Positions 1 through 64,000 of a DNA stretch of 64,000 bases are shown here, one piece after another (the stretch's first letter is position 1; every line of letters starts with the position of its first letter). Source of the stretch: Paracoccaceae bacterium (GTDB taxonomy: Bacteria; Pseudomonadota; Alphaproteobacteria; Rhodobacterales; Rhodobacteraceae). The notes under the pieces are model-generated. The model was not told the DNA's origin. It worked only from the letters and a program-made list of their open reading frames with translations, and made no database searches. The DNA is taken from assembly GCA_020832655.1 (NCBI GenBank), contig JAFIEF010000006.1, positions 21,811-85,810 of the forward strand. The letters are read 5' to 3'. The position numbers were made by a program, and so were the translations under genes.

Positions 1-314
1 CGGCCTCGCTGTCAGAGGCGGATCTGGACCCGGCCCTGATCGAGCGCGAAAAAGCCGTACTGACCGAGCAGGCGCGCGAATCGGGCAAGCCCGATGCGGT
101 GATCGAGAAGATGATTGTCGGGCGGATGAAGAAATTCTTCGAGGAAGTCACGCTTCTGGGCCAGAAATTCGTCATGGATCCGGACAAGACCGTTGCCGAA
201 GTTGCCAAGGAAGCCGGTGTCGAGGTGCTGGGTTTCGTGCGCATGGAAGTTGGCGCCGGCATCGAGAAGAAGGAAGAAGACTTCGCCGCCGAAGTCGCCA
301 AGATGCAGGGCTGA
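1..314 (+). CDS. tsf: Elongation factor Ts, C-terminal part (5' truncated by window edge)
   Basis: ORF tail ...[51 protein letters not shown] matches the EF-Ts C-terminus. Confidence 0.9.
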
Positions 315-488
315 TCCCCTTCGACATTCAAAATCGCATGGGGCGCGGCATCTGGCAACAGGTGCCGCCCTTTTCGCTGGCGGGGCAGGGTGCGCGCGCC
401 ACGTGCAATAACTGTGATGCGGGGCAGGCGCAGAACGGCTTGGTGTCATGCGCCTGCCCCGCTGCATCTGGCGCGCAACGCGGGCTGT

Positions 489-2033
489 TTACGCGCGGGC
501 AGTCTTGGCGCCAGGCTTGACGGGGTGCGCGGACTTATCGTGCGCGCCATCACCCAAATGCGCGGCCTTCAACGCAGGGACATCCTGCGCCGTGACTGTG
601 CAGTTGCGGCCATGATCCTTGGCGCAATAGAGCGCCTGATCCGCCGCTTTCATCAACTCATCCACCGACTGCCCATCCTGTGGGTAAAGGGCAAGCCCGG
701 CCGAGGCCGTGATCTGCGGCAAGGCCGCGCCGGCATGTTTCAAGCTTAGCTCTGACAGGGATGCGCGGACCCGGTCTGCCAGTGCCACGGCCTTTGACCC
801 GGACATGTTCGGGGCCAGCAAGACGAACTCTTCTCCGCCCATGCGGCAAGCATACGCCGCTGGTTCCCCCAATGTGCGCAGCAGGTTGCCGACCTCCTGC
901 AACACCAGATCACCTGCATCGTGACCATAGCTGTCATTGAAGGATTTGAAGTGATCGACATCGAACATGATCATGGCGATTTCGCTGCCCTCGGCGCGGG
1001 CGTGATGCAACTCCTTGCTGGCGCGATCATTGAACCAGCGCCGGTTCCACAGCCCGGTCAGCGCATCGCGCATCGACTGGTCATGCAGTTCCTGACGCAG
1101 GCGGACATTGGCAATCGCCAGGCTGATCTGTTCGGCGCAGATCAGCGACACATCCCAGCGGTTGCGCAACACTTCCTCGCGCATGTGGCGCATCAGCCCG
1201 CCTTCTTCAAAGCCCTCGAACACGATATGCAGAAGGCCAATGGTTTCACCATGCGCGATGATCGGCAGGCAGAAATAGGGGGTGGCTGGGTTCTTGACAT
1301 GGTCACAGGCGAACTGGATCGGCTTCAGCCCATAGGCATAGGCCCGGCCCCGGCGCAGTGCCCAGCAATCATCCGGCTGCATATGGGTCTGGAAATCCGG
1401 CGTGCTGCCCCAGCTTGTGGCCAGTTCCAGAGTGCTGCGCGCGGCGCCATAGATGTAAAGTGCGCCTTCGGCTTCGGGGATCAGCGTATGCATGGCGCGC
1501 TGCACCACCATCAGCAATTCGTCAAAAGACTTGGCGGAATAGAGCCATTCGCTGGTCAGTGCCAGCAATTGGCGTTCGGATTGACGCAGTGCTTCGGCGT
1601 GCCGCATTTCGTCATTTTGCTGTTCCAGATTCTTGCGGTCGCTGATGTCGCGCATGCTGGAGATGAAATGCGTGTGCAGGCCAGTGGCATCGAAGATCGG
1701 GGTGATCTTCAGATCAACCCAGAAGGGCTGACCATCTGCGGTGTAGTTCAGGATATCCACCCGGACTTCACGCCGCTGGCGGCAGGCAATCAGGATCTGC
1801 CTGGCCGTGGCGGGGTCTGTATCCGGGCCTTGAAGGATGGTGCCGGGTTCCTCGCCGTGCAGATCGTTGATGCCGTAGCCAGTCTGCGCCGAAAATGCCG
1901 GATTGACCCACAGAACCTTGCGGTCAGGCCCGCAGATAACGATCCCGTCAGAGGAGTGCCCCATCACAAGCTGCGCAATGGCATGTTCGGGCGGCGGCTC
2001 TGGGCTGTTTTCCTGAATGTCTTTGGCGCACAT
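489..2033 (-). CDS. PAS-GAF-GGDEF protein, putative diguanylate cyclase
   Basis: 514 aa; N-terminal PAS (GIVICGPDRKVLWVNPAFSAQTGY), GAF-like middle, DALTGLWNRRWF and RMGGEEFVLLAPN signature. Confidence 0.92.
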   Translation of the reverse strand: MCAKDIQENSPEPPPEHAIAQLVMGHSSDGIVICGPDRKVLWVNPAFSAQTGYGINDLHGEEPGTILQGPDTDPATARQILIACRQRREVRVDILNYTADGQPFWVDLKITPIFDATGLHTHFISSMRDISDRKNLEQQNDEMRHAEALRQSERQLLALTSEWLYSAKSFDELLMVVQRAMHTLIPEAEGALYIYGAARSTLELATSWGSTPDFQTHMQPDDCWALRRGRAYAYGLKPIQFACDHVKNPATPYFCLPIIAHGETIGLLHIVFEGFEEGGLMRHMREEVLRNRWDVSLICAEQISLAIANVRLRQELHDQSMRDALTGLWNRRWFNDRASKELHHARAEGSEIAMIMFDVDHFKSFNDSYGHDAGDLVLQEVGNLLRTLGEPAAYACRMGGEEFVLLAPNMSGSKAVALADRVRASLSELSLKHAGAALPQITASAGLALYPQDGQSVDELMKAADQALYCAKDHGRNCTVTAQDVPALKAAHLGDGAHDKSAHPVKPGAKTARA

Positions 2034-2120
2034 GATCTTTCCAACGCTGGTTTACTGCCCACAAACTGGTTTTATGCCGCGTGTGGCGCGGGTCCATATG
2101 CTGACGATGCCACAGGCGCG

Positions 2121-2135
2121 TTAACAGATTGTTAG
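2121..2135 (-). promoter_or_regulatory. CtrA-like box CTAAC-AATCT-GTTAA (minus strand)
   Basis: TTAACAGATTGTTAG on plus strand, 86 bp upstream of the GGDEF gene start; same CTAA-N7-TTAA pattern as sites at 4191 and 34126. Confidence 0.6.
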
Positions 2136-2248
2136 TCGGCGACCAGTTCGCCGCGCTGTATGCATCGAAGGCGAAAATGCCCAGCTTTGGCCCGATTGCT
2201 GTCATTTTCGGATGGCATCACTGCAGCAATCCAGCATCGGAGCAGCAG

Positions 2249-3382
2249 ATGAAGCGTCAGGTCATTATACGCAGTATTGCCATTGCATTCGCGGGCATCG
2301 CGGCATCGGTTTTTGCGACCAAGGAATTGTTGATCGACAGGCCCGCCTCTGGCACAGAGCACGCGGCAGGGGTGACGACGGCCCCTGACAGCGTGAAAGG
2401 GGCCAGCCTGATCGGTGCGGGAACCGAGGCGGCAAGCAACCGCACCGCGGCGAATGCACCTGATCTGCAGATATCGGCCGAGCGCCCGGACGAACCATTG
2501 CCGATGCTGGTTTTTGAACCACCAACAGCAGTGCATGCCCCGGCGCAGGAGATGGCATCAGAGCTGTCACTCTCGGCGCTGGACGGGGCATTGACGCCGC
2601 AGACCGAGCGCGTGCTGCGCGAGGATTTCCGCCCCGAACTGGCGCTGGTCGAGGCGGGCAGCATGGATGATTCCCTGCTTTGCGACCCGGATATTCGCCT
2701 GACGCCCCTGCCCGAGGCGATGGTGCAGTTGCAGGTCGCCGCGCGCTGTCAGGGCGAGGGGCGTATTGTTGTCAGCCATGCGGATCTGGCTTTCAGCGCA
2801 TTTCTTGATGCCGATGGCTTGTATCAGGGCGCCATCCCCGCCCTGTCATCAGAAGCACGGGTTTATGTGTTCCTGCCCGATGACAACATGCTGCAAGCCT
2901 CTGCCCTTGTGCCGGAACTGGGCGATCATCACCGTGTTGTCCTGCAATGGATGGGTGATTACGGGCTTGGGCTGCATGCCTTTCACCACAATGCCAGCTT
3001 CGGCGAGGCCGGGCACGTCTTTTCAGAAAACCCCCATGACCCGGAACTTGCCGCCGCCTTCCTGATCACGCTGGGTGATGCGCGCGGGCCGGAACCGATG
3101 CTGGCGCAGATCTACTCGATCCCGGTGGATCAGCGCGATGCTGCCCGGCTGGAACTGGAAGTAACCTCTGACAAGCGAAGCTGTGGCCGCGACATTATGG
3201 CGCATGTAATGCAGATTGCACCGGGGCTGCAGGGCGATATGAGCGAGGTCAGCTTTGCCATGCCCGCTTGCGATTCCGAGGTCGGGCTGGCGATTCTGAA
3301 CCTTCCCTTTCAGACGCCGCGCGACACCGCGCTTGACGCGCCGGAACCGACGACCCCGGAACTGGCGCAGGGCACCCAGTAG
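2249..3382 (+). CDS. Conserved hypothetical exported protein
   Basis: ORF 2129-3382; start at internal ATG giving MKRQVIIRSIAIAFAGIAASVFATKELL (signal-anchor-like) preferred. Confidence 0.6.
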   Translation: MKRQVIIRSIAIAFAGIAASVFATKELLIDRPASGTEHAAGVTTAPDSVKGASLIGAGTEAASNRTAANAPDLQISAERPDEPLPMLVFEPPTAVHAPAQEMASELSLSALDGALTPQTERVLREDFRPELALVEAGSMDDSLLCDPDIRLTPLPEAMVQLQVAARCQGEGRIVVSHADLAFSAFLDADGLYQGAIPALSSEARVYVFLPDDNMLQASALVPELGDHHRVVLQWMGDYGLGLHAFHHNASFGEAGHVFSENPHDPELAAAFLITLGDARGPEPMLAQIYSIPVDQRDAARLELEVTSDKRSCGRDIMAHVMQIAPGLQGDMSEVSFAMPACDSEVGLAILNLPFQTPRDTALDAPEPTTPELAQGTQ

Positions 3383-3404
3383 CGGGGCCGGGGCAAGGAT
3401 ACCC

Positions 3405-4178
3405 TCATAACAGCCCGGCACTGCGAAAGCTGAGTTCGCGCGACTGGCCGATCACGATGTGATCATGCAGCGTGATCGAAAACACCCCGCATGCGGCGTT
3501 TACGGTGTTGGTCATGGCGATGTCAGCGTCGGACGGGGTCGGGTCGCCGGATGGATGATTGTGCACCAGAATCAGCGCCGAGGCATTCAGTTCCAATGCG
3601 CGGCGCAGAACCTCTCTCGGGTAGACCGGCACATGATCCACTGTGCCTTCGCCTTGGGCCTCATCTGCGATCAACACATTCTTGCGGTCCAGAAACAGCA
3701 CGCGGAACTGTTCGGTCTCGCGATGTGACATCGCCGTGTGGCAGTAATCCAGCAGCGATTGCCAGCTAGAGATTACCGGACGGTGCAGAACCCGTGCGCG
3801 GGCCATGCGTTGCGCGCAGGCCTCTGTCAGTTTCAGTTCGGCAATCACCGCATCTCCCACGCCATTGACCGCCCGCAGCCGGGCCGGGGCGGCGGCGATG
3901 ACGCGGTTCAGATCGCCGAACTGGTCCAGCAAGCGCCGCGCCAGCGGTTTCACATCCTGCCGCGGAATCGCGCGAAACAGCAAGAGTTCCAGCAATTCGT
4001 AATCCGGCATCGCATCGGCCCCGCCGGACAGGAAGCGCGCGCGCAACCGCTTGCGATGATCGCGCAGATAGGAAGGCAGGGGCGGTCTGGCCGTTTCCTT
4101 CGGCCCTGCGCCGAACAGGGGCAGGGGGCTGTCCGAACAGGCTGTATCGGGGCGGGGTGTGCGCATGGCACAGATCAT
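3405..4178 (-). CDS. radC: RadC family (JAB/MPN domain) protein
   Basis: 257 aa with HNHPSGDPTPSDADI metal-binding motif and N-terminal helix-hairpin-helix region (AVNGVGDAVIAELK). Confidence 0.93.
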   Translation of the reverse strand: MICAMRTPRPDTACSDSPLPLFGAGPKETARPPLPSYLRDHRKRLRARFLSGGADAMPDYELLELLLFRAIPRQDVKPLARRLLDQFGDLNRVIAAAPARLRAVNGVGDAVIAELKLTEACAQRMARARVLHRPVISSWQSLLDYCHTAMSHRETEQFRVLFLDRKNVLIADEAQGEGTVDHVPVYPREVLRRALELNASALILVHNHPSGDPTPSDADIAMTNTVNAACGVFSITLHDHIVIGQSRELSFRSAGLL

Positions 4179-4190
4179 CGGCGGGCTTGG

Positions 4191-4205
4191 CTAAGAAATG
4201 GTTAA
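4191..4205 (+). promoter_or_regulatory. CtrA-like box CTAAG-AAATG-GTTAA
   Basis: CTAA-N7-TTAA immediately upstream of radC and downstream of the acpP terminator. Confidence 0.5.
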
Positions 4206-4261
4206 TCCCGCCCGGATGCGCGTTGCCGGTCTGACCGCAAGCGCCGCCACCGCCAATGCAA

Positions 4262-4285
4262 AACGCCACCCGGACGGGTGGCGTT
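4262..4285 (-). terminator. Rho-independent terminator of acpP
   Basis: AACGCCACCC-GGAC-GGGTGGCGTT perfect 10-bp stem, followed on minus strand by TTTTGC. Confidence 0.7.
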
Positions 4286-4308
4286 GCAAACTGCCTAGTC
4301 AGGAAGAC

Positions 4309-4542
4309 TCAGGCCGCTTCAGAGATGAACTTGACCGCATCGCCGAAGGTCTGGATGTTTTCGGCGGCATCATCAGGGATCTCGATGCCGAATTCTTCTT
4401 CGAACGCCATCACCAGTTCCACCGTGTCAAGGCTATCCGCCCCCAGATCATCGATGAAGGATGCGCCTTCGGTGATCTTGCCTTCCTCGACGCCCAGATG
4501 TTCGACGACGATCTTCTTAACACGATCCGCGATATCGCTCAT
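4309..4542 (-). CDS. acpP: Acyl carrier protein
   Basis: 77 aa [20 protein letters not shown]...[27 protein letters not shown], canonical DSL phosphopantetheine site. Confidence 0.98.
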
Positions 4543-4749
4543 GGTCTTCCTCTCGGTTTATTTTGCCGGACCAGCCAGCATGAAATGTCCCTCGCCCGCC
4601 TCTGCGCGGCGGCGTATTGCGCGCCCAATAGGGCTTTCGGGGGCACAGGTCAAGCCTGTTGACGCCATCTTCGACAGCCCCGCTATATCACGGCCCCAAG
4701 ATGCGGCAAGATGAAAAACGGTCTTGCGCGGCATTCTGCCAAGGCGGCT

Positions 4750-5487
4750 TCAGACCATCGCCATGCCGCCATTCACATGCAGAACGGCCCCGGTGACATA
4801 GCCTGCCTGTGGGCTGGACAGATACAGTACGGCGGCGGCAATATCTTCGGGCGTGCCCATGCGCCCAGCCGGGATGCGGGCATTGATCGTGGCCTTCTGA
4901 TCCTGGTTCAGCGCATCGGTCATCGCGGTTGCAATGAAGCCCGGCGCGACGCAGTTCACTGTAATCCCGCGCGAGGCCACTTCCTGCGCAAGCGCCTTCG
5001 ACATGCCCACCAGCCCTGCCTTGGACGCCACATAATTGCTTTGCCCCGGATTGCCGGTCGCCCCGACCACAGAGCTGATATTGACGATCCGCCCCCAGCG
5101 CGCCTTCATCATCCCGCGCAAGGAGCCGCGCATCAGCCGCATCGCTGCGGTCAGGTTGATGTCCAGCACGCTCTGCCATTGCTCATCCGACATGCGCATC
5201 AGCAGATTGTCCTGGGTGATGCCGGCATTATTGACCAGAATATCAACCCCCCCCATCGCTTCGGCTGCGCGCTTGGGCAAGGCTTCCACGGCCTCTGGGT
5301 CCGACAGGTTGCAGGGCAGGACATGCGCGCGTTCGCCCAGCTTTGCTGCCAGTTCCCGCAACGGTGCCTCGCGCGTGCCAGACAGCGCCACGCTGGCCCC
5401 GGCCTGATGCAGCGCGGCGGCAATCGCGGCCCCGATCCCGCCTGAAGCCCCTGTGACCAATGCGGTTTTTCCTGTCAGATCGAACAT
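4750..5487 (-). CDS. fabG: 3-oxoacyl-ACP reductase
   Basis: SDR: MFDLTGKTALVTGASGGIG, NNAGITQDNLLMRM, SxxxYxxxK (NYVASKAG); adjacent to acpP; start at internal MFDL preferred. Confidence 0.95.
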   Translation of the reverse strand: MFDLTGKTALVTGASGGIGAAIAAALHQAGASVALSGTREAPLRELAAKLGERAHVLPCNLSDPEAVEALPKRAAEAMGGVDILVNNAGITQDNLLMRMSDEQWQSVLDINLTAAMRLMRGSLRGMMKARWGRIVNISSVVGATGNPGQSNYVASKAGLVGMSKALAQEVASRGITVNCVAPGFIATAMTDALNQDQKATINARIPAGRMGTPEDIAAAVLYLSSPQAGYVTGAVLHVNGGMAMV

Positions 5488-5564
5488 CACTGCCCCCTTG
5501 TTTTGCATTGCATGGCGTTCCGTCTTGATGCTGTCTATAACAAGCGCGCGAAGGCAGCGCCAAT

Positions 5565-6839
5565 ATGAAACGCAGCGCTTTTGGCATTGGGGGGGCAGGG
5601 ATCAGGGGCTGGATGCTGACACGCGACGAGATGATTGCGCTGTTCCAGACAGGTGTCGAGGCCGCAGACCCGTTTGCAGCGGTGCAGACGGCGTTGCAGG
5701 CCGAACCGTTGGCGGTGCCAGCGGGCGGGCGGCTACTGGCGCTGGCCATCGGCAAGGCAGCCCCGGCGATGATGCGCGGCGCATTGGCGGTTCTTCCCGA
5801 ACCACATGCCGCGCTGGTCGTTACCCATTTCGAAAATGCCGGGCAGGTCGCGGGCGCGCGTGTGATGGCGGCGGGCCATCCGGTGCCGGATGAAAACGGG
5901 CTGAAAGCCGGGCTGGCGGTGCAGAAGATGCTGGCGCAGATGCAGCCACGGGATCGGGTGCTGGTGCTGGTATCGGGCGGGGCGTCTGCGCTTTTGCCCG
6001 CGCCTGTTGACGGGGTGAGTCTGGCCGACAAGGCGGCGGTGAACCGGCTGCTGCTGGGGGCAGGGCTGGACATCACTGCGGTGAATTCGGTGCGCCAGCA
6101 TCTGTCACGGCTGAAAGGCGGCGGGTTGCTGCGGATGGCTGCCCCGGCCCCGATTCGCGCGCTGATCCTGTCGGATGTGATCGGCGATGATCTGCGGGTC
6201 ATCGCCTCTGGCCCCACAGTTGCACCGATTGCCCCGCGTGCCGAAACCTGCGCCATGCTGTGCCGACACGGGCTGTGGGACAGGCTGCCCGATGCTGCAC
6301 GCGAAGCGCTGCTGCGGCCAGAAGAGGGCAGCAAACTGCCCGAGGCGCAGAATCAGTTGATCGGGTCGAACCGCATGTCCCTGCGCGCGATGCAGACGGC
6401 GCGGCGTGATGCGTGCATCGTCAGTGACGCGCTGGTGGGCGATGTGGCGGATGCTGCACAACAAATCATCACCACAGCACAAAAGGGCCAGCCGGTGCTG
6501 GCGCTGTTTGGCGGCGAAACCACGGTCAACTTGCGCGGCACTGGTCTGGGCGGGCGCAATCAGGAACTTTGCTTGCGCGTGGCGCTGGCGCTGGCAGGCC
6601 AGCGGGGCTGGAGGTTCCTGTCAGCGGGCAGTGACGGGCGCGACGGGCCGACCGATGCCGCAGGCGCAGTGGTCGATGGCGGCACAATCGCACGGATACG
6701 CGCCGCCGGGGGCAAGCCGGCGGCGCTGTTGGCCAATAATGACAGCTACCGCGCCTTGCAGATGGCGGGTGATCTGCTGATCACCGGGGCCACCGGCACG
6801 AATGTTGCCGATCTGCAAATCCTGTCCCTGCGCGCCTGA
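5565..6839 (+). CDS. Glycerate kinase (DUF4147/MOFRL type, TtuD-like)
   Basis: [76 protein letters not shown] motifs. Confidence 0.9.
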
Positions 6840-6879
6840 GCACTTGCGAGGGCGTAGGCTTTGGCATAAGCGAAGCGCC

Positions 6880-8439
6880 ATGACCCAGCATCAGTTCTGC
6901 CTCATCGTCGATTTCGGTTCCCAGGTCACGCAGTTGATTGCGCGGCGCTTGCGCGAATTGAATGTCTATTGCGAAATCCACCCCTTCCAGAATGTCGACG
7001 CGGCATTTCTGAAGGCGCGCCAGCCAAAGGCGGTGATCCTGTCGGGCGGTCCCGGCTCGGTGCCGCAAGCAGGCAGCCCGCGCGCGCCGCAATATCTGTT
7101 CGAGATGGGTGTGCCGGTTTTCGGCATCTGCTATGGCCAGCAGGTGATGATGGATCAGCTTGGCGGACGTGTGGAATCGGGTCATCACGCTGAATTCGGG
7201 CGCGCTTATGTTGCCCCGGCCACAGGGCACCGCGCGGACAGCATCTTTGCCGGGCTGTTCGAAGAAGGGCGCGAACAGGTCTGGATGAGCCACGGCGACC
7301 GCGTCACCGAACTTGCACCGGGGTTTGAGGTGATCGGCACCTCGCCCAACGCGCCCTTTGCCATGATCGCGGACGAGGCGCGGCGTTTCTATGCGGTGCA
7401 GTTTCACCCCGAAGTCCACCACACCCCCAACGGGGCGCGAATGCTGGGCAATTTCCTGAAGCTTGCGGGCTTTGCGGGCGACTGGACGATGGGCGCTTAC
7501 CGCGAGGAAGCGATTGCGAAAATCCGCGCGCAAGTGGGCGACAAGCGCGTGATTTGCGGGCTGTCGGGCGGGGTTGATTCGTCCGTCGCCGCCGTGCTGA
7601 TTCATGAAGCGATTGGCGAGCAGCTGACATGCGTCTTTGTCGATCATGGGTTATTGCGGCTGAACGAGGCCGAAGAAGTCGTCACCATGTTCCGTGACAA
7701 TTACAACATCCCGCTGATCCATGCCGATGAATCCGATCTGTTCCTTGGCGCGCTGGAAGGCGTTTCCGACCCGGAAACAAAAAGGAAGATCATCGGCGGA
7801 TTGTTTATCGACGTGTTCCAGAAATACGCCAATCAGATCGAAGGCGCGGAATTTCTGGCGCAGGGCACGCTTTATCCCGATGTGATCGAGTCGGTCAGCT
7901 TTTCGGGCGGGCCTTCCGTGACGATCAAATCGCACCATAATGTCGGTGGCCTGCCCGAGAAAATGGGGCTGAAGCTGGTCGAACCGCTGCGGGAGCTGTT
8001 CAAGGATGAAGTGCGCGCGCTGGGCCGCGAGCTTGGCCTGCCCGCCAGCTTCATCGGCCGCCATCCCTTTCCCGGCCCTGGTCTGGCCATTCGCTGCCCC
8101 GGCGAGATCACCCGCGACAAGCTGGAAATCCTGCGCCGCGCTGATGCGGTCTATATCGACCAGATCCGCAAACATGGGCTGTATGATGAAATCTGGCAGG
8201 CATTTGCCGCCATCCTGCCCATGCGCACAGTGGGCGTGATGGGCGACGGGCGCACCTATGATTATGCGCTGGCGCTGCGCGCTGTGACCTCTGTCGATGG
8301 CATGACCGCCGATTACTACCCGTTCAGCCATGAGTTTCTGGGCGAGACCGCCACCCGCATCATCAATGAAGTGCGCGGGATCAACCGGGTGTTCTATGAC
8401 TGCACCTCGAAACCGCCGGGCACGATCGAGCTGGAATAA
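6880..8439 (+). CDS. guaA: GMP synthase (glutamine-hydrolysing)
   Basis: [30 protein letters not shown] class I amidotransferase, [15 protein letters not shown]-loop, C-terminus ...KPPGTIELE. Confidence 0.97.
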
Positions 8440-8593
8440 ACCATCGCAACTTGTATCCGTGACACCCGGTTTCACCGCCGGAGGATGCAATTTGCGACAA
8501 GCGCTGCCTGTAGCAGGTGCAATCGCACAAAAAATCTTCCACTTCTGAAAACGCCATGCTACCAAATTCGGCAAGGCGGTGGATTCCGCCGGA

Positions 8594-8615
8594 CCGCACA
8601 GCAAGAATTGTGCGG
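8594..8615 (+). promoter_or_regulatory. Hairpin in leader of the ABC substrate-binding protein gene
   Basis: CCGCACA-gcaagaat-TGTGCGG perfect 7-bp inverted repeat, 32 bp upstream of ATG at 8647. Confidence 0.4.
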
Positions 8616-8646
8616 CAAATGATAACAAACCTATGGGAGACTTCTG

Positions 8647-9828
8647 ATGAAAAAGCTTCTGATGGCCAGCACTGCGCTGGCTCTGTCCGCTGGCATGGCG
8701 CTGGCAGATGATGTGAAGATCGGCGTGCTGCTTGGCTTCACCGGCCCGATTGAATCGATCACGCCGCATATGGCCGATGGTGCCGAAATGGCATTCAACG
8801 AAATCAACGAGAGCGGGCTGTTCCTGGGTGGGCAGACCATCACCTCGGTACGCGCCGACTCGACCTGTGTCGACTCCTCGGCAGCCCAGGCTGCAGCAGA
8901 GCGCATGATTTCGTCGGATGGCGTGGTTGCGATCATGGGCGCGGATTGCTCGGGCGTGACAATGGCCGTTCTGCAGAACGTGGCAATGTCGGCAGGCATT
9001 CCGATGATCTCGCCCTCGGCAACCTCGCCGGCCTTCACCACGACCGAGTCGAACGGGCTGTTCTATCGCACCTCTCCTTCGGATGCGCGTCAGGGCGCAA
9101 TTCTGGCAGGCATCGTGATGGAGCGTGGCTTCTCGGAAGTGGCGCTCACCTACACCAATAACGACTATGGTGCAGGCTTCGCCAATGCGTTCGAGGAATC
9201 CTTCATCGCGATGGGCGGCACCATCACTTCGAAAGTGGCGCATGAAGAAGCGCGCGGCGACTATTCGGCAGAAGTCGGCCAGTTGGCCGCCGCCGGTGGC
9301 GACGCAATGGTGATCCTGGGCTATGTCGATGGCGGCGGTTCGATGCTGCGCACAGCGTATGAGCTGGGTGCGTTTGAACAGTTCTTCATCGGTGACGGCA
9401 TGTTCGGCGATGAACTGATCGCCGCGACCGGCGAAGCCATCGAAGGCACCATCGGTACGATTCCGTGGGCCGCTGGTGAAGGTGCTGACCGCTTCCACGC
9501 GCTGGCCGAAGAAGCCGGTGTTCAGGGCCAGTCCAGCTATACCCGCGAATCCTATGACGCTGCGGCGCTTCTGGCGCTGGCCGCTCAGGCCGCTGGTGAA
9601 GCAACGCCCGCAGGCATTGCCGCCAATATCCTGAACGTCGCCAATGAACCGGGCGAGGAAATCCTGCCGGGTGAACTGGCACGCGGGCTGGAAATTCTGG
9701 CTGCTGGTGGCGAGATCAACTTCATGGGCGCCACCAATGTCACGCTGGTTGGTCCCGGCGAAGCAGCAGGCTTCTATCGTGAATATGTCGTCGAAGGCGG
9801 CGAATACGTCACGGTGCAATTCCACTGA
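8647..9828 (+). CDS. ABC transporter substrate-binding protein, branched-chain amino acid (Liv) family
   Basis: Signal peptide MKKLLMASTALALSAGMALA; DDVKIGVLLGFTGPIES; upstream of LivG/F/H/M homologues. Confidence 0.92.
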   Translation: MKKLLMASTALALSAGMALADDVKIGVLLGFTGPIESITPHMADGAEMAFNEINESGLFLGGQTITSVRADSTCVDSSAAQAAAERMISSDGVVAIMGADCSGVTMAVLQNVAMSAGIPMISPSATSPAFTTTESNGLFYRTSPSDARQGAILAGIVMERGFSEVALTYTNNDYGAGFANAFEESFIAMGGTITSKVAHEEARGDYSAEVGQLAAAGGDAMVILGYVDGGGSMLRTAYELGAFEQFFIGDGMFGDELIAATGEAIEGTIGTIPWAAGEGADRFHALAEEAGVQGQSSYTRESYDAAALLALAAQAAGEATPAGIAANILNVANEPGEEILPGELARGLEILAAGGEINFMGATNVTLVGPGEAAGFYREYVVEGGEYVTVQFH

Positions 9829-9856
9829 CATGAACCGGATCCTGTGATGGATCCTG

Positions 9857-9888
9857 CGGCCCGAGGAACACCCCCTCGGGCCGTTTTT
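9857..9888 (+). terminator. Rho-independent terminator/attenuator after substrate-binding protein gene
   Basis: CGGCCCGAGG-aacaccc-CCTCGGGCCG followed by TTTTT. Confidence 0.8.
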
Positions 9889-9931
9889 CCGACAAGCACC
9901 GTCAAACAGGTGTCGCGGAACACAGGGAGAG

Positions 9932-10735
9932 ATGACAATGGCGATGATCCGGGTAGAGGATCTGCACAAGCATTTCGGCGGCTTTCATGCCGTTGACGGG
10001 GCCACGCTGGAAATCGAGAAAGGCTCGATCACTGGCTTGATTGGCCCCAATGGCGCCGGAAAAACCACGCTTTTCAATGTAATAGCGGGCGTTCTTGCGC
10101 CTACATCGGGCCGCGTGCTGATGGAAGGCGAAGACATCACCGGCTTGCCGCCGCATGTGTTGTTTTCCAAGGGCTTGCTACGCACATTTCAGATCGCGCA
10201 TGAATTCCATTCCATGACCGTGCGCGAAAACCTGATGATGGTGCCGCCGGGTCAGTCGGGCGAAGACCTGTGGTCGGCCTGGTTTCATGGCGGGCGTGTG
10301 CGCGAAGAAGAAGCGCGCATCCGCGCCCGCGCCGATGAGGTGCTTGAATTCCTGACCATCAGCCATATCGCGGATGAAAAGGCCGGGCAGATTTCCGGCG
10401 GGCAGAAGAAGCTGCTGGAACTTGGCCGGACCATGATGACCGATGCCAAGATCGTCTTTCTTGACGAGGTTGGGGCCGGGGTGAACCGCACGCTGCTGAA
10501 CACCATCGCCGACGCAATTGTCAGGTTGAACAAGGAGCAGGGCTATACCTTCGTCGTGATCGAACATGACATGGATTTCATCGGCCGTATCTGCGATCCG
10601 GTGATCTGCATGGCAGAGGGCAAGGTTCTGGCCGAGGGCACACTTGATGAGATCAAGGCCAATGAACAGGTGATCGAAGCCTATCTGGGCACCGGGTTGA
10701 AGAATAAGGTGATCCAGGAGGTGGGCCATGTGTGA
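9932..10735 (+). CDS. ABC transporter ATP-binding protein, LivG-like
   Basis: Walker A GPNGAGKTTLFNVIAGV, signature ISGGQKKLLELGR, Walker B KIVFLDEVGAGVN. Confidence 0.93.
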   Translation: MTMAMIRVEDLHKHFGGFHAVDGATLEIEKGSITGLIGPNGAGKTTLFNVIAGVLAPTSGRVLMEGEDITGLPPHVLFSKGLLRTFQIAHEFHSMTVRENLMMVPPGQSGEDLWSAWFHGGRVREEEARIRARADEVLEFLTISHIADEKAGQISGGQKKLLELGRTMMTDAKIVFLDEVGAGVNRTLLNTIADAIVRLNKEQGYTFVVIEHDMDFIGRICDPVICMAEGKVLAEGTLDEIKANEQVIEAYLGTGLKNKVIQEVGHV

Positions 10736-11252
10736 TCGCATCATGCCCGTCGCCGCGGCCATCAGCGCGCTGTTGCTGCCCGCAGGGCTGTGGGCCGACA
10801 CATCCCCCTGCCAACCCCTGACAGCCGGTTTCGAGTTGTGCGACGACGCCTGGAGCAGCGCGCGCCGGGTCGCGTTGTCGGATGGGCTGGCGCTGGAAAG
10901 CGGCACGCATTGGCTGGAGGTGTTTGCCCTGCCGCCGGAACTGCCCGCTGACATGTCACTAGATGATCTGATGGACATGATCGAAGCCGAAAATAGCGGT
11001 GATGACGGCTATGAACCCACGCAGTTTCTGGGCCGCGCGGCATTTTCCACGGCGGAACTGAATGCCGTGACGTCAACCTCGAAGGTCGATATGGGCGCGG
11101 GCGAAATGGAATATATGGTGGTGGCGCTGGCAGAGGCCGCGGGGCGGCGCATTATCGTCACGCTTGATACTGGCGGCGACAGCGATGCCGCCGGGCTGCA
11201 GGATCAGACACGCGCAGTGGTGGAAGCGATCCGCCCGGCAACGGGAGGGTAG
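10728..11252 (+). CDS. Hypothetical secreted protein within liv operon
   Basis: 174 aa, overlaps livG stop (translational coupling); signal peptide MCDRIMPVAAAISALLLPAGLWA; no recognised domain. Confidence 0.7.
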   Translation: MCDRIMPVAAAISALLLPAGLWADTSPCQPLTAGFELCDDAWSSARRVALSDGLALESGTHWLEVFALPPELPADMSLDDLMDMIEAENSGDDGYEPTQFLGRAAFSTAELNAVTSTSKVDMGAGEMEYMVVALAEAAGRRIIVTLDTGGDSDAAGLQDQTRAVVEAIRPATGG

Positions 11253-11255
11253 GGG

Positions 11256-11966
11256 ATGGCGGAACCTTTCTTGATCGGTGAAGCAATGACCGGCGGTTAT
11301 GGCGGGGCTGATATCCTGCATGATTGTACCATTGCGGTGGAAAAGGGCGAAATCGCCGTGATTGTCGGCCCCAACGGGGCCGGGAAATCCACCGCGATGA
11401 AGGCCGTGTTCGGCATGCTGGACCTGCGCAAGGGGTCAGTGCGGCTGGATGGCCAGGAGATCAGCGGGCTGTCGCCCCAGGCCCGCGTGGCCAAGGGCAT
11501 GGGTTTTGTGCCCCAGACCAACAACATCTTCCCTTCGATGACAGTGGAAGAAAACCTTGAAATGGGCGCTTTCATCCGCACCGACGACATCCGTGAAACA
11601 ATGGCCCAGATCTATGATCTGTTCCCGATCCTGCGCGACAAGCGCCGTCAGGCGGCGGGGGAATTGTCGGGCGGGCAGCGCCAGCAGGTCGCTGTCGGGC
11701 GCGCGCTGATGACCCGGCCCTCGGTTCTTATGCTGGACGAACCCACTGCCGGGGTCAGCCCGATCGTGATGGATGAGCTGTTCGACCGCATCATCGAGAT
11801 CGCCCGCACCGGCATATCCATTCTGATGGTGGAACAGAATGCCCGTCAGGCGCTGAACATCGCCGACAAGGGCTATGTGCTGGTGCAGGGTGAAAATCGT
11901 TACACGGATACGGGCGCGGCGCTGCTGGCCGACCCTGAAGTCCGCAAGAGCTTTTTGGGGGGCTAA
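11256..11966 (+). CDS. ABC transporter ATP-binding protein, LivF-like
   Basis: VGPNGAGKSTAMKAVFG; LSGGQRQQVAVGRALMTRPSVLMLDEPTAGVSP; VEQNARQAL. Confidence 0.94.
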   Translation: MAEPFLIGEAMTGGYGGADILHDCTIAVEKGEIAVIVGPNGAGKSTAMKAVFGMLDLRKGSVRLDGQEISGLSPQARVAKGMGFVPQTNNIFPSMTVEENLEMGAFIRTDDIRETMAQIYDLFPILRDKRRQAAGELSGGQRQQVAVGRALMTRPSVLMLDEPTAGVSPIVMDELFDRIIEIARTGISILMVEQNARQALNIADKGYVLVQGENRYTDTGAALLADPEVRKSFLGG

Positions 11967-11971
11967 GGCTG

Positions 11972-12982
11972 ATGGAACCGCTAAACGCGCTGATAAGCCT
12001 GTCGAATTTCATGCTGATCCCGGCCCTGGCCTATGGCAGCCAGCTGGCGCTGGGGGCGCTGGGGATCACGCTGATCTTTTCCATCCTGCGTTTCGCGCAT
12101 TTCGCGCATGGCGACACGATGGCGCTTGGCACCGCCGCCGTGATCGGGGGCACCCTGTTCCTACAAGCGCAAGGGGTGTCGATTGACCCGCTGCCCACGG
12201 CGCTGCTGGCAATTCCCATCGGCATTGTCGTCATGGTGCTGTATCTGCTGGCCGCCGACAGGCTTGTCTACAAGTATTTCCGAAAGGTGAAGGCCAAGCC
12301 GCTGACCTTCGTGATGGCCAGCCTTGGGGTGATGTTCGTCACCAACGGGATCACCCGGCTGTTCATGGGCGTGGGTGAAACCCGCTTCGAGGATGGCCAG
12401 CGTTTCCTGTTCACGGTGCGCGAATTCCGCGACTTCACCGGTATGGCAGAGGGGATGGCGCTGCGCAGCGCGCAAGCCATCACCATCATCACCGCGCTGA
12501 TTGTCATGGTGGTGCTGTTCTGGTTTCTGAACCGCACCCGCGCGGGCAAGTCGATGCGCGCCTATTCCGACAATGAGGATCTGGCGCTCTTGTCGGGCAT
12601 CAACCCCGAACGGGTGGTGGTCATCACCTGGACGATCACCGCGATCCTGCTGGTACTGGCAGGTACGCTTTACGGGCTGGACAAGGGCTTTCGGCCCTTC
12701 AACTACTTCCAGCTTCTGCTGCCAATGTTTGCCGCCGCCATCCTTGGCGGGCTTGGTTCGCCCATCGGGGCAATTGTCGGCGCCTATGTCGTGGCCTTTG
12801 CCGAACTGGGCATCACCTATGCCTGGCGGCGTGTCTTCAGCTATCTGATGCCCGAAGGGCTGGAGCCGACATCGATGATGCAGCTTCTGCCGGTTGACTA
12901 CAAATTCGCTGTGACCTTCGCGATCCTTGTCATCGTGTTGCTGTTCCGCCCGACCGGTATCTTCAAGGGGAAAGTGATATGA
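11972..12982 (+). CDS. Branched-chain amino acid ABC transporter permease, LivH-like
   Basis: Multi-TM; LGALGITLIFSILRFAHFAHGDTMALG; AAAILGGLGSPIGAIVGAYVV. Confidence 0.92.
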   Translation: MEPLNALISLSNFMLIPALAYGSQLALGALGITLIFSILRFAHFAHGDTMALGTAAVIGGTLFLQAQGVSIDPLPTALLAIPIGIVVMVLYLLAADRLVYKYFRKVKAKPLTFVMASLGVMFVTNGITRLFMGVGETRFEDGQRFLFTVREFRDFTGMAEGMALRSAQAITIITALIVMVVLFWFLNRTRAGKSMRAYSDNEDLALLSGINPERVVVITWTITAILLVLAGTLYGLDKGFRPFNYFQLLLPMFAAAILGGLGSPIGAIVGAYVVAFAELGITYAWRRVFSYLMPEGLEPTSMMQLLPVDYKFAVTFAILVIVLLFRPTGIFKGKVI

Positions 12983-14283
12983 GCCTGACCGCGCGCGATC
13001 TGGGGTTGTTCGCCATCATGGGGGCCGTGCTGGCAATGGTGGCAATGTTCCAAAGCCCCCAACTGGCTGTCACCATCCTGAATATGAGCCTGATCTCGGC
13101 CATCATGGCGCTTGGGGTGAACATGCAATGGGGCTATGCCGGGCTGTTCAATGTGGGCATCATGGGCTTTACCGCCGTGGGCGGGCTGGCGGTTGTGCTG
13201 ATTGCGCAGCCGCCTGTGCCCGAAGCCTGGGCCGCGGGGGGCTTGGGGGTTCTGCTGGGGCTGATGCTGGGGGTTGCGACCATTCTGGCAGCGGTGATCG
13301 TCTACAAGAAGATGACACCCGGCAAGCTGCGCGGCCTGGCGATTTTCGGGGTCTTGCTGGTGGGCTATCTGGTCACTGCGAAGATCTTCGGCCCGGCCAA
13401 ACAGGCGGTGCAGGCCGTGAACCCTGCATCAGAGGGCTATCTGGGCGGGGCCGGGCTGCCGGTTATCATGGCCTGGCCGGTCGGTGCCGTCTTTGCCGCC
13501 GGGATTGCCTGGGTGATCGGCAAGATCAGCCTTGGCCTGCGCTCGGATTATCTGGCGATTGCAACGCTGGGGATTTCAGAGATTGTCATCGCAGTGCTTA
13601 AGCATGAACGCTGGCTGGCGCGCGGGGTGAACAATGTCACCGGCATCGACCGCCCGGTGCCGCGGCCTGTTGACCTGCAGCCTGTGCCCTGGGTGCAATC
13701 GCTGGCGGACACCCTGGGCTGGAGTCTGTCGCAAACCGCATCGGTGATTTCAGGACTGGGATACAGCGCATTGTTCCTGATCGTGCTGGCGATGCTGATC
13801 TGGCTGGCTGAACGCGCGCTGAATTCACCCTGGGGCCGGATGATGCGCGCCATTCGCGACAACGAGGTGTCGGCCCGCGCGATGGGCAAGGATGTCACCC
13901 GCCGCCATTTGATGATCTTCGTGCTGGGGTCTGGCGTATGTGGCCTTGCTGGCGCGATGATGGTGTCGATGGATGGCCAGTTGACGCCCGGCAGCTATGA
14001 GCCGTTGCGCTTCACCTTCCTGGTCTGGGTGATGGTGATTGTGGGCGGATCCGGCAATAACTGGGGCTCGGTGCTGGGGGCGTTTGTGATCTGGTTCCTG
14101 TGGGTGCAGGTCGAACCGGCGGGGCGCTGGTTCATGGATCTGGCGACATCGGGCATGGCGGCAGACAGCGATCTGCGCCAGCATCTGCTGGGGTCTGCGG
14201 CCTATATGCGGCTTCTGACGATGGGGGTGGCGCTGCTGTTGATGCTGCGCTTTGCGCCGCGGGGGCTGATCCCGGAACGCTGA
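12979..14283 (+). CDS. Branched-chain amino acid ABC transporter permease, LivM-like
   Basis: Multi-TM; WGYAGLFNVGIMGF; LRSDYLAIATLGISEI; GRMMRAIRDNEVSARAMGKDV. Confidence 0.92.
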   Translation: MSLTARDLGLFAIMGAVLAMVAMFQSPQLAVTILNMSLISAIMALGVNMQWGYAGLFNVGIMGFTAVGGLAVVLIAQPPVPEAWAAGGLGVLLGLMLGVATILAAVIVYKKMTPGKLRGLAIFGVLLVGYLVTAKIFGPAKQAVQAVNPASEGYLGGAGLPVIMAWPVGAVFAAGIAWVIGKISLGLRSDYLAIATLGISEIVIAVLKHERWLARGVNNVTGIDRPVPRPVDLQPVPWVQSLADTLGWSLSQTASVISGLGYSALFLIVLAMLIWLAERALNSPWGRMMRAIRDNEVSARAMGKDVTRRHLMIFVLGSGVCGLAGAMMVSMDGQLTPGSYEPLRFTFLVWVMVIVGGSGNNWGSVLGAFVIWFLWVQVEPAGRWFMDLATSGMAADSDLRQHLLGSAAYMRLLTMGVALLLMLRFAPRGLIPER

Positions 14284-14894
14284 TGGCGCTGCGCAGCGCG
14301 CCTTGTGCGATCCTGCTGCCTGCAGCAGGGTCGTCACGCCGGATGCAGGGGGCGGACAAGCTGTTGATGCCCTTGCATGATGGCGTGCCAATCCTGCATC
14401 ATGTCGCCCGGATTGCCGCGGCTGTAGCGTCGCATGTCGCGGTGACATTGCGCCCTGAAGACATGGCGCGCGCGGCGGCGCTGAACGGGCTGGCCCTGAC
14501 GCGGCTGCGCGTGGCGAAGGCGCAGGAAGGCATGGCGGCAAGCCTGCGCGCGGGCGCGGCCTGGGCGCTGCAATATCCGGTCGACGCGCTGATGATCGCG
14601 CTGCCGGATATGCCGGATGTGACGCAGGCCGATTTCCGGGCGCTGATCGCCGCGCAAGCCCTGCATCCGCGCCAGCCCCTGCGCGCCGCCAGCAATGACA
14701 TGCAGCCAGGCCATCCGGTAATCCTGCCGCGTGCGTTATTGCCGGAACTTCTGCATCTGAGCGGTGATCGGGGCGCGGCCTCGGTCCTGAAGGCGCATCC
14801 GCCACGGCTGCACGCCTTGCAGGGAAGGCGCGCGCTGAGCGATCTGGACAGTCCAGAGGATTGGGAAAGATGGCGTGCAGGGCAAGAGAACTGA
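14283..14894 (+). CDS. MobA/MocA-like nucleotidyltransferase family protein
   Basis: Start ATG overlaps livM stop (TGATG); MALRSAPCAILLPAAGSSRRMQGADKLL (GxGxSxRMG-type NTP-transferase motif); IALPDMPDVTQADF. Confidence 0.8.
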   Translation: MALRSAPCAILLPAAGSSRRMQGADKLLMPLHDGVPILHHVARIAAAVASHVAVTLRPEDMARAAALNGLALTRLRVAKAQEGMAASLRAGAAWALQYPVDALMIALPDMPDVTQADFRALIAAQALHPRQPLRAASNDMQPGHPVILPRALLPELLHLSGDRGAASVLKAHPPRLHALQGRRALSDLDSPEDWERWRAGQEN

Positions 14895-14935
14895 GCCAGC
14901 CCGCAGCGACGCCTGCCAGCGCAGCCGCGGTAGTG

Positions 14936-14966
14936 TCGCATCGGGGACAATGCGCCCCCGATGCGA
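14936..14966. terminator. Strong hairpin between convergent genes (bidirectional terminator-like)
   Basis: TCGCATCGGGG-acaatgcgc-CCCCGATGCGA perfect 11-bp stem, no T-run. Confidence 0.5.
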
Positions 14967-14972
14967 TAACTC

Positions 14973-16304
14973 TCAGGCCAGCATCGTGACCGGGTTTTCC
15001 AGAAGCGTCACGACTTCCTTCAGGAATTCCGCCCCCAGCGCGCCATCGATCACACGGTGATCGACCGACAGCGTCATCGACATGACTGTGGCGACCTTCA
15101 ATTCGCCATCCGCGCCGACAACGGGCTTCTTCAGCCCCGCCCCCACGGCCAGGATCGAGCCATGCGGCGGGTTGATCACGGCATCGAAATTCTCGATCCC
15201 GAACATGCCCAGATTGGAGATTGCCATCGACCCGCCGACATATTCATGCGGGGCAAGTTTCTTGCTACGGGCGCGACCGGCCAGATCCTTCATCTCTGCC
15301 GAGAGGGCCGAGAGGGATTTGAGATGCGCGTCCTTCAGCACCGGTGTGAACAACCCACCTTCGACCGCGACCGCCACGGCCACATCCGATGGTTTGAGCT
15401 TCAGCATCCGGTCGCCCGCCCACACTGCGTTGCAGCCCGGCACCGCCTGAAGCGCCATTGCACAGGCCTTGATGATGAAGTCATTGACCGACAGCTTCAC
15501 CCCGCGCGCTTCGAGTTGCTTGTTAAGATCAGCGCGGAATTTCATCAGCGCATCAAGCTGCACCTCTCGGCGCAGATAGAAGTGCGGGATGGTCTGCTTG
15601 GCTTCGGTCAGCCGCGCCGCGACCGTCTTGCGCATCCCGTCAAGCGCGACTTCTTCATATTCGCGGCCTTCATACATGCGCGCGACCTGATCTGCGTTCG
15701 GTCCCGCGGCCAGCGCTGCCTTGGCGGGGGCCGCAGCAGCCGCGGGGGCAGGGGCTGCAGCCGGTGCTGCCTGTGCAGGGGCCGCACCCGGCCTGGCGCT
15801 TTCGACATCGGCCTTGACGATACGGCCATGCGGGCCGCTGCCGGTGATCTGCGTCAGATCCAGCCCTTTTTCCGCCGCGATCCGGCGCGCGAGCGGCGAG
15901 GCGAGGACGCGCTTGCCACCGGCAACCGGGGCAGGGGGGACGGGCGCGGCAGAGCCCCCTGCGCTGTTAGTATTGGGGGCCGCTTTCGCGCCCGTGTCGG
16001 CCTTGGCGGCCTCCGGCGCGGCCGCAGCCACCGGGGCACTGTCGATGTCATCGGCTGATTCGCCGTCCTCCAGCAACACGGCAATCGGCGTGTTGACCTT
16101 GACGCCTTCGCTGCCGGCTTCGATCAGGATCTTGCCGATCACACCTTCATCGACGGCTTCGAATTCCATCGTTGCCTTGTCGGTCTCGATCTCGGCAATG
16201 ATGTCGCCTGAACTGACCGTGTCGCCTTCCTTGACCAGCCATTTCGCCAGCGTGCCTTCTTCCATAGTGGGCGAGAGGGCGGGCATCAGAATTTCAGTGG
16301 GCAT
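14973..16304 (-). CDS. pdhC: Pyruvate dehydrogenase E2, dihydrolipoamide acetyltransferase
   Basis: [22 protein letters not shown] lipoyl domain ([10 protein letters not shown]), E3/E1-binding domain, C-terminal [14 protein letters not shown]. Confidence 0.96.
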
Positions 16305-16318
16305 GTTCTTTCCCCCCT

Positions 16319-17704
16319 TCAGCGATAGGTGACCTTGCGCACGGCTTCGATGACTTCATCGACCGTGACAAGCGCCAGCTTTTCGAGATTGGCCGCATAG
16401 GGCATGGGCACATCCTTGCCGGTCAGGTTGATGACCGGCGCATCGAGATAGTCAAAGGCCTGCTGCATAACCACCGAAGTGATGTAATTGCCGACCGAGG
16501 ATTGCGGGAAGCCTTCCTCGACTGTGACCAGACGGTTGGTCTTCATCACCGAGGCCAGGATCGCGTCGGTATCCATCGGGCGGATGGTGCGCAGATCGAT
16601 CACCTCGGCGCTGATACCGTCCGCGGCCAGCTTCTCTGCTGCGTCCAGCGCATAGGTCATGCCGATGCCGAAGCTGACAATGGTCACATCGCTGCCTTCG
16701 CGCCAGATCTTGGCCTTGCCGAAGGGCACAGTGAAATCATCAAGCACCGGCACCTCGAAGCTGCGGCCATAGAGGATTTCGTTTTCAAGGAAAATCACCG
16801 GGTTGGGGTCGCGGATCGCAGTTTTCAAAAGCCCTTTGGCGTCAGCCGCCGAATAGGGCATCACGACCTTCAGGCCGGGGATCTGGCTATACCATGCGGC
16901 ATAACACTGGCTGTGCTGCGCGCCCACCCGCGCTGCCGCGCCATTGGGGCCACGGAAGACGATGGGACAGCCCATCTGCCCGCCCGACATGTAGAGCGTC
17001 TTGGCCGCAGAGTTGATGATGTGGTCGATCGCCTGCATGGCGAAGTTGAAGGTCATGAATTCGACAATGGGCCGCAGCCCGCCAAAGGCCGCACCGACCC
17101 CGATCCCGGCAAAGCCATGTTCGGTGATCGGCGTGTCGATCACGCGGCGCGCGCCGAATTCATCAAGCAGCCCCTGGGTGATCTTGTAGGCGCCCTGATA
17201 TTCGGCGACCTCCTCGCCCATCACGAAAACTTCGTCTGCGGCACGCATTTCCTCTGCCATCGCATCGCGCAGCGCCTCGCGCACGGTCTGGGTCTTCATC
17301 TCGGTGCCGTCGGGCCAGTCTGGCGAAGTGTCGACTTTGGGCGCGGCAGGCGGCGCGGCCGTCGCGGAGCCCCCTGCGGGGGCCGCCTTGACGCCCGCGT
17401 CAGCCGCTGGGGCAGCGGCTTCCGGCGCCGCCGCGCTGTCAGCGATATCGTCAGCGCTTTCACCTTCGTCCAGCAGCACTGCGATGGCAGTGTTGACCTT
17501 GACGCCTTCAGTGCCGGCTTCGATCAGGATCTTGCCGATCACACCTTCATCGACGGCTTCGAATTCCATCGTTGCCTTGTCGGTCTCGATCTCGGCAATG
17601 ATGTCGCCTGAACTGACCGTGTCGCCTTCCTTGACCAGCCATTTCGCCAGCGTGCCTTCTTCCATTGTCGGAGAGAGTGCGGGCATCAGTATTTCGGTTG
17701 CCAT
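16319..17704 (-). CDS. pdhB: Pyruvate dehydrogenase E1 component beta subunit with N-terminal lipoyl domain
   Basis: [17 protein letters not shown] lipoyl domain fused to E1-beta ([19 protein letters not shown]...); start at internal ATG 17704. Confidence 0.96.
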
Positions 17705-17718
17705 TCTTCTTGTCCCCC

Positions 17719-18729
17719 TCAAGCCTGTTGCGGCACGCTGTCCGCATAGATATCGGTCCACAGCTCTTCGAGCGCGGGTTCCGGGCTGTCCTGCGAGAAT
17801 TGCGCGGCCTCGTTGACGACGGATTTGATGTCCTTGTCGATGGCCTTCAGGTCGTCTTCTGACGCGTGCTTGCCCGAAAGCAGCAGATCGCGCACATGTT
17901 CGATGGCATCGCGTTCGGCGCGCATTTTCTGCACCTCGTCGCGGGTGCGATACTTGGCCGGGTCCGACATCGAATGGCCCCGATAGCGATAGGTCATAAC
18001 CTCAAGAATATACGGCCCCTTGCCTGCGCGGCAATGCGCCACTGCCTTTTCGCCAGCGGCCTTCACTGCCAGAACATCCATGCCGTCCACTTCTTCGCCC
18101 TTGATGCCATAGGCGGCCCCGCGTTCCCACAGGCTGGGCGATTTCGTGGCGCGCTGGACACTGGTGCCCATTGCGTATTTGTTGTTTTCGATCACGAAGA
18201 TGACGGGCAGATCCCACAGCATTGCCATGTTGTAGGTTTCATAAACCTGGCCCTGATTGGCCGCACCATCGCCGAAATAGGTGAAGGTGACATTGTCATT
18301 GCCCTTGTATTTGTCGCTGAAGGCCAGCCCGGCGCCCAGTGGCACCTGCGCGCCGACGATCCCGTGCCCGCCATAGAAATGCTTTTCCTTGGAGAACATG
18401 TGCATCGAGCCGCCCTTGCCCTTGGAATAGCCGCCCTCGCGCCCGGTCAGTTCGGCCATCACACCCTTGGGGTCCATGCCGCAGGCCAGCATATGGCCAT
18501 GATCGCGGTAAGAGGTGACGCGCTTGTCGCCTTCCTTCGCGGCCGCTTCCAGCCCGACGACGACAGCTTCTTGCCCGATATACAGATGACAGAACCCGCC
18601 GATCAGCCCCATGCCGTATAGCTGGCCGGCCTTTTCCTCGAATCGCCGGATCAGCAGCATGTCGCGGTAATAGCCAAGCAACTCTTCGGCGGACACATTC
18701 GGTTTTGAAGCGGATTTTCGTGTGGCCAT
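17719..18729 (-). CDS. pdhA: Pyruvate dehydrogenase E1 component alpha subunit
   Basis: [48 protein letters not shown] motif; [15 protein letters not shown]. Confidence 0.96.
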
Positions 18730-18850
18730 TCCGGCATCCCTCCCGTTCAGAAATGATAGTTCAACGTTAAACAATCTAATAGCGCAAATCTTTTTCCGTG
18801 GCGAGTGTTTTTCGACATCCCTGCCATGCGCAAGGCGCAACGCAGCGCAG

Positions 18851-19723
18851 TCAGACAGGTTTTGCGATCAGCAGATCGGTGGGTGGGTCGCGCATCAGGT
18901 CGCGCGCGTAATTGCCAAGGCTGGTCGCGTCACGCCCCGAATGGCTGCCCAGAACGACCAGATCGGGCTGCAATTCCTGAATGCGGAATTGCAAAACCTC
19001 ATGCACACCACCAGGCACGATTTCGGGCAGGTGCAGTTTGTCGGGCACCCCGTCAAGCCGCATGAAGGCGCTGCGCAGCAACTTCGCCTCGGTCATGGTG
19101 GCGCAGGTTTCAGGCTCGGCCTGCGGCAGTTTCTCACTGAGCGGCAGTTGCAGCGCGTGGATGGCGTGCAGTTCGGCCCCTGGGGCGATGATCGCGGCCA
19201 TGCGTAGTGCTTCAGCCGAGGCGGGGGCAAAGGTGATCGCCCCCAGAACCCGACGATAGGGCAGGGGGGCATTGCGGTCATGGGCAATCAGCACCGGGCA
19301 GGGCACATCAAGGGTGATCCGTTCCATCGTGGTGCTGCGCAGGACTTCCAGCACCGCGCGGGGCTTGTGCAGGCCCATGATCAGCAGATCCGCCGAATAC
19401 TGGCGGGCCAGATCGGCAATGACCTTTTCCGGCGCCCCCGATACACCATGCAGGCTGATATCCAGCCCCGGATAGGCTGCGGCAAGCTGCGTCAGCGCGT
19501 CGCTGGCCTGTTCCTCGGTCCGGGGGACGCGGCGCGATTTCCGCAGGCGCGGTGCCAGCGCCTTGGGCCGTCCAACAGCATGAGCCAGCACCACCCGACA
19601 GCCCAGCGACCGGGCCAGTGCCGCCGCGCGCGCCATCACAGCATCGGAGCGCGCGGTAAAGTCAGTCGCGGCAAGAATGGTGTTGATCGCTCTCACAGCG
19701 CGCTCCGGCATTTGGGTCAACAA
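18851..19723 (-). CDS. Universal stress protein family protein (tandem USP domains)
   Basis: INTILAATDFTARSDAVMARAAALARSLGCRVVLAHAVG; DLLIMGLHKPR; second domain ending DLVVLGSHSGRDATSLGNYARDLMRDPPTDLLIAKPV. Confidence 0.85.
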   Translation of the reverse strand: MLTQMPERAVRAINTILAATDFTARSDAVMARAAALARSLGCRVVLAHAVGRPKALAPRLRKSRRVPRTEEQASDALTQLAAAYPGLDISLHGVSGAPEKVIADLARQYSADLLIMGLHKPRAVLEVLRSTTMERITLDVPCPVLIAHDRNAPLPYRRVLGAITFAPASAEALRMAAIIAPGAELHAIHALQLPLSEKLPQAEPETCATMTEAKLLRSAFMRLDGVPDKLHLPEIVPGGVHEVLQFRIQELQPDLVVLGSHSGRDATSLGNYARDLMRDPPTDLLIAKPV

Positions 19724-19808
19724 TCGATACGCTTAGCAGATCAAACGCGGCGCGTCACTTTCCTTTGCAGACCCTTCGGCAGTGGGCAAGCACTGCAATG
19801 CCCCCAAT

Positions 19809-20819
19809 TCAGCGCTGCAACAACCTTGCTCTGGTCGCAGCCGTCATTATTGAGCGGGGCAGATTCTGGGCGAAGTGGGCATGTTGGTCAAGATCGGGGA
19901 AACGCCGTTCCAGATCACTCTGCAATGCGGCCGGAAGCTGCGTCATGGTCGCGCGGGACACCAGCAGGCTTTCCATCGGAACCCCTTCGGCATAGATGAT
20001 CTGATGCGTGTCGAAGGCCAGCGCGTGATAGGTGACAAAGCCGGTTTCGCGCTGTTCGATCCCACCGGAGCCGACAAGGAACTGCGCCTGTATCAGCACC
20101 TCGGCGCGCTGACCCAGCTTGTTGTCGCCGCGTTGATAAAGGAATATCCGTTGGCGCGGCGCCAGTGTCAGCGGGGCCAGATTTCCCAGCACCCCGGCGG
20201 GGAAGATCACCGGGGCGGATTGGCCATGTCCGCGCAGCGAGACCTGCCCGACCCAGCGCAGCGGCTGCGCACCATGATCGCGCGTCAGCACCTTCACGCC
20301 CGGTGTCAGATCCTCGATCGGAACAAGCTGTCCGTCCGCAAGCGTGATACGGGTGCCAGTGCCGAAACAGCCCAGAACAGTCTGCGCCAAAAGCAACGCC
20401 GCGCCTTCGGTCTTCACCTCTATCAAGGCATAGCCCAGACCCGCGCGTATCGGGTTGAGCGGTAGCAGAAAACCATGCCCGGCAATGCTTAGCGCGACCA
20501 ATTCGACAATCTCGCCATCATTTGCCATCAACAGGATGCGCCCTTCGGGGCGAACCACACCACCCGATGGCAGGGCGGGCGATATGCCCGGATCATCCTG
20601 CACAAGCGTTATCGGGTCGCCCAGATCCAGCGTCAGACTGCGCGCCACCCCGTCAGAACACAGCGTGTAGATGTCGCCTTCGGCGCAGGTGGCAAGACTG
20701 CCCATGCTGTCACCGTCATTGACACCCCATGTGGCGATGAAATCCGCCCTGGGAAATACATCGCAATGATACAGCGTCACGCCACGCGGCCTTTGCGAAA
20801 CAGATGTGGCGGTATTCAT
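19809..20819 (-). CDS. Hint (Hedgehog/intein) domain-containing protein
   Basis: CFGTGTRITLADGQLVPIEDLTPGVKVLTRDHGAQPLRWVG is a typical Hint_2 core. Confidence 0.85.
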   Translation of the reverse strand: MNTATSVSQRPRGVTLYHCDVFPRADFIATWGVNDGDSMGSLATCAEGDIYTLCSDGVARSLTLDLGDPITLVQDDPGISPALPSGGVVRPEGRILLMANDGEIVELVALSIAGHGFLLPLNPIRAGLGYALIEVKTEGAALLLAQTVLGCFGTGTRITLADGQLVPIEDLTPGVKVLTRDHGAQPLRWVGQVSLRGHGQSAPVIFPAGVLGNLAPLTLAPRQRIFLYQRGDNKLGQRAEVLIQAQFLVGSGGIEQRETGFVTYHALAFDTHQIIYAEGVPMESLLVSRATMTQLPAALQSDLERRFPDLDQHAHFAQNLPRSIMTAATRARLLQR

Positions 20820-20969
20820 GCGGTGTAGAGACCTTTCCGGGATGGCAAGCGCAAAGAATCGGCAGCATTCAATCCGCCACTAGCACATATCATGCCAAGC
20901 ACCGGTTAACAGCTTGCACGGATGGTCGGAACATGGCCCGCGCATCGCCCAAGGCAAGTATCATTGGTG

Positions 20970-22811
20970 TTACTGCACCGCTTCCGAGTCGGAACGCTGG
21001 CGCGCCCACATCTTCGCATATTGCCCGGATTGCGCCAGAAGCTCGTCATGCGTGCCCGCTTCGACAATGCGTCCCAGATCCAGCACAACAATGCGATCCG
21101 CATCGACAATGGTGGAAAGCCGGTGCGCAATGGTCAGAACCGTGCGCCCTTCGCTCATCTGGCGCAAGCTGTCCTGAATGCTCTGCTCGGTTTGCGTATC
21201 GAGCGCCGAGGTGGCTTCGTCCAACAGCAGTACAGGCGGGTTCTTCAGCAGGGTGCGGGCAATGCCCACGCGCTGCTTTTCCCCGCCCGACAGTTTCAGC
21301 CCGCGTTCGCCCACGGCCGTGTCATAGCCTTCGGGCAGCGAGGTGATGAAGTCATGGATGCGCGCGGCCTTGGCGGCGGCGATGATTTCGTCACGGGTAG
21401 CGCCTTCACGGCCATAGGCGATGTTATAGGCGATGGTGTCGTTGAACAGCACCGTGTCCTGCGGCACCACCCCGATTGCGAGGTGCAGGCTGTCTTGCGT
21501 GACATCGCGCAGATCCTGCCCGTCAATGCGGATCGCGCCCTCCGTGACATCATAAAAGCGAAACAGCAGCCGCCCGATGGTGGATTTGCCCGACCCTGAC
21601 GGGCCGACAATCGCCACGCTTTGCCCGCCTGCGACATGCAGATCGATACCTTTCAGGATCGGGCGGGCCGGGTCATAGCCGAACTCCACCCGGTCAAAGC
21701 TGATCGTGCCTTCGGACACCTGCAATTCCGTCGCATCGGGTTTGTCGGTGACATCTGCAGGCTGGTCCAGCAAATCGAACATCTCGCCCATATCGACCAG
21801 CGCCTGGCGGATCTCGCGATAGACCGTGCCCAGAAAGTTCAGCGGCATGGTGATCTGGATCATATAGGCATTGACCAGCACGAAATCGCCCACCGTCAGG
21901 GTGCCATTCTGCACCCCCATCGCGGCCATCACCATCACCACAACCAGCCCCGAAGTGATCAGCAAAGCCTGCCCGAAATTCAGGAAAGCCAGCGAATGAT
22001 TGGTGGCGACGGCGGCGCGCTCATACTGCATCATGGCGCTGTCATAGCGCCGCGCTTCCAGCCCTTCGGCGTTGAAATACTTGACGGTCTCAAAATTCAG
22101 CAGGCTGTCGATGGCCTTCTGGTTGGCATCGGTGTCCTGGCGGTTCATCTCGCGGCGCTGGCGAACGCGCCATTCGGTCACCTTGAAGGTGAACTGCACA
22201 TAAAGCGCGATGGTCAGCACCACGGCGGCCAGATACCAGATATCGAACACCACGAAGAAGATGACTGCGATCATGATCAGTTGCAGGATCAGCGGAAAGA
22301 TCGAGAACAGCAGGAAGCGCAGCAGGAATTCCACGCCCTTGACGCCGCGCTCGATCACCCGGCTCAGCCCGCCGGTCTTGCGGGTGATATGATAGCGCAG
22401 GCTGAGGCGGTGGATATGGGCAAAGGTTTCCAGCGCCAGCCGGCGCAGCGCGCGCTGCCCGACCCGCGTGAACAGCACATTGCGCAATTCCTGAAAGCCG
22501 ATTTCCATCAATCGCGCGACGCCATAGGCCACGGTCAGGCCAACGGCCCCGACCGCCAGCATCCAGCCCGTGCCATCACCTGCCAGCGCGTCAACTGCGG
22601 CCTTGTAGAAGAATGGCGTGGTGACAGCGACCAGCTTGGCCGCAACCAGCATGATCAAAGCCAGCACGACGCGGCGCTTGATCCAGGCTTCGCCACCTGG
22701 CCACAGATAGGGCATCACGCGCCGGATGATGCGCAGACTGCGCGCCTGTTCAGTCTTGTCGGCTTTCAACGCTGCGCTGTCGGGCAGGTTTGGGCTGGGC
22801 GCTACAGTCAT
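20970..22811 (-). CDS. ABC exporter (fused permease and ATPase), Atm1/heavy-metal exporter-like
   Basis: TM region with ARLMEIGFQELRNVLFTRVGQRALRRLALETFAHIHRLSLRYHITRKTGGLSRVIERG (Atm1/ABCB7-like), VGPSGSGKSTIGRLLFRFYD, LSGGEKQRVGIARTLLKNPPVLLLDEATSALD. Confidence 0.92.
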   Translation of the reverse strand: MTVAPSPNLPDSAALKADKTEQARSLRIIRRVMPYLWPGGEAWIKRRVVLALIMLVAAKLVAVTTPFFYKAAVDALAGDGTGWMLAVGAVGLTVAYGVARLMEIGFQELRNVLFTRVGQRALRRLALETFAHIHRLSLRYHITRKTGGLSRVIERGVKGVEFLLRFLLFSIFPLILQLIMIAVIFFVVFDIWYLAAVVLTIALYVQFTFKVTEWRVRQRREMNRQDTDANQKAIDSLLNFETVKYFNAEGLEARRYDSAMMQYERAAVATNHSLAFLNFGQALLITSGLVVVMVMAAMGVQNGTLTVGDFVLVNAYMIQITMPLNFLGTVYREIRQALVDMGEMFDLLDQPADVTDKPDATELQVSEGTISFDRVEFGYDPARPILKGIDLHVAGGQSVAIVGPSGSGKSTIGRLLFRFYDVTEGAIRIDGQDLRDVTQDSLHLAIGVVPQDTVLFNDTIAYNIAYGREGATRDEIIAAAKAARIHDFITSLPEGYDTAVGERGLKLSGGEKQRVGIARTLLKNPPVLLLDEATSALDTQTEQSIQDSLRQMSEGRTVLTIAHRLSTIVDADRIVVLDLGRIVEAGTHDELLAQSGQYAKMWARQRSDSEAVQ

Positions 22812-22949
22812 GGCTGGCCTTGGATAGAAGCTGGCGTGCCCTCCTACTCCACGGCTTCCGGCTTGGCCAGACGGAACAGAGGGAGGCCACACTTATGCAG
22901 TGCGGCGGTGCCAGACAAGGCCGGTTGGCGCTTTGGCCACCCTGTACTG

Positions 22950-24212
22950 TCAGCCATCACTTTCCGGCAGAACGAAAACCTGGCCGGGATAGATAAGATC
23001 AGGATTTCGGATCTGGTCGCGATTGGCATCAAAGATGCGCATGTAGCGCATACCGTCGCCATAACGATCCACCGACATGCCCCAAAGCGTGTTGCCGGGC
23101 TGCACGATCAGCGCCTGCGGGCCAGCGCTTTCGCGCGCGATTTCTGGGGTGACACGCTCAAAGGGGATTTCGGCGCGCGAAACCACCTGCTGGGCCTCAT
23201 CCAGCTCGTCAATGCGCAAGCGATAGACGCCACGCTCGATCCCGGCCAATTGCGCCTGCCAGTCACCGGCCGCGCCTGCGCGGGTGCGCAGGATGGGTTG
23301 GTTGTCCAGATAGATTTGCAACTCATGGCCCGCCCCGGCGGCGCGTCCGCCCAGCGCAACCTCGCCTTCGTCATCATAGACAACCGAGTCGATGATGACG
23401 TTTCCAGCCCCCCCTGTCTGGGGCAGGCCGGGGGCTTCGCCCAGAACCTGCACTGTGCCATCGGCGCGCATCAGAACTGCCATTGGCGCTGGCTGGGGGT
23501 CGAGTTCGGGGCGCGGCGTAGCTGCGGCCTGCGCCAGATCCTCGTCAGCTTTCGGATCGGACCCGGCGGCAATGCCCTCGGCCGATACCATGCTGTGGGC
23601 ATCAAGCTGTGGCCGCGAGGGGGCGCTGGCGGTGCCGGGAAACAGGGGGTCGGTCTGCACTTCGCGCAGGCTCTGCACAGGTTGGGTCTGGCCGTCCGGG
23701 GCGATCTGTCCGGCCAGAACCGGGCTGCGCGGGGCCAGCATCAGCGTATCGAGTGACCGCACGCGCTGACCGCTGGCCAGTTGTACCTCCAGTTCCAGAA
23801 CGCGCGGGGCCGGGCTGGGGGCGATTTCGAACATCATCACGAATTCGCCTGCATCGCTGCTGATCGTGCGCGCGACCTGTTTTTCCTCTATCAGCGCCGC
23901 GACAGTGCTGCGCGCTGGCGCCTGTCCTGCAATCAGCACATCGCCCAGATCGGTCACGCGGACCAGATCGAAGCGCGGTGCGGCATCGCTGGCGGGGCCG
24001 GCCATTGCCAGACGCAATTCGGGGGCAATATCGGCAGCAGGGTCTGCTCCGGGCTGCGGTTCGGTCATCGAAATCGCGCTTGGAGCCTTCAGTTCAGGTT
24101 CCGGCGGGGCCGAAGGAAAGATCACGACATAGGCGACCGAGGCCGCCCCGACCACGGCCACAGAACCGACGGCCCATTGCGCCAGTGTTTCCTTGGGCAT
24201 GAATTTCAACAT
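22950..24212 (-). CDS. LysM peptidoglycan-binding domain protein
   Basis: C-terminal QALIVQPGNTLWGMSVDRYGDGMRYMRIFDANRDQIRNPDLIYPGQVFVLPESDG (LysM); N-terminal TM segment. Confidence 0.85.
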   Translation of the reverse strand: MLKFMPKETLAQWAVGSVAVVGAASVAYVVIFPSAPPEPELKAPSAISMTEPQPGADPAADIAPELRLAMAGPASDAAPRFDLVRVTDLGDVLIAGQAPARSTVAALIEEKQVARTISSDAGEFVMMFEIAPSPAPRVLELEVQLASGQRVRSLDTLMLAPRSPVLAGQIAPDGQTQPVQSLREVQTDPLFPGTASAPSRPQLDAHSMVSAEGIAAGSDPKADEDLAQAAATPRPELDPQPAPMAVLMRADGTVQVLGEAPGLPQTGGAGNVIIDSVVYDDEGEVALGGRAAGAGHELQIYLDNQPILRTRAGAAGDWQAQLAGIERGVYRLRIDELDEAQQVVSRAEIPFERVTPEIARESAGPQALIVQPGNTLWGMSVDRYGDGMRYMRIFDANRDQIRNPDLIYPGQVFVLPESDG

Positions 24213-24335
24213 GATCTGCTTCCCGAATCCTGCGCCATCTGGCGCAAGTTGCCAACACCCGCCCCTTTTAGTTGCGCGACAATAGCAAGGACGTTATCGG
24301 GGGGCAAAACAAAACTGTAACAAAGGTCTGAGTGC

Positions 24336-24908
24336 ATGAAGCTGTCGTCCTTTTCTGTTTGTGTCTTTTGCGGTGCGCGCGACGGGGCTGATCCGGCCTA
24401 TGCAGCAGCGGGGCGCGAGATGGGTGCGATGATCGCGCGGCGCGGCTGGCGGCTGGTCTATGGCGCGGGCGATGTCGGCATCATGGGCAGGGTGGCACGG
24501 GCCGCGCAGGCGGGCGGCGCGCAGGGTTTTGGCGTGGTTCCCAGCCACCTGATGCAGGCCGAGCGCGCGCGAGAGGCGCTGTCAACGCTGGTCGTCACCG
24601 AAACCATGCATGAGCGCAAGAAGGTCATGTTCACCAATTCCGATGCCATCGTGGTGCTGCCGGGGGGCGCGGGGTCACTGGACGAGTTTTTCGAGGTGCT
24701 GACCTGGCGGCAATTGGGGCTGCACCGCAAGCCCATCCTGTTGCTGGATGTGCAAGGCTACTGGCAGCCGCTGATCGCGCTTCTGGACCATGTCATTGCG
24801 CAGGGCTTTGCAGAGTCGTCGCTGCGTGGCTTCGTGCAGGTGGCGGACAGTGTCGAGGCCGCCGAAGCTGCACTGAGCGCGCATTTCGACAGCGCCCACA
24901 ATGCCTGA
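24336..24908 (+). CDS. LOG-family / TIGR00730 Rossmann-fold protein
   Basis: VCVFCGARDGADPAYAAAGREMG; YGAGDVGIMGRVA; MHERKKVMFTNSDAIVVLPGGAGSLDEFFEVLTWRQLGLHRKP (PGGxGTxxE variant). Confidence 0.92.
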   Translation: MKLSSFSVCVFCGARDGADPAYAAAGREMGAMIARRGWRLVYGAGDVGIMGRVARAAQAGGAQGFGVVPSHLMQAERAREALSTLVVTETMHERKKVMFTNSDAIVVLPGGAGSLDEFFEVLTWRQLGLHRKPILLLDVQGYWQPLIALLDHVIAQGFAESSLRGFVQVADSVEAAEAALSAHFDSAHNA

Positions 24909-24917
24909 CGCGGCAGG

Positions 24918-27794
<2,877 letters not shown>

Positions 27795-28359
27795 ACTGCA
27801 CCCCATGCCCCTTTGGCCCGCAAGATAGCGCTTGTGCAGGGCCGCGCCAAGCGAAATTGCGGAACGTAAGGCGAACATGTGGGATGCGGCTGTCACAAGA
27901 TGCGGCAATAAGCCGTCATGGGGGGTGCCCTGCGGGTCGCAAAGCAGTTGACGCGGCATTGCGAATAAAATAGCTGACAATATCAGTAGGAATTGAGCGG
28001 CCATCTGCGAAAGGGACGCGCCGTCGCGCAGTGCAGATATCCCTTTTCCTGCATGGTTCTGAAGCTGCTCGTTGGTGAATTATGGGCTTTCTTCGCAACT
28101 CTGTCCGTTCTGTGGCCGATTTCGTAGCGACATCAACACTGGCCGGTCCGACGCCCTGTTCGGGCGGTTCCTGCGCTTGCCACAAGGAACCTGGCGCACA
28201 ACATCGCATGGTTTCGCTGTCAGACCTGTCTGCTGCTGGTGACAATCCAAGCGCTGTTTCGGCTGGTTGCTGCGCGACACCCGTGGTTCTTCCGCTCTTT
28301 TCGCGGGCGTTGTTTTGCGCCATGACAAGACGGCCGACTGCCCCAATATGGTATATGAC

Positions 28360-29448
28360 ATGACCCAGACCCCGAAAATCCTGAGCTTCAAGATGCCCGC
28401 AGAGGCAACGCCGCTGGGGTTTCGGCCCAGGCCGGTCAGGACGCTGCTGGATGTGAAGCGCCTGCGCAAGCATTTCCCGCATGGCGAGTCGCCGGCAGTG
28501 GAGCGGGTCAGCTTCGATCTGGGCGAGGGCGAGATGCTGGCGCTGCTTGGCCCTTCGGGGTGCGGCAAGACCACGACACTTCGCATGATCGGCGGGTTCG
28601 AAACCCCCGATGAAGGGTGTGTCCTGCTGCGCGAACGCGACATCACCGAACTTCCCCCCGAGGCGCGCGGCATCGGCTTCGTGTTTCAGGATTACGCGCT
28701 GTTTCCGCATCTCAGCGTGCTCGACAATGTGAAATTCGGCCTGCGCAGGCAACCCCGTGCCGAGTCCGAGGCACGCGCGCGCCAGATGCTGGACCTTGTG
28801 GGGTTGAAAGGGCTGGACAAGCGCAAGCCGCATGAATTGTCGGGCGGGCAGCAACAGCGTGTGGCGCTGGCACGCACTTTGGCTGTGGCCCCGCCGCTGG
28901 TGCTGATGGATGAGCCGTTTTCCAATCTCGATGCCGCGATGCGGGTCGAAACCCGGCAAGATGTGCGCAAGCTTCTGAAAGAGGCCGGATCGGCGGCGAT
29001 ACTCGTCACCCATGATCAGGAAGAGGCGATGGCCGTCGCCGACCGCATCGCGGTAATGGATCGGGGGCGGGTGGTCCAGATCGGCACCCCGGACGAGATC
29101 TACCGCAACCCGGTTTCTGCCTTCGTGGCCTCTTTCCTCGGGCGTTCGAACATTCTGCGCGGCACTGCCAACGGGATGGAGGTGCAGACCTCTTTCGGCA
29201 ATCTGCCGCTGTCGCGCGCGGCCAATGGGGCGGTGTCGCTTTCAGTGCGGCCTGAACAGATCATGCTGGAACGCGACCCCGATGGCACGGCATCCGTGGT
29301 CGGGCGCGAATTCCGCGGTCATGATCAGCTTTACTGGGTGCAACAGGGCGACCACTGCATTTTGGTGATATCGGGGGCAGGGGCGACGCTGAATGTGGGC
29401 GACAGGGTGCAATTGCGCATCTGCGATTGCGTGGTGCCGCTGGCCTGA
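28360..29448 (+). CDS. ABC transporter ATP-binding protein, FbpC/PotA-like (orphan)
   Basis: LLGPSGCGKTTTLRMIGGFE; HELSGGQQQRVALARTLAVAPPLVLMDEPFSNLD; C-terminal TOBE-like; no cognate permease/SBP adjacent. Confidence 0.9.
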   Translation: MTQTPKILSFKMPAEATPLGFRPRPVRTLLDVKRLRKHFPHGESPAVERVSFDLGEGEMLALLGPSGCGKTTTLRMIGGFETPDEGCVLLRERDITELPPEARGIGFVFQDYALFPHLSVLDNVKFGLRRQPRAESEARARQMLDLVGLKGLDKRKPHELSGGQQQRVALARTLAVAPPLVLMDEPFSNLDAAMRVETRQDVRKLLKEAGSAAILVTHDQEEAMAVADRIAVMDRGRVVQIGTPDEIYRNPVSAFVASFLGRSNILRGTANGMEVQTSFGNLPLSRAANGAVSLSVRPEQIMLERDPDGTASVVGREFRGHDQLYWVQQGDHCILVISGAGATLNVGDRVQLRICDCVVPLA

Positions 29449-29488
29449 TTCTCCAGGGCATGGGCTGGACTGTGGGGGCGGCGCAGGC

Positions 29489-31621
29489 TCAGGGCAGGGG
29501 GTCTTGCAGCAGATATTGCAGTCTGGCACGCAATTCGGCGCTGGCATCCACCGATGCATAGCCGGTTTCCAGCAATCCCTGACTTTCCAGAAGCGCGGCA
29601 ATGGGCGTCACTGCGGGGTCAATGCCGGGGTCGGCCTGAATACTGTCAGACGGCGGGGGCATATCAGGCTGTGCCGGTGCCAGATCCGGCGCGCGCCCTG
29701 CATCCATAGTCGCGCTGGCGCGCGCATCCTGCGGCCGGACATCCAGCGATGCCCCACTGTCAAGTTCTGGCGTGGTCGCCTGGTTTTCCGGGCGCGTCGT
29801 GCGGGTCATCAGCACGGCCTGGTCATGAAAGCCCAGCCCGTCCAGACGTTCGGCAATCGCGGCGCGCAGATCATCGGGTAACGCATGCGCCCAGGGGGTT
29901 TGCGCAAAGCTGATCACAGTGAAGGTCGCGTCATCTGCCTGTTCGACCAGCTTGCGCATCAGCGCGGCGAACAGCTCTGCGCGACCGGCCTCTGGCAAAC
30001 CGGCATCGCGGCTGTAAAGCAGCGCGAATGCCTCGGAAAAGGCGTTGCTGCGGGCCAGCCCGAGCACGAGCAGACGAGCCAGTTCCCGCCCGGTTGCCGT
30101 TCCACGATGGGCCAGCAGATGCATTTCTGCATCTGCGATCACGCTCTGATCCAGCGCTGCGCCCATTTCCGCGCGCTGTTGCAGCACGAACAGCACCGAT
30201 TCGACCGAGGCGTTTTCCAGCAGCCCATGTTCCAGCGCACGGCGTTCGGCGTCATCTGCGCGGGGCAGGTCCAGCGCGGCCAGCGCCACGCGCAGGGCAG
30301 GTGAGCTGTCAACCGCGATGCGTTCCAGCATGTCGCGGATGGCATGGGCCTGCGCGATCTGGCCCAGCGCCAGCAAACGCCTGATCACATGTGGTCCCAG
30401 ATGCAGCCGCAAGGGCTTGGGCAGCGCGGCGATGGCTGACGGCAGCGCCCTGAACTCTGTGCGCGCGGGCTCGGCCTGCGGATCTGTCGCCAGAACCGCC
30501 CAGAGATCGGACCTGCCCGGGCAGGCGTCGAACAGCACACCCGCTGCGGCCTTGGGTGCAGGCTCCAGATCAATCAGGTAGCTGATGGCTGTCAGGAAGG
30601 CCGCTTCGGGGCTTGTTTCCGGCGCCAGCGACAGGATCAGACGCGCCTCTGCCCCGAAGCCCAATGCCAGCCAATGCAATGCAGTGCGCATTGCGGTTTC
30701 GGGGTTCAGGGCATCAAGTTCTGAATAGAGCGTTGCGGGAAGAAGCGGGATGCCCTGCGGCAGGCTGCCATCCGCCAGAACTTCTTCCCATCTGGCGGGG
30801 TCGAGCAGGCGGACATCAGGGCAGGCCATCTCTGTCGGTCGTGAGGGGGTGTGGGCAGGATCGCCCCGCGCAATGGCGATTGCGTCGCTTAGCGCGATAT
30901 GGCTGCCATGCCACTGCGCCGTTCCGGGTAGCGATATCGGCACGGATATCGCGGCATCTGCATCCAGCAGCCCCTGATCGACCGCTCGCGCGATCGCACG
31001 CGCGATTTCGGCCAACGCGCCGGGATCGGCACCTTCGTTTGCGGGCGGGGATGCCGGCAGGGCAGGGGGCGGCGCAAGCCGGTGCAGGCCGAGCACGATG
31101 TCGGCCTCGGTCGGGGGGGCGCGGCCCGTCATCACTTGGGCCAGCTTGCGCCCGGCTGCCTGTGCCGTAAGCTGCGGCGTGTCATCCGGCGCGGTTGATA
31201 CGGCTTCGACCGGCCGCGGCGGTGGGCGCAATGATGGCGATGGGCTGGCCGTGACCTGCGGGGCAGCCGAGGCGATATCGATGACCACGAAAGGCACCAG
31301 ATCCTGTGTGGCGGTCACAATACAATCACAGCCCAGTACCAGTTCCAGCCCGTGATTGCTCTGGCGCAAATCTGTCAGCCGGGTGCGCGGTATCAGGTCA
31401 AACGCCTGCGACAAGTCGAATTCGGGTTGTGGATCGTCGATCTGCAGTGTTGCGCTGCGTCCTTGCTGGCGAAGCTCCCAGCTTTGCCCTTGCGGCAGCG
31501 CAACGACCAGCCGGGTGAAATCGGCATGTTCGCCGCCCCTTACGGCCACGGGCTGGGCATGCGATGCGCCCCCCCCCAGCACAAGCCATATCGCCAGTAT
31601 GAGTTTGACAGAGTTGCGCAT
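29489..31621 (-). CDS. Large hypothetical exported protein of flagellar locus
   Basis: 710 aa, signal peptide (MRNSVKLILAIWLVLGGGASHA), starts 3 bp downstream of motA stop. Confidence 0.75.
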   Translation of the reverse strand: MRNSVKLILAIWLVLGGGASHAQPVAVRGGEHADFTRLVVALPQGQSWELRQQGRSATLQIDDPQPEFDLSQAFDLIPRTRLTDLRQSNHGLELVLGCDCIVTATQDLVPFVVIDIASAAPQVTASPSPSLRPPPRPVEAVSTAPDDTPQLTAQAAGRKLAQVMTGRAPPTEADIVLGLHRLAPPPALPASPPANEGADPGALAEIARAIARAVDQGLLDADAAISVPISLPGTAQWHGSHIALSDAIAIARGDPAHTPSRPTEMACPDVRLLDPARWEEVLADGSLPQGIPLLPATLYSELDALNPETAMRTALHWLALGFGAEARLILSLAPETSPEAAFLTAISYLIDLEPAPKAAAGVLFDACPGRSDLWAVLATDPQAEPARTEFRALPSAIAALPKPLRLHLGPHVIRRLLALGQIAQAHAIRDMLERIAVDSSPALRVALAALDLPRADDAERRALEHGLLENASVESVLFVLQQRAEMGAALDQSVIADAEMHLLAHRGTATGRELARLLVLGLARSNAFSEAFALLYSRDAGLPEAGRAELFAALMRKLVEQADDATFTVISFAQTPWAHALPDDLRAAIAERLDGLGFHDQAVLMTRTTRPENQATTPELDSGASLDVRPQDARASATMDAGRAPDLAPAQPDMPPPSDSIQADPGIDPAVTPIAALLESQGLLETGYASVDASAELRARLQYLLQDPLP

Positions 31622-31624
31622 GGC

Positions 31625-32497
31625 TCAGGCCGCTGCAGTCTTCTTGAGTTCACGCATGGCCGATTCCAGGTCCGAAAATTCCGGGCGCTGATGGTGGGGG
31701 GTATTCTGGCGCCCCACCTCGACGCAGATATTGGCCGGATGGGCATAGAGATTGGCCACCAGAACCTCGCGGATCAGCTGAAAGAAATGGTCATCTTCAT
31801 CGACGATGGCGCGCATCCGGTTGGCCACCGGGCCGACAAAGCAATAGGCCAGAAACACCCCCAGAAAGGTGCCGGTCAATGCCCCGCCAATCATTTTCCC
31901 CAGAATTTCCGGCGGTTCATCAATGGCCCCCATCGTCTTGATGATGCCCAGAACCGCCGCAACGATGCCCAGCGCAGGCAGGGCGTCGGCGGTGATCTGC
32001 ACCGCGTGGCTGCTGTGCAGCGCGTGATGCTTGCGCGCCTCCAGCCGCTTGTCGAGCACTTCTTCAACCTGATGGGGGTCGTCATAATTCATCGAGGCCG
32101 CGCGCAGCGTGTCACAGATCAGTTCCACCGCATCGGTATCGGCCCGGATCCGGGGGTATTTGGCAAAGATCGGGGATTGCGCGGGATCTTCGATCTGTTC
32201 TTCCACCGCGACCGGGTTCTGCCGCGACAGCCAGATCAGTTCGAACAACAGGCACAGCAGATCGTGGTAGTCGTCGGGTTTCCATTGCGGCCCTTTGAAG
32301 ACGCGCCCGATATCGCGGGCGGTTGCCTTGATGGTAGAGACATTATTGCCAAGGACGAAGGCACCCGTGGCTGCGCCACCGATCATCACCATCTCGAATG
32401 GCAAAGCCTTGAGGATGATCTCGGTCGTGCCGCCCGCCGCCAGATAGCCCCCGGCGACCATGACAATGACAATGACAATTCCCACGACTGGTATCAC
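31625..32497 (-). CDS. motA: Flagellar motor stator protein MotA
   Basis: VIPVVGIVIVIVMVAGGYLAAGG; ADALPALGIVAAVLGIIKTMGAIDEPPEILGKMIGGALTGTFLGVFLAYCFVGPVANRM; GTG start inferred from alignment to typical MotA N-termini. Confidence 0.94.
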   Translation of the reverse strand: MIPVVGIVIVIVMVAGGYLAAGGTTEIILKALPFEMVMIGGAATGAFVLGNNVSTIKATARDIGRVFKGPQWKPDDYHDLLCLLFELIWLSRQNPVAVEEQIEDPAQSPIFAKYPRIRADTDAVELICDTLRAASMNYDDPHQVEEVLDKRLEARKHHALHSSHAVQITADALPALGIVAAVLGIIKTMGAIDEPPEILGKMIGGALTGTFLGVFLAYCFVGPVANRMRAIVDEDDHFFQLIREVLVANLYAHPANICVEVGRQNTPHHQRPEFSDLESAMRELKKTAAA

Positions 32498-32583
32498 AGC
32501 GGCCCCCTGCCTGCCGGGTAGCGAAAACGTCAGTTTGCCCAAGGAGTGTTAAGAAACTCCATAACTCGCGGGCATATCCGGGT

Positions 32584-33171
32584 TTATCTTGTTGGTGCCG
32601 CAGCATTGCGCCCTGCCAGCACGGCACTGATGGCATAGGCGGTACCAGGGTCGAATTCTTCCATCACGGCACCTGCGAAATCCGGCCGGAGCCGCGCAAA
32701 GAAGCCTGCCGCAAAGGTTACATCCATCTGCGAAAACATCTGTGCGGCCTGACGCGGTTTCATATGTTCATAGACCGCGATCAGCCGCGCGATGTCATCT
32801 TCGGCTGCGGATTCGGTCAGGCTGAGCGTATCCAGCAGGCGCTGTTCGGCCTCGGCCAGCGCCCGCATCTGTGCCGCGATCTCTGCCCTTGCCTGTTCAA
32901 GCTCTTCCTCGCGCTGCGCCAGCCGGGATTCGGCCTGTTCCAGCCGGACCTCGCGCGCGCGCAGTGTCATGAACAGATCGGCCGGGTCGGCGGCGGGCGC
33001 TTCGGGTGCCGTGGCATCTGCATGGATGTTGTTATCCCCCGCCGCCAGCGCCGCTGCCACGCCCATGCCAAGCCGTGTGGCCCCGGCCAGACACAGAAGC
33101 CCCGCCAGAACGATCAGCGTGGAAGACGCCGCTTGCCGGGGCAGCCGCCGATCTGACTGTCTGCCTGTCAT
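32584..33171 (-). CDS. MotE-like (MgtE N-domain-like) protein
   Basis: Coiled coil followed by MKPRQAAQMFSQMDVTFAAGFFARLRPDFAGAVMEEFDPGTAYAISAVLAGR; next to motA. Confidence 0.65.
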   Translation of the reverse strand: MTGRQSDRRLPRQAASSTLIVLAGLLCLAGATRLGMGVAAALAAGDNNIHADATAPEAPAADPADLFMTLRAREVRLEQAESRLAQREEELEQARAEIAAQMRALAEAEQRLLDTLSLTESAAEDDIARLIAVYEHMKPRQAAQMFSQMDVTFAAGFFARLRPDFAGAVMEEFDPGTAYAISAVLAGRNAAAPTR

Positions 33172-33584
33172 GAGTGCTGGCCCGACATTTCCCGGTGGCG
33201 GATGACGCGCGGGCGCGCACCCGGTTGCGCTGATGGGCGCGCGTGGGGTGCAGGCGCGCTGTTTCCATGCGTGGCGGCAGTCGGGTCGGGGCCGGCGGCC
33301 GATGCGCGCGCAGTTGCTGCCCCCAGCATCAGTTCCAGCGAGCGCGTCGCGGTCTCGGCCCGCGCGATGGAGCTGTCAAGGCCGGTCTGCGCCGCGCTTC
33401 CGGCATGCGATGCGGTTTCCAGCGCTTTTGTCAGCGCATCCACCTGCTGCGACAACACAGCGATGGCCGCGCCCACATCGCCATCCAGTCGCGTCAGCGC
33501 GCGCAATCGCCGCGACAGCAGCATGCAATAGGCCGCGGCAAGGAACGCGCCAAGCGCGACTGCAATATCGATCAAGATGGTCAT
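33168..33584 (-). CDS. Hypothetical membrane-anchored protein in flagellar locus
   Basis: N-terminal TM MTILIDIAVALGAFLAAAYCMLLSRRLRAL; overlaps next gene, operon context. Confidence 0.6.
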   Translation of the reverse strand: MTILIDIAVALGAFLAAAYCMLLSRRLRALTRLDGDVGAAIAVLSQQVDALTKALETASHAGSAAQTGLDSSIARAETATRSLELMLGAATARASAAGPDPTAATHGNSAPAPHARPSAQPGARPRVIRHREMSGQHS

Positions 33585-33594
33585 GGCACCCTTC

Positions 33595-34080
33595 CTAGCG
33601 AAGTACGAATTCGGTGATCAGGAAATCGCGGATATTCCCCTGCCCGGCGATGGTTTGCAGCCGTCGCAGAATCTGCGCGCGCAGGCGGAACAATGCCTCT
33701 GCCTCTGCCAGATCCTGCGGGTTGACCGCGCGCAGATAGGTGTTGATCACATCCACAAAGCGCGGATGCATCCGCATCACCTCTGCATAAGCGTGGGCGG
33801 GCACTTCGATCTGGGCCGCAAATTGCAGATTGCTGACCCCGCTGCCGGGGACAAGCGAAATGGTCATGCTGTCGATGGCGATGAAATCGAAATCCAGCGT
33901 CATTGGCGCGGGCGTCGGCGCCGAATCGCCCGGACCCAGCAGCCAGCCCTGATAAACAGCAAGGAATCCCCCCCCGCCCAGCACCAGCGCCGCAACCAGC
34001 GCCAGCATAACTGCGCGCAATCGCGGTTTCGCAGATGCGTCCGGGGGAAGATCCGGTGCAGTGGTCGTGCTGTCAGCCAT
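33595..34080 (-). CDS. fliL: Flagellar basal body-associated protein FliL
   Basis: N-terminal TM, periplasmic domain with LVPGSGVSNLQFAAQIEVPAHAYAEVMRMHPRFVDVINTYLRAVNPQDL; ends RDFLITEFVLR. Confidence 0.85.
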   Translation of the reverse strand: MADSTTTAPDLPPDASAKPRLRAVMLALVAALVLGGGGFLAVYQGWLLGPGDSAPTPAPMTLDFDFIAIDSMTISLVPGSGVSNLQFAAQIEVPAHAYAEVMRMHPRFVDVINTYLRAVNPQDLAEAEALFRLRAQILRRLQTIAGQGNIRDFLITEFVLR

Positions 34081-34125
34081 CTGACTTTCCTTGGCGTTCC
34101 TTTTCTTCGATATCGCACAAGCTCA

Positions 34126-34140
34126 CTAACTCATTGTTAA
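34126..34140 (+). promoter_or_regulatory. CtrA-like box CTAAC-TCATT-GTTAA
   Basis: In the 121-bp gap between divergent fliL and fliF operons; CTAA-N7-TTAA. Confidence 0.65.
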
Positions 34141-34201
34141 AACAGTCGCGCCACACTGCACATATTCGGACCGGGCGTCCGCCGATGCAGGAGGCATTGC
34201 A

Positions 34202-35815
34202 GTGCAGAATATTCAGGCGCTCTGGTCGGCGCTGGACAATCGCAAGCGCATGATTGTCGGCGGGGCCGCGCTGGTCACGATACTGGCGGTTCTGGGCATT
34301 GCGCGCATGGCGGCCACACCGGGCATGGCGCTGCTATATTCGGGGCTGGAAGATGCCACTGCGGGTGAGGTGATTCAGGCGCTGGAATCGCGCGGCGTGC
34401 GCTACAGCGTGCGGGGCGATTCGATTTTCGTGCCCGGCCCGCAGCGTGATGAAACCCGGCTGATGCTGGCCGCGGCCGGGCTGCCCGCCAACACGCATTC
34501 CGGCTATGAGCTGCTTGATTCGCTGTCGGGTTTCGGCACCACCTCGCAGATGTTTGATGCCGCCTATTGGCGCGCGAAGGAGGGCGAACTGGCGCGCACC
34601 ATCGCAGCCAGCCCACATATCCGCACGGCGCGGGTGCATATTTCGCAAGGGGTCAGTTCCGCGTTTCGCCGCGATGTCGCGCCTTCGGCCTCGGTCACGG
34701 TGACGCCGGTCTCGGGCATGCTGACCCCGCCTCAGGCGCGCGCGATTCGCTTTCTGGTGGCCTCGGCCATTGCGGGGATGGCACCCGAAGATGTCTCGGT
34801 AATCGATGGTGCGGGCGGTTTGGTCTATGGTCCGGAATCAGAGGCCACGCCCCATGCCGCAGCCGCTGATCGCAGCGCGGAACTGCGCCGCAGTGTCGAA
34901 CGGCTGCTGGAAGCGCATGTCGGGCATGGGCGCGCGGTGGTAGAGCTGAGCATCGAAACCGTGACCGACCGCGAGGTCATTCACGAACGCCGCGTGGACC
35001 CCGATTCGCGCGTGGCGATCAGCACCGAAAGCGAAGAAAATGAAAGCAGCACGCAGGACACGCGCAGCGCGGGCGTGACCGTGGCCAGCAACCTGCCCGA
35101 TGGCGAGGCGGCGGGCGCTGACGGCAACGCGCAAAGCCGCGACAGCCAGACCCGCCAGCGCATGAACTACGATATGTCCGAAACCCGCCGCGAGATAGAG
35201 CGACTGCCCGGTGCCATCCGGCGAATCAGTGTCGCGGTGCTGATCGACGGGGTGCAGGAGACCGGGGCGGAAGGGGCACCGCAATGGCGTCCGCGCAGCC
35301 CTGAAGAGATGGAGGCGCTGCGCGAGCTTGTTGCCTCGGCAGTCGGGTATGACGCGGCGCGCGGCGATGTCATCACCCTGCGTTCCCTGCCATTCGAGCC
35401 GGTCGCGGTGCTGGGAACCGCCCCGCCAGAGGGGCTGTTTTCCGGGGCAGGGCTGGATCTGATGACCGTGCTGAAATGGCTGTTTGCGCTGGTCTTTCTG
35501 ATCGTGCTGTCGGTGTTTGTTCTGCGCCCGATGCTGCGCGCGGCGTTGCAGGCCAATGGGTCTGGCCCCACGCGCTATCTGCCTGATGAGGCCGGCTTCG
35601 GCCCGATGGAAGGGCAGGCCGCGCTTGCGCGGGTACAACCCCCAGCGCTGCGCGGGCAGTCTGTCGAAAGCTACGCCCCACCAGCTGACGCCCCCGACCC
35701 GGTCGAGCGGTTGCGCAATCTGCTGGCCGAACGCCAGCAGGAATCGGTCGAATTGCTGCGCCACTGGATCGAGGATGCGCCGCGCCCCCAAAATGACCGC
35801 CAGCCGAGGCCATGA
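34202..35815 (+). CDS. fliF: Flagellar M-ring protein FliF
   Basis: MALLYSGLEDATAGEVIQALESRGVRYSVRGDSIFVP; YELLDSLSGFGTTSQMFDAAYWRAKEGELARTI; C-terminal TM. Confidence 0.93.
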   Translation: MQNIQALWSALDNRKRMIVGGAALVTILAVLGIARMAATPGMALLYSGLEDATAGEVIQALESRGVRYSVRGDSIFVPGPQRDETRLMLAAAGLPANTHSGYELLDSLSGFGTTSQMFDAAYWRAKEGELARTIAASPHIRTARVHISQGVSSAFRRDVAPSASVTVTPVSGMLTPPQARAIRFLVASAIAGMAPEDVSVIDGAGGLVYGPESEATPHAAAADRSAELRRSVERLLEAHVGHGRAVVELSIETVTDREVIHERRVDPDSRVAISTESEENESSTQDTRSAGVTVASNLPDGEAAGADGNAQSRDSQTRQRMNYDMSETRREIERLPGAIRRISVAVLIDGVQETGAEGAPQWRPRSPEEMEALRELVASAVGYDAARGDVITLRSLPFEPVAVLGTAPPEGLFSGAGLDLMTVLKWLFALVFLIVLSVFVLRPMLRAALQANGSGPTRYLPDEAGFGPMEGQAALARVQPPALRGQSVESYAPPADAPDPVERLRNLLAERQQESVELLRHWIEDAPRPQNDRQPRP

Positions 35816-36408
35816 TGCTGAAACTTGAAGTGTTTGACACAGCGCCGGATTTGCAGGTCGATCAGGCCTGTGCAAAGCGCGTCGCCGCCGCGCGCGAGGC
35901 AGCCTATGACGACGGCTATAATGCCGGATGGCAGGACGCCCTGAGCGCGACGCGCGATGAAGATGATCAGCGCCGTGCCACCGCGCTGGAAGCCGTGCAG
36001 GCGATCAGCTTTACCTATGCCGAGGCCCATGCCGCGCTGGAAACGGCGTTTCTGGCCCTGACCGACCAGTTGCTGGAACAATTGCTGCCGCAAGCCGCGC
36101 AGCTTGGCTTGCCTGCGCTGTTGCGCGGTGAATTGCACCGCATCGCACAGCAAGGGGCATCCCTGCCAATAGAGCTGCATTGCGCGCCCGCTTCCAGCCC
36201 CGCGCTTCGTTCCATCATCGACACGGTGAAGGGGGTCGACATCCGCGTCATCGAAGAACCTGCCTTCAGCGATGCGCAGGTCAGCCTGCGCCTTGGCGCG
36301 CAACAGCGTGACATCGATTTCGACAGCTTGACCGACCAGATCCGCGCCGCATTCGAGCGTCAATCCCCCAGCCCCACAAAATCAGAGGCCCGTAATGCAA
36401 CAGCCTGA
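35812..36408 (+). CDS. FliH-like flagellar export protein
   Basis: 198 aa, overlaps fliF stop by 4 bp; position between fliF and fliN; FliH-like C-terminal region. Confidence 0.65.
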   Translation: MMLKLEVFDTAPDLQVDQACAKRVAAAREAAYDDGYNAGWQDALSATRDEDDQRRATALEAVQAISFTYAEAHAALETAFLALTDQLLEQLLPQAAQLGLPALLRGELHRIAQQGASLPIELHCAPASSPALRSIIDTVKGVDIRVIEEPAFSDAQVSLRLGAQQRDIDFDSLTDQIRAAFERQSPSPTKSEARNATA

Positions 36409-36682
36409 CCCGAACAAGCCCGACCTGAACACTGCTATCCTCAAACAGGTTCCGGTCGAAATATCGGTCTCGGTCGGGCGCGCGCGACCGCTGGTGCATG
36501 ATCTGCTGCGGCTCGGGCAGGATTCGGTTCTGGCGCTGGACCGACGGGTCGATGATCCGGTCGAGCTTTACATCGGCGAAAAGCTGATCGCGCGCGGCAT
36601 TCTGGAAGAGCTGGAAGATGCCGAGGCCGGGTATCTGGGCGTACGCCTGACCGAAATCGTCGATCTGCCGGACAGGCTCTGA
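36395..36682 (+). CDS. fliN: Flagellar switch protein FliN (SpoA domain)
   Basis: VPVEISVSVGRARPLVHDLLRLGQDSVLALDRRVDDPVELYIGEKLIARGILEE. Confidence 0.92.
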   Translation: MQQPDPNKPDLNTAILKQVPVEISVSVGRARPLVHDLLRLGQDSVLALDRRVDDPVELYIGEKLIARGILEELEDAEAGYLGVRLTEIVDLPDRL

Positions 36683-36683
36683 C

Positions 36684-37427
36684 ATGATCGCGGCGCGGCG
36701 CATGCTGCCGGTGGCCTGCCTGACGCTGATAGCCGCATTGCTGCTTCCCGGTGTGGCGTTGGCGCAAGAAGTCAGTTTCCGCTTCGATGATGACGGCTCG
36801 CTGGCAGTACGCTCTGTCCAGCTTATCGTGCTGCTGACCCTGCTTAGCCTGGTGCCCGGCATTCTGGTGATGGTGACATGTTTTCCCTTCATCGTGACGG
36901 TTCTGGCGATATTGCGCCAGGCGCTGGGGCTGATGCAGTCGCCCCCGAACATGCTGATTATCTCGCTGGCGCTGTTTCTGACCTATTTCGTGATGGAACC
37001 CGTGTTTCTGACGGCATGGGAAAGCGGTATCATGCCGCTTAGTGATGGCGAGATCGGGCTGGACGAGGCGATGGTTCTGGCCGCCGACCCGTTTCGCCAG
37101 TTCATGGCCGCGCGGGTGGATGCGGCGACCTTCGAAAGCCTTGCCAGCCTGCGCCCCGACCCGGTGGCCCCGCTTTCAGCCGATGCGCCGCTTTCGGTGC
37201 TGATCCCGTCCTTCATGCTCAGCGAAGTCGCGCGCGCCTTCCAGATCGGCTTTCTGGTGTTCCTGCCCTTTTTGATCATCGATCTGGTGGTGGCGGCGGT
37301 GCTGATGTCGATGGGGATGATGATGGTGCCCCCGGCCATTGTGTCGCTTCCCTTCAAGCTGTCCTTCTTTGTCATCGCTGACGGTTGGCGGCTGGTTTCC
37401 GAAGCGCTGGTGCGCGGCTATATGTAG
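36684..37427 (+). CDS. fliP: Flagellar export protein FliP
   Basis: FIVTVLAILRQALGLMQSPPNMLIISLALFLTYFVM; IGFLVFLPFLIIDLVVAAVLMSMGMMMVPPAIVSLPFKLSFFVIADGW. Confidence 0.96.
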   Translation: MIAARRMLPVACLTLIAALLLPGVALAQEVSFRFDDDGSLAVRSVQLIVLLTLLSLVPGILVMVTCFPFIVTVLAILRQALGLMQSPPNMLIISLALFLTYFVMEPVFLTAWESGIMPLSDGEIGLDEAMVLAADPFRQFMAARVDAATFESLASLRPDPVAPLSADAPLSVLIPSFMLSEVARAFQIGFLVFLPFLIIDLVVAAVLMSMGMMMVPPAIVSLPFKLSFFVIADGWRLVSEALVRGYM

Positions 37428-37514
37428 CCCCCGCGCGCAGCGATCCCCCCGGTTCGGACTGGACGCGCTCTGCCGCTGCCCCTATCACCTGTTCTGAAGC
37501 ATCCAGATACTTGA

Positions 37515-39674
<2,160 letters not shown>

Positions 39675-39675
39675 C

Positions 39676-41772
39676 ATGGCCGCGCGCCCCGAAATCCTGT
39701 TTCCGCTGTTTGCAGGGCTGGAAACGCTGCAAGGGGTCGGGCCGAAAACCGCCAAATTGCTGGCGGGCCTTGATATCACCGCGCCGCGCGACATGCTGTT
39801 TCACCTGCCCCATGCGGTGGTGGATCGCAGCCTGCGCGACAGCGTGCAGGGGGCGGAATTTCCATCAGTGGTGACGGTTGAAGCTACCGTGCTGTCCCAT
39901 CATCCCCCGCCGCCGCGCAACACCGCACGCCCTTACCGCGTGCTGATGCGCGATGCCAGGACCGAGTTTCAACTGGTGTTTTTTCATGCCCGTGGCGACT
40001 ACCTGCAAAAGCTGTTGCCAGCGGGCCAAAGGCGGATCGTCTCTGGCCGGGCAGAGCTGTTTGACGGGGTAGCGCAGATTGTCCATCCCGACCATGTGCT
40101 GCGCCCCGAACAGGCGGGGGATCTGCCCCGGCTGGAACCTCATTATCCCCTTTGTGCCGGGGTCAGCCAGAAACTGATGACCCGTGCTGCGGCGTCAGTG
40201 CTGGCGCGTGCGCCGGAACTGGCCGAATGGATCGATCCGGCGCTGAAAGCGCGCGAGGGCTGGCCGGACTGGCATGACGCCATCATCCGCGCCCATGCGC
40301 CGCAAAGCCCCGCAGATGTTGCGCCGCAATCGCCACTACGGATGCGGCTGGCCTATGACGAGTTTTTCACCCATCAGTTGACGCTGGCGCTGGCGCGCGC
40401 CAAAGCGCGGCGCAAGAAGGGACGCATCAGCAAGGGAACGGGCGCGTTGCAAGCCCGCGTGCTGGCGGCGCTGGATTATGCCCCGACCGGCGCACAACGC
40501 CGCGCGATTGACGAGATCGCGCAGGACATGGCCGCGCCCAACCGCATGAACCGGCTGCTTCAGGGCGATGTCGGTGCGGGCAAGACGCTGGTGGCCTTCA
40601 TGGCGCTGCTGGTCGCGGTAGAGGCAGGCGGGCAGGGGGTGATGATGGCGCCCACAGAGATATTGGCACGCCAGCACCTGGACGGGCTGCAACCGCTGGC
40701 CGCGCTGGCGGGGGTGCGGCTGGACATTCTGACCGGGCGCGACAAGGCGGCCGAACGCGCGCAGAAGCTTGCCGCGCTGGCCGAAGGGCGCATAGACATT
40801 CTGGTGGGCACACATGCAGTATTCCAGAAAGGCGTCGAATTTGCCGATCTGCGGCTCGCCGTGGTCGATGAACAGCACCGCTTCGGCGTGGCGCAGCGCG
40901 CGGCACTGGCGGCCAAGGGCACCGGGGCGGATGTGCTGGTGATGACCGCAACGCCTATTCCGCGCTCGCTGGCGTTGGCGCAATATGGCGATATGGATGT
41001 CTCGGTGCTTGATGAAAAACCGCCTGGTCGCAAGCCGGTGCAGACCGCGCTGATCTCGACCGCGCGGATGGACGAAGTGGTGGCGCATCTGCGCGACGCC
41101 ATCGCCAAGGGGCAGCAGGCCTATTGGGTCTGCCCGCTGGTCGAGGAATCGGAAGCAACCAGCCTGACGGCGGCGCAGTCACGCTTCGAGCATCTGCGCG
41201 CGGCGCTGGGCGAGGGGGTGGTGGGGCTGGTGCATGGCCAGTTGCCCACCGCCGAAAAAGACGCGGCGATGGCCCGCTTTGTCGCAGCCGGGACCAAGCT
41301 TCTGGTCGCCACCACAGTGATCGAGGTTGGTGTCAATGTGCCCAATGCCTCGATCATGGTGATCGAACGCGCTGAAAGCTTCGGGCTTGCGCAGTTGCAC
41401 CAGCTTCGCGGGCGGGTCGGGCGCGGCGGGCAGGCCGCGACCTGTCTTCTGCTCTATGAAGCGCCATTGGGCGAGACCGCAGCGCGGCGGCTGAAACTGT
41501 TGCGCGACACCGATGACGGCTTCCGCATTGCCGAGGAAGACATGGAGATTCGCGGCGTGGGCGATCTGATCGGCACTGCGCAATCGGGGCTGCCGCGCTT
41601 TCGCATCGCCGATCTGGAACATCAGGTGGGGCTGATGGCCATTGCGCAATCCGATGCGCGCAAGCTGCTGTCCGATGACCCCGCGCTTGTGTCCCCGCGC
41701 GGGCAGGCAGCACGGGTGGCGCTGTGGCTGATGCGGCAGGATCAGGCGATCCAATACCTGTCTGTTGGTTGA
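39676..41772 (+). CDS. recG: ATP-dependent DNA helicase RecG
   Basis: Wedge domain; RLLQGDVGAGKTLVAFMALL; VVDEQHRFGVAQR; ESFGLAQLHQLRGRVGRGG. Confidence 0.96.
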   Translation: MAARPEILFPLFAGLETLQGVGPKTAKLLAGLDITAPRDMLFHLPHAVVDRSLRDSVQGAEFPSVVTVEATVLSHHPPPPRNTARPYRVLMRDARTEFQLVFFHARGDYLQKLLPAGQRRIVSGRAELFDGVAQIVHPDHVLRPEQAGDLPRLEPHYPLCAGVSQKLMTRAAASVLARAPELAEWIDPALKAREGWPDWHDAIIRAHAPQSPADVAPQSPLRMRLAYDEFFTHQLTLALARAKARRKKGRISKGTGALQARVLAALDYAPTGAQRRAIDEIAQDMAAPNRMNRLLQGDVGAGKTLVAFMALLVAVEAGGQGVMMAPTEILARQHLDGLQPLAALAGVRLDILTGRDKAAERAQKLAALAEGRIDILVGTHAVFQKGVEFADLRLAVVDEQHRFGVAQRAALAAKGTGADVLVMTATPIPRSLALAQYGDMDVSVLDEKPPGRKPVQTALISTARMDEVVAHLRDAIAKGQQAYWVCPLVEESEATSLTAAQSRFEHLRAALGEGVVGLVHGQLPTAEKDAAMARFVAAGTKLLVATTVIEVGVNVPNASIMVIERAESFGLAQLHQLRGRVGRGGQAATCLLLYEAPLGETAARRLKLLRDTDDGFRIAEEDMEIRGVGDLIGTAQSGLPRFRIADLEHQVGLMAIAQSDARKLLSDDPALVSPRGQAARVALWLMRQDQAIQYLSVG

Positions 41773-41842
41773 TGTTCTGATAATGTTCTTGACTGCGGGT
41801 CGAGAATATGAGAACAAATCAGCAACAGATGAAGGTGCAGCC

Positions 41843-41956
41843 ATGCGAAAGCCCGGAAAATCCCCTGATCATCATCCGCTCTGGCACGATATTGCGGGCG
41901 GGCTTGCGCTGACAATTCTGGTTGTGCTGACCCTGCATCTGCCGCTTCTTGCCTGA
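41843..41956 (+). CDS. Small single-TM protein (37 aa)
   Basis: [37 protein letters not shown]; purine-rich SD-like upstream (gatgaaggtg); followed by strong terminator. Confidence 0.5.
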
Positions 41957-42021
41957 GACTGCCTTGCGGGTCAGCCGCCTCTGCGCCATCTGCCTGATAC
42001 GCGCTTTCCTGACCCTGACTG

Positions 42022-42060
42022 CCGCCAGTTGCGGGCCGCCCCCGCAACTGGCGGTTTTTT
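42022..42060 (+). terminator. Rho-independent terminator
   Basis: CCGCCAGTTGCGGG-ccgcc-CCCGCAACTGGCGG perfect 14-bp stem followed by TTTTTT. Confidence 0.92.
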
Positions 42061-42146
42061 CTTTGGGCCGCGCAGACCCGAAGCGCATGTTTGCCAAAGC
42101 GTGGCGAAATGACTATCTGGGGCGCAGATCAGAAAAGGGCGGCAGA

Positions 42147-43496
42147 ATGGATGAATTGCATATCGTCGGGGGTGGCATGGCCGGGGCTGAAGCCGCATGG
42201 CAGGCCGCGCGGCAGGGCGTCAATGTGGTCATTCACGAGATGCGCCCCGATACTGGCACTTTCGCCCACCGCACCAAGTATCTGGCAGAAATGGTGTGCT
42301 CGAACTCCTTCCGTTCGGATGATGATGAACACAACGCGGTCGGGCTGCTGCATTGGGAAATGCGCCAGGCAGACGGGCTGATCATGCAGATGGCCGATGC
42401 CCATGCGCTGCCTGCCGGCGGGGCGCTGGCAGTGGATCGCGATGGCTTTGCCCGCGCGGTCACCGAACACCTGCTGGCGCAACCCAATATCCGGCTGGAG
42501 CGGGGCGAGATCGCCGCGCTGCCCGATAGCGGCCACTGGATCATCGCGACCGGCCCCTTGACCTCGACCGCGCTGGGGCAGGCGATTGCCGCCGAAACCG
42601 GCGCGCAAGCGCTGGCCTTTTTCGACGCCATCGCGCCGATTGTCTATTTCGACAGCATCGACATGTCGAAAGCCTGGTTCCAGTCGCGCTATGACAAGGG
42701 CGAGACCGAGGAAGAGCGCACCGCCTATCTGAACTGCCCGTTGACGCGCGATGAGTATGAGGCATTCATCGACGCGCTGCTGGCCGCCGACAAGACAGAG
42801 TTTCATGAGGGCGAGACGGCGGGTTATTTCGATGGCTGCCTGCCAATCGAGGTGATGGCCGAACGCGGGCGCGAAACCCTGCGCCACGGCCCAATGAAAC
42901 CCGTGGGGCTGACCAACCCGAACCAACCCGACATCAAGCCCCATGCCGTGGTGCAGCTGCGCCGCGACAATGCGCTGGGCACGCTCTATAATATCGTGGG
43001 CTTTCAGACAAAGATGAAGTATGGCGCGCAAACTTCTGTTTTTAAGATGATTCCTGGGTTGGAAAATGCGTCATTCGCACGCCTTGGCGGGATCCATCGC
43101 AACACTTTTCTGAATTCACCCACGCTGCTGGATGACCAGCTTCGGCTGCGTTCACGCCCGCATATCCGCTTTGCCGGACAGATCACCGGAGTCGAGGGCT
43201 ATGTCGAATCCGCCGCGATGGGGCTGTTGGCGGGGCGGCTGGCGGCGGCGCAGATCAAGGGCCAGACCCTTGCCCCCCCGCCGCGCGAAACCGCGATGGG
43301 CGCGCTGGTCCATCACATCACCGGCGGCGCCGAGGCCAGGACCTTCCAGCCGATGAATGTCAATTTCGGGCTGTTCCCGCCGATTGATGCGCGCGGAGGG
43401 CGGCGCGGGCGGCGCGAACGCTATCAGGCCTATACTGACCGCGCCAAGGCCGTCTTTGGCGACTGGCTGGGCCAACAGGCGCAAGATGCCGCCTGA
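42147..43496 (+). CDS. trmFO: Methylenetetrahydrofolate--tRNA-(uracil-5-)-methyltransferase
   Basis: [51 protein letters not shown]. Confidence 0.95.
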
Positions 43497-44346
43497 CACC
43501 GGGTCTCGCGTGACCCGTTTCGCGCCCTCGCCAACCGGGCCGCTGCATCTGGGGCACGCCTATGCCGCGATTCTGGCCAGTCGCAGGGCAGGGGCGCAGG
43601 GCCGGTTTCTGCTGCGTATCGAGGATATCGACCAAAGCCGTTGCAAACCCGAATGGGAAGCGCAGATTTTTGACGATCTGCACTGGCTAGGGCTGCGCTG
43701 GCCTGAGCCGGTGATGCGCCAATCGGCGCGCATGGCGCAGTATCGCGAAGCGTTGCACAAGCTGGCGGGGCTGGGGGTGCTTTACCCTTGCCGCTGCCGT
43801 CGCGGCGATATCCGCGCAGCCCTAAGCGCGCCGCAGGAAGGGGCAAAGCCGGTTCTTGGGCCGGACGGGCTGGTCTATCCGGGCACCTGCCGGGGGCGCA
43901 GCATGGACGCGGCGCGCCCCGATGATGCGCTGCGGCTGGATATGCGCCACGCGCTGGCGCTGATCGGGCCGCTGTCATTTACCGAAACCGGGCCGCTTCA
44001 CGCAGGCCAGCACGCGTTGGACCCCGACCAGATGCTGAACGAAGTGGGCGATGTGGTGCTGGCGCGGCGCGGAATGGGCGCCAGCTATCATCTGTCGGTG
44101 GTGGTGGATGATGCCGCGCAAGGCGTTACTGAGGTCACGCGCGGGGTTGATCTGTTCGACGCGACCGGCATTCATGTGCTGCTTCAGGCATTGCTTGAAC
44201 TTTCGCGTCCAAGCTATTGGCATCATGATCTTGTTCGTGATGAGCATGGCAGGCGCCTGGCCAAGCGCGATGATGCGCGCGCAATCGCGCACTACCGCGC
44301 GCAAGGGGCCAGCGCGCAGGATATCTGTGCGATACTTAATCTGTAA
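43486..44346 (+). CDS. gluQ: Glutamyl-Q tRNA(Asp) synthetase
   Basis: [27 protein letters not shown]; short GluRS-like protein; start overlaps trmFO end. Confidence 0.92.
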
Positions 44347-44698
44347 CGGGTTTCATCAACTCGACTTCTGCCCCTTCACGCACCGCAGTATAGAAGCAGC
44401 TTTGCCGGTTGGTGTGGCAGGCAGGTCCGGTCTGGCGCACCACCACCAGCAGGCAGTCGCGGTCGCAATCAAGGCGGAAATCGACCAGTTCCTGCACATG
44501 GCCAGAGCTTTCGCCCTTGACCCAGAAGCTTTGGCGCGAACGCGACCAGTAGGTTACGCGCCTGGTTTCCAGCGTGCGCTGCACGGCTGCGGCTGTCATC
44601 CAGGCCATCATCAGCACCTGCCCGCTTTCATGATCCTGCGCGATTACCGGGATCAGGCCGTTTTCATCATAGCGAAGGCTTTGCGGATCGAAACGCAT
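44336..44698 (-). CDS. hisI: Phosphoribosyl-AMP cyclohydrolase
   Basis: GLIPVIAQDHESGQVLMMAWM; RSRQSFWVKGESSGHVQELVDFRLDCDRDCLLVVVRQTGPACHTNRQSCFY. Confidence 0.96.
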   Translation of the reverse strand: MRFDPQSLRYDENGLIPVIAQDHESGQVLMMAWMTAAAVQRTLETRRVTYWSRSRQSFWVKGESSGHVQELVDFRLDCDRDCLLVVVRQTGPACHTNRQSCFYTAVREGAEVELMKPVTD

Positions 44699-44764
44699 GG
44701 GCTATGTCCTGTTCTGACAAGAGGGGGGCGTGATAGCCCATCGCAGCAAGAAGGAAAACCCGTC

Positions 44765-45211
44765 TTGAGCAATGATGCCGATCTGATGAAGCTCTATTCG
44801 GGCCGCATTCTGGCGCTGGCGGCAGATATCCCGTATCTGTCGCGGCTGGACAATCCGCAGGCCAGCGTCAAGCGCCGCTCGCCGCTTTGTGGCTCGACCG
44901 TCAGCGTCGATCTGGACATGGAAGACGGGCGCGTCAGCCGTTTCGGACAGGATGTCAAGGCCTGCGCGCTGGGGCAGGCGGCGGCGGCGGTGCTGGCGCA
45001 GGTGGTGATCGGGCGCAGCGCGGCGGAACTGGCGCAGGCGCGCGACCAGTTGCGCGACATGCTGATCAGGGGCGGGCCAGTTCCCGATGCGCCCTTTGAT
45101 GGGTATGAGGTTCTGACACCTGCACGCGACTACCGCAACCGCCATGCTTCGATCATGCTGGCGCTGGAAGCCACCGCCGAAGCCGCCGCGCAGGCCAGCG
45201 CGCCCGCTTGA
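44765..45211 (+). CDS. Iron-sulfur cluster assembly scaffold (NifU/IscU N-domain-like)
   Basis: MKLYSGRILALAADIPYLSRLDNPQASVKRRSPLCGSTVSVDLDM...QDVKACALGQAAAAVLAQ; TTG start likely. Confidence 0.8.
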   Translation: MSNDADLMKLYSGRILALAADIPYLSRLDNPQASVKRRSPLCGSTVSVDLDMEDGRVSRFGQDVKACALGQAAAAVLAQVVIGRSAAELAQARDQLRDMLIRGGPVPDAPFDGYEVLTPARDYRNRHASIMLALEATAEAAAQASAPA

Positions 45212-45267
45212 CGCGCGCGCAAGGCTGGCGCAATTTGCGTTGTCATGCCTGACCGGGAATCCAAGAC

Positions 45268-45810
45268 ATGTCTGCACTGGCCATCCGCGACGCAACCGCA
45301 GATGACGCGGAAGCGATCTGCGCGATCTGGAACCCGATCATCCGCGACAGCGTGATCACCTTCAACCCCGATCCGCGCAACCCTGCCGAGGTCATCGGGT
45401 TGATTGCCGGGCGGCACGAAGCGGGCCATGCCTTTCTGGTTGCGACCCTGTCCGGGCAGGTGATCGGCTTTGCCAGCTACAGCCAGTTTCGTCCCGGCCC
45501 CGGCTATGCCCGCTCTGTGGAGCATACCATCAACCTGTCGCCGCAGGCGCGCGGATATGGGGCAGGGCGGCGATTGCTGGCGGCGCTGGAAGCCCATGCG
45601 ACAGCGGCGGGTCATCATGTCATGGTTGCCGCTGTATCGGCGGAAAATGCAGGCAGCGTCGCCTTTCACCGGGCAATGGGTTATCAGAACGTAGGGCTGA
45701 TGCCGCAGGTTGGTTGGAAATTCGGGCAGTTTCATGATCTTGTATTGATGCAGAAAACCTTGTCAGCCGGTGTCGGGCCATCAGCGGCCGCCATCAATTC
45801 CGCGAAGTGA
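45268..45810 (+). CDS. GNAT family N-acetyltransferase (phosphinothricin acetyltransferase-like)
   Basis: IRDATADDAEAICAIWNPIIRDSVITF; SVEHTINLSPQARGYGAGRRLLAALEAHA; NAGSVAFHRAMGY. Confidence 0.9.
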   Translation: MSALAIRDATADDAEAICAIWNPIIRDSVITFNPDPRNPAEVIGLIAGRHEAGHAFLVATLSGQVIGFASYSQFRPGPGYARSVEHTINLSPQARGYGAGRRLLAALEAHATAAGHHVMVAAVSAENAGSVAFHRAMGYQNVGLMPQVGWKFGQFHDLVLMQKTLSAGVGPSAAAINSAK

Positions 45811-45816
45811 GAATTC

Positions 45817-46500
45817 ATGTCGATCTGGAAACGAATTGCCGAAGCGCTGAAAGCCTTGCGCAAGGGCGAAAGCCTGAGCGCGGTGTTCGACCATTTGCGC
45901 CAGCGCCCCGAACGCAGCGTGGCCTTCACCATCGCGGTGATCGCGCTGGGGGCGAAGCTGGCCAAGGCTGACGGGCTGGTCAAGCGCGGCGAGGTCGCCG
46001 CGTTTCGCCGTGTCTTCACCATCCCGCCTGACGAAGAGGCAAATGCCGCGCGGGTGTTCAATCTGGCCCGGCAGGATGTCGCGGGCTATGATCTTTATGC
46101 GCGCAAGATCGCGGCGATGTTCCCGCCGCGCGACCCGGTGCTGATGGATCTGATGGAAGGCTTGTTCGAGGTGGCGATGGCGGACGGGGTGTTCCATCCC
46201 GCCGAGGAAAGCTTCCTGCATCATGTGGCGCAGATTTTCGGGCTGACAGAGCGTTGCTTTCGCTGTCTGCGCGCGCGCTTTGTCGGCGATGTCGCGCCTG
46301 ATCCTTATGATGTGCTGGAAGTTTCGCCCGATATGGCGCTGGATCAGATCCGGCGCGTCTATCGGCAGGCGGTGCGCGACACGCATCCCGACCGCATGGC
46401 CGCGCGCGGTGTCCCGCCAGAGGCGATCCGGCTGGCCGAGCACCGGCTGCGCGATGTGAACCGCGCCTGGGAAGAGATTCAGACCAGCCGCGCAGCGTGA
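45817..46500 (+). CDS. DjlA-like TerB plus DnaJ domain protein
   Basis: TerB-like N-domain (AVIALGAKLAKADGLVKRGEVAAF), C-terminal J domain DPYDVLEVSPDMALDQIRRVYRQAVRDTHPDR (HPD). Confidence 0.9.
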   Translation: MSIWKRIAEALKALRKGESLSAVFDHLRQRPERSVAFTIAVIALGAKLAKADGLVKRGEVAAFRRVFTIPPDEEANAARVFNLARQDVAGYDLYARKIAAMFPPRDPVLMDLMEGLFEVAMADGVFHPAEESFLHHVAQIFGLTERCFRCLRARFVGDVAPDPYDVLEVSPDMALDQIRRVYRQAVRDTHPDRMAARGVPPEAIRLAEHRLRDVNRAWEEIQTSRAA

Positions 46501-46513
46501 GCGGCTGAGCCTG

Positions 46514-47768
46514 CTACTCCATCTCGTCACTGTGACGCAGGGCCAGCCTGCCATCGTCCAGAAGTTCGCGGATATCCGCCATGATGCTGGCTGCGGCCTT
46601 GTCCTTCTGCGCGCGGGCCGGGGCGGGCAGCAACGCGGCATCTTCGCGGATGGGTTCGGCCATACGCTTGGAGATATTGGCCAACAGAAATTCCACCGCC
46701 GGCTTGTCCTCGGCATCGTCGGCGGCGATGACGGTCATCAGATCATCGACCGAGATCGCCTTGACCAGCACCGACACCTGCTTCGGATCGATGCGCTCGG
46801 GGATGTCGGGAAAGGTGAAGATGGCCTTGCGCACGCCTTCGGCAAAGCCCTGGTCACTGTCATGCAGCCCCGCCAGCAGGCTTTCGCGCAAATCCGGCGC
46901 GGTGAAATTCAGGATATCGCCAACGCGCTTGGTCGGGGGCTTGGCAAAGGCGCGGGCAGGGCGATTGTCAAGTTGCTGGGCAAGGGCCGAACCGATAATG
47001 GTGACGGCTTCGGGGCGAATTCCCTCTATTCTGGAAACGGCAAGCGCAAGTTCCTGCGCGGTCTGGGGCGGCAGGCGTGCCAGCAATGCCGCGGCCTTTT
47101 CAATCGCCAGCTTGGACAGCAGCACCGCGCCCACTGATCTGCTTTCGGCCTGCAGCAGGGACAACAGATCATCTTCGCCTGCCGTGTTCAGCACATGCCA
47201 GGGGTCGTTATCAGCCACGCCGCGCGCACGCGCACGCAGATGCCGCGCGGCATCATCATGCAGCCGCCCGTCCAGCATTGCCAGCGCCCCTTCCAGCCCG
47301 TCAGGAAAGGACAGGCCGACCTGTTCCAGCATCTCGACAAATTCGGCGATCACCGCATCCAGCGTGGCGCGGTCCACCAGACGCAGGCTGCCCAGATCTT
47401 CGGTCAGGCGGGTCTGCATCTCGCGCGGCAGACCGGCTAGCGGGATATCCAGCCCTTCAGCCAGCAGGAACCTGACGATAATCGCCGCCTTTTGCGGCCC
47501 TGTCAGATGGACGGTGCGGCCGCGCTGTTGCGGGGCCGGAGTATCGCGCGCGTCGGCTGGCCCGCCAGGGGCATCGGCGCGCGCGCCGCGGCGCGGTGGG
47601 GGGGGGGTGATCGCATTGATGGGCTTTAAGGGAATCAGCTAGGGGGGCGGCTTCGGGGGTTGGGGGGGGTGGGGGGGGGGGGGGGGGTGCGGGGGGGGGG
47701 GGGGCGGGCCGGGGGGGGCCCCCCCCCCCCGCGCCGATGCGCGTTGCGGGGAGGGTCATCTCATTCAT
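46514..47768 (-). CDS. fliG: Flagellar motor switch protein FliG; N-terminus interrupted by apparent assembly artefact at 47589-47736
   Basis: FliG middle/C domains: DPWHVLNTAGEDDLLSLLQAESRSVGAVLLSKLAIEKAAALLARLPPQ...TKRVGDILNFTAPDLRESLLAGLHDSDQGFAEGVRKAIFTFPDIPERIDPKQVSVLVKAISVDDL...FLLANISKRMAEPI; N-term LTGPQKAAIIVRFLLAEG in frame upstream; MNEMTLPATRIGA start beyond the artefact. Confidence 0.82.
47589..47736. other. Poly-G/poly-C block: G-degraded duplicate of adjacent sequence, probable assembly artefact
   Basis: ggtgatcgcattgatgggctttaagggaatcagctaggggggcggcttcggggg aligns base by base with ggtcatctcattcatggcatttcaggcaatcagctagggcgtcgcattcgggtt at 47755 on, mismatches mainly to G; followed by long G runs then C run. 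Confidence 0.9.
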
Positions 47769-47925
47769 GGCATTTCAGGCAATCAGCTAGGGCGTCGCAT
47801 TCGGGTTTCGGGCCGTTTCCACAAGGATCGCGGCAGGGGGCTTTTGGTCTTCCGTCAGGAAGATCTGCTTGTGCTCGACAATGCACCCAAAGCGTCAAGA
47901 AAGTCTTGATGCAGCGCAGGGAATG

Positions 47926-47953
47926 AAAAAACCCCTGCCAAGTGACAGGGGTT
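47926..47953 (-). terminator. Rho-independent terminator of small secreted protein gene
   Basis: AAACCCCTGCCA-agtg... -ACAGGGGTTT; minus strand ends in T-run. Confidence 0.75.
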
Positions 47954-47983
47954 TCCGACTTTCAGGACAAGTGTCTTTTGTGC

Positions 47984-48148
47984 CTAACTGGTGACCGGAT
48001 CAACGCAGCTTGCACTTTTTGCATCCCAGATTTTCCCATCAGCGCAGACCGAAGCCGTAACGGGCTTCATGCGATCCCCGCACATTGCCACAGCCATCGC
48101 GGGGGTCAGGGCCAACACAATCGCGGCCAGGCCAAGTTTGAATTTCAT
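47984..48148 (-). CDS. Small secreted Cys-containing protein
   Basis: MKFKLGLAAIVLALTPAMAVAMCGDRMKPVTASVCADGKIWDAKSASCVDPVTS; signal peptide, three Cys in mature part, own terminator. Confidence 0.7.
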   Translation of the reverse strand: MKFKLGLAAIVLALTPAMAVAMCGDRMKPVTASVCADGKIWDAKSASCVDPVTS

Positions 48149-48220
48149 CGCGCCATCTCCTTCCTGCTTACCACATATAGCATAGCACGAATATTTCAGG
48201 ATCAAGCCCGCAAAACGAAT

Positions 48221-49525
48221 TTATGTGTCGAAAACCCGGCTGAAGATGGTTTCGACATGTTTGGTGTGGTAATCGAGATCAAATTTCGAGCGGATTTCCT
48301 CTTCGCCGAGCGCGGCGCGGACATCCGTATCGGCCAGCAGCTCTTCCAGAAAATCGCGGCCCTGTTCCCACACCTTCATCGCATTGCGCTGCACCAGGAC
48401 ATAGGCGTCCTCGCGCGACACACCGGCCTGGGTCAGCGCCAGCAGCACGCGCTGCGAATGGATCAGCCCGCGGAACTTGTTCATATTGGTGATCATGTTG
48501 TCGGGATAGACCACCAGCTTGTCGATCACCCCGGTCAGGCGCGCCAGCGCGAAATCCAGCGTCACTGTGGCATCGGGGCCGATCATGCGCTCGACCGAGG
48601 AATGCGAAATGTCACGCTCATGCCACAGCGCCACATTCTCCATCGCCGGTATCACCGCCATACGCACCAGCCGCGCAAGGCCAGTCAGGTTTTCGGTCAG
48701 CACCGGGTTGCGCTTATGCGGCATCGCGCTGGAACCCTTCTGGCCTTTGCTGAAAAACTCTTCCGCTTCAAGCACTTCGGTACGTTGCATGTGGCGGATT
48801 TCTATGGCGATGTTTTCAATGCTGGATGCAATCACACCCAGCACCGCAAAGAACATCGCATGGCGGTCACGCGGGATGACCTGCGTGCTTATAGGCTCTG
48901 GCTGAAGGCCCATCTGCGCGCAGACATGCGCCTCGACCGAGGGGTCGATATTGGCGAATGTGCCGACTGCGCCGGAAATCGCACCCGTGGCAATCTCGGC
49001 GCGCGCGGCGTGCAGCCTCTCGCGGTTGCGTTTCATTTCGGCATAAAACCGCGCGAAGGTCAGGCCCATTGTGGTGGGTTCGGCATGAATGCCGTGGCTG
49101 CGCCCCATGCGGATGGTGAATTTATGCTCCATCGCGCGACGTTTCAGCGCATCAAGCAGCGCATCCATATCCGCCAGCAGCAGATCGGCTGCGCGCACAA
49201 GCTGCACATTGAAGGTGGTGTCCAGCACATCCGAACTGGTCATGCCCTGATGCACAAAACGCGCTTCTTCCTGTCCGATGATTTCTGCCAGATGGGTCAG
49301 GAAGGCGATGACATCATGTTTGGTAACGGACTCGATTTCGTCGATGCGGGCGACATCGAATTGCACATCCCTGGCTTTCCATACCGCTGCGGCGCTTTCA
49401 GTGGGGATCACGCCCAGCTTGGCTTGCGCATCACAGGCATGGGCTTCAATCTCGTACCAGATGCGAAACTTCGTCTCGGGCGACCAGATGGCGACCATGT
49501 CGGGGCGGGAATAGCGCGGGATCAT
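48221..49525 (-). CDS. purB: Adenylosuccinate lyase
   Basis: MIPRYSRPDMVAIWSPETKFRIWYEIEAHA; KGQKGSSAMPHKRNPVLTENLTGLAR. Confidence 0.97.
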   Translation of the reverse strand: MIPRYSRPDMVAIWSPETKFRIWYEIEAHACDAQAKLGVIPTESAAAVWKARDVQFDVARIDEIESVTKHDVIAFLTHLAEIIGQEEARFVHQGMTSSDVLDTTFNVQLVRAADLLLADMDALLDALKRRAMEHKFTIRMGRSHGIHAEPTTMGLTFARFYAEMKRNRERLHAARAEIATGAISGAVGTFANIDPSVEAHVCAQMGLQPEPISTQVIPRDRHAMFFAVLGVIASSIENIAIEIRHMQRTEVLEAEEFFSKGQKGSSAMPHKRNPVLTENLTGLARLVRMAVIPAMENVALWHERDISHSSVERMIGPDATVTLDFALARLTGVIDKLVVYPDNMITNMNKFRGLIHSQRVLLALTQAGVSREDAYVLVQRNAMKVWEQGRDFLEELLADTDVRAALGEEEIRSKFDLDYHTKHVETIFSRVFDT

Positions 49526-49795
49526 CGCAAGACCTTTCGATATGAGCGGGTTGCGTGCCTCTTATAGTGTGCTTCGGTTCGCCGCAAGCTATCGCCAAGG
49601 TAAACATAATACTGATTATGAGAAGTATATGTAATCCTGTCGGACCGCCCCCCAACCCGGTTCATGAAACTGACGTGAAAACATATTCACATCTTGCAAT
49701 ATTATTGGGCCGGGTTATATGGGGGGCAGTCGCGCGCAGGTTTGCGCGCAGTATCACTGCCATCTCAGGCTTGCACAAAAAAGGGTTCTGCGGTA

Positions 49796-51550
49796 ATGCT
49801 CACCCGGATTTTTCCGTTTCTGACCTGGTCGCGCAATTATCAGCGTTCCGACCTGACCAATGATCTTATCGCCGCCGCGGTGGTCACGATCATGCTCATC
49901 CCCCAGGGCATGGCCTATGCGATGCTGGCCGGCCTGCCCCCGCAGGCAGGGCTTTACGGGGCGATTGTGCCCCTGCTGCTATATGCGGCTTTCGGCAGCT
50001 CGCGCGCGCTGGCGGTCGGGCCAGTGGCGGTGGTGGCGCTGATGACGGCTGCGGCGGCAGGCACGGTCGCGGAAATCGGCGGGCCGGACTATCATCTGGC
50101 CGCGCTGTGGCTGGCGTTGCTTTCAGGCGCGATGATGCTGGTAATGGGGCTGTTCCGGCTTGGCTTCATTGCCAATTTCCTAAGCCATCCGGTGATTTCG
50201 GGCTTCATCACCGCAGCGGGCATCCTGATTGCCGCCAGCCAGTTGCGGCATTTGCTAGGTGCAGATGTCAGTGGCAAGACCTTGCCGCAGGTGGTGCCGT
50301 CGTTGATTGCATCGCTGGGCGATATCTCGGTTCTGACGGTCGCGCTCTCGGCGGCGGTGCTGGGTTTTCTGTTCTGGTCGCGCGCCGGTCTGGCGAAGCT
50401 GTTGCAAAAGCTTGGTATGTCGGCCCCGCTGGCAAAACTTCTGGGTAAGGGCGCGTTGCTGGTCGCGGTTGTGGCCTCGACCCTTGCGGTCTGGGGGCTG
50501 GGGCTGGACAAGATGGGCGTGGCGATCCTGGGCGATGTGCCGCGCGGCCTGCCCGAATTCGGCCTGCCTGCTTTTGATCTGAACCTGATCACGCTTCTGC
50601 TGGCCCCGGCCCTGCTGATTGCCATTGTCGGCTATGTCGAATCGATCTCGATCGCGCAGACGCTGGCCGCGAAAAAGCGCGAGGCGATTGACCCCGACCG
50701 CGAACTGATCGCGCTGGGGCTGGCCAATCTGGGCGCAGGCACCAGCAATGCGATGCCGGTCACGGGCGGGTTATCGCGGTCGATCGTGAATTATGACGCG
50801 GGTGCTGCAACGCCTGCCGCGGGCGCGATGACCGCGATTTCCATCGCGGCGGCGCTTCTGCTGCTGACGCCGCTGATGTATTTCCTGCCTCGCGCCACGC
50901 TGGCCGCGATCATCATCGTGGCGGTGCTGTCGCTGCTGGATTTCCGCGCCCTGCCCCGGATCTGGGCCTATTCGAAGGCCGATGGCGCCGCAATGGCCGC
51001 GACCATGCTGGTGACGCTTCTGGTGGGCGTGGAACAGGGGTTGCTGGCCGGCGTCGGGTTGTCGCTGCTTTTGTATCTCAACCGCACCTCGCGCCCGCAT
51101 ATGGCGGTGGTGGGGCAAGTGCCAGGGACCGAGCATTTCCGCAATGTCGCGCGTCACCGCGTTGTCACCGACCCAAAAGTGTTTTCGGTTCGCGTCGATG
51201 AATCGCTCTACTTCCCCAATGCCCGCGCGCTGGAAGTCCGTATCGTGCGCGCGCTGCATGAAACCCCGGATCTGGAGCATGTCGTGCTGCAATGCACCGC
51301 CGTCAACTATATCGACGCCTCGGCGCTGGAAAGCCTGGAGGCGATCAATGAAAGGTTGAGTGCCGCAGGGGTGAAATTCCACCTATCAGAGGTCAAAGGA
51401 CCAGTGATGGACCGGCTGCAACGCGTTCATTTCCTTGACGAATTGAACGGGCAGGTGTTTCTGACCCAGTTCGATGCCATGTCCAGGCTGTCACCCGAAC
51501 TGACGCAGGGTTGCGCGCAGGCAGAACGCTGCGAGACATTGATCGAATAG
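49796..51550 (+). CDS. SulP family inorganic anion transporter with STAS domain
   Basis: DLIAAAVVTIMLIPQGMAYAMLAGLPPQAGLYGAIVP; C-terminal STAS (VNYIDASALESLEAINERL). Confidence 0.93.
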   Translation: MLTRIFPFLTWSRNYQRSDLTNDLIAAAVVTIMLIPQGMAYAMLAGLPPQAGLYGAIVPLLLYAAFGSSRALAVGPVAVVALMTAAAAGTVAEIGGPDYHLAALWLALLSGAMMLVMGLFRLGFIANFLSHPVISGFITAAGILIAASQLRHLLGADVSGKTLPQVVPSLIASLGDISVLTVALSAAVLGFLFWSRAGLAKLLQKLGMSAPLAKLLGKGALLVAVVASTLAVWGLGLDKMGVAILGDVPRGLPEFGLPAFDLNLITLLLAPALLIAIVGYVESISIAQTLAAKKREAIDPDRELIALGLANLGAGTSNAMPVTGGLSRSIVNYDAGAATPAAGAMTAISIAAALLLLTPLMYFLPRATLAAIIIVAVLSLLDFRALPRIWAYSKADGAAMAATMLVTLLVGVEQGLLAGVGLSLLLYLNRTSRPHMAVVGQVPGTEHFRNVARHRVVTDPKVFSVRVDESLYFPNARALEVRIVRALHETPDLEHVVLQCTAVNYIDASALESLEAINERLSAAGVKFHLSEVKGPVMDRLQRVHFLDELNGQVFLTQFDAMSRLSPELTQGCAQAERCETLIE

Positions 51551-51622
51551 CCTGAAGAAGGCTGCACAAGGTCTTGATATAATGACATATCGTGCGACCA
51601 TAGCTCGCGCGATATGGCCTTG

Positions 51623-52875
51623 CTACGGGCGCGTTGTGCCATCGCCTGTAACCAGATATTTGAAGCTGGTCAGTTGTTCCGCCCCCACTGGCCCGCGCGC
51701 ATGCATCTTGCCGGTGGCGATGCCGATCTCTGCGCCCAGGCCAAATTCGCCGCCATCGGCAAACTGGGTCGAGGCGTTGCGCATCAATATCGCGCTGTCC
51801 AGCCCGGCAAAGAAGCGCGCGGCGGTGTCATCATCTTCGGTGATGATCGCCTCGGTGTGGTTCGACCCAAAGCGGCGGATATGGGCTATCGCGCCCTCGA
51901 TATCCGCGACCACGGCAATGGCGATGATGCTGTCCAGATATTCGCGCCCGAAATCATCCTCCGTGGCGGGCGTGACACCGGGCAGATGCTGCACGCCCGC
52001 ATCGCCGCGCAGCTCTACCCCCGCGGCGGCCAGATCGGCAATGATCTGCGCGCCCAGCCCATCGACAATGTCACGATGCAGCAACAGGCATTCCGCCGCG
52101 CCGCAAATTCCGGTGCGCCGTGTCTTGGCGTTCAGCACCACCCGCCGCGCCTTGTCGGCATCGGCGCTGGCATCGACATAGACATGGCAAATGCCTTCGA
52201 GATGCGCAAAGACCGGCACGCGGGCTTCGCGCTGCACCAGCCCGACCAGCCCCTTGCCCCCGCGCGGCACGATCACATCGATATGCTCGACCATGCGCAG
52301 CATATCCGACACGGCGGCGCGGTCGGTGGTCTGGACAAGCTGGATCGCATCTTCGGGCAATCCGGCGGCGTGCAGCCCTGCAACCAGTGCAGCATGGATC
52401 GCGCGCGAGGAGTGAAAGCTTTCCGACCCGCCGCGCAGAATGACGGCGTTGCCGGCTTTCAGACACAGCGCGCCCGCATCGGCGGTGACATTGGGGCGCG
52501 ATTCATAGATCACGCCCACCACACCCAAAGGCGTGCGCACGCGCTGGATATGCAGCCCGCTGGGACGGTCCCATTCAGAAATGACCTGGCCCACCGGGTC
52601 ATCCTGCGCGGCTACATCGCGCAGCGCCTGACAGACCGATTGCAGCCGCGCTTCATCCAGCATCAGCCGGTCCAGCATCGCCCCTGTCAGCCCCTTCGCG
52701 CGCGCGGCTTCCATGTCGCGGGCATTGGCGGCCAGCACATCACCGCGCGCATTCCACAGCGCATCGGCGGCGGCAGTCAGCGCCTGCGCCTTGGCCTGCG
52801 GCGTGGCCGCGGCCAGAATTGCAGCAGCGGCGCGGGCGCGACGACCCATTTCCAACATGTCGGTGCTGATTTCGG

Positions 52876-52879
<4 letters not shown>
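51623..52879 (-). CDS. proA: Gamma-glutamyl phosphate reductase
   Basis: ALDH fold; [44 protein letters not shown]. Confidence 0.96.
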
Positions 52880-55136
<2,257 letters not shown>

Positions 55137-56684
55137 TCAGCGCCCGCGCAGCAACCCGCCCAGCACCCCGCGCACCAGCGCCTGACCCGTGCGCGACCCA
55201 AGCTGGCGCGCCATCGACTTGGCAAAGGCGTCAACGGGCGTGTCGCTGCGCGAGGCGCGCCGCACTGGCGCCTTGCGCGCAGTCCCGCGCGCGGGCGGTT
55301 CATAGCGCCGCGCGGCGTTGAATTCGCGTTCGGCCTGCGCGGCGGATTCGGCCTTTTGCAGCGCGATCCCGGCTTCTTTCGCGGCGGCCTCTGCTCGGCG
55401 CGCCAGCATTTCATGCGCGCTGTCGCTGTCGATCAGCCGCTCATATTTCCCCGCCACCGGCGAGCGCGCCATCAGCATCTGGCGCGCACCATCCTCGATC
55501 GGACCGACCAGGCTTGCAGGCGGGCGGATCAGCGTGCGTTCGGCCATGCCGGGATTGCCGCGATCTTCCAGAAAGGATGTCACCGCTTCGCCCACGCCCA
55601 CATCGCGGATCGCATCGGCAATGTCGAAACGCGGATTGGGCCGATAGGTCTGCGCGGCGCGGCGCAAAGCCTGGCCGTCGCGCGCGGTGAAGGCGCGCAG
55701 CGCATGCTGCACCCGGTTGCCCAGCTGGCCCAGAATGGTGTCGGGCACGTCATCAGGGTTCTGGGTGATGAAATACACCCCCACCCCCTTGGAACGGATC
55801 AGCCGCGCCACGCGCTCGACCTTTTCGATCAGCGCGCGCGGGGCACCATTGAACAGCAGATGTGCTTCATCGAAGAAGAACACCAGCTTCGGCTTGTCGG
55901 GGTTTCCGACCTCTGGCAGTTCTTCGAAGAGTTGGGACAGCAGCCAAAGCAGGAAGGTCGCGTAAAGCCGCGGCGTGCGCATCAGCCTTTCGGCGTGCAG
56001 AATGCTGATACAGCCGCGCCCATCCGGGGCCAGTCGCATGAAATCCGCAAGCTCCAGCGCGGGTTCGCTGAAGAAATGCGCCGCGCCTTGATTTTCCAGC
56101 ACCAGAAGCTTGCGCTGGATTGCGCCGATGCTGGCCGTCGTCACCGCGCCATATTGCGCCGAAATCGCGCGCTGGTTTTCGGCCAGGAAATTCAGCATCG
56201 CGCGCAGATCCTTCAGGTCAAGGATCGGCAGCCCTTCGTCATCCGAGATGCGGAAGGCCACATTGATCACTCCTTCCTGCGCTTCGGTCAGATCGAGCAT
56301 GCGCGACAGCAGCAGTGGCCCGACCTCGGCAATCGTGGTGCGCACAGGGTGGCCATGCTCGCCAAAGAAATCCCAGAAGATGGCCGGGCAGTCGCGATAG
56401 CCATAACCCTGCAACCCGATCTGCGCTGCGCGACGTTCAAATGCGTCGCGCGGCGTGCCGGGCAGCGCCATGCCGCCGACATCGCCCTTGATATCGGTCA
56501 GGAAGACCGGCACGCCTGCATCCGAAAAGCCCTCGGCAAGGATCTGCATGGTGATGGTCTTGCCGGTCCCGGTGGCCCCGGTGATCAGCCCGTGGCGATT
56601 GCCGAAGCGGTGATGCAGCAATTGCGGCTCTTGCTGGCTTTCGCCACCGCCGCCGACGATGATGGCGTGATCCGTGTCTGTCAT
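55137..56684 (-). CDS. HerA-like/DUF853 ATPase (YjgR family)
   Basis: [90 protein letters not shown]. Confidence 0.94.
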   Translation of the reverse strand: MTDTDHAIIVGGGGESQQEPQLLHHRFGNRHGLITGATGTGKTITMQILAEGFSDAGVPVFLTDIKGDVGGMALPGTPRDAFERRAAQIGLQGYGYRDCPAIFWDFFGEHGHPVRTTIAEVGPLLLSRMLDLTEAQEGVINVAFRISDDEGLPILDLKDLRAMLNFLAENQRAISAQYGAVTTASIGAIQRKLLVLENQGAAHFFSEPALELADFMRLAPDGRGCISILHAERLMRTPRLYATFLLWLLSQLFEELPEVGNPDKPKLVFFFDEAHLLFNGAPRALIEKVERVARLIRSKGVGVYFITQNPDDVPDTILGQLGNRVQHALRAFTARDGQALRRAAQTYRPNPRFDIADAIRDVGVGEAVTSFLEDRGNPGMAERTLIRPPASLVGPIEDGARQMLMARSPVAGKYERLIDSDSAHEMLARRAEAAAKEAGIALQKAESAAQAEREFNAARRYEPPARGTARKAPVRRASRSDTPVDAFAKSMARQLGSRTGQALVRGVLGGLLRGR

Positions 56685-56832
56685 TACTCTTTACCCTATG
56701 TCTTGGCCCCAACTGTTGATTACGGCAGAATTCATCACGATGGAAATCCATTCTTAACTATTCTGCGCTAGCCTGTGGGTTGCGCTGCCTGTTTTCGGAA
56801 GCGAGCGGCGCGTTTCCTCCCTGTCAGACTGG

Positions 56833-56858
56833 CTGCACCTTCGGGTGCAGTCATTTTG
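56833..56858 (+). terminator. UUCG-tetraloop hairpin, terminator-like, upstream of nothing annotated
   Basis: CTGCACC-TTCG-GGTGCAG followed by TCATTTTG; a second stem GCGGGC...GCCCGC follows. Confidence 0.4.
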
Positions 56859-57058
56859 CGGGCGTAGCGGCCCGCGCTTTGCTGCAATGTTCCAGCAGGA
56901 ATATTGCGTGTTGGCAGGGCTGTAAAACCCAGTCAAGACTGGTCAAGAAAACTGAAAAGGCGCGGAAATTTTTTTGTTGACGGGTGCATTTTTTCGCCCT
57001 ACGGTTCGGCCAATCGTCGGCCAGTCCGACAGGGAGAAAAACCAAAAAAACAAATGTG

Positions 57059-57081
57059 CAGGGGCCATTTTTTGGCCCCTG
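57059..57081. terminator. Strong palindromic hairpin in 5' region of IalB-like gene
   Basis: CAGGGGCCA-ttttt-TGGCCCCTG, 9-bp perfect stem. Confidence 0.45.
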
Positions 57082-57242
57082 TTGCATTTTGTGACCAATG
57101 CGGCTTTTCCGGCGCGCGGCCGCATGAGCAACGCGGCGTTTCAACGCGCAATCACCCCCCTGTGTAAGAACGATTTTTCGACTGACAGCATAGCAGCGGC
57201 GTGGTAGGAGATGCGCAAAACGGACCAATCAAGGAACGAGGC

Positions 57243-57848
57243 ATGTCAGTGACCCAGAACACGTTTATCCGCCTTGCCGCAACGGCCATCATGGCGGCAT
57301 CTTTCGGCGCAACTTCCGCTATGGCCCAGGACGAAGGCGTTGCAAGCGACCCGCTCGGCGTGCTGTCAACCGGCGAAGTGCTGGGCGAGGATATGGGCGA
57401 TGGCAGCTATATCGGCAACACGCATGGCGACTGGGAATTGATCTGCGTCGAAATCGCGGATGAACCCGATCCGTGCCAGATGTATCAGCTTCTGCGCGAT
57501 GCCGAAGGCAATGCAACGGCCGAGGTCACGCTATTCCCCTTGCCACCCGGTCAGGAAGCCGCAGCGGGCGCAACTATCCTGACGCCGCTGGAAACCCTGC
57601 TGACGGCCCAGCTTGTCATGCAAATCGATGACGGGCAGGCAAAGATTTACCCCTTCACCTTCTGTGCGGCAATCGGCTGTGTCGCCCGCGTGGGGTTCAC
57701 CGCTGACGAAATTGATGCCTTCCGCCGCGGCGCCGCCGCTACCTGGACCGTGGTTCCGGTTGCAGCACCCGATCAGCAGGTTGATCTGACCATGTCGCTG
57801 ATCGGCTTCACCGCCGCCTTCGAAGAGTTGCTGGCGCAGCTTGACTGA
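57243..57848 (+). CDS. Invasion-associated locus B (IalB)-like secreted protein
   Basis: Signal peptide; THGDWELICVEIADEPDPCQMYQLLRDAEGNATAEVTLFPL; FCAAIGCVARVGF. Confidence 0.85.
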   Translation: MSVTQNTFIRLAATAIMAASFGATSAMAQDEGVASDPLGVLSTGEVLGEDMGDGSYIGNTHGDWELICVEIADEPDPCQMYQLLRDAEGNATAEVTLFPLPPGQEAAAGATILTPLETLLTAQLVMQIDDGQAKIYPFTFCAAIGCVARVGFTADEIDAFRRGAAATWTVVPVAAPDQQVDLTMSLIGFTAAFEELLAQLD

Positions 57849-57874
57849 TCTGATCAGCGTTTGAAATCAGCTTG

Positions 57875-57903
57875 GCCCGGTCCGGTTGGACCGGGCTTTT
57901 TTT
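57875..57903 (+). terminator. Rho-independent terminator
   Basis: GCCCGGTCC-ggtt-GGACCGGGC followed by TTTTTTT. Confidence 0.9.
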
Positions 57904-57991
57904 GCACCCCGCCCCCTTGGCATTCGGGGCATGACCGCCCTAGAGTTGCGACAGGGTTGGCCAGGGCCATCAAGCAATGACAGGGAACATC

Positions 57992-59474
<1,483 letters not shown>

Positions 59475-59485
<11 letters not shown>

Positions 59486-60752
59486 CAGCCCCGGATTATG
59501 GGCTGATACCGCGCCACCCGCCCCGCAATGCAGCGCATTGCAGGGCACGCGCAAGGTTCAGGTGGCGGTGGTGGGGGCAGGCTATACCGGCCTGTCCGCC
59601 GCGCTGCATCTGGCGCAGGCGGGCGTCAGCGTCGCGGTGCTGGAAGCAGATCAAATCGGCGCGGGCGGGTCGGGGCGCAATGTCGGGCTGGTCAATGCCG
59701 GTCTGTGGCTGATGCCCGATGATCTGCTGGCCCGCGCTGGCCCCGATCATGGCGCAAGGCTGCTGGACGCGCTGGCTGCCGCCCCTGCGCTGGTGTGGGA
59801 GTTGGTGCGCGCGCATGGTCTGGACTGTGAAGCCAGCCCGACCGGCACATTGCATTGCGCCGCTGACGCGCGCGGGGCGCGTGCACTGGCTGTGCGCGCT
59901 ACACAATGGCGGGCGCATGGGGCTGATGTGGAATTGCTGGACCACCCGGAAACGGTCATGCGCACCGGCAGCACTGCCTTTCGCGCCGCCCTGTTCGACC
60001 CGCGGGCCGGAACCATCCAGCCGCTGGCCTATGCGCGCGGGCTGGCGCGTGCGGCCTTGGCCCAAGGGGCCGCGATCCACACCCGCAGCCCGCTGCGCGA
60101 ATTGACGCGCGCCGGGTCAGGCTGGCAGTTGACAAGTGATCAGGGCCGCCTCGATGCGCGAGCCGTGATCATTGCGACCAATGCCTATTCCGCCCCGCCG
60201 CTGGATGATCTGGGGCGTGAAATGGCGATCCTGCCCTATTTCAACTTTGCAACCGACCCCCTGCCCCCATCGGTTCTGGCGCAGATCCTGCCTGGGCGCG
60301 AAGGCGCATGGGATACGCGCAAGATCCTGACCTCTTTCCGGCGCGATGCTGCGGGGCGCTTCATCATCGGCTCGGTCGGGCAGTTGGGCCAGTGTGATGC
60401 CACGATCCACCGCGCCTGGGCAGAGCGACGCATGGCGGCGCTGTTCCCGCAACTGCGCGACTACCCGTTGCGCCACGGCTGGTGGGGGCGTATCGGCACC
60501 ACCCCGGACGCCCTGCCCCGGCTGCATCAGCATGGGCCGGGTATCTGGTCGATTTCCGGCTATAACGGGCGCGGGATCGGCCCCGGCACAGTGTTTGGCA
60601 AGATGCTGGCGGGGTTGGTCAGCGGCACGACCGATCTGCGCGACATTCCCCTGCCGCTGGCAACGATCAGGCCCGACAGGCTGCGCCATCTGCGCCACAG
60701 CCTGTTTCGGGCCGGGGCGGCGGCGCTGCATCTTGCGGGCGTGCGCGGCTAA
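59475..60752 (+). CDS. FAD-dependent amino-acid oxidase (DAO family)
   Basis: VAVVGAGYTGLSAALHLAQAGVSVAVLEADQIGAGGSGRNVGLVNAG; overlaps ALDH stop. Confidence 0.9.
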
Positions 60753-61024
60753 GGCCAGACGATTCCCCCCACTTTTCGCAATCCGGCGGCTGCATTGAAT
60801 ATCGGCCCCGATCTTGCCCGATCACTGGGGGATTTCTGGCATTTCTGGTCCGATTTCGCAGGTTATCCCCAGAAATCTTTACCTCCGGGGCGTTTTTTCT
60901 TTACTAATCGGCTGCCTGAGGACACCATATCTGGTAAGCGTCAGATCAAGAGCGCGGAAGTATAGCGGTCATCACAGTGTCTTGTGGGTCGCCACGCGCA
61001 CCCACCAGAAGATCGGGGCGGGTC

Positions 61025-61528
61025 ATGTCAGCAGCAGAGCTTTATCTATCCTCGGATCCGGTCCACCCTATCGATATCGTCGAGACCCTGGCAGAGCATC
61101 ACGCCTGGGATTTCGACCGTATGGGCGAGGACCAGATCGCGATGGCGGTCGAAGGCCAGTGGCGCACCTATTCGCTGACACTGGCGCTGTCACCGGGCGA
61201 TGACATGCTGCGGCTGATCTGCACCTTCGAGATGGACCCGCCGCGCACAGCCCTGCCCCGACTGTATGACGCCATCAACCGCGCCAATGACATGGTCTGG
61301 TCAGGCGCGTTCAGCTTCTGGGAGAGCCAGAATCTGATGGTCTGGCGCTATGGCCTGCTGCTGGGGGCCGACCAGACTGCAGAGATCGAACAGATCGACC
61401 GCATGATGCGCAGCGCAGTGATGGCAGCCGAACGCTTCTATCCTGCCTTCCAGCTTGTCGCATGGGCCGATCACGCGCCGAGCCAGGCGCTGGAGATCGC
61501 GCTGGCCGATGCGGTCGGGCACGCCTGA
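61025..61528 (+). CDS. YbjN domain-containing protein
   Basis: MSAAELYLSSDPVHPIDIVETLAEHHAWDFDRMGEDQIAMAVEGQWRTYSLTLALS. Confidence 0.85.
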   Translation: MSAAELYLSSDPVHPIDIVETLAEHHAWDFDRMGEDQIAMAVEGQWRTYSLTLALSPGDDMLRLICTFEMDPPRTALPRLYDAINRANDMVWSGAFSFWESQNLMVWRYGLLLGADQTAEIEQIDRMMRSAVMAAERFYPAFQLVAWADHAPSQALEIALADAVGHA

Positions 61529-61588
61529 ACGCCGCCCCTTCCCGCTTGACGCCTGCGTGGTCAGACGCAACAACTGGGCGCAAGCAGA

Positions 61589-62413
61589 ATGGAGACTGGC
61601 ATGACATTGGAACGGGTTGTTTCGGGCGGCATGGTGCTGCTGGGCTGTGGCAAGATGGGGTCGGCCATGCTGGCAGGCTGGTTGAAACAGGGGGTGCCAC
61701 CCAGCGCCGTGCATGTCATTGACCCAAACCCTTCCGACTGGCTGAAGGGCACAGGCGTGGCAATCAATGCCGAACTGCCTGACACACCGGCCGTGGCGCT
61801 GCTGGCGGTCAAGCCGCAGATGATGGGCGCGGCGCTGCCGGCCTTGCAGGCTTTTGATAAGGGCCGCACGCTCTTCATTTCGATCGCGGCCGGCACCACA
61901 CTGGCGCGGCTATCCGAAAGCCTTGGCGCGCAAAGCCCGATCATTCGTGCCATGCCCAACACCCCGGCGGCGGTGGGCTGTGGCATCAGCGCGTTGATCG
62001 GCAATGACCATGCCTCGGCGCAGGATATGGCTTTGGCGGAAGAATTGCTTGCCGCAATCGGCCAGACCGTGCGGCTGGAAGCGGAAGTGCAGATGGATGC
62101 GGTGACGGCGCTGTCCGGCTCTGGCCCGGCCTATCTGTTCCATATGATCGAAGCGATGGCCGCAGCCGGGCAGGCGCAGGGGCTGGCCCCGGATCTGGCG
62201 ATGCAGCTTGCCCGCGCCACGGTGGTCGGGGCCGCGCGGCTGGCCGAGGACAGCACCGACAGCGCCGCGACGCTGCGCCAGAATGTCACCAGCCCCGGCG
62301 GCACCACTGCCGCCGCGCTGGATCATCTGATGGATGCGCAGACCGGCCTGCCCCCGCTGATGCAGCGCGCCATCGCTGCTGCTGCCGCGCGTTCGCGGGA
62401 GCTGGCTCAATGA
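61589..62413 (+). CDS. proC: Pyrroline-5-carboxylate reductase
   Basis: MVLLGCGKMGSAMLAGWLKQG; IIRAMPNTPAAVGCGISAL; ALSGSGPAYLFHMIEAM; TSPGGTTAAAL. Confidence 0.96.
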   Translation: METGMTLERVVSGGMVLLGCGKMGSAMLAGWLKQGVPPSAVHVIDPNPSDWLKGTGVAINAELPDTPAVALLAVKPQMMGAALPALQAFDKGRTLFISIAAGTTLARLSESLGAQSPIIRAMPNTPAAVGCGISALIGNDHASAQDMALAEELLAAIGQTVRLEAEVQMDAVTALSGSGPAYLFHMIEAMAAAGQAQGLAPDLAMQLARATVVGAARLAEDSTDSAATLRQNVTSPGGTTAAALDHLMDAQTGLPPLMQRAIAAAAARSRELAQ

Positions 62414-62751
62414 CATCGCCGATCAGCTTTGACGATTTCCTGAAGGTTGATATCCGCGCCGGTCGCATCACCCGCGCCGAACCCTTCCCCGAAGCGCGCA
62501 AACCCGCGATCAGGCTGTGGATCGATTTCGGGCCAGAGATTGGCGAAAAGAAATCCTCGGCCCAGATCACCGATCTCTACACGCCCGAGGCGCTGATTGG
62601 CCGACAGGTCATGGCGGTGGTGAATTTCCCGCCCCGCCAGATCGGCCCCTTCATGTCAGAGGTGCTGGTGCTGGGGGCCAGTGACCTGGAAGGGCGCATT
62701 GTCCTGCTGGCCCCGGATCACGTGGTGCCAGAGGGCGCGCGCATGCATTGA
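62410..62751 (+). CDS. tRNA-binding (CsaA-like) protein
   Basis: ISFDDFLKVDIRAGRITRAEPFPEARKPAIRLWIDFGPEIGEKKSSAQITDLYTPEALIGRQVMAVVNFPPRQIGPFMSEVLVLG. Confidence 0.92.
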   Translation: MTSPISFDDFLKVDIRAGRITRAEPFPEARKPAIRLWIDFGPEIGEKKSSAQITDLYTPEALIGRQVMAVVNFPPRQIGPFMSEVLVLGASDLEGRIVLLAPDHVVPEGARMH

Positions 62752-62866
62752 CGGTCGGGTGGTGGTGGGAACGCTCTGCGCATTAGAAGTGGATAGTTGC
62801 TGTCAATGCCCGGTATAGTTCTGGCGTCAGGGCACTATAGCGCGCCCCATATTAGTGGAAAACGCC

Positions 62867-63637
62867 ATGACCCAAGCTGAAACAAATGTTCATGATGTCG
62901 ATCTGGGCAAGGCGAGTCTTGCGCATTACTTCAGGAACTACGAGGAATTTCTTGGCCCGCTGCGCGCGCTTCCGCTGGATTTTCTGGAACTCGGGGTGGC
63001 AGAAGGCGGATCGCTGCGCCATTGGGAAAGCTGGCTGCCACAGGCGCAGATCACCGGGATCGACATCAAGCCCTGCCCGATCAGCTTTGCCTCTGGCCGG
63101 GTGAAGACCTATATCGGCGAGCAGCAGGACAAGGCGTTTCTGGACCGCGTTGCCGCAGAGCGCGCACCGCAGGGCTTTGATGTCATCATCGATGATGCTT
63201 CGCATGTCGGACAGCTGACCCGGATCAGCTTTTGGCATTTGTTCGAACACCACCTGAAACCGGGTGGCCTGTATGTGATCGAGGACTGGGGCACCGGATA
63301 CTGGACGCAATACCCCGATGGCCGCAAGCTGCGCCAACGCCCGGTTGACTTCGGTTGGCATGAAAAAGCGCTCACGCGACTGCACGGGATGGCATTTCTG
63401 CATCGGGCAGGGTTTCTGCGCAAGCCAATCGGATGGTTGCGCTGGAACATGGTCAGGTCGCGCCATCGCAGCCATGATTACGGGATGGTGGGCTTCGTCA
63501 AGGAATTGGTTGACGAATGCGGCATCGAAGACGCAACCCATCCCGGTTTCGGTCTTGGGCCGCAGCGGGTATCGCGCTTCGAATGGATGCGCATTTCGCT
63601 GGGTCAGGTCATCATCAGAAAGGCCAGGTTACGCTGA
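62867..63637 (+). CDS. Class I SAM-dependent methyltransferase-like protein
   Basis: DFLELGVAEGGSLRHWESWLPQAQITGIDIKPC; FDVIIDDASHVGQLTRISFWHLFEHHLKPGGLYVIEDWGTGYW. Confidence 0.75.
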   Translation: MTQAETNVHDVDLGKASLAHYFRNYEEFLGPLRALPLDFLELGVAEGGSLRHWESWLPQAQITGIDIKPCPISFASGRVKTYIGEQQDKAFLDRVAAERAPQGFDVIIDDASHVGQLTRISFWHLFEHHLKPGGLYVIEDWGTGYWTQYPDGRKLRQRPVDFGWHEKALTRLHGMAFLHRAGFLRKPIGWLRWNMVRSRHRSHDYGMVGFVKELVDECGIEDATHPGFGLGPQRVSRFEWMRISLGQVIIRKARLR

Positions 63638-64000
63638 AGATGGCGCGCGCGGCGGCGGGGCCGGGCGATGACACCGTTTGCGATGTGGAAGAAAAATCGC
63701 TCGTGCCTCTGCAAGGGCTTCGCTTAGAGTTGTCCCCGACCAACTTGCGCCAGATGAAACCTTCATCCGCGCCCCGACTTCATCTTGCCCCAAATACTCT
63801 CACCGAAGGCAGCGGGCCGGAAGGCCCGCTTCCCCGCGCAGACAAGGCCAAGGCGCTGCAGCCAGCGTGCTGCCCAAGCCGCAATGCAGCCAACTGCTCA
63901 AGCCTGGTAGAGAGTCACTATAGGTCAAGGCGCAGACCGAGTGATCGTAAGCGCGACGGCGAGCCCCTATGCAGCGAGGCTTGACGGTTGGTTGAAGCGC

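Follow-up and report, generated by a model that had tools for sequence, protein, structure and literature searches.

The 64-kb window examined here (the whole analysed stretch of 64,000 nucleotides) carries a CtrA-type box at 2121-2135 on the minus strand, and this box is very probably where CtrA binds in a sigma-70 promoter for a diguanylate cyclase gene of the PAS-(GAF)-GGDEF type. Putative CtrA control of this gene is well supported by four lines of evidence: the right half-site and the -10 element are conserved, a matrix built without the GGDEF sites recovers the box, CtrA is encoded in the genome, and the ctrA promoter has the same layout. The anatomy of the promoter, its conservation and the presence of CtrA were all computed; beyond these, we infer CtrA as the binding protein, activation as its effect and c-di-GMP as the product of the enzyme. 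We hypothesize that phosphorylated CtrA binds both half-sites over the -35 region, with the right half-site at -27 to -24 and the left at -38 to -35, and would recruit RNA polymerase to the -10 element 12 nt downstream, where transcription would begin near 2097. The radC, fliL, fliF and ctrA promoters would be driven by equal geometry, and a cell with active CtrA would accordingly make the diguanylate cyclase alongside flagella and a recombination gene.

The GGDEF gene and its promoter

The cyclase gene (489..2033, minus strand) encodes 514 aa with a GGEEF active site and without the RxxD inhibitory site. The PAS-GAF-GGDEF architecture proposed in the initial annotation holds for PAS (E 5e-17) and GGDEF (E 2e-47), which match Pfam clearly; the GAF domain is only weakly matched in the window protein (E 0.0099, below the cut-off). 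PAS is found in all 16 members of the family tested, and GAF_2 or GAF_3 is matched in six of the 16. Of the 37 genus genomes, 36 have a single-copy orthologue (59-75% identity), and GGEEF is intact and RxxD absent in 36/36 homologues, so the predicted cyclase is probably active and free of RxxD feedback.

On the minus strand the box reads 5'-CTAA-CAATCTG-TTAA-3' (2135-2121, CTAACAATCTGTTAA), a full site one mismatch from TTAA-N7-TTAA, with a matrix score of 23.2 against a maximum of 16.1 in the reversed-sequence control. The -10 element CATCGT (2104..2109, minus strand) lies 12 nt past the box, with A at -11 and T at -7; the transcript start at about 2097 is predicted from the spacing in R. 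sphaeroides and implies a predicted leader of 64 nt. Conservation was assessed in the upstream regions of 30 GGDEF orthologues from one genus, which share descent and are not independent trials: TTAA-N12-A-N3-T is present in 29 of the 30, and the A at +13 and the T at +17 past the box are present in all 30. When all 256 4-mers (K) were tried in the frame K-N12-A-N3-T, TTAA reached 29/30 and the runner-up 5/30; shifting the A/T pair to other spacings left a count of three or fewer, such that only spacing 12 works. The A and T of the -10 element had played no part in the choice of the site. A matrix trained on the radC, fliF and fliL sites only ranked the GGDEF box top in 29 of the 30 upstream regions, with a shuffle p <= 0.05 in 27. 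The DNA flanking the box is unconserved across the same regions and serves as an internal control, so the conservation of the box is not mere recency.

This conservation falls unevenly on the two halves of the box. The initial annotation had held that a site lacking conservation upstream of orthologues would speak against CtrA control; the right half-site and -10 element are in fact kept in 29 of 30. Across the orthologues its CTAA-N7-TTAA description holds for the right half and mostly not for the left: the window genome has CTAA there and three relatives have GTAA, and most other orthologues are degenerate (mostly GCAA, TCAA, GAAA or NTCA, far from consensus). Outside the genus, a clear full site was seen in only one of five closer relatives, and the box was mostly not found with more distant GAF-GGDEF homologues from other genera.

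The radC and fliL/fliF boxes

The CTAA-N7-TTAA arrangement also occurs at 4191-4205 and 34126-34140 in the window, and a check of the sequence bore out the earlier claim of three boxes, each in a promoter gap: between the GGDEF gene and its divergent neighbor, between radC and the next gene, and between fliL and fliF. The other two targets had been named as radC and flagellar genes, and the RadC, FliL and FliF identities were confirmed. An earlier estimate of about 0.1 expected matches against three found is about right for the exact pattern (3 observed vs 0.06 expected; none of 100 dinucleotide shuffles reaches 3), a variant picked post hoc once the sites had been seen. For the conventional consensus the count is unremarkable: TTAA-N7-TTAA with one mismatch is found 3 times in the window vs 1.59 expected (22 of 100 shuffles reach 3), and 77 times in the 3.24-Mb genome, a density of about 1.5 per 64 kb. 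Only the exact variant chosen afterwards thus shows a clear excess. When promoter context is included, as TAA-N7-TTA[AG]-N12-A-N3-T, the window yields the same three sites only, vs 0.02 expected. Because box counts alone are indecisive, the case rests on conservation and anatomy.

At radC the box (4191..4205, minus strand, 5'-TTAA-CCATTTC-TTAG-3') is kept in 30/30 loci of the genus as TTAA-N7-TTA[AGT], with an A at +13 or +14; it is followed by the -10 element GATGAT (4174..4179, minus strand) and a transcript start predicted at about 4167. In about 22 of 30 orthologues an ATG follows the box at a distance of about 25 nt, which moves the probable start of radC (3405..4166, minus strand) from 4178 to the ATG at 4166. 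The start given by the longest open reading frame is therefore probably 12 nt too early, and the mRNA is probably leaderless or nearly so.

The box at 34126..34140 (CTAACTCATTGTTAA on the plus strand) is common to the divergent fliL (33595..34080, minus strand) and fliF (34202..35815, plus strand, flagellar M-ring protein). It is CTAA-N7-TTAA in all 30 genus loci, with an A at +13 in both directions in all 30. The -10 element of fliF is CACACT (34152..34157, plus strand; predicted start ~34164) and that of fliL is GATATC (34109..34114, minus strand; predicted start ~34102). A weaker CtrA-like site, TATG-GAGTTTC-TTAA-N12-AAACT, lies at 32549-32563 on the minus strand, with a score (11.7) under the control maximum; the gene behind it is presumably related to motA, judging by its translation.

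Candidate binding proteins and target genes

The window genome encodes CtrA at C60:29318-29992; the protein is 74% identical to the Caulobacter one, and the Rhodobacterales CtrA model NF045991 of NCBIfam identifies it independently at 420 bits (cut-off 350). Its promoter, GTAACATAGAATTAA-N12-AGTCT, has the layout of the others, and GTAA-N7-TTAA-N12-A-N3-T was present in every one of the 19 ctrA promoters analysed across the genus. A paralogue at C47:56511-57176 shares 48% identity with CtrA, its recognition helix (GMDEPxxKIIDVFxCKLRKKL) is nearly the same, and the TTAA-containing box TTAACCCAGGATGAA stands just 5' of the paralogue's own start. On these grounds the GGDEF box could be real and bound by the paralogue instead, which we regard as quite improbable: CtrA is found in nearly all genomes of the genus and the paralogue in only about 12 of 37, so it does not explain genus-wide conservation, and the GGDEF, radC and fliF promoters are conserved even in genomes without it. 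Some other factor might read an asymmetric G[AC]AA-N7-TTAAC, to which the CtrA fit in the window genome would be secondary; most orthologues have a left half of the G[AC]AA type or one that is degenerate in some other way, and GAAA-GCGAATC-TTAACC is shared by a conserved promoter of a probable small RNA at 56743 (see below). This too is unlikely, since the window site is one mismatch off the CtrA consensus, the distance from box to -10 element is the same as in the ctrA, fliF and radC promoters, and half-sites for CtrA are reported to be potentially important in R. capsulatus (PMC7232146). As for chance matches to a loose consensus, the count of TTAA-N7-TTAA with one mismatch would by itself allow them; with each of the three sites kept in 29-30 of 30 orthologues and the -10 spacing fixed, their probability is negligible.

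The box lies in a gap common to two genes, and might in principle serve the divergent gene (2249..3382, plus strand; 377 aa, no function assigned) rather than the GGDEF gene. In that direction, however, its score of 9.9 falls inside the range seen with the reversed control, and the plus strand has no -10 element in register. Neither tsf nor the 2249-3382 gene, its neighbors in the window, was found beside the other GGDEF orthologues in the genus loci; in the 10 loci looked at, the orthologue is divergent to a gene that we take, from its translation and by eye, to encode an aldehyde dehydrogenase. This neighbor has been lost from the window genome and the box has been kept. Since the box has remained at the GGDEF gene while the neighbors changed, including in genomes without the 2249-3382 gene, and no -10 element points toward 2249-3382, we assign it to the GGDEF gene and consider service to the divergent gene very improbable. 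The same gaps contain TGTCACG in 26 of 30 cases; the motif is gone from the window genome, and is missing in the four loci with NTAA as the left half of the CtrA box. The idea of a second regulator site was dropped: the motif reads as a -35 element (GTGACA), with a -10 element about 17 nt further on, before the aldehyde dehydrogenase gene, and is apparently, by eye, the -35 of that divergent promoter.

c-di-GMP turnover and known CtrA systems

Pattern searches of the whole genome with the strict signature TAA-N7-TTAA-N12-A-N3-T gave 10 matches on both strands, whereas the reversed pattern gave 3. The exact signature did better than a 33-nt sequence-only covariance model, which proved too weak for the scan (4 matches). 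The signature marks the GGDEF, fliF and ctrA promoters, and also a stand-alone EAL phosphodiesterase (C33), a PAS-domain protein (C12), a small protein whose ATG lies 24 nt past the box (C34), and a divergent gene pair with weak molybdopterin-oxidoreductase similarity (C56), with a hybrid histidine kinase gene after one of the two. The EAL gene (C33:41913-42812) occurs in 36 of the 37 genus genomes and has a perfect TTAA-N7-TTAA in all 30 genus loci examined. Together with the GGDEF boxes, this yields the new observation that genes for c-di-GMP breakdown as well as synthesis carry what are, by sequence, CtrA-type promoters, so that both arms of c-di-GMP turnover appear to be provided with them.

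Elsewhere in the window, at 56743-56858 on the plus strand, a CtrA-like promoter (GAAATCCATTCTTAA-N12-AGCCT) scores 18.7 against the reversed-control maximum of 16.1, and 3' of it lies a stretch of stable predicted structure that includes a TTTCCTCCC segment and a terminator hairpin. The structured stretch at 56781 is a probable small RNA: it can be aligned in 31 of 37 genus genomes, and its GGAAAGC-N4-TCTTAACC-like promoter is kept in most loci. Against Rfam it gave sub-threshold matches only (SorX, 21 bits; mmgR, 19 bits).

The box is perfect on the EAL phosphodiesterase and weaker and half-degenerate on the cyclase. We offer as a tentative and rather doubtful proposal that in this genus CtrA directly drives the diguanylate cyclase, the EAL phosphodiesterase (C33) and the conserved small RNA, and that, with rising and falling CtrA activity, box strength orders the removal and remaking of c-di-GMP, which would feed back on CckA/CtrA.

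Studies of related bacteria provide close parallels. In CtrA-dependent fla2 promoters of Rhodobacter (Cereibacter) sphaeroides, the box ends 23-24 nt before the transcript start and an invariant A stands at -11, and at fliL2p-fliF2p one CtrA site serves two divergent promoters, as established by ctrA deletion, transcript mapping and site mutation (PMC6180460). The window box at 34126-34140, shared by divergent fliL and fliF, has the same arrangement, and the single-site arrangement is therefore already known experimentally; the GGDEF promoter likewise has the fla2 spacing and the A at -11, relative to a predicted start. The proof in R. sphaeroides is experimental, whereas the promoters described here are read from sequence, and the R. 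sphaeroides study did not include GGDEF and radC promoters (PMC6180460). In R. capsulatus, radC belongs to a CtrA-dependent expression module for gene transfer and competence (PMC4158056), in which it is grouped with competence and recombination genes whose expression falls in a ctrA mutant (PMC4158056, PMC10218006); to that module the present analysis adds a box and a probable leaderless start, read genus-wide. The initial suggestion that the targets fit the known CtrA regulon thus agrees with the proven fliL/fliF case of R. sphaeroides and with the radC module of R. capsulatus.

Genes of c-di-GMP metabolism have also been placed under CtrA in Dinoroseobacter shibae (dgc2; PMC6473078), Phaeobacter inhibens (PMC12363192) and Rhodobacter capsulatus (rcc00645; PMC4158056): in these three species mutants of the CtrA pathway show a loss of expression of diguanylate cyclase or phosphodiesterase genes, or such genes bear predicted CtrA sites. 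The D. shibae Dgc2 protein has a receiver domain (PMC7232146), unlike the PAS-GAF-GGDEF product described here, and the two are, judged by domain layout, different genes. The present analysis would link one specific PAS-GAF-GGDEF gene to CtrA and so add one gene to a known type of circuit, and the signature NTAA-N7-TTAA-N12-A-N3-T offers a sequence handle on CtrA targets in the genus. The paired site on the phosphodiesterase suggests control of both arms of c-di-GMP turnover by CtrA, and the CtrA-type promoters on the two c-di-GMP genes extend what has been reported for D. shibae, P. inhibens and R. capsulatus.

Follow-up and report, generated by a model that had tools for sequence, protein, structure and literature searches.

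A 148-base G/C block in the assembled fliG of a Paracoccaceae bacterium is almost certainly a sequencing and assembly artefact

The fliG gene of this Paracoccaceae bacterium was interrupted in the assembly by a block of G and C runs which, judged from sequence comparisons, is almost certainly an assembly artefact and not real DNA, the real fliG being intact. The window analysed, that is, the whole stretch of DNA examined here, comprised the final 64,000 bases of contig C11 in an assembly of 3.24 Mb and 121 contigs. Direct reading of the sequence placed the block at 47589-47736 (148 bases), as the sequence-only reading had done, and it contained all four of the longest homopolymers found anywhere in the window (G17, G14, C12, and G10). 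The features concerned are the following:

46514-47588, minus strand: main, 3' portion proposed for the real fliG; the 301-aa ORF has FliG_M, FliG_C, and FliG_N, the last from profile position 33; FliG of congeners 47-56% identical
47571-47588, plus strand: the 18 bases that the left flank contributes to the 22-nt palindrome of the seam (GCATCGGCGCGCGCGCCG followed by ATGC), and the last clean ones; the remaining 4 bases are 47737-47740
47589-47663, plus strand: putative degraded, mostly G-miscalled copy of 47737-47811, from the match at shift 148 and the G-biased errors
47664-47718, plus strand: G-run tail (runs G17, G14, and G8; background identity to the right flank), where the signal would have been lost and the calls are nearly all G
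47719-47730, plus strand: C12 run, presumably the G tail, on the minus strand, of reads that entered from the right; C at 5' and G at 3' contig ends prevail in the assembly
47731-47736, plus strand: GCGCCG, by direct sequence a second reading of 47583-47588 (the end of the left flank) and part of the 148-nt excess
47737-47768, minus strand: proposed real 5' end of fliG (MNEMTLPATRIG), with the start at 47766-47768 or a nearby ATG; frame continuous after joining 47588 to 47737
48221-49525, minus strand: purB, the conserved upstream neighbor of fliG; every congeneric locus compared has it in this position, at 88-96% identity

The left part of the block resembled the sequence to its right. In a gapless comparison at a shift of 148, positions 47589-47660 agreed with 47737-47808 at 54 of 72 bases, against a background for 72-base comparisons on both strands of the window of about 20 matches on average (s.d. 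3.9) and 39 of 72 at the best other place. Mismatches in this degraded copy were mainly to G (14 of 18), and 30 of its 34 non-G bases agreed with the right flank. In the two-colour dye code C carries one label, T the other, A both, and G none (PMC11140927); among the first 62 bases of the copy, 14 of the 15 errors corresponded to the loss of a single dye or of both (C>G 7, T>G 4, A>C 2, and A>G 1). Identity to the right flank, followed in 15-base windows, stayed at 10-13 of 15 up to position 75 and then dropped to background (4-6 of 15); past about 75 bases the copy consisted of 13-14 G per 15 bases. The earlier claim that the block is a G-miscalled duplicate thus held, on the match, the bias of the errors, the interior replicates, and the G/C blocks at many contig ends. 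The copy does duplicate the right flank as claimed, with its onset moved from 47731 to 47737, since the stretch from 47731 includes the shared GCGCCG anchor.

Joining 47588 to 47737 gave an open frame (MNEMTLPATRIGARADAPGG...HLTGPQKAAIIVRFLLAEG...) of 368 codons with its stop at 46514. As assembled, the fliG frame had no start codon (ATG, GTG, or TTG) after the preceding stop and ahead of the FliG N-domain, and the longest callable ORF was therefore 46514-47419 (301 aa). Coverage of Pfam FliG_N extended from profile positions 33-104 in this assembled ORF to 2-104 in the joined product, the E-value passing from 5.5e-15 to 6.4e-22, and the joined 368-aa protein scored 78.6, 52.0, and 62.5 bits for FliG_N, FliG_M, and FliG_C, respectively, all above cut-off. 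Removal of the block thus restores fliG, as had been proposed, with an uninterrupted frame and nearly all of FliG_N. Compared with the known FliG motor switch protein (PF14842, PF14841, and PF01706), the joined product has all three domains, whereas the assembled gene is devoid of a start and of the first third of FliG_N; the fliG of the real genome is expected to show no difference from known FliG. Variable fliG leaders similar to that of the joined gene were found in congeners (e.g., MDMISSENTPLPATRP at locus L087).

The relatives compared belonged to Roseibaca and Natronohydrobacter (Rhodobacteraceae) and were represented by 35 loci from 29 congeners, six of the loci coming from a second collection and apparently corresponding to the same genomes. 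Between the stop of purB and the N-domain of FliG there were 411-540 bases in the 29 congeners, as compared to 714 here in the assembled sequence and 566 without the block, a value still 26 nt over the largest one among congeners. A lengthened gap between purB and fliG was found in none of the congeneric loci compared, nor was any homopolymer tract seen in the fliG of these relatives, whose frames were all open from the start codon through the N-domain. The claim that the two flanks are truly adjacent is in agreement with these data, given that purB lies upstream in all 29 congeners and that the spacing comes near the congener range only when the block is left out. These results also bear on a false join, in which flanks that are not genomic neighbors would have been bridged through shared poly-G and poly-C. 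Such runs can in principle link unrelated contigs and many ends in this assembly have them, but over some 75 nt the left side's degraded tail agrees with the right flank, the joined flanks provide an open fliG frame with a full FliG_N, and the order purB-fliG was kept in every one of the 29 congeners. A false join of distant contigs is therefore largely refuted, as the left tail continues into right-flank sequence and the gene order is conserved, and we give it next to no credence. As a separate observation, fliG diverges fast in the 29 congeners, at 47-56% identity next to 88-96% for purB, and the DnaJ-like gene downstream of fliG (45817-46500) had no match among the congeneric loci fetched.

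Blocks of this kind occurred throughout the assembly. Counting both strands, 49 bounded runs of 12 or more G were found at 30 sites; 23 of these sites lay no more than 250 bases from a contig end, in a zone that represents at most 1.9% of the assembly. Several contigs begin with 34 to 53 C or finish with about 50 G. Read outward, the end runs were G over 683 bases, vs. 199 when read inward, with the outward sense prevailing at 16 of 22 sites (sign test 0.026), which is the pattern expected from reads losing signal on a two-colour instrument. This distribution argues against a real insertion, in which part of the fliG 5' region would have been duplicated in tandem and G and C tracts would then have expanded, for example as a phase-variable off-switch. 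In such a reading the copy would be a direct repeat at a fixed shift, as is indeed seen, and a length of 148, not being divisible by 3, would switch the frame. However, the same blocks cluster at contig ends assembly-wide in unrelated sequence, the errors of the copy are nearly all dye-loss calls, the copy fades to pure G, two unrelated loci share the shift of 148, and a fading copy of the opposite flank is not a feature of tracts generated by slipped strands. Tandem duplication and a phase-variable tract were thus rejected on the genome-wide clustering at ends together with the dye-loss pattern; a real insertion has a negligible probability in our estimation, and a G/C-tract switch toggling fliG by gain or loss of the 148-nt imperfect duplicate is just as implausible.

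In the artefact reading that we favor, short reads arriving from the left would cross the palindrome GCATCGGCGCGCGCGCCGATGC, after which their fluorescence would drop. On a two-colour instrument, the type suggested by the error pattern, lost signal would be called G, so that the downstream sequence would be copied with rising G errors and finally as pure G. Reads from the right would fail likewise, their G tails appearing as C on the plus strand, and the assembler would have retained and apparently merged both tails, thus adding the 148 false bases to fliG. On the real chromosome 47588 would adjoin 47737, up to the register of the GC repeat, and fliG would be an intact gene of 368 codons. Neither the exact register nor the instrument type affects the conclusion that this block does not represent real DNA. 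The previous proposal of low-quality G tails joined at a contig junction was supported, and is here refined to an apparent merger of a G tail and a C tail whose join sits within a contig without N's.

The joined flanks form a perfect 22-nt GC-rich palindrome, whereas the longest other perfect palindrome in the window has 16 nt, and the hairpin of the left flank reaches -21.3 kcal/mol (DNA parameters), a value attained by none of 1,500 random sites (p about 0.0007). The register of the seam was inferred from the frame, the palindrome, and the shift. The block might be an artefact with its true seam off by a few bases, depending on the number of GC units, in which case the 368-codon frame would be inexact; the seam falls in the repeat GCGCGCGC and sequence alone cannot set the register to the base. 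This is improbable, if less so than the alternatives discussed above, as the joined register is in frame and produces the perfect palindrome, and the shift of 148 holds without gaps from base 3 of the copy onward. Higher Illumina error rates have been reported in association with inverted repeats and with GC-rich motifs, including GGCGGG (PMC4719071); the fliG seam, a GC-rich palindrome, resembles these cases, although the reported errors are found in reads and here the block survives in the final assembly. The GC-rich palindrome or hairpin probably caused the failure of reads at the fliG seam.

Six other interior G/C blocks were found outside the window in the same assembly: L024 (G000:C20 near 41,500), L026 (C21 near 9,840), L028 (C33 about 23,700-23,760), L040 (C85 near 86,580), L042 (C89 near 9,940), and L048 (C111 near 49,500). 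Each of them probably hides a false insertion. Two of the six, L028 and L048, presented a clear degraded duplicate. At L028 its shift was 148, the same as in the fliG block, and the errors were not mainly to G, with C>A and G>T being prominent; since this mix differs, miscalling was not uniform and signal loss was not the sole error at that site. L048 was the mirror image, with the copy at the right, miscalls to C, and a shift of 139, the C miscalls being as for reads on the opposite strand. The seam palindrome of fliG, sought in the other loci, had no match. Strong structure beside the seam (p<0.05) was detected at 4 of the 7 interior blocks and in 4 of the 23 contig-end flanks, and was not significant as measured at L028, L042, and L048. 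Structure being present at only part of the blocks, a hairpin is not established as the general cause of all of them, and the cause proposed for fliG is considered probable at this site and is not a demonstrated general rule.

PolyG tails are a known problem of NovaSeq and NextSeq data and are trimmed by fastp and Cutadapt (PMC12527978). The blocks described here resemble these two-colour Illumina tails in being mostly G on outward reads; they differ in having been left untrimmed and assembled into contig ends and seven interior sites, and some of the sites have a fading copy of the true sequence before the G run. A congeneric genome showed at locus L094 a hairpin, a degraded copy, C37, and a clean copy in sequence. 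In the sample of the family, runs of at least 30 G were present in 44 of 298 genomes, several of the listed runs starting at the first base of a contig, and surveys of gene loss, frameshifts, or homopolymers should for this reason first screen for such blocks. The significance of the finding is one of data hygiene only, with nothing biologically new: at least seven suspect G/C blocks lie within contigs of a genome rated 100% complete, and the one in fliG makes an intact gene look truncated. A congener assembled into six contigs has, within one of 3.77 Mb, a run of 20 G without a duplicate (L088), which may be real.

The idea of a purB-linked fliG in a genome without flagella was also considered and dropped, as FliF (window about 34,316-34,825) and flagellin are present in this genome and FliM was missed in most congeners too. 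Pfam FliM (PF02154) had no match in this genome and in most congeneric genomes, where FliM is perhaps divergent. Four genomes (G003, G040, G043, and G045) encoded, besides a recognisable FliM, a distant second FliG, and G007 had FliM with the distant FliG only.
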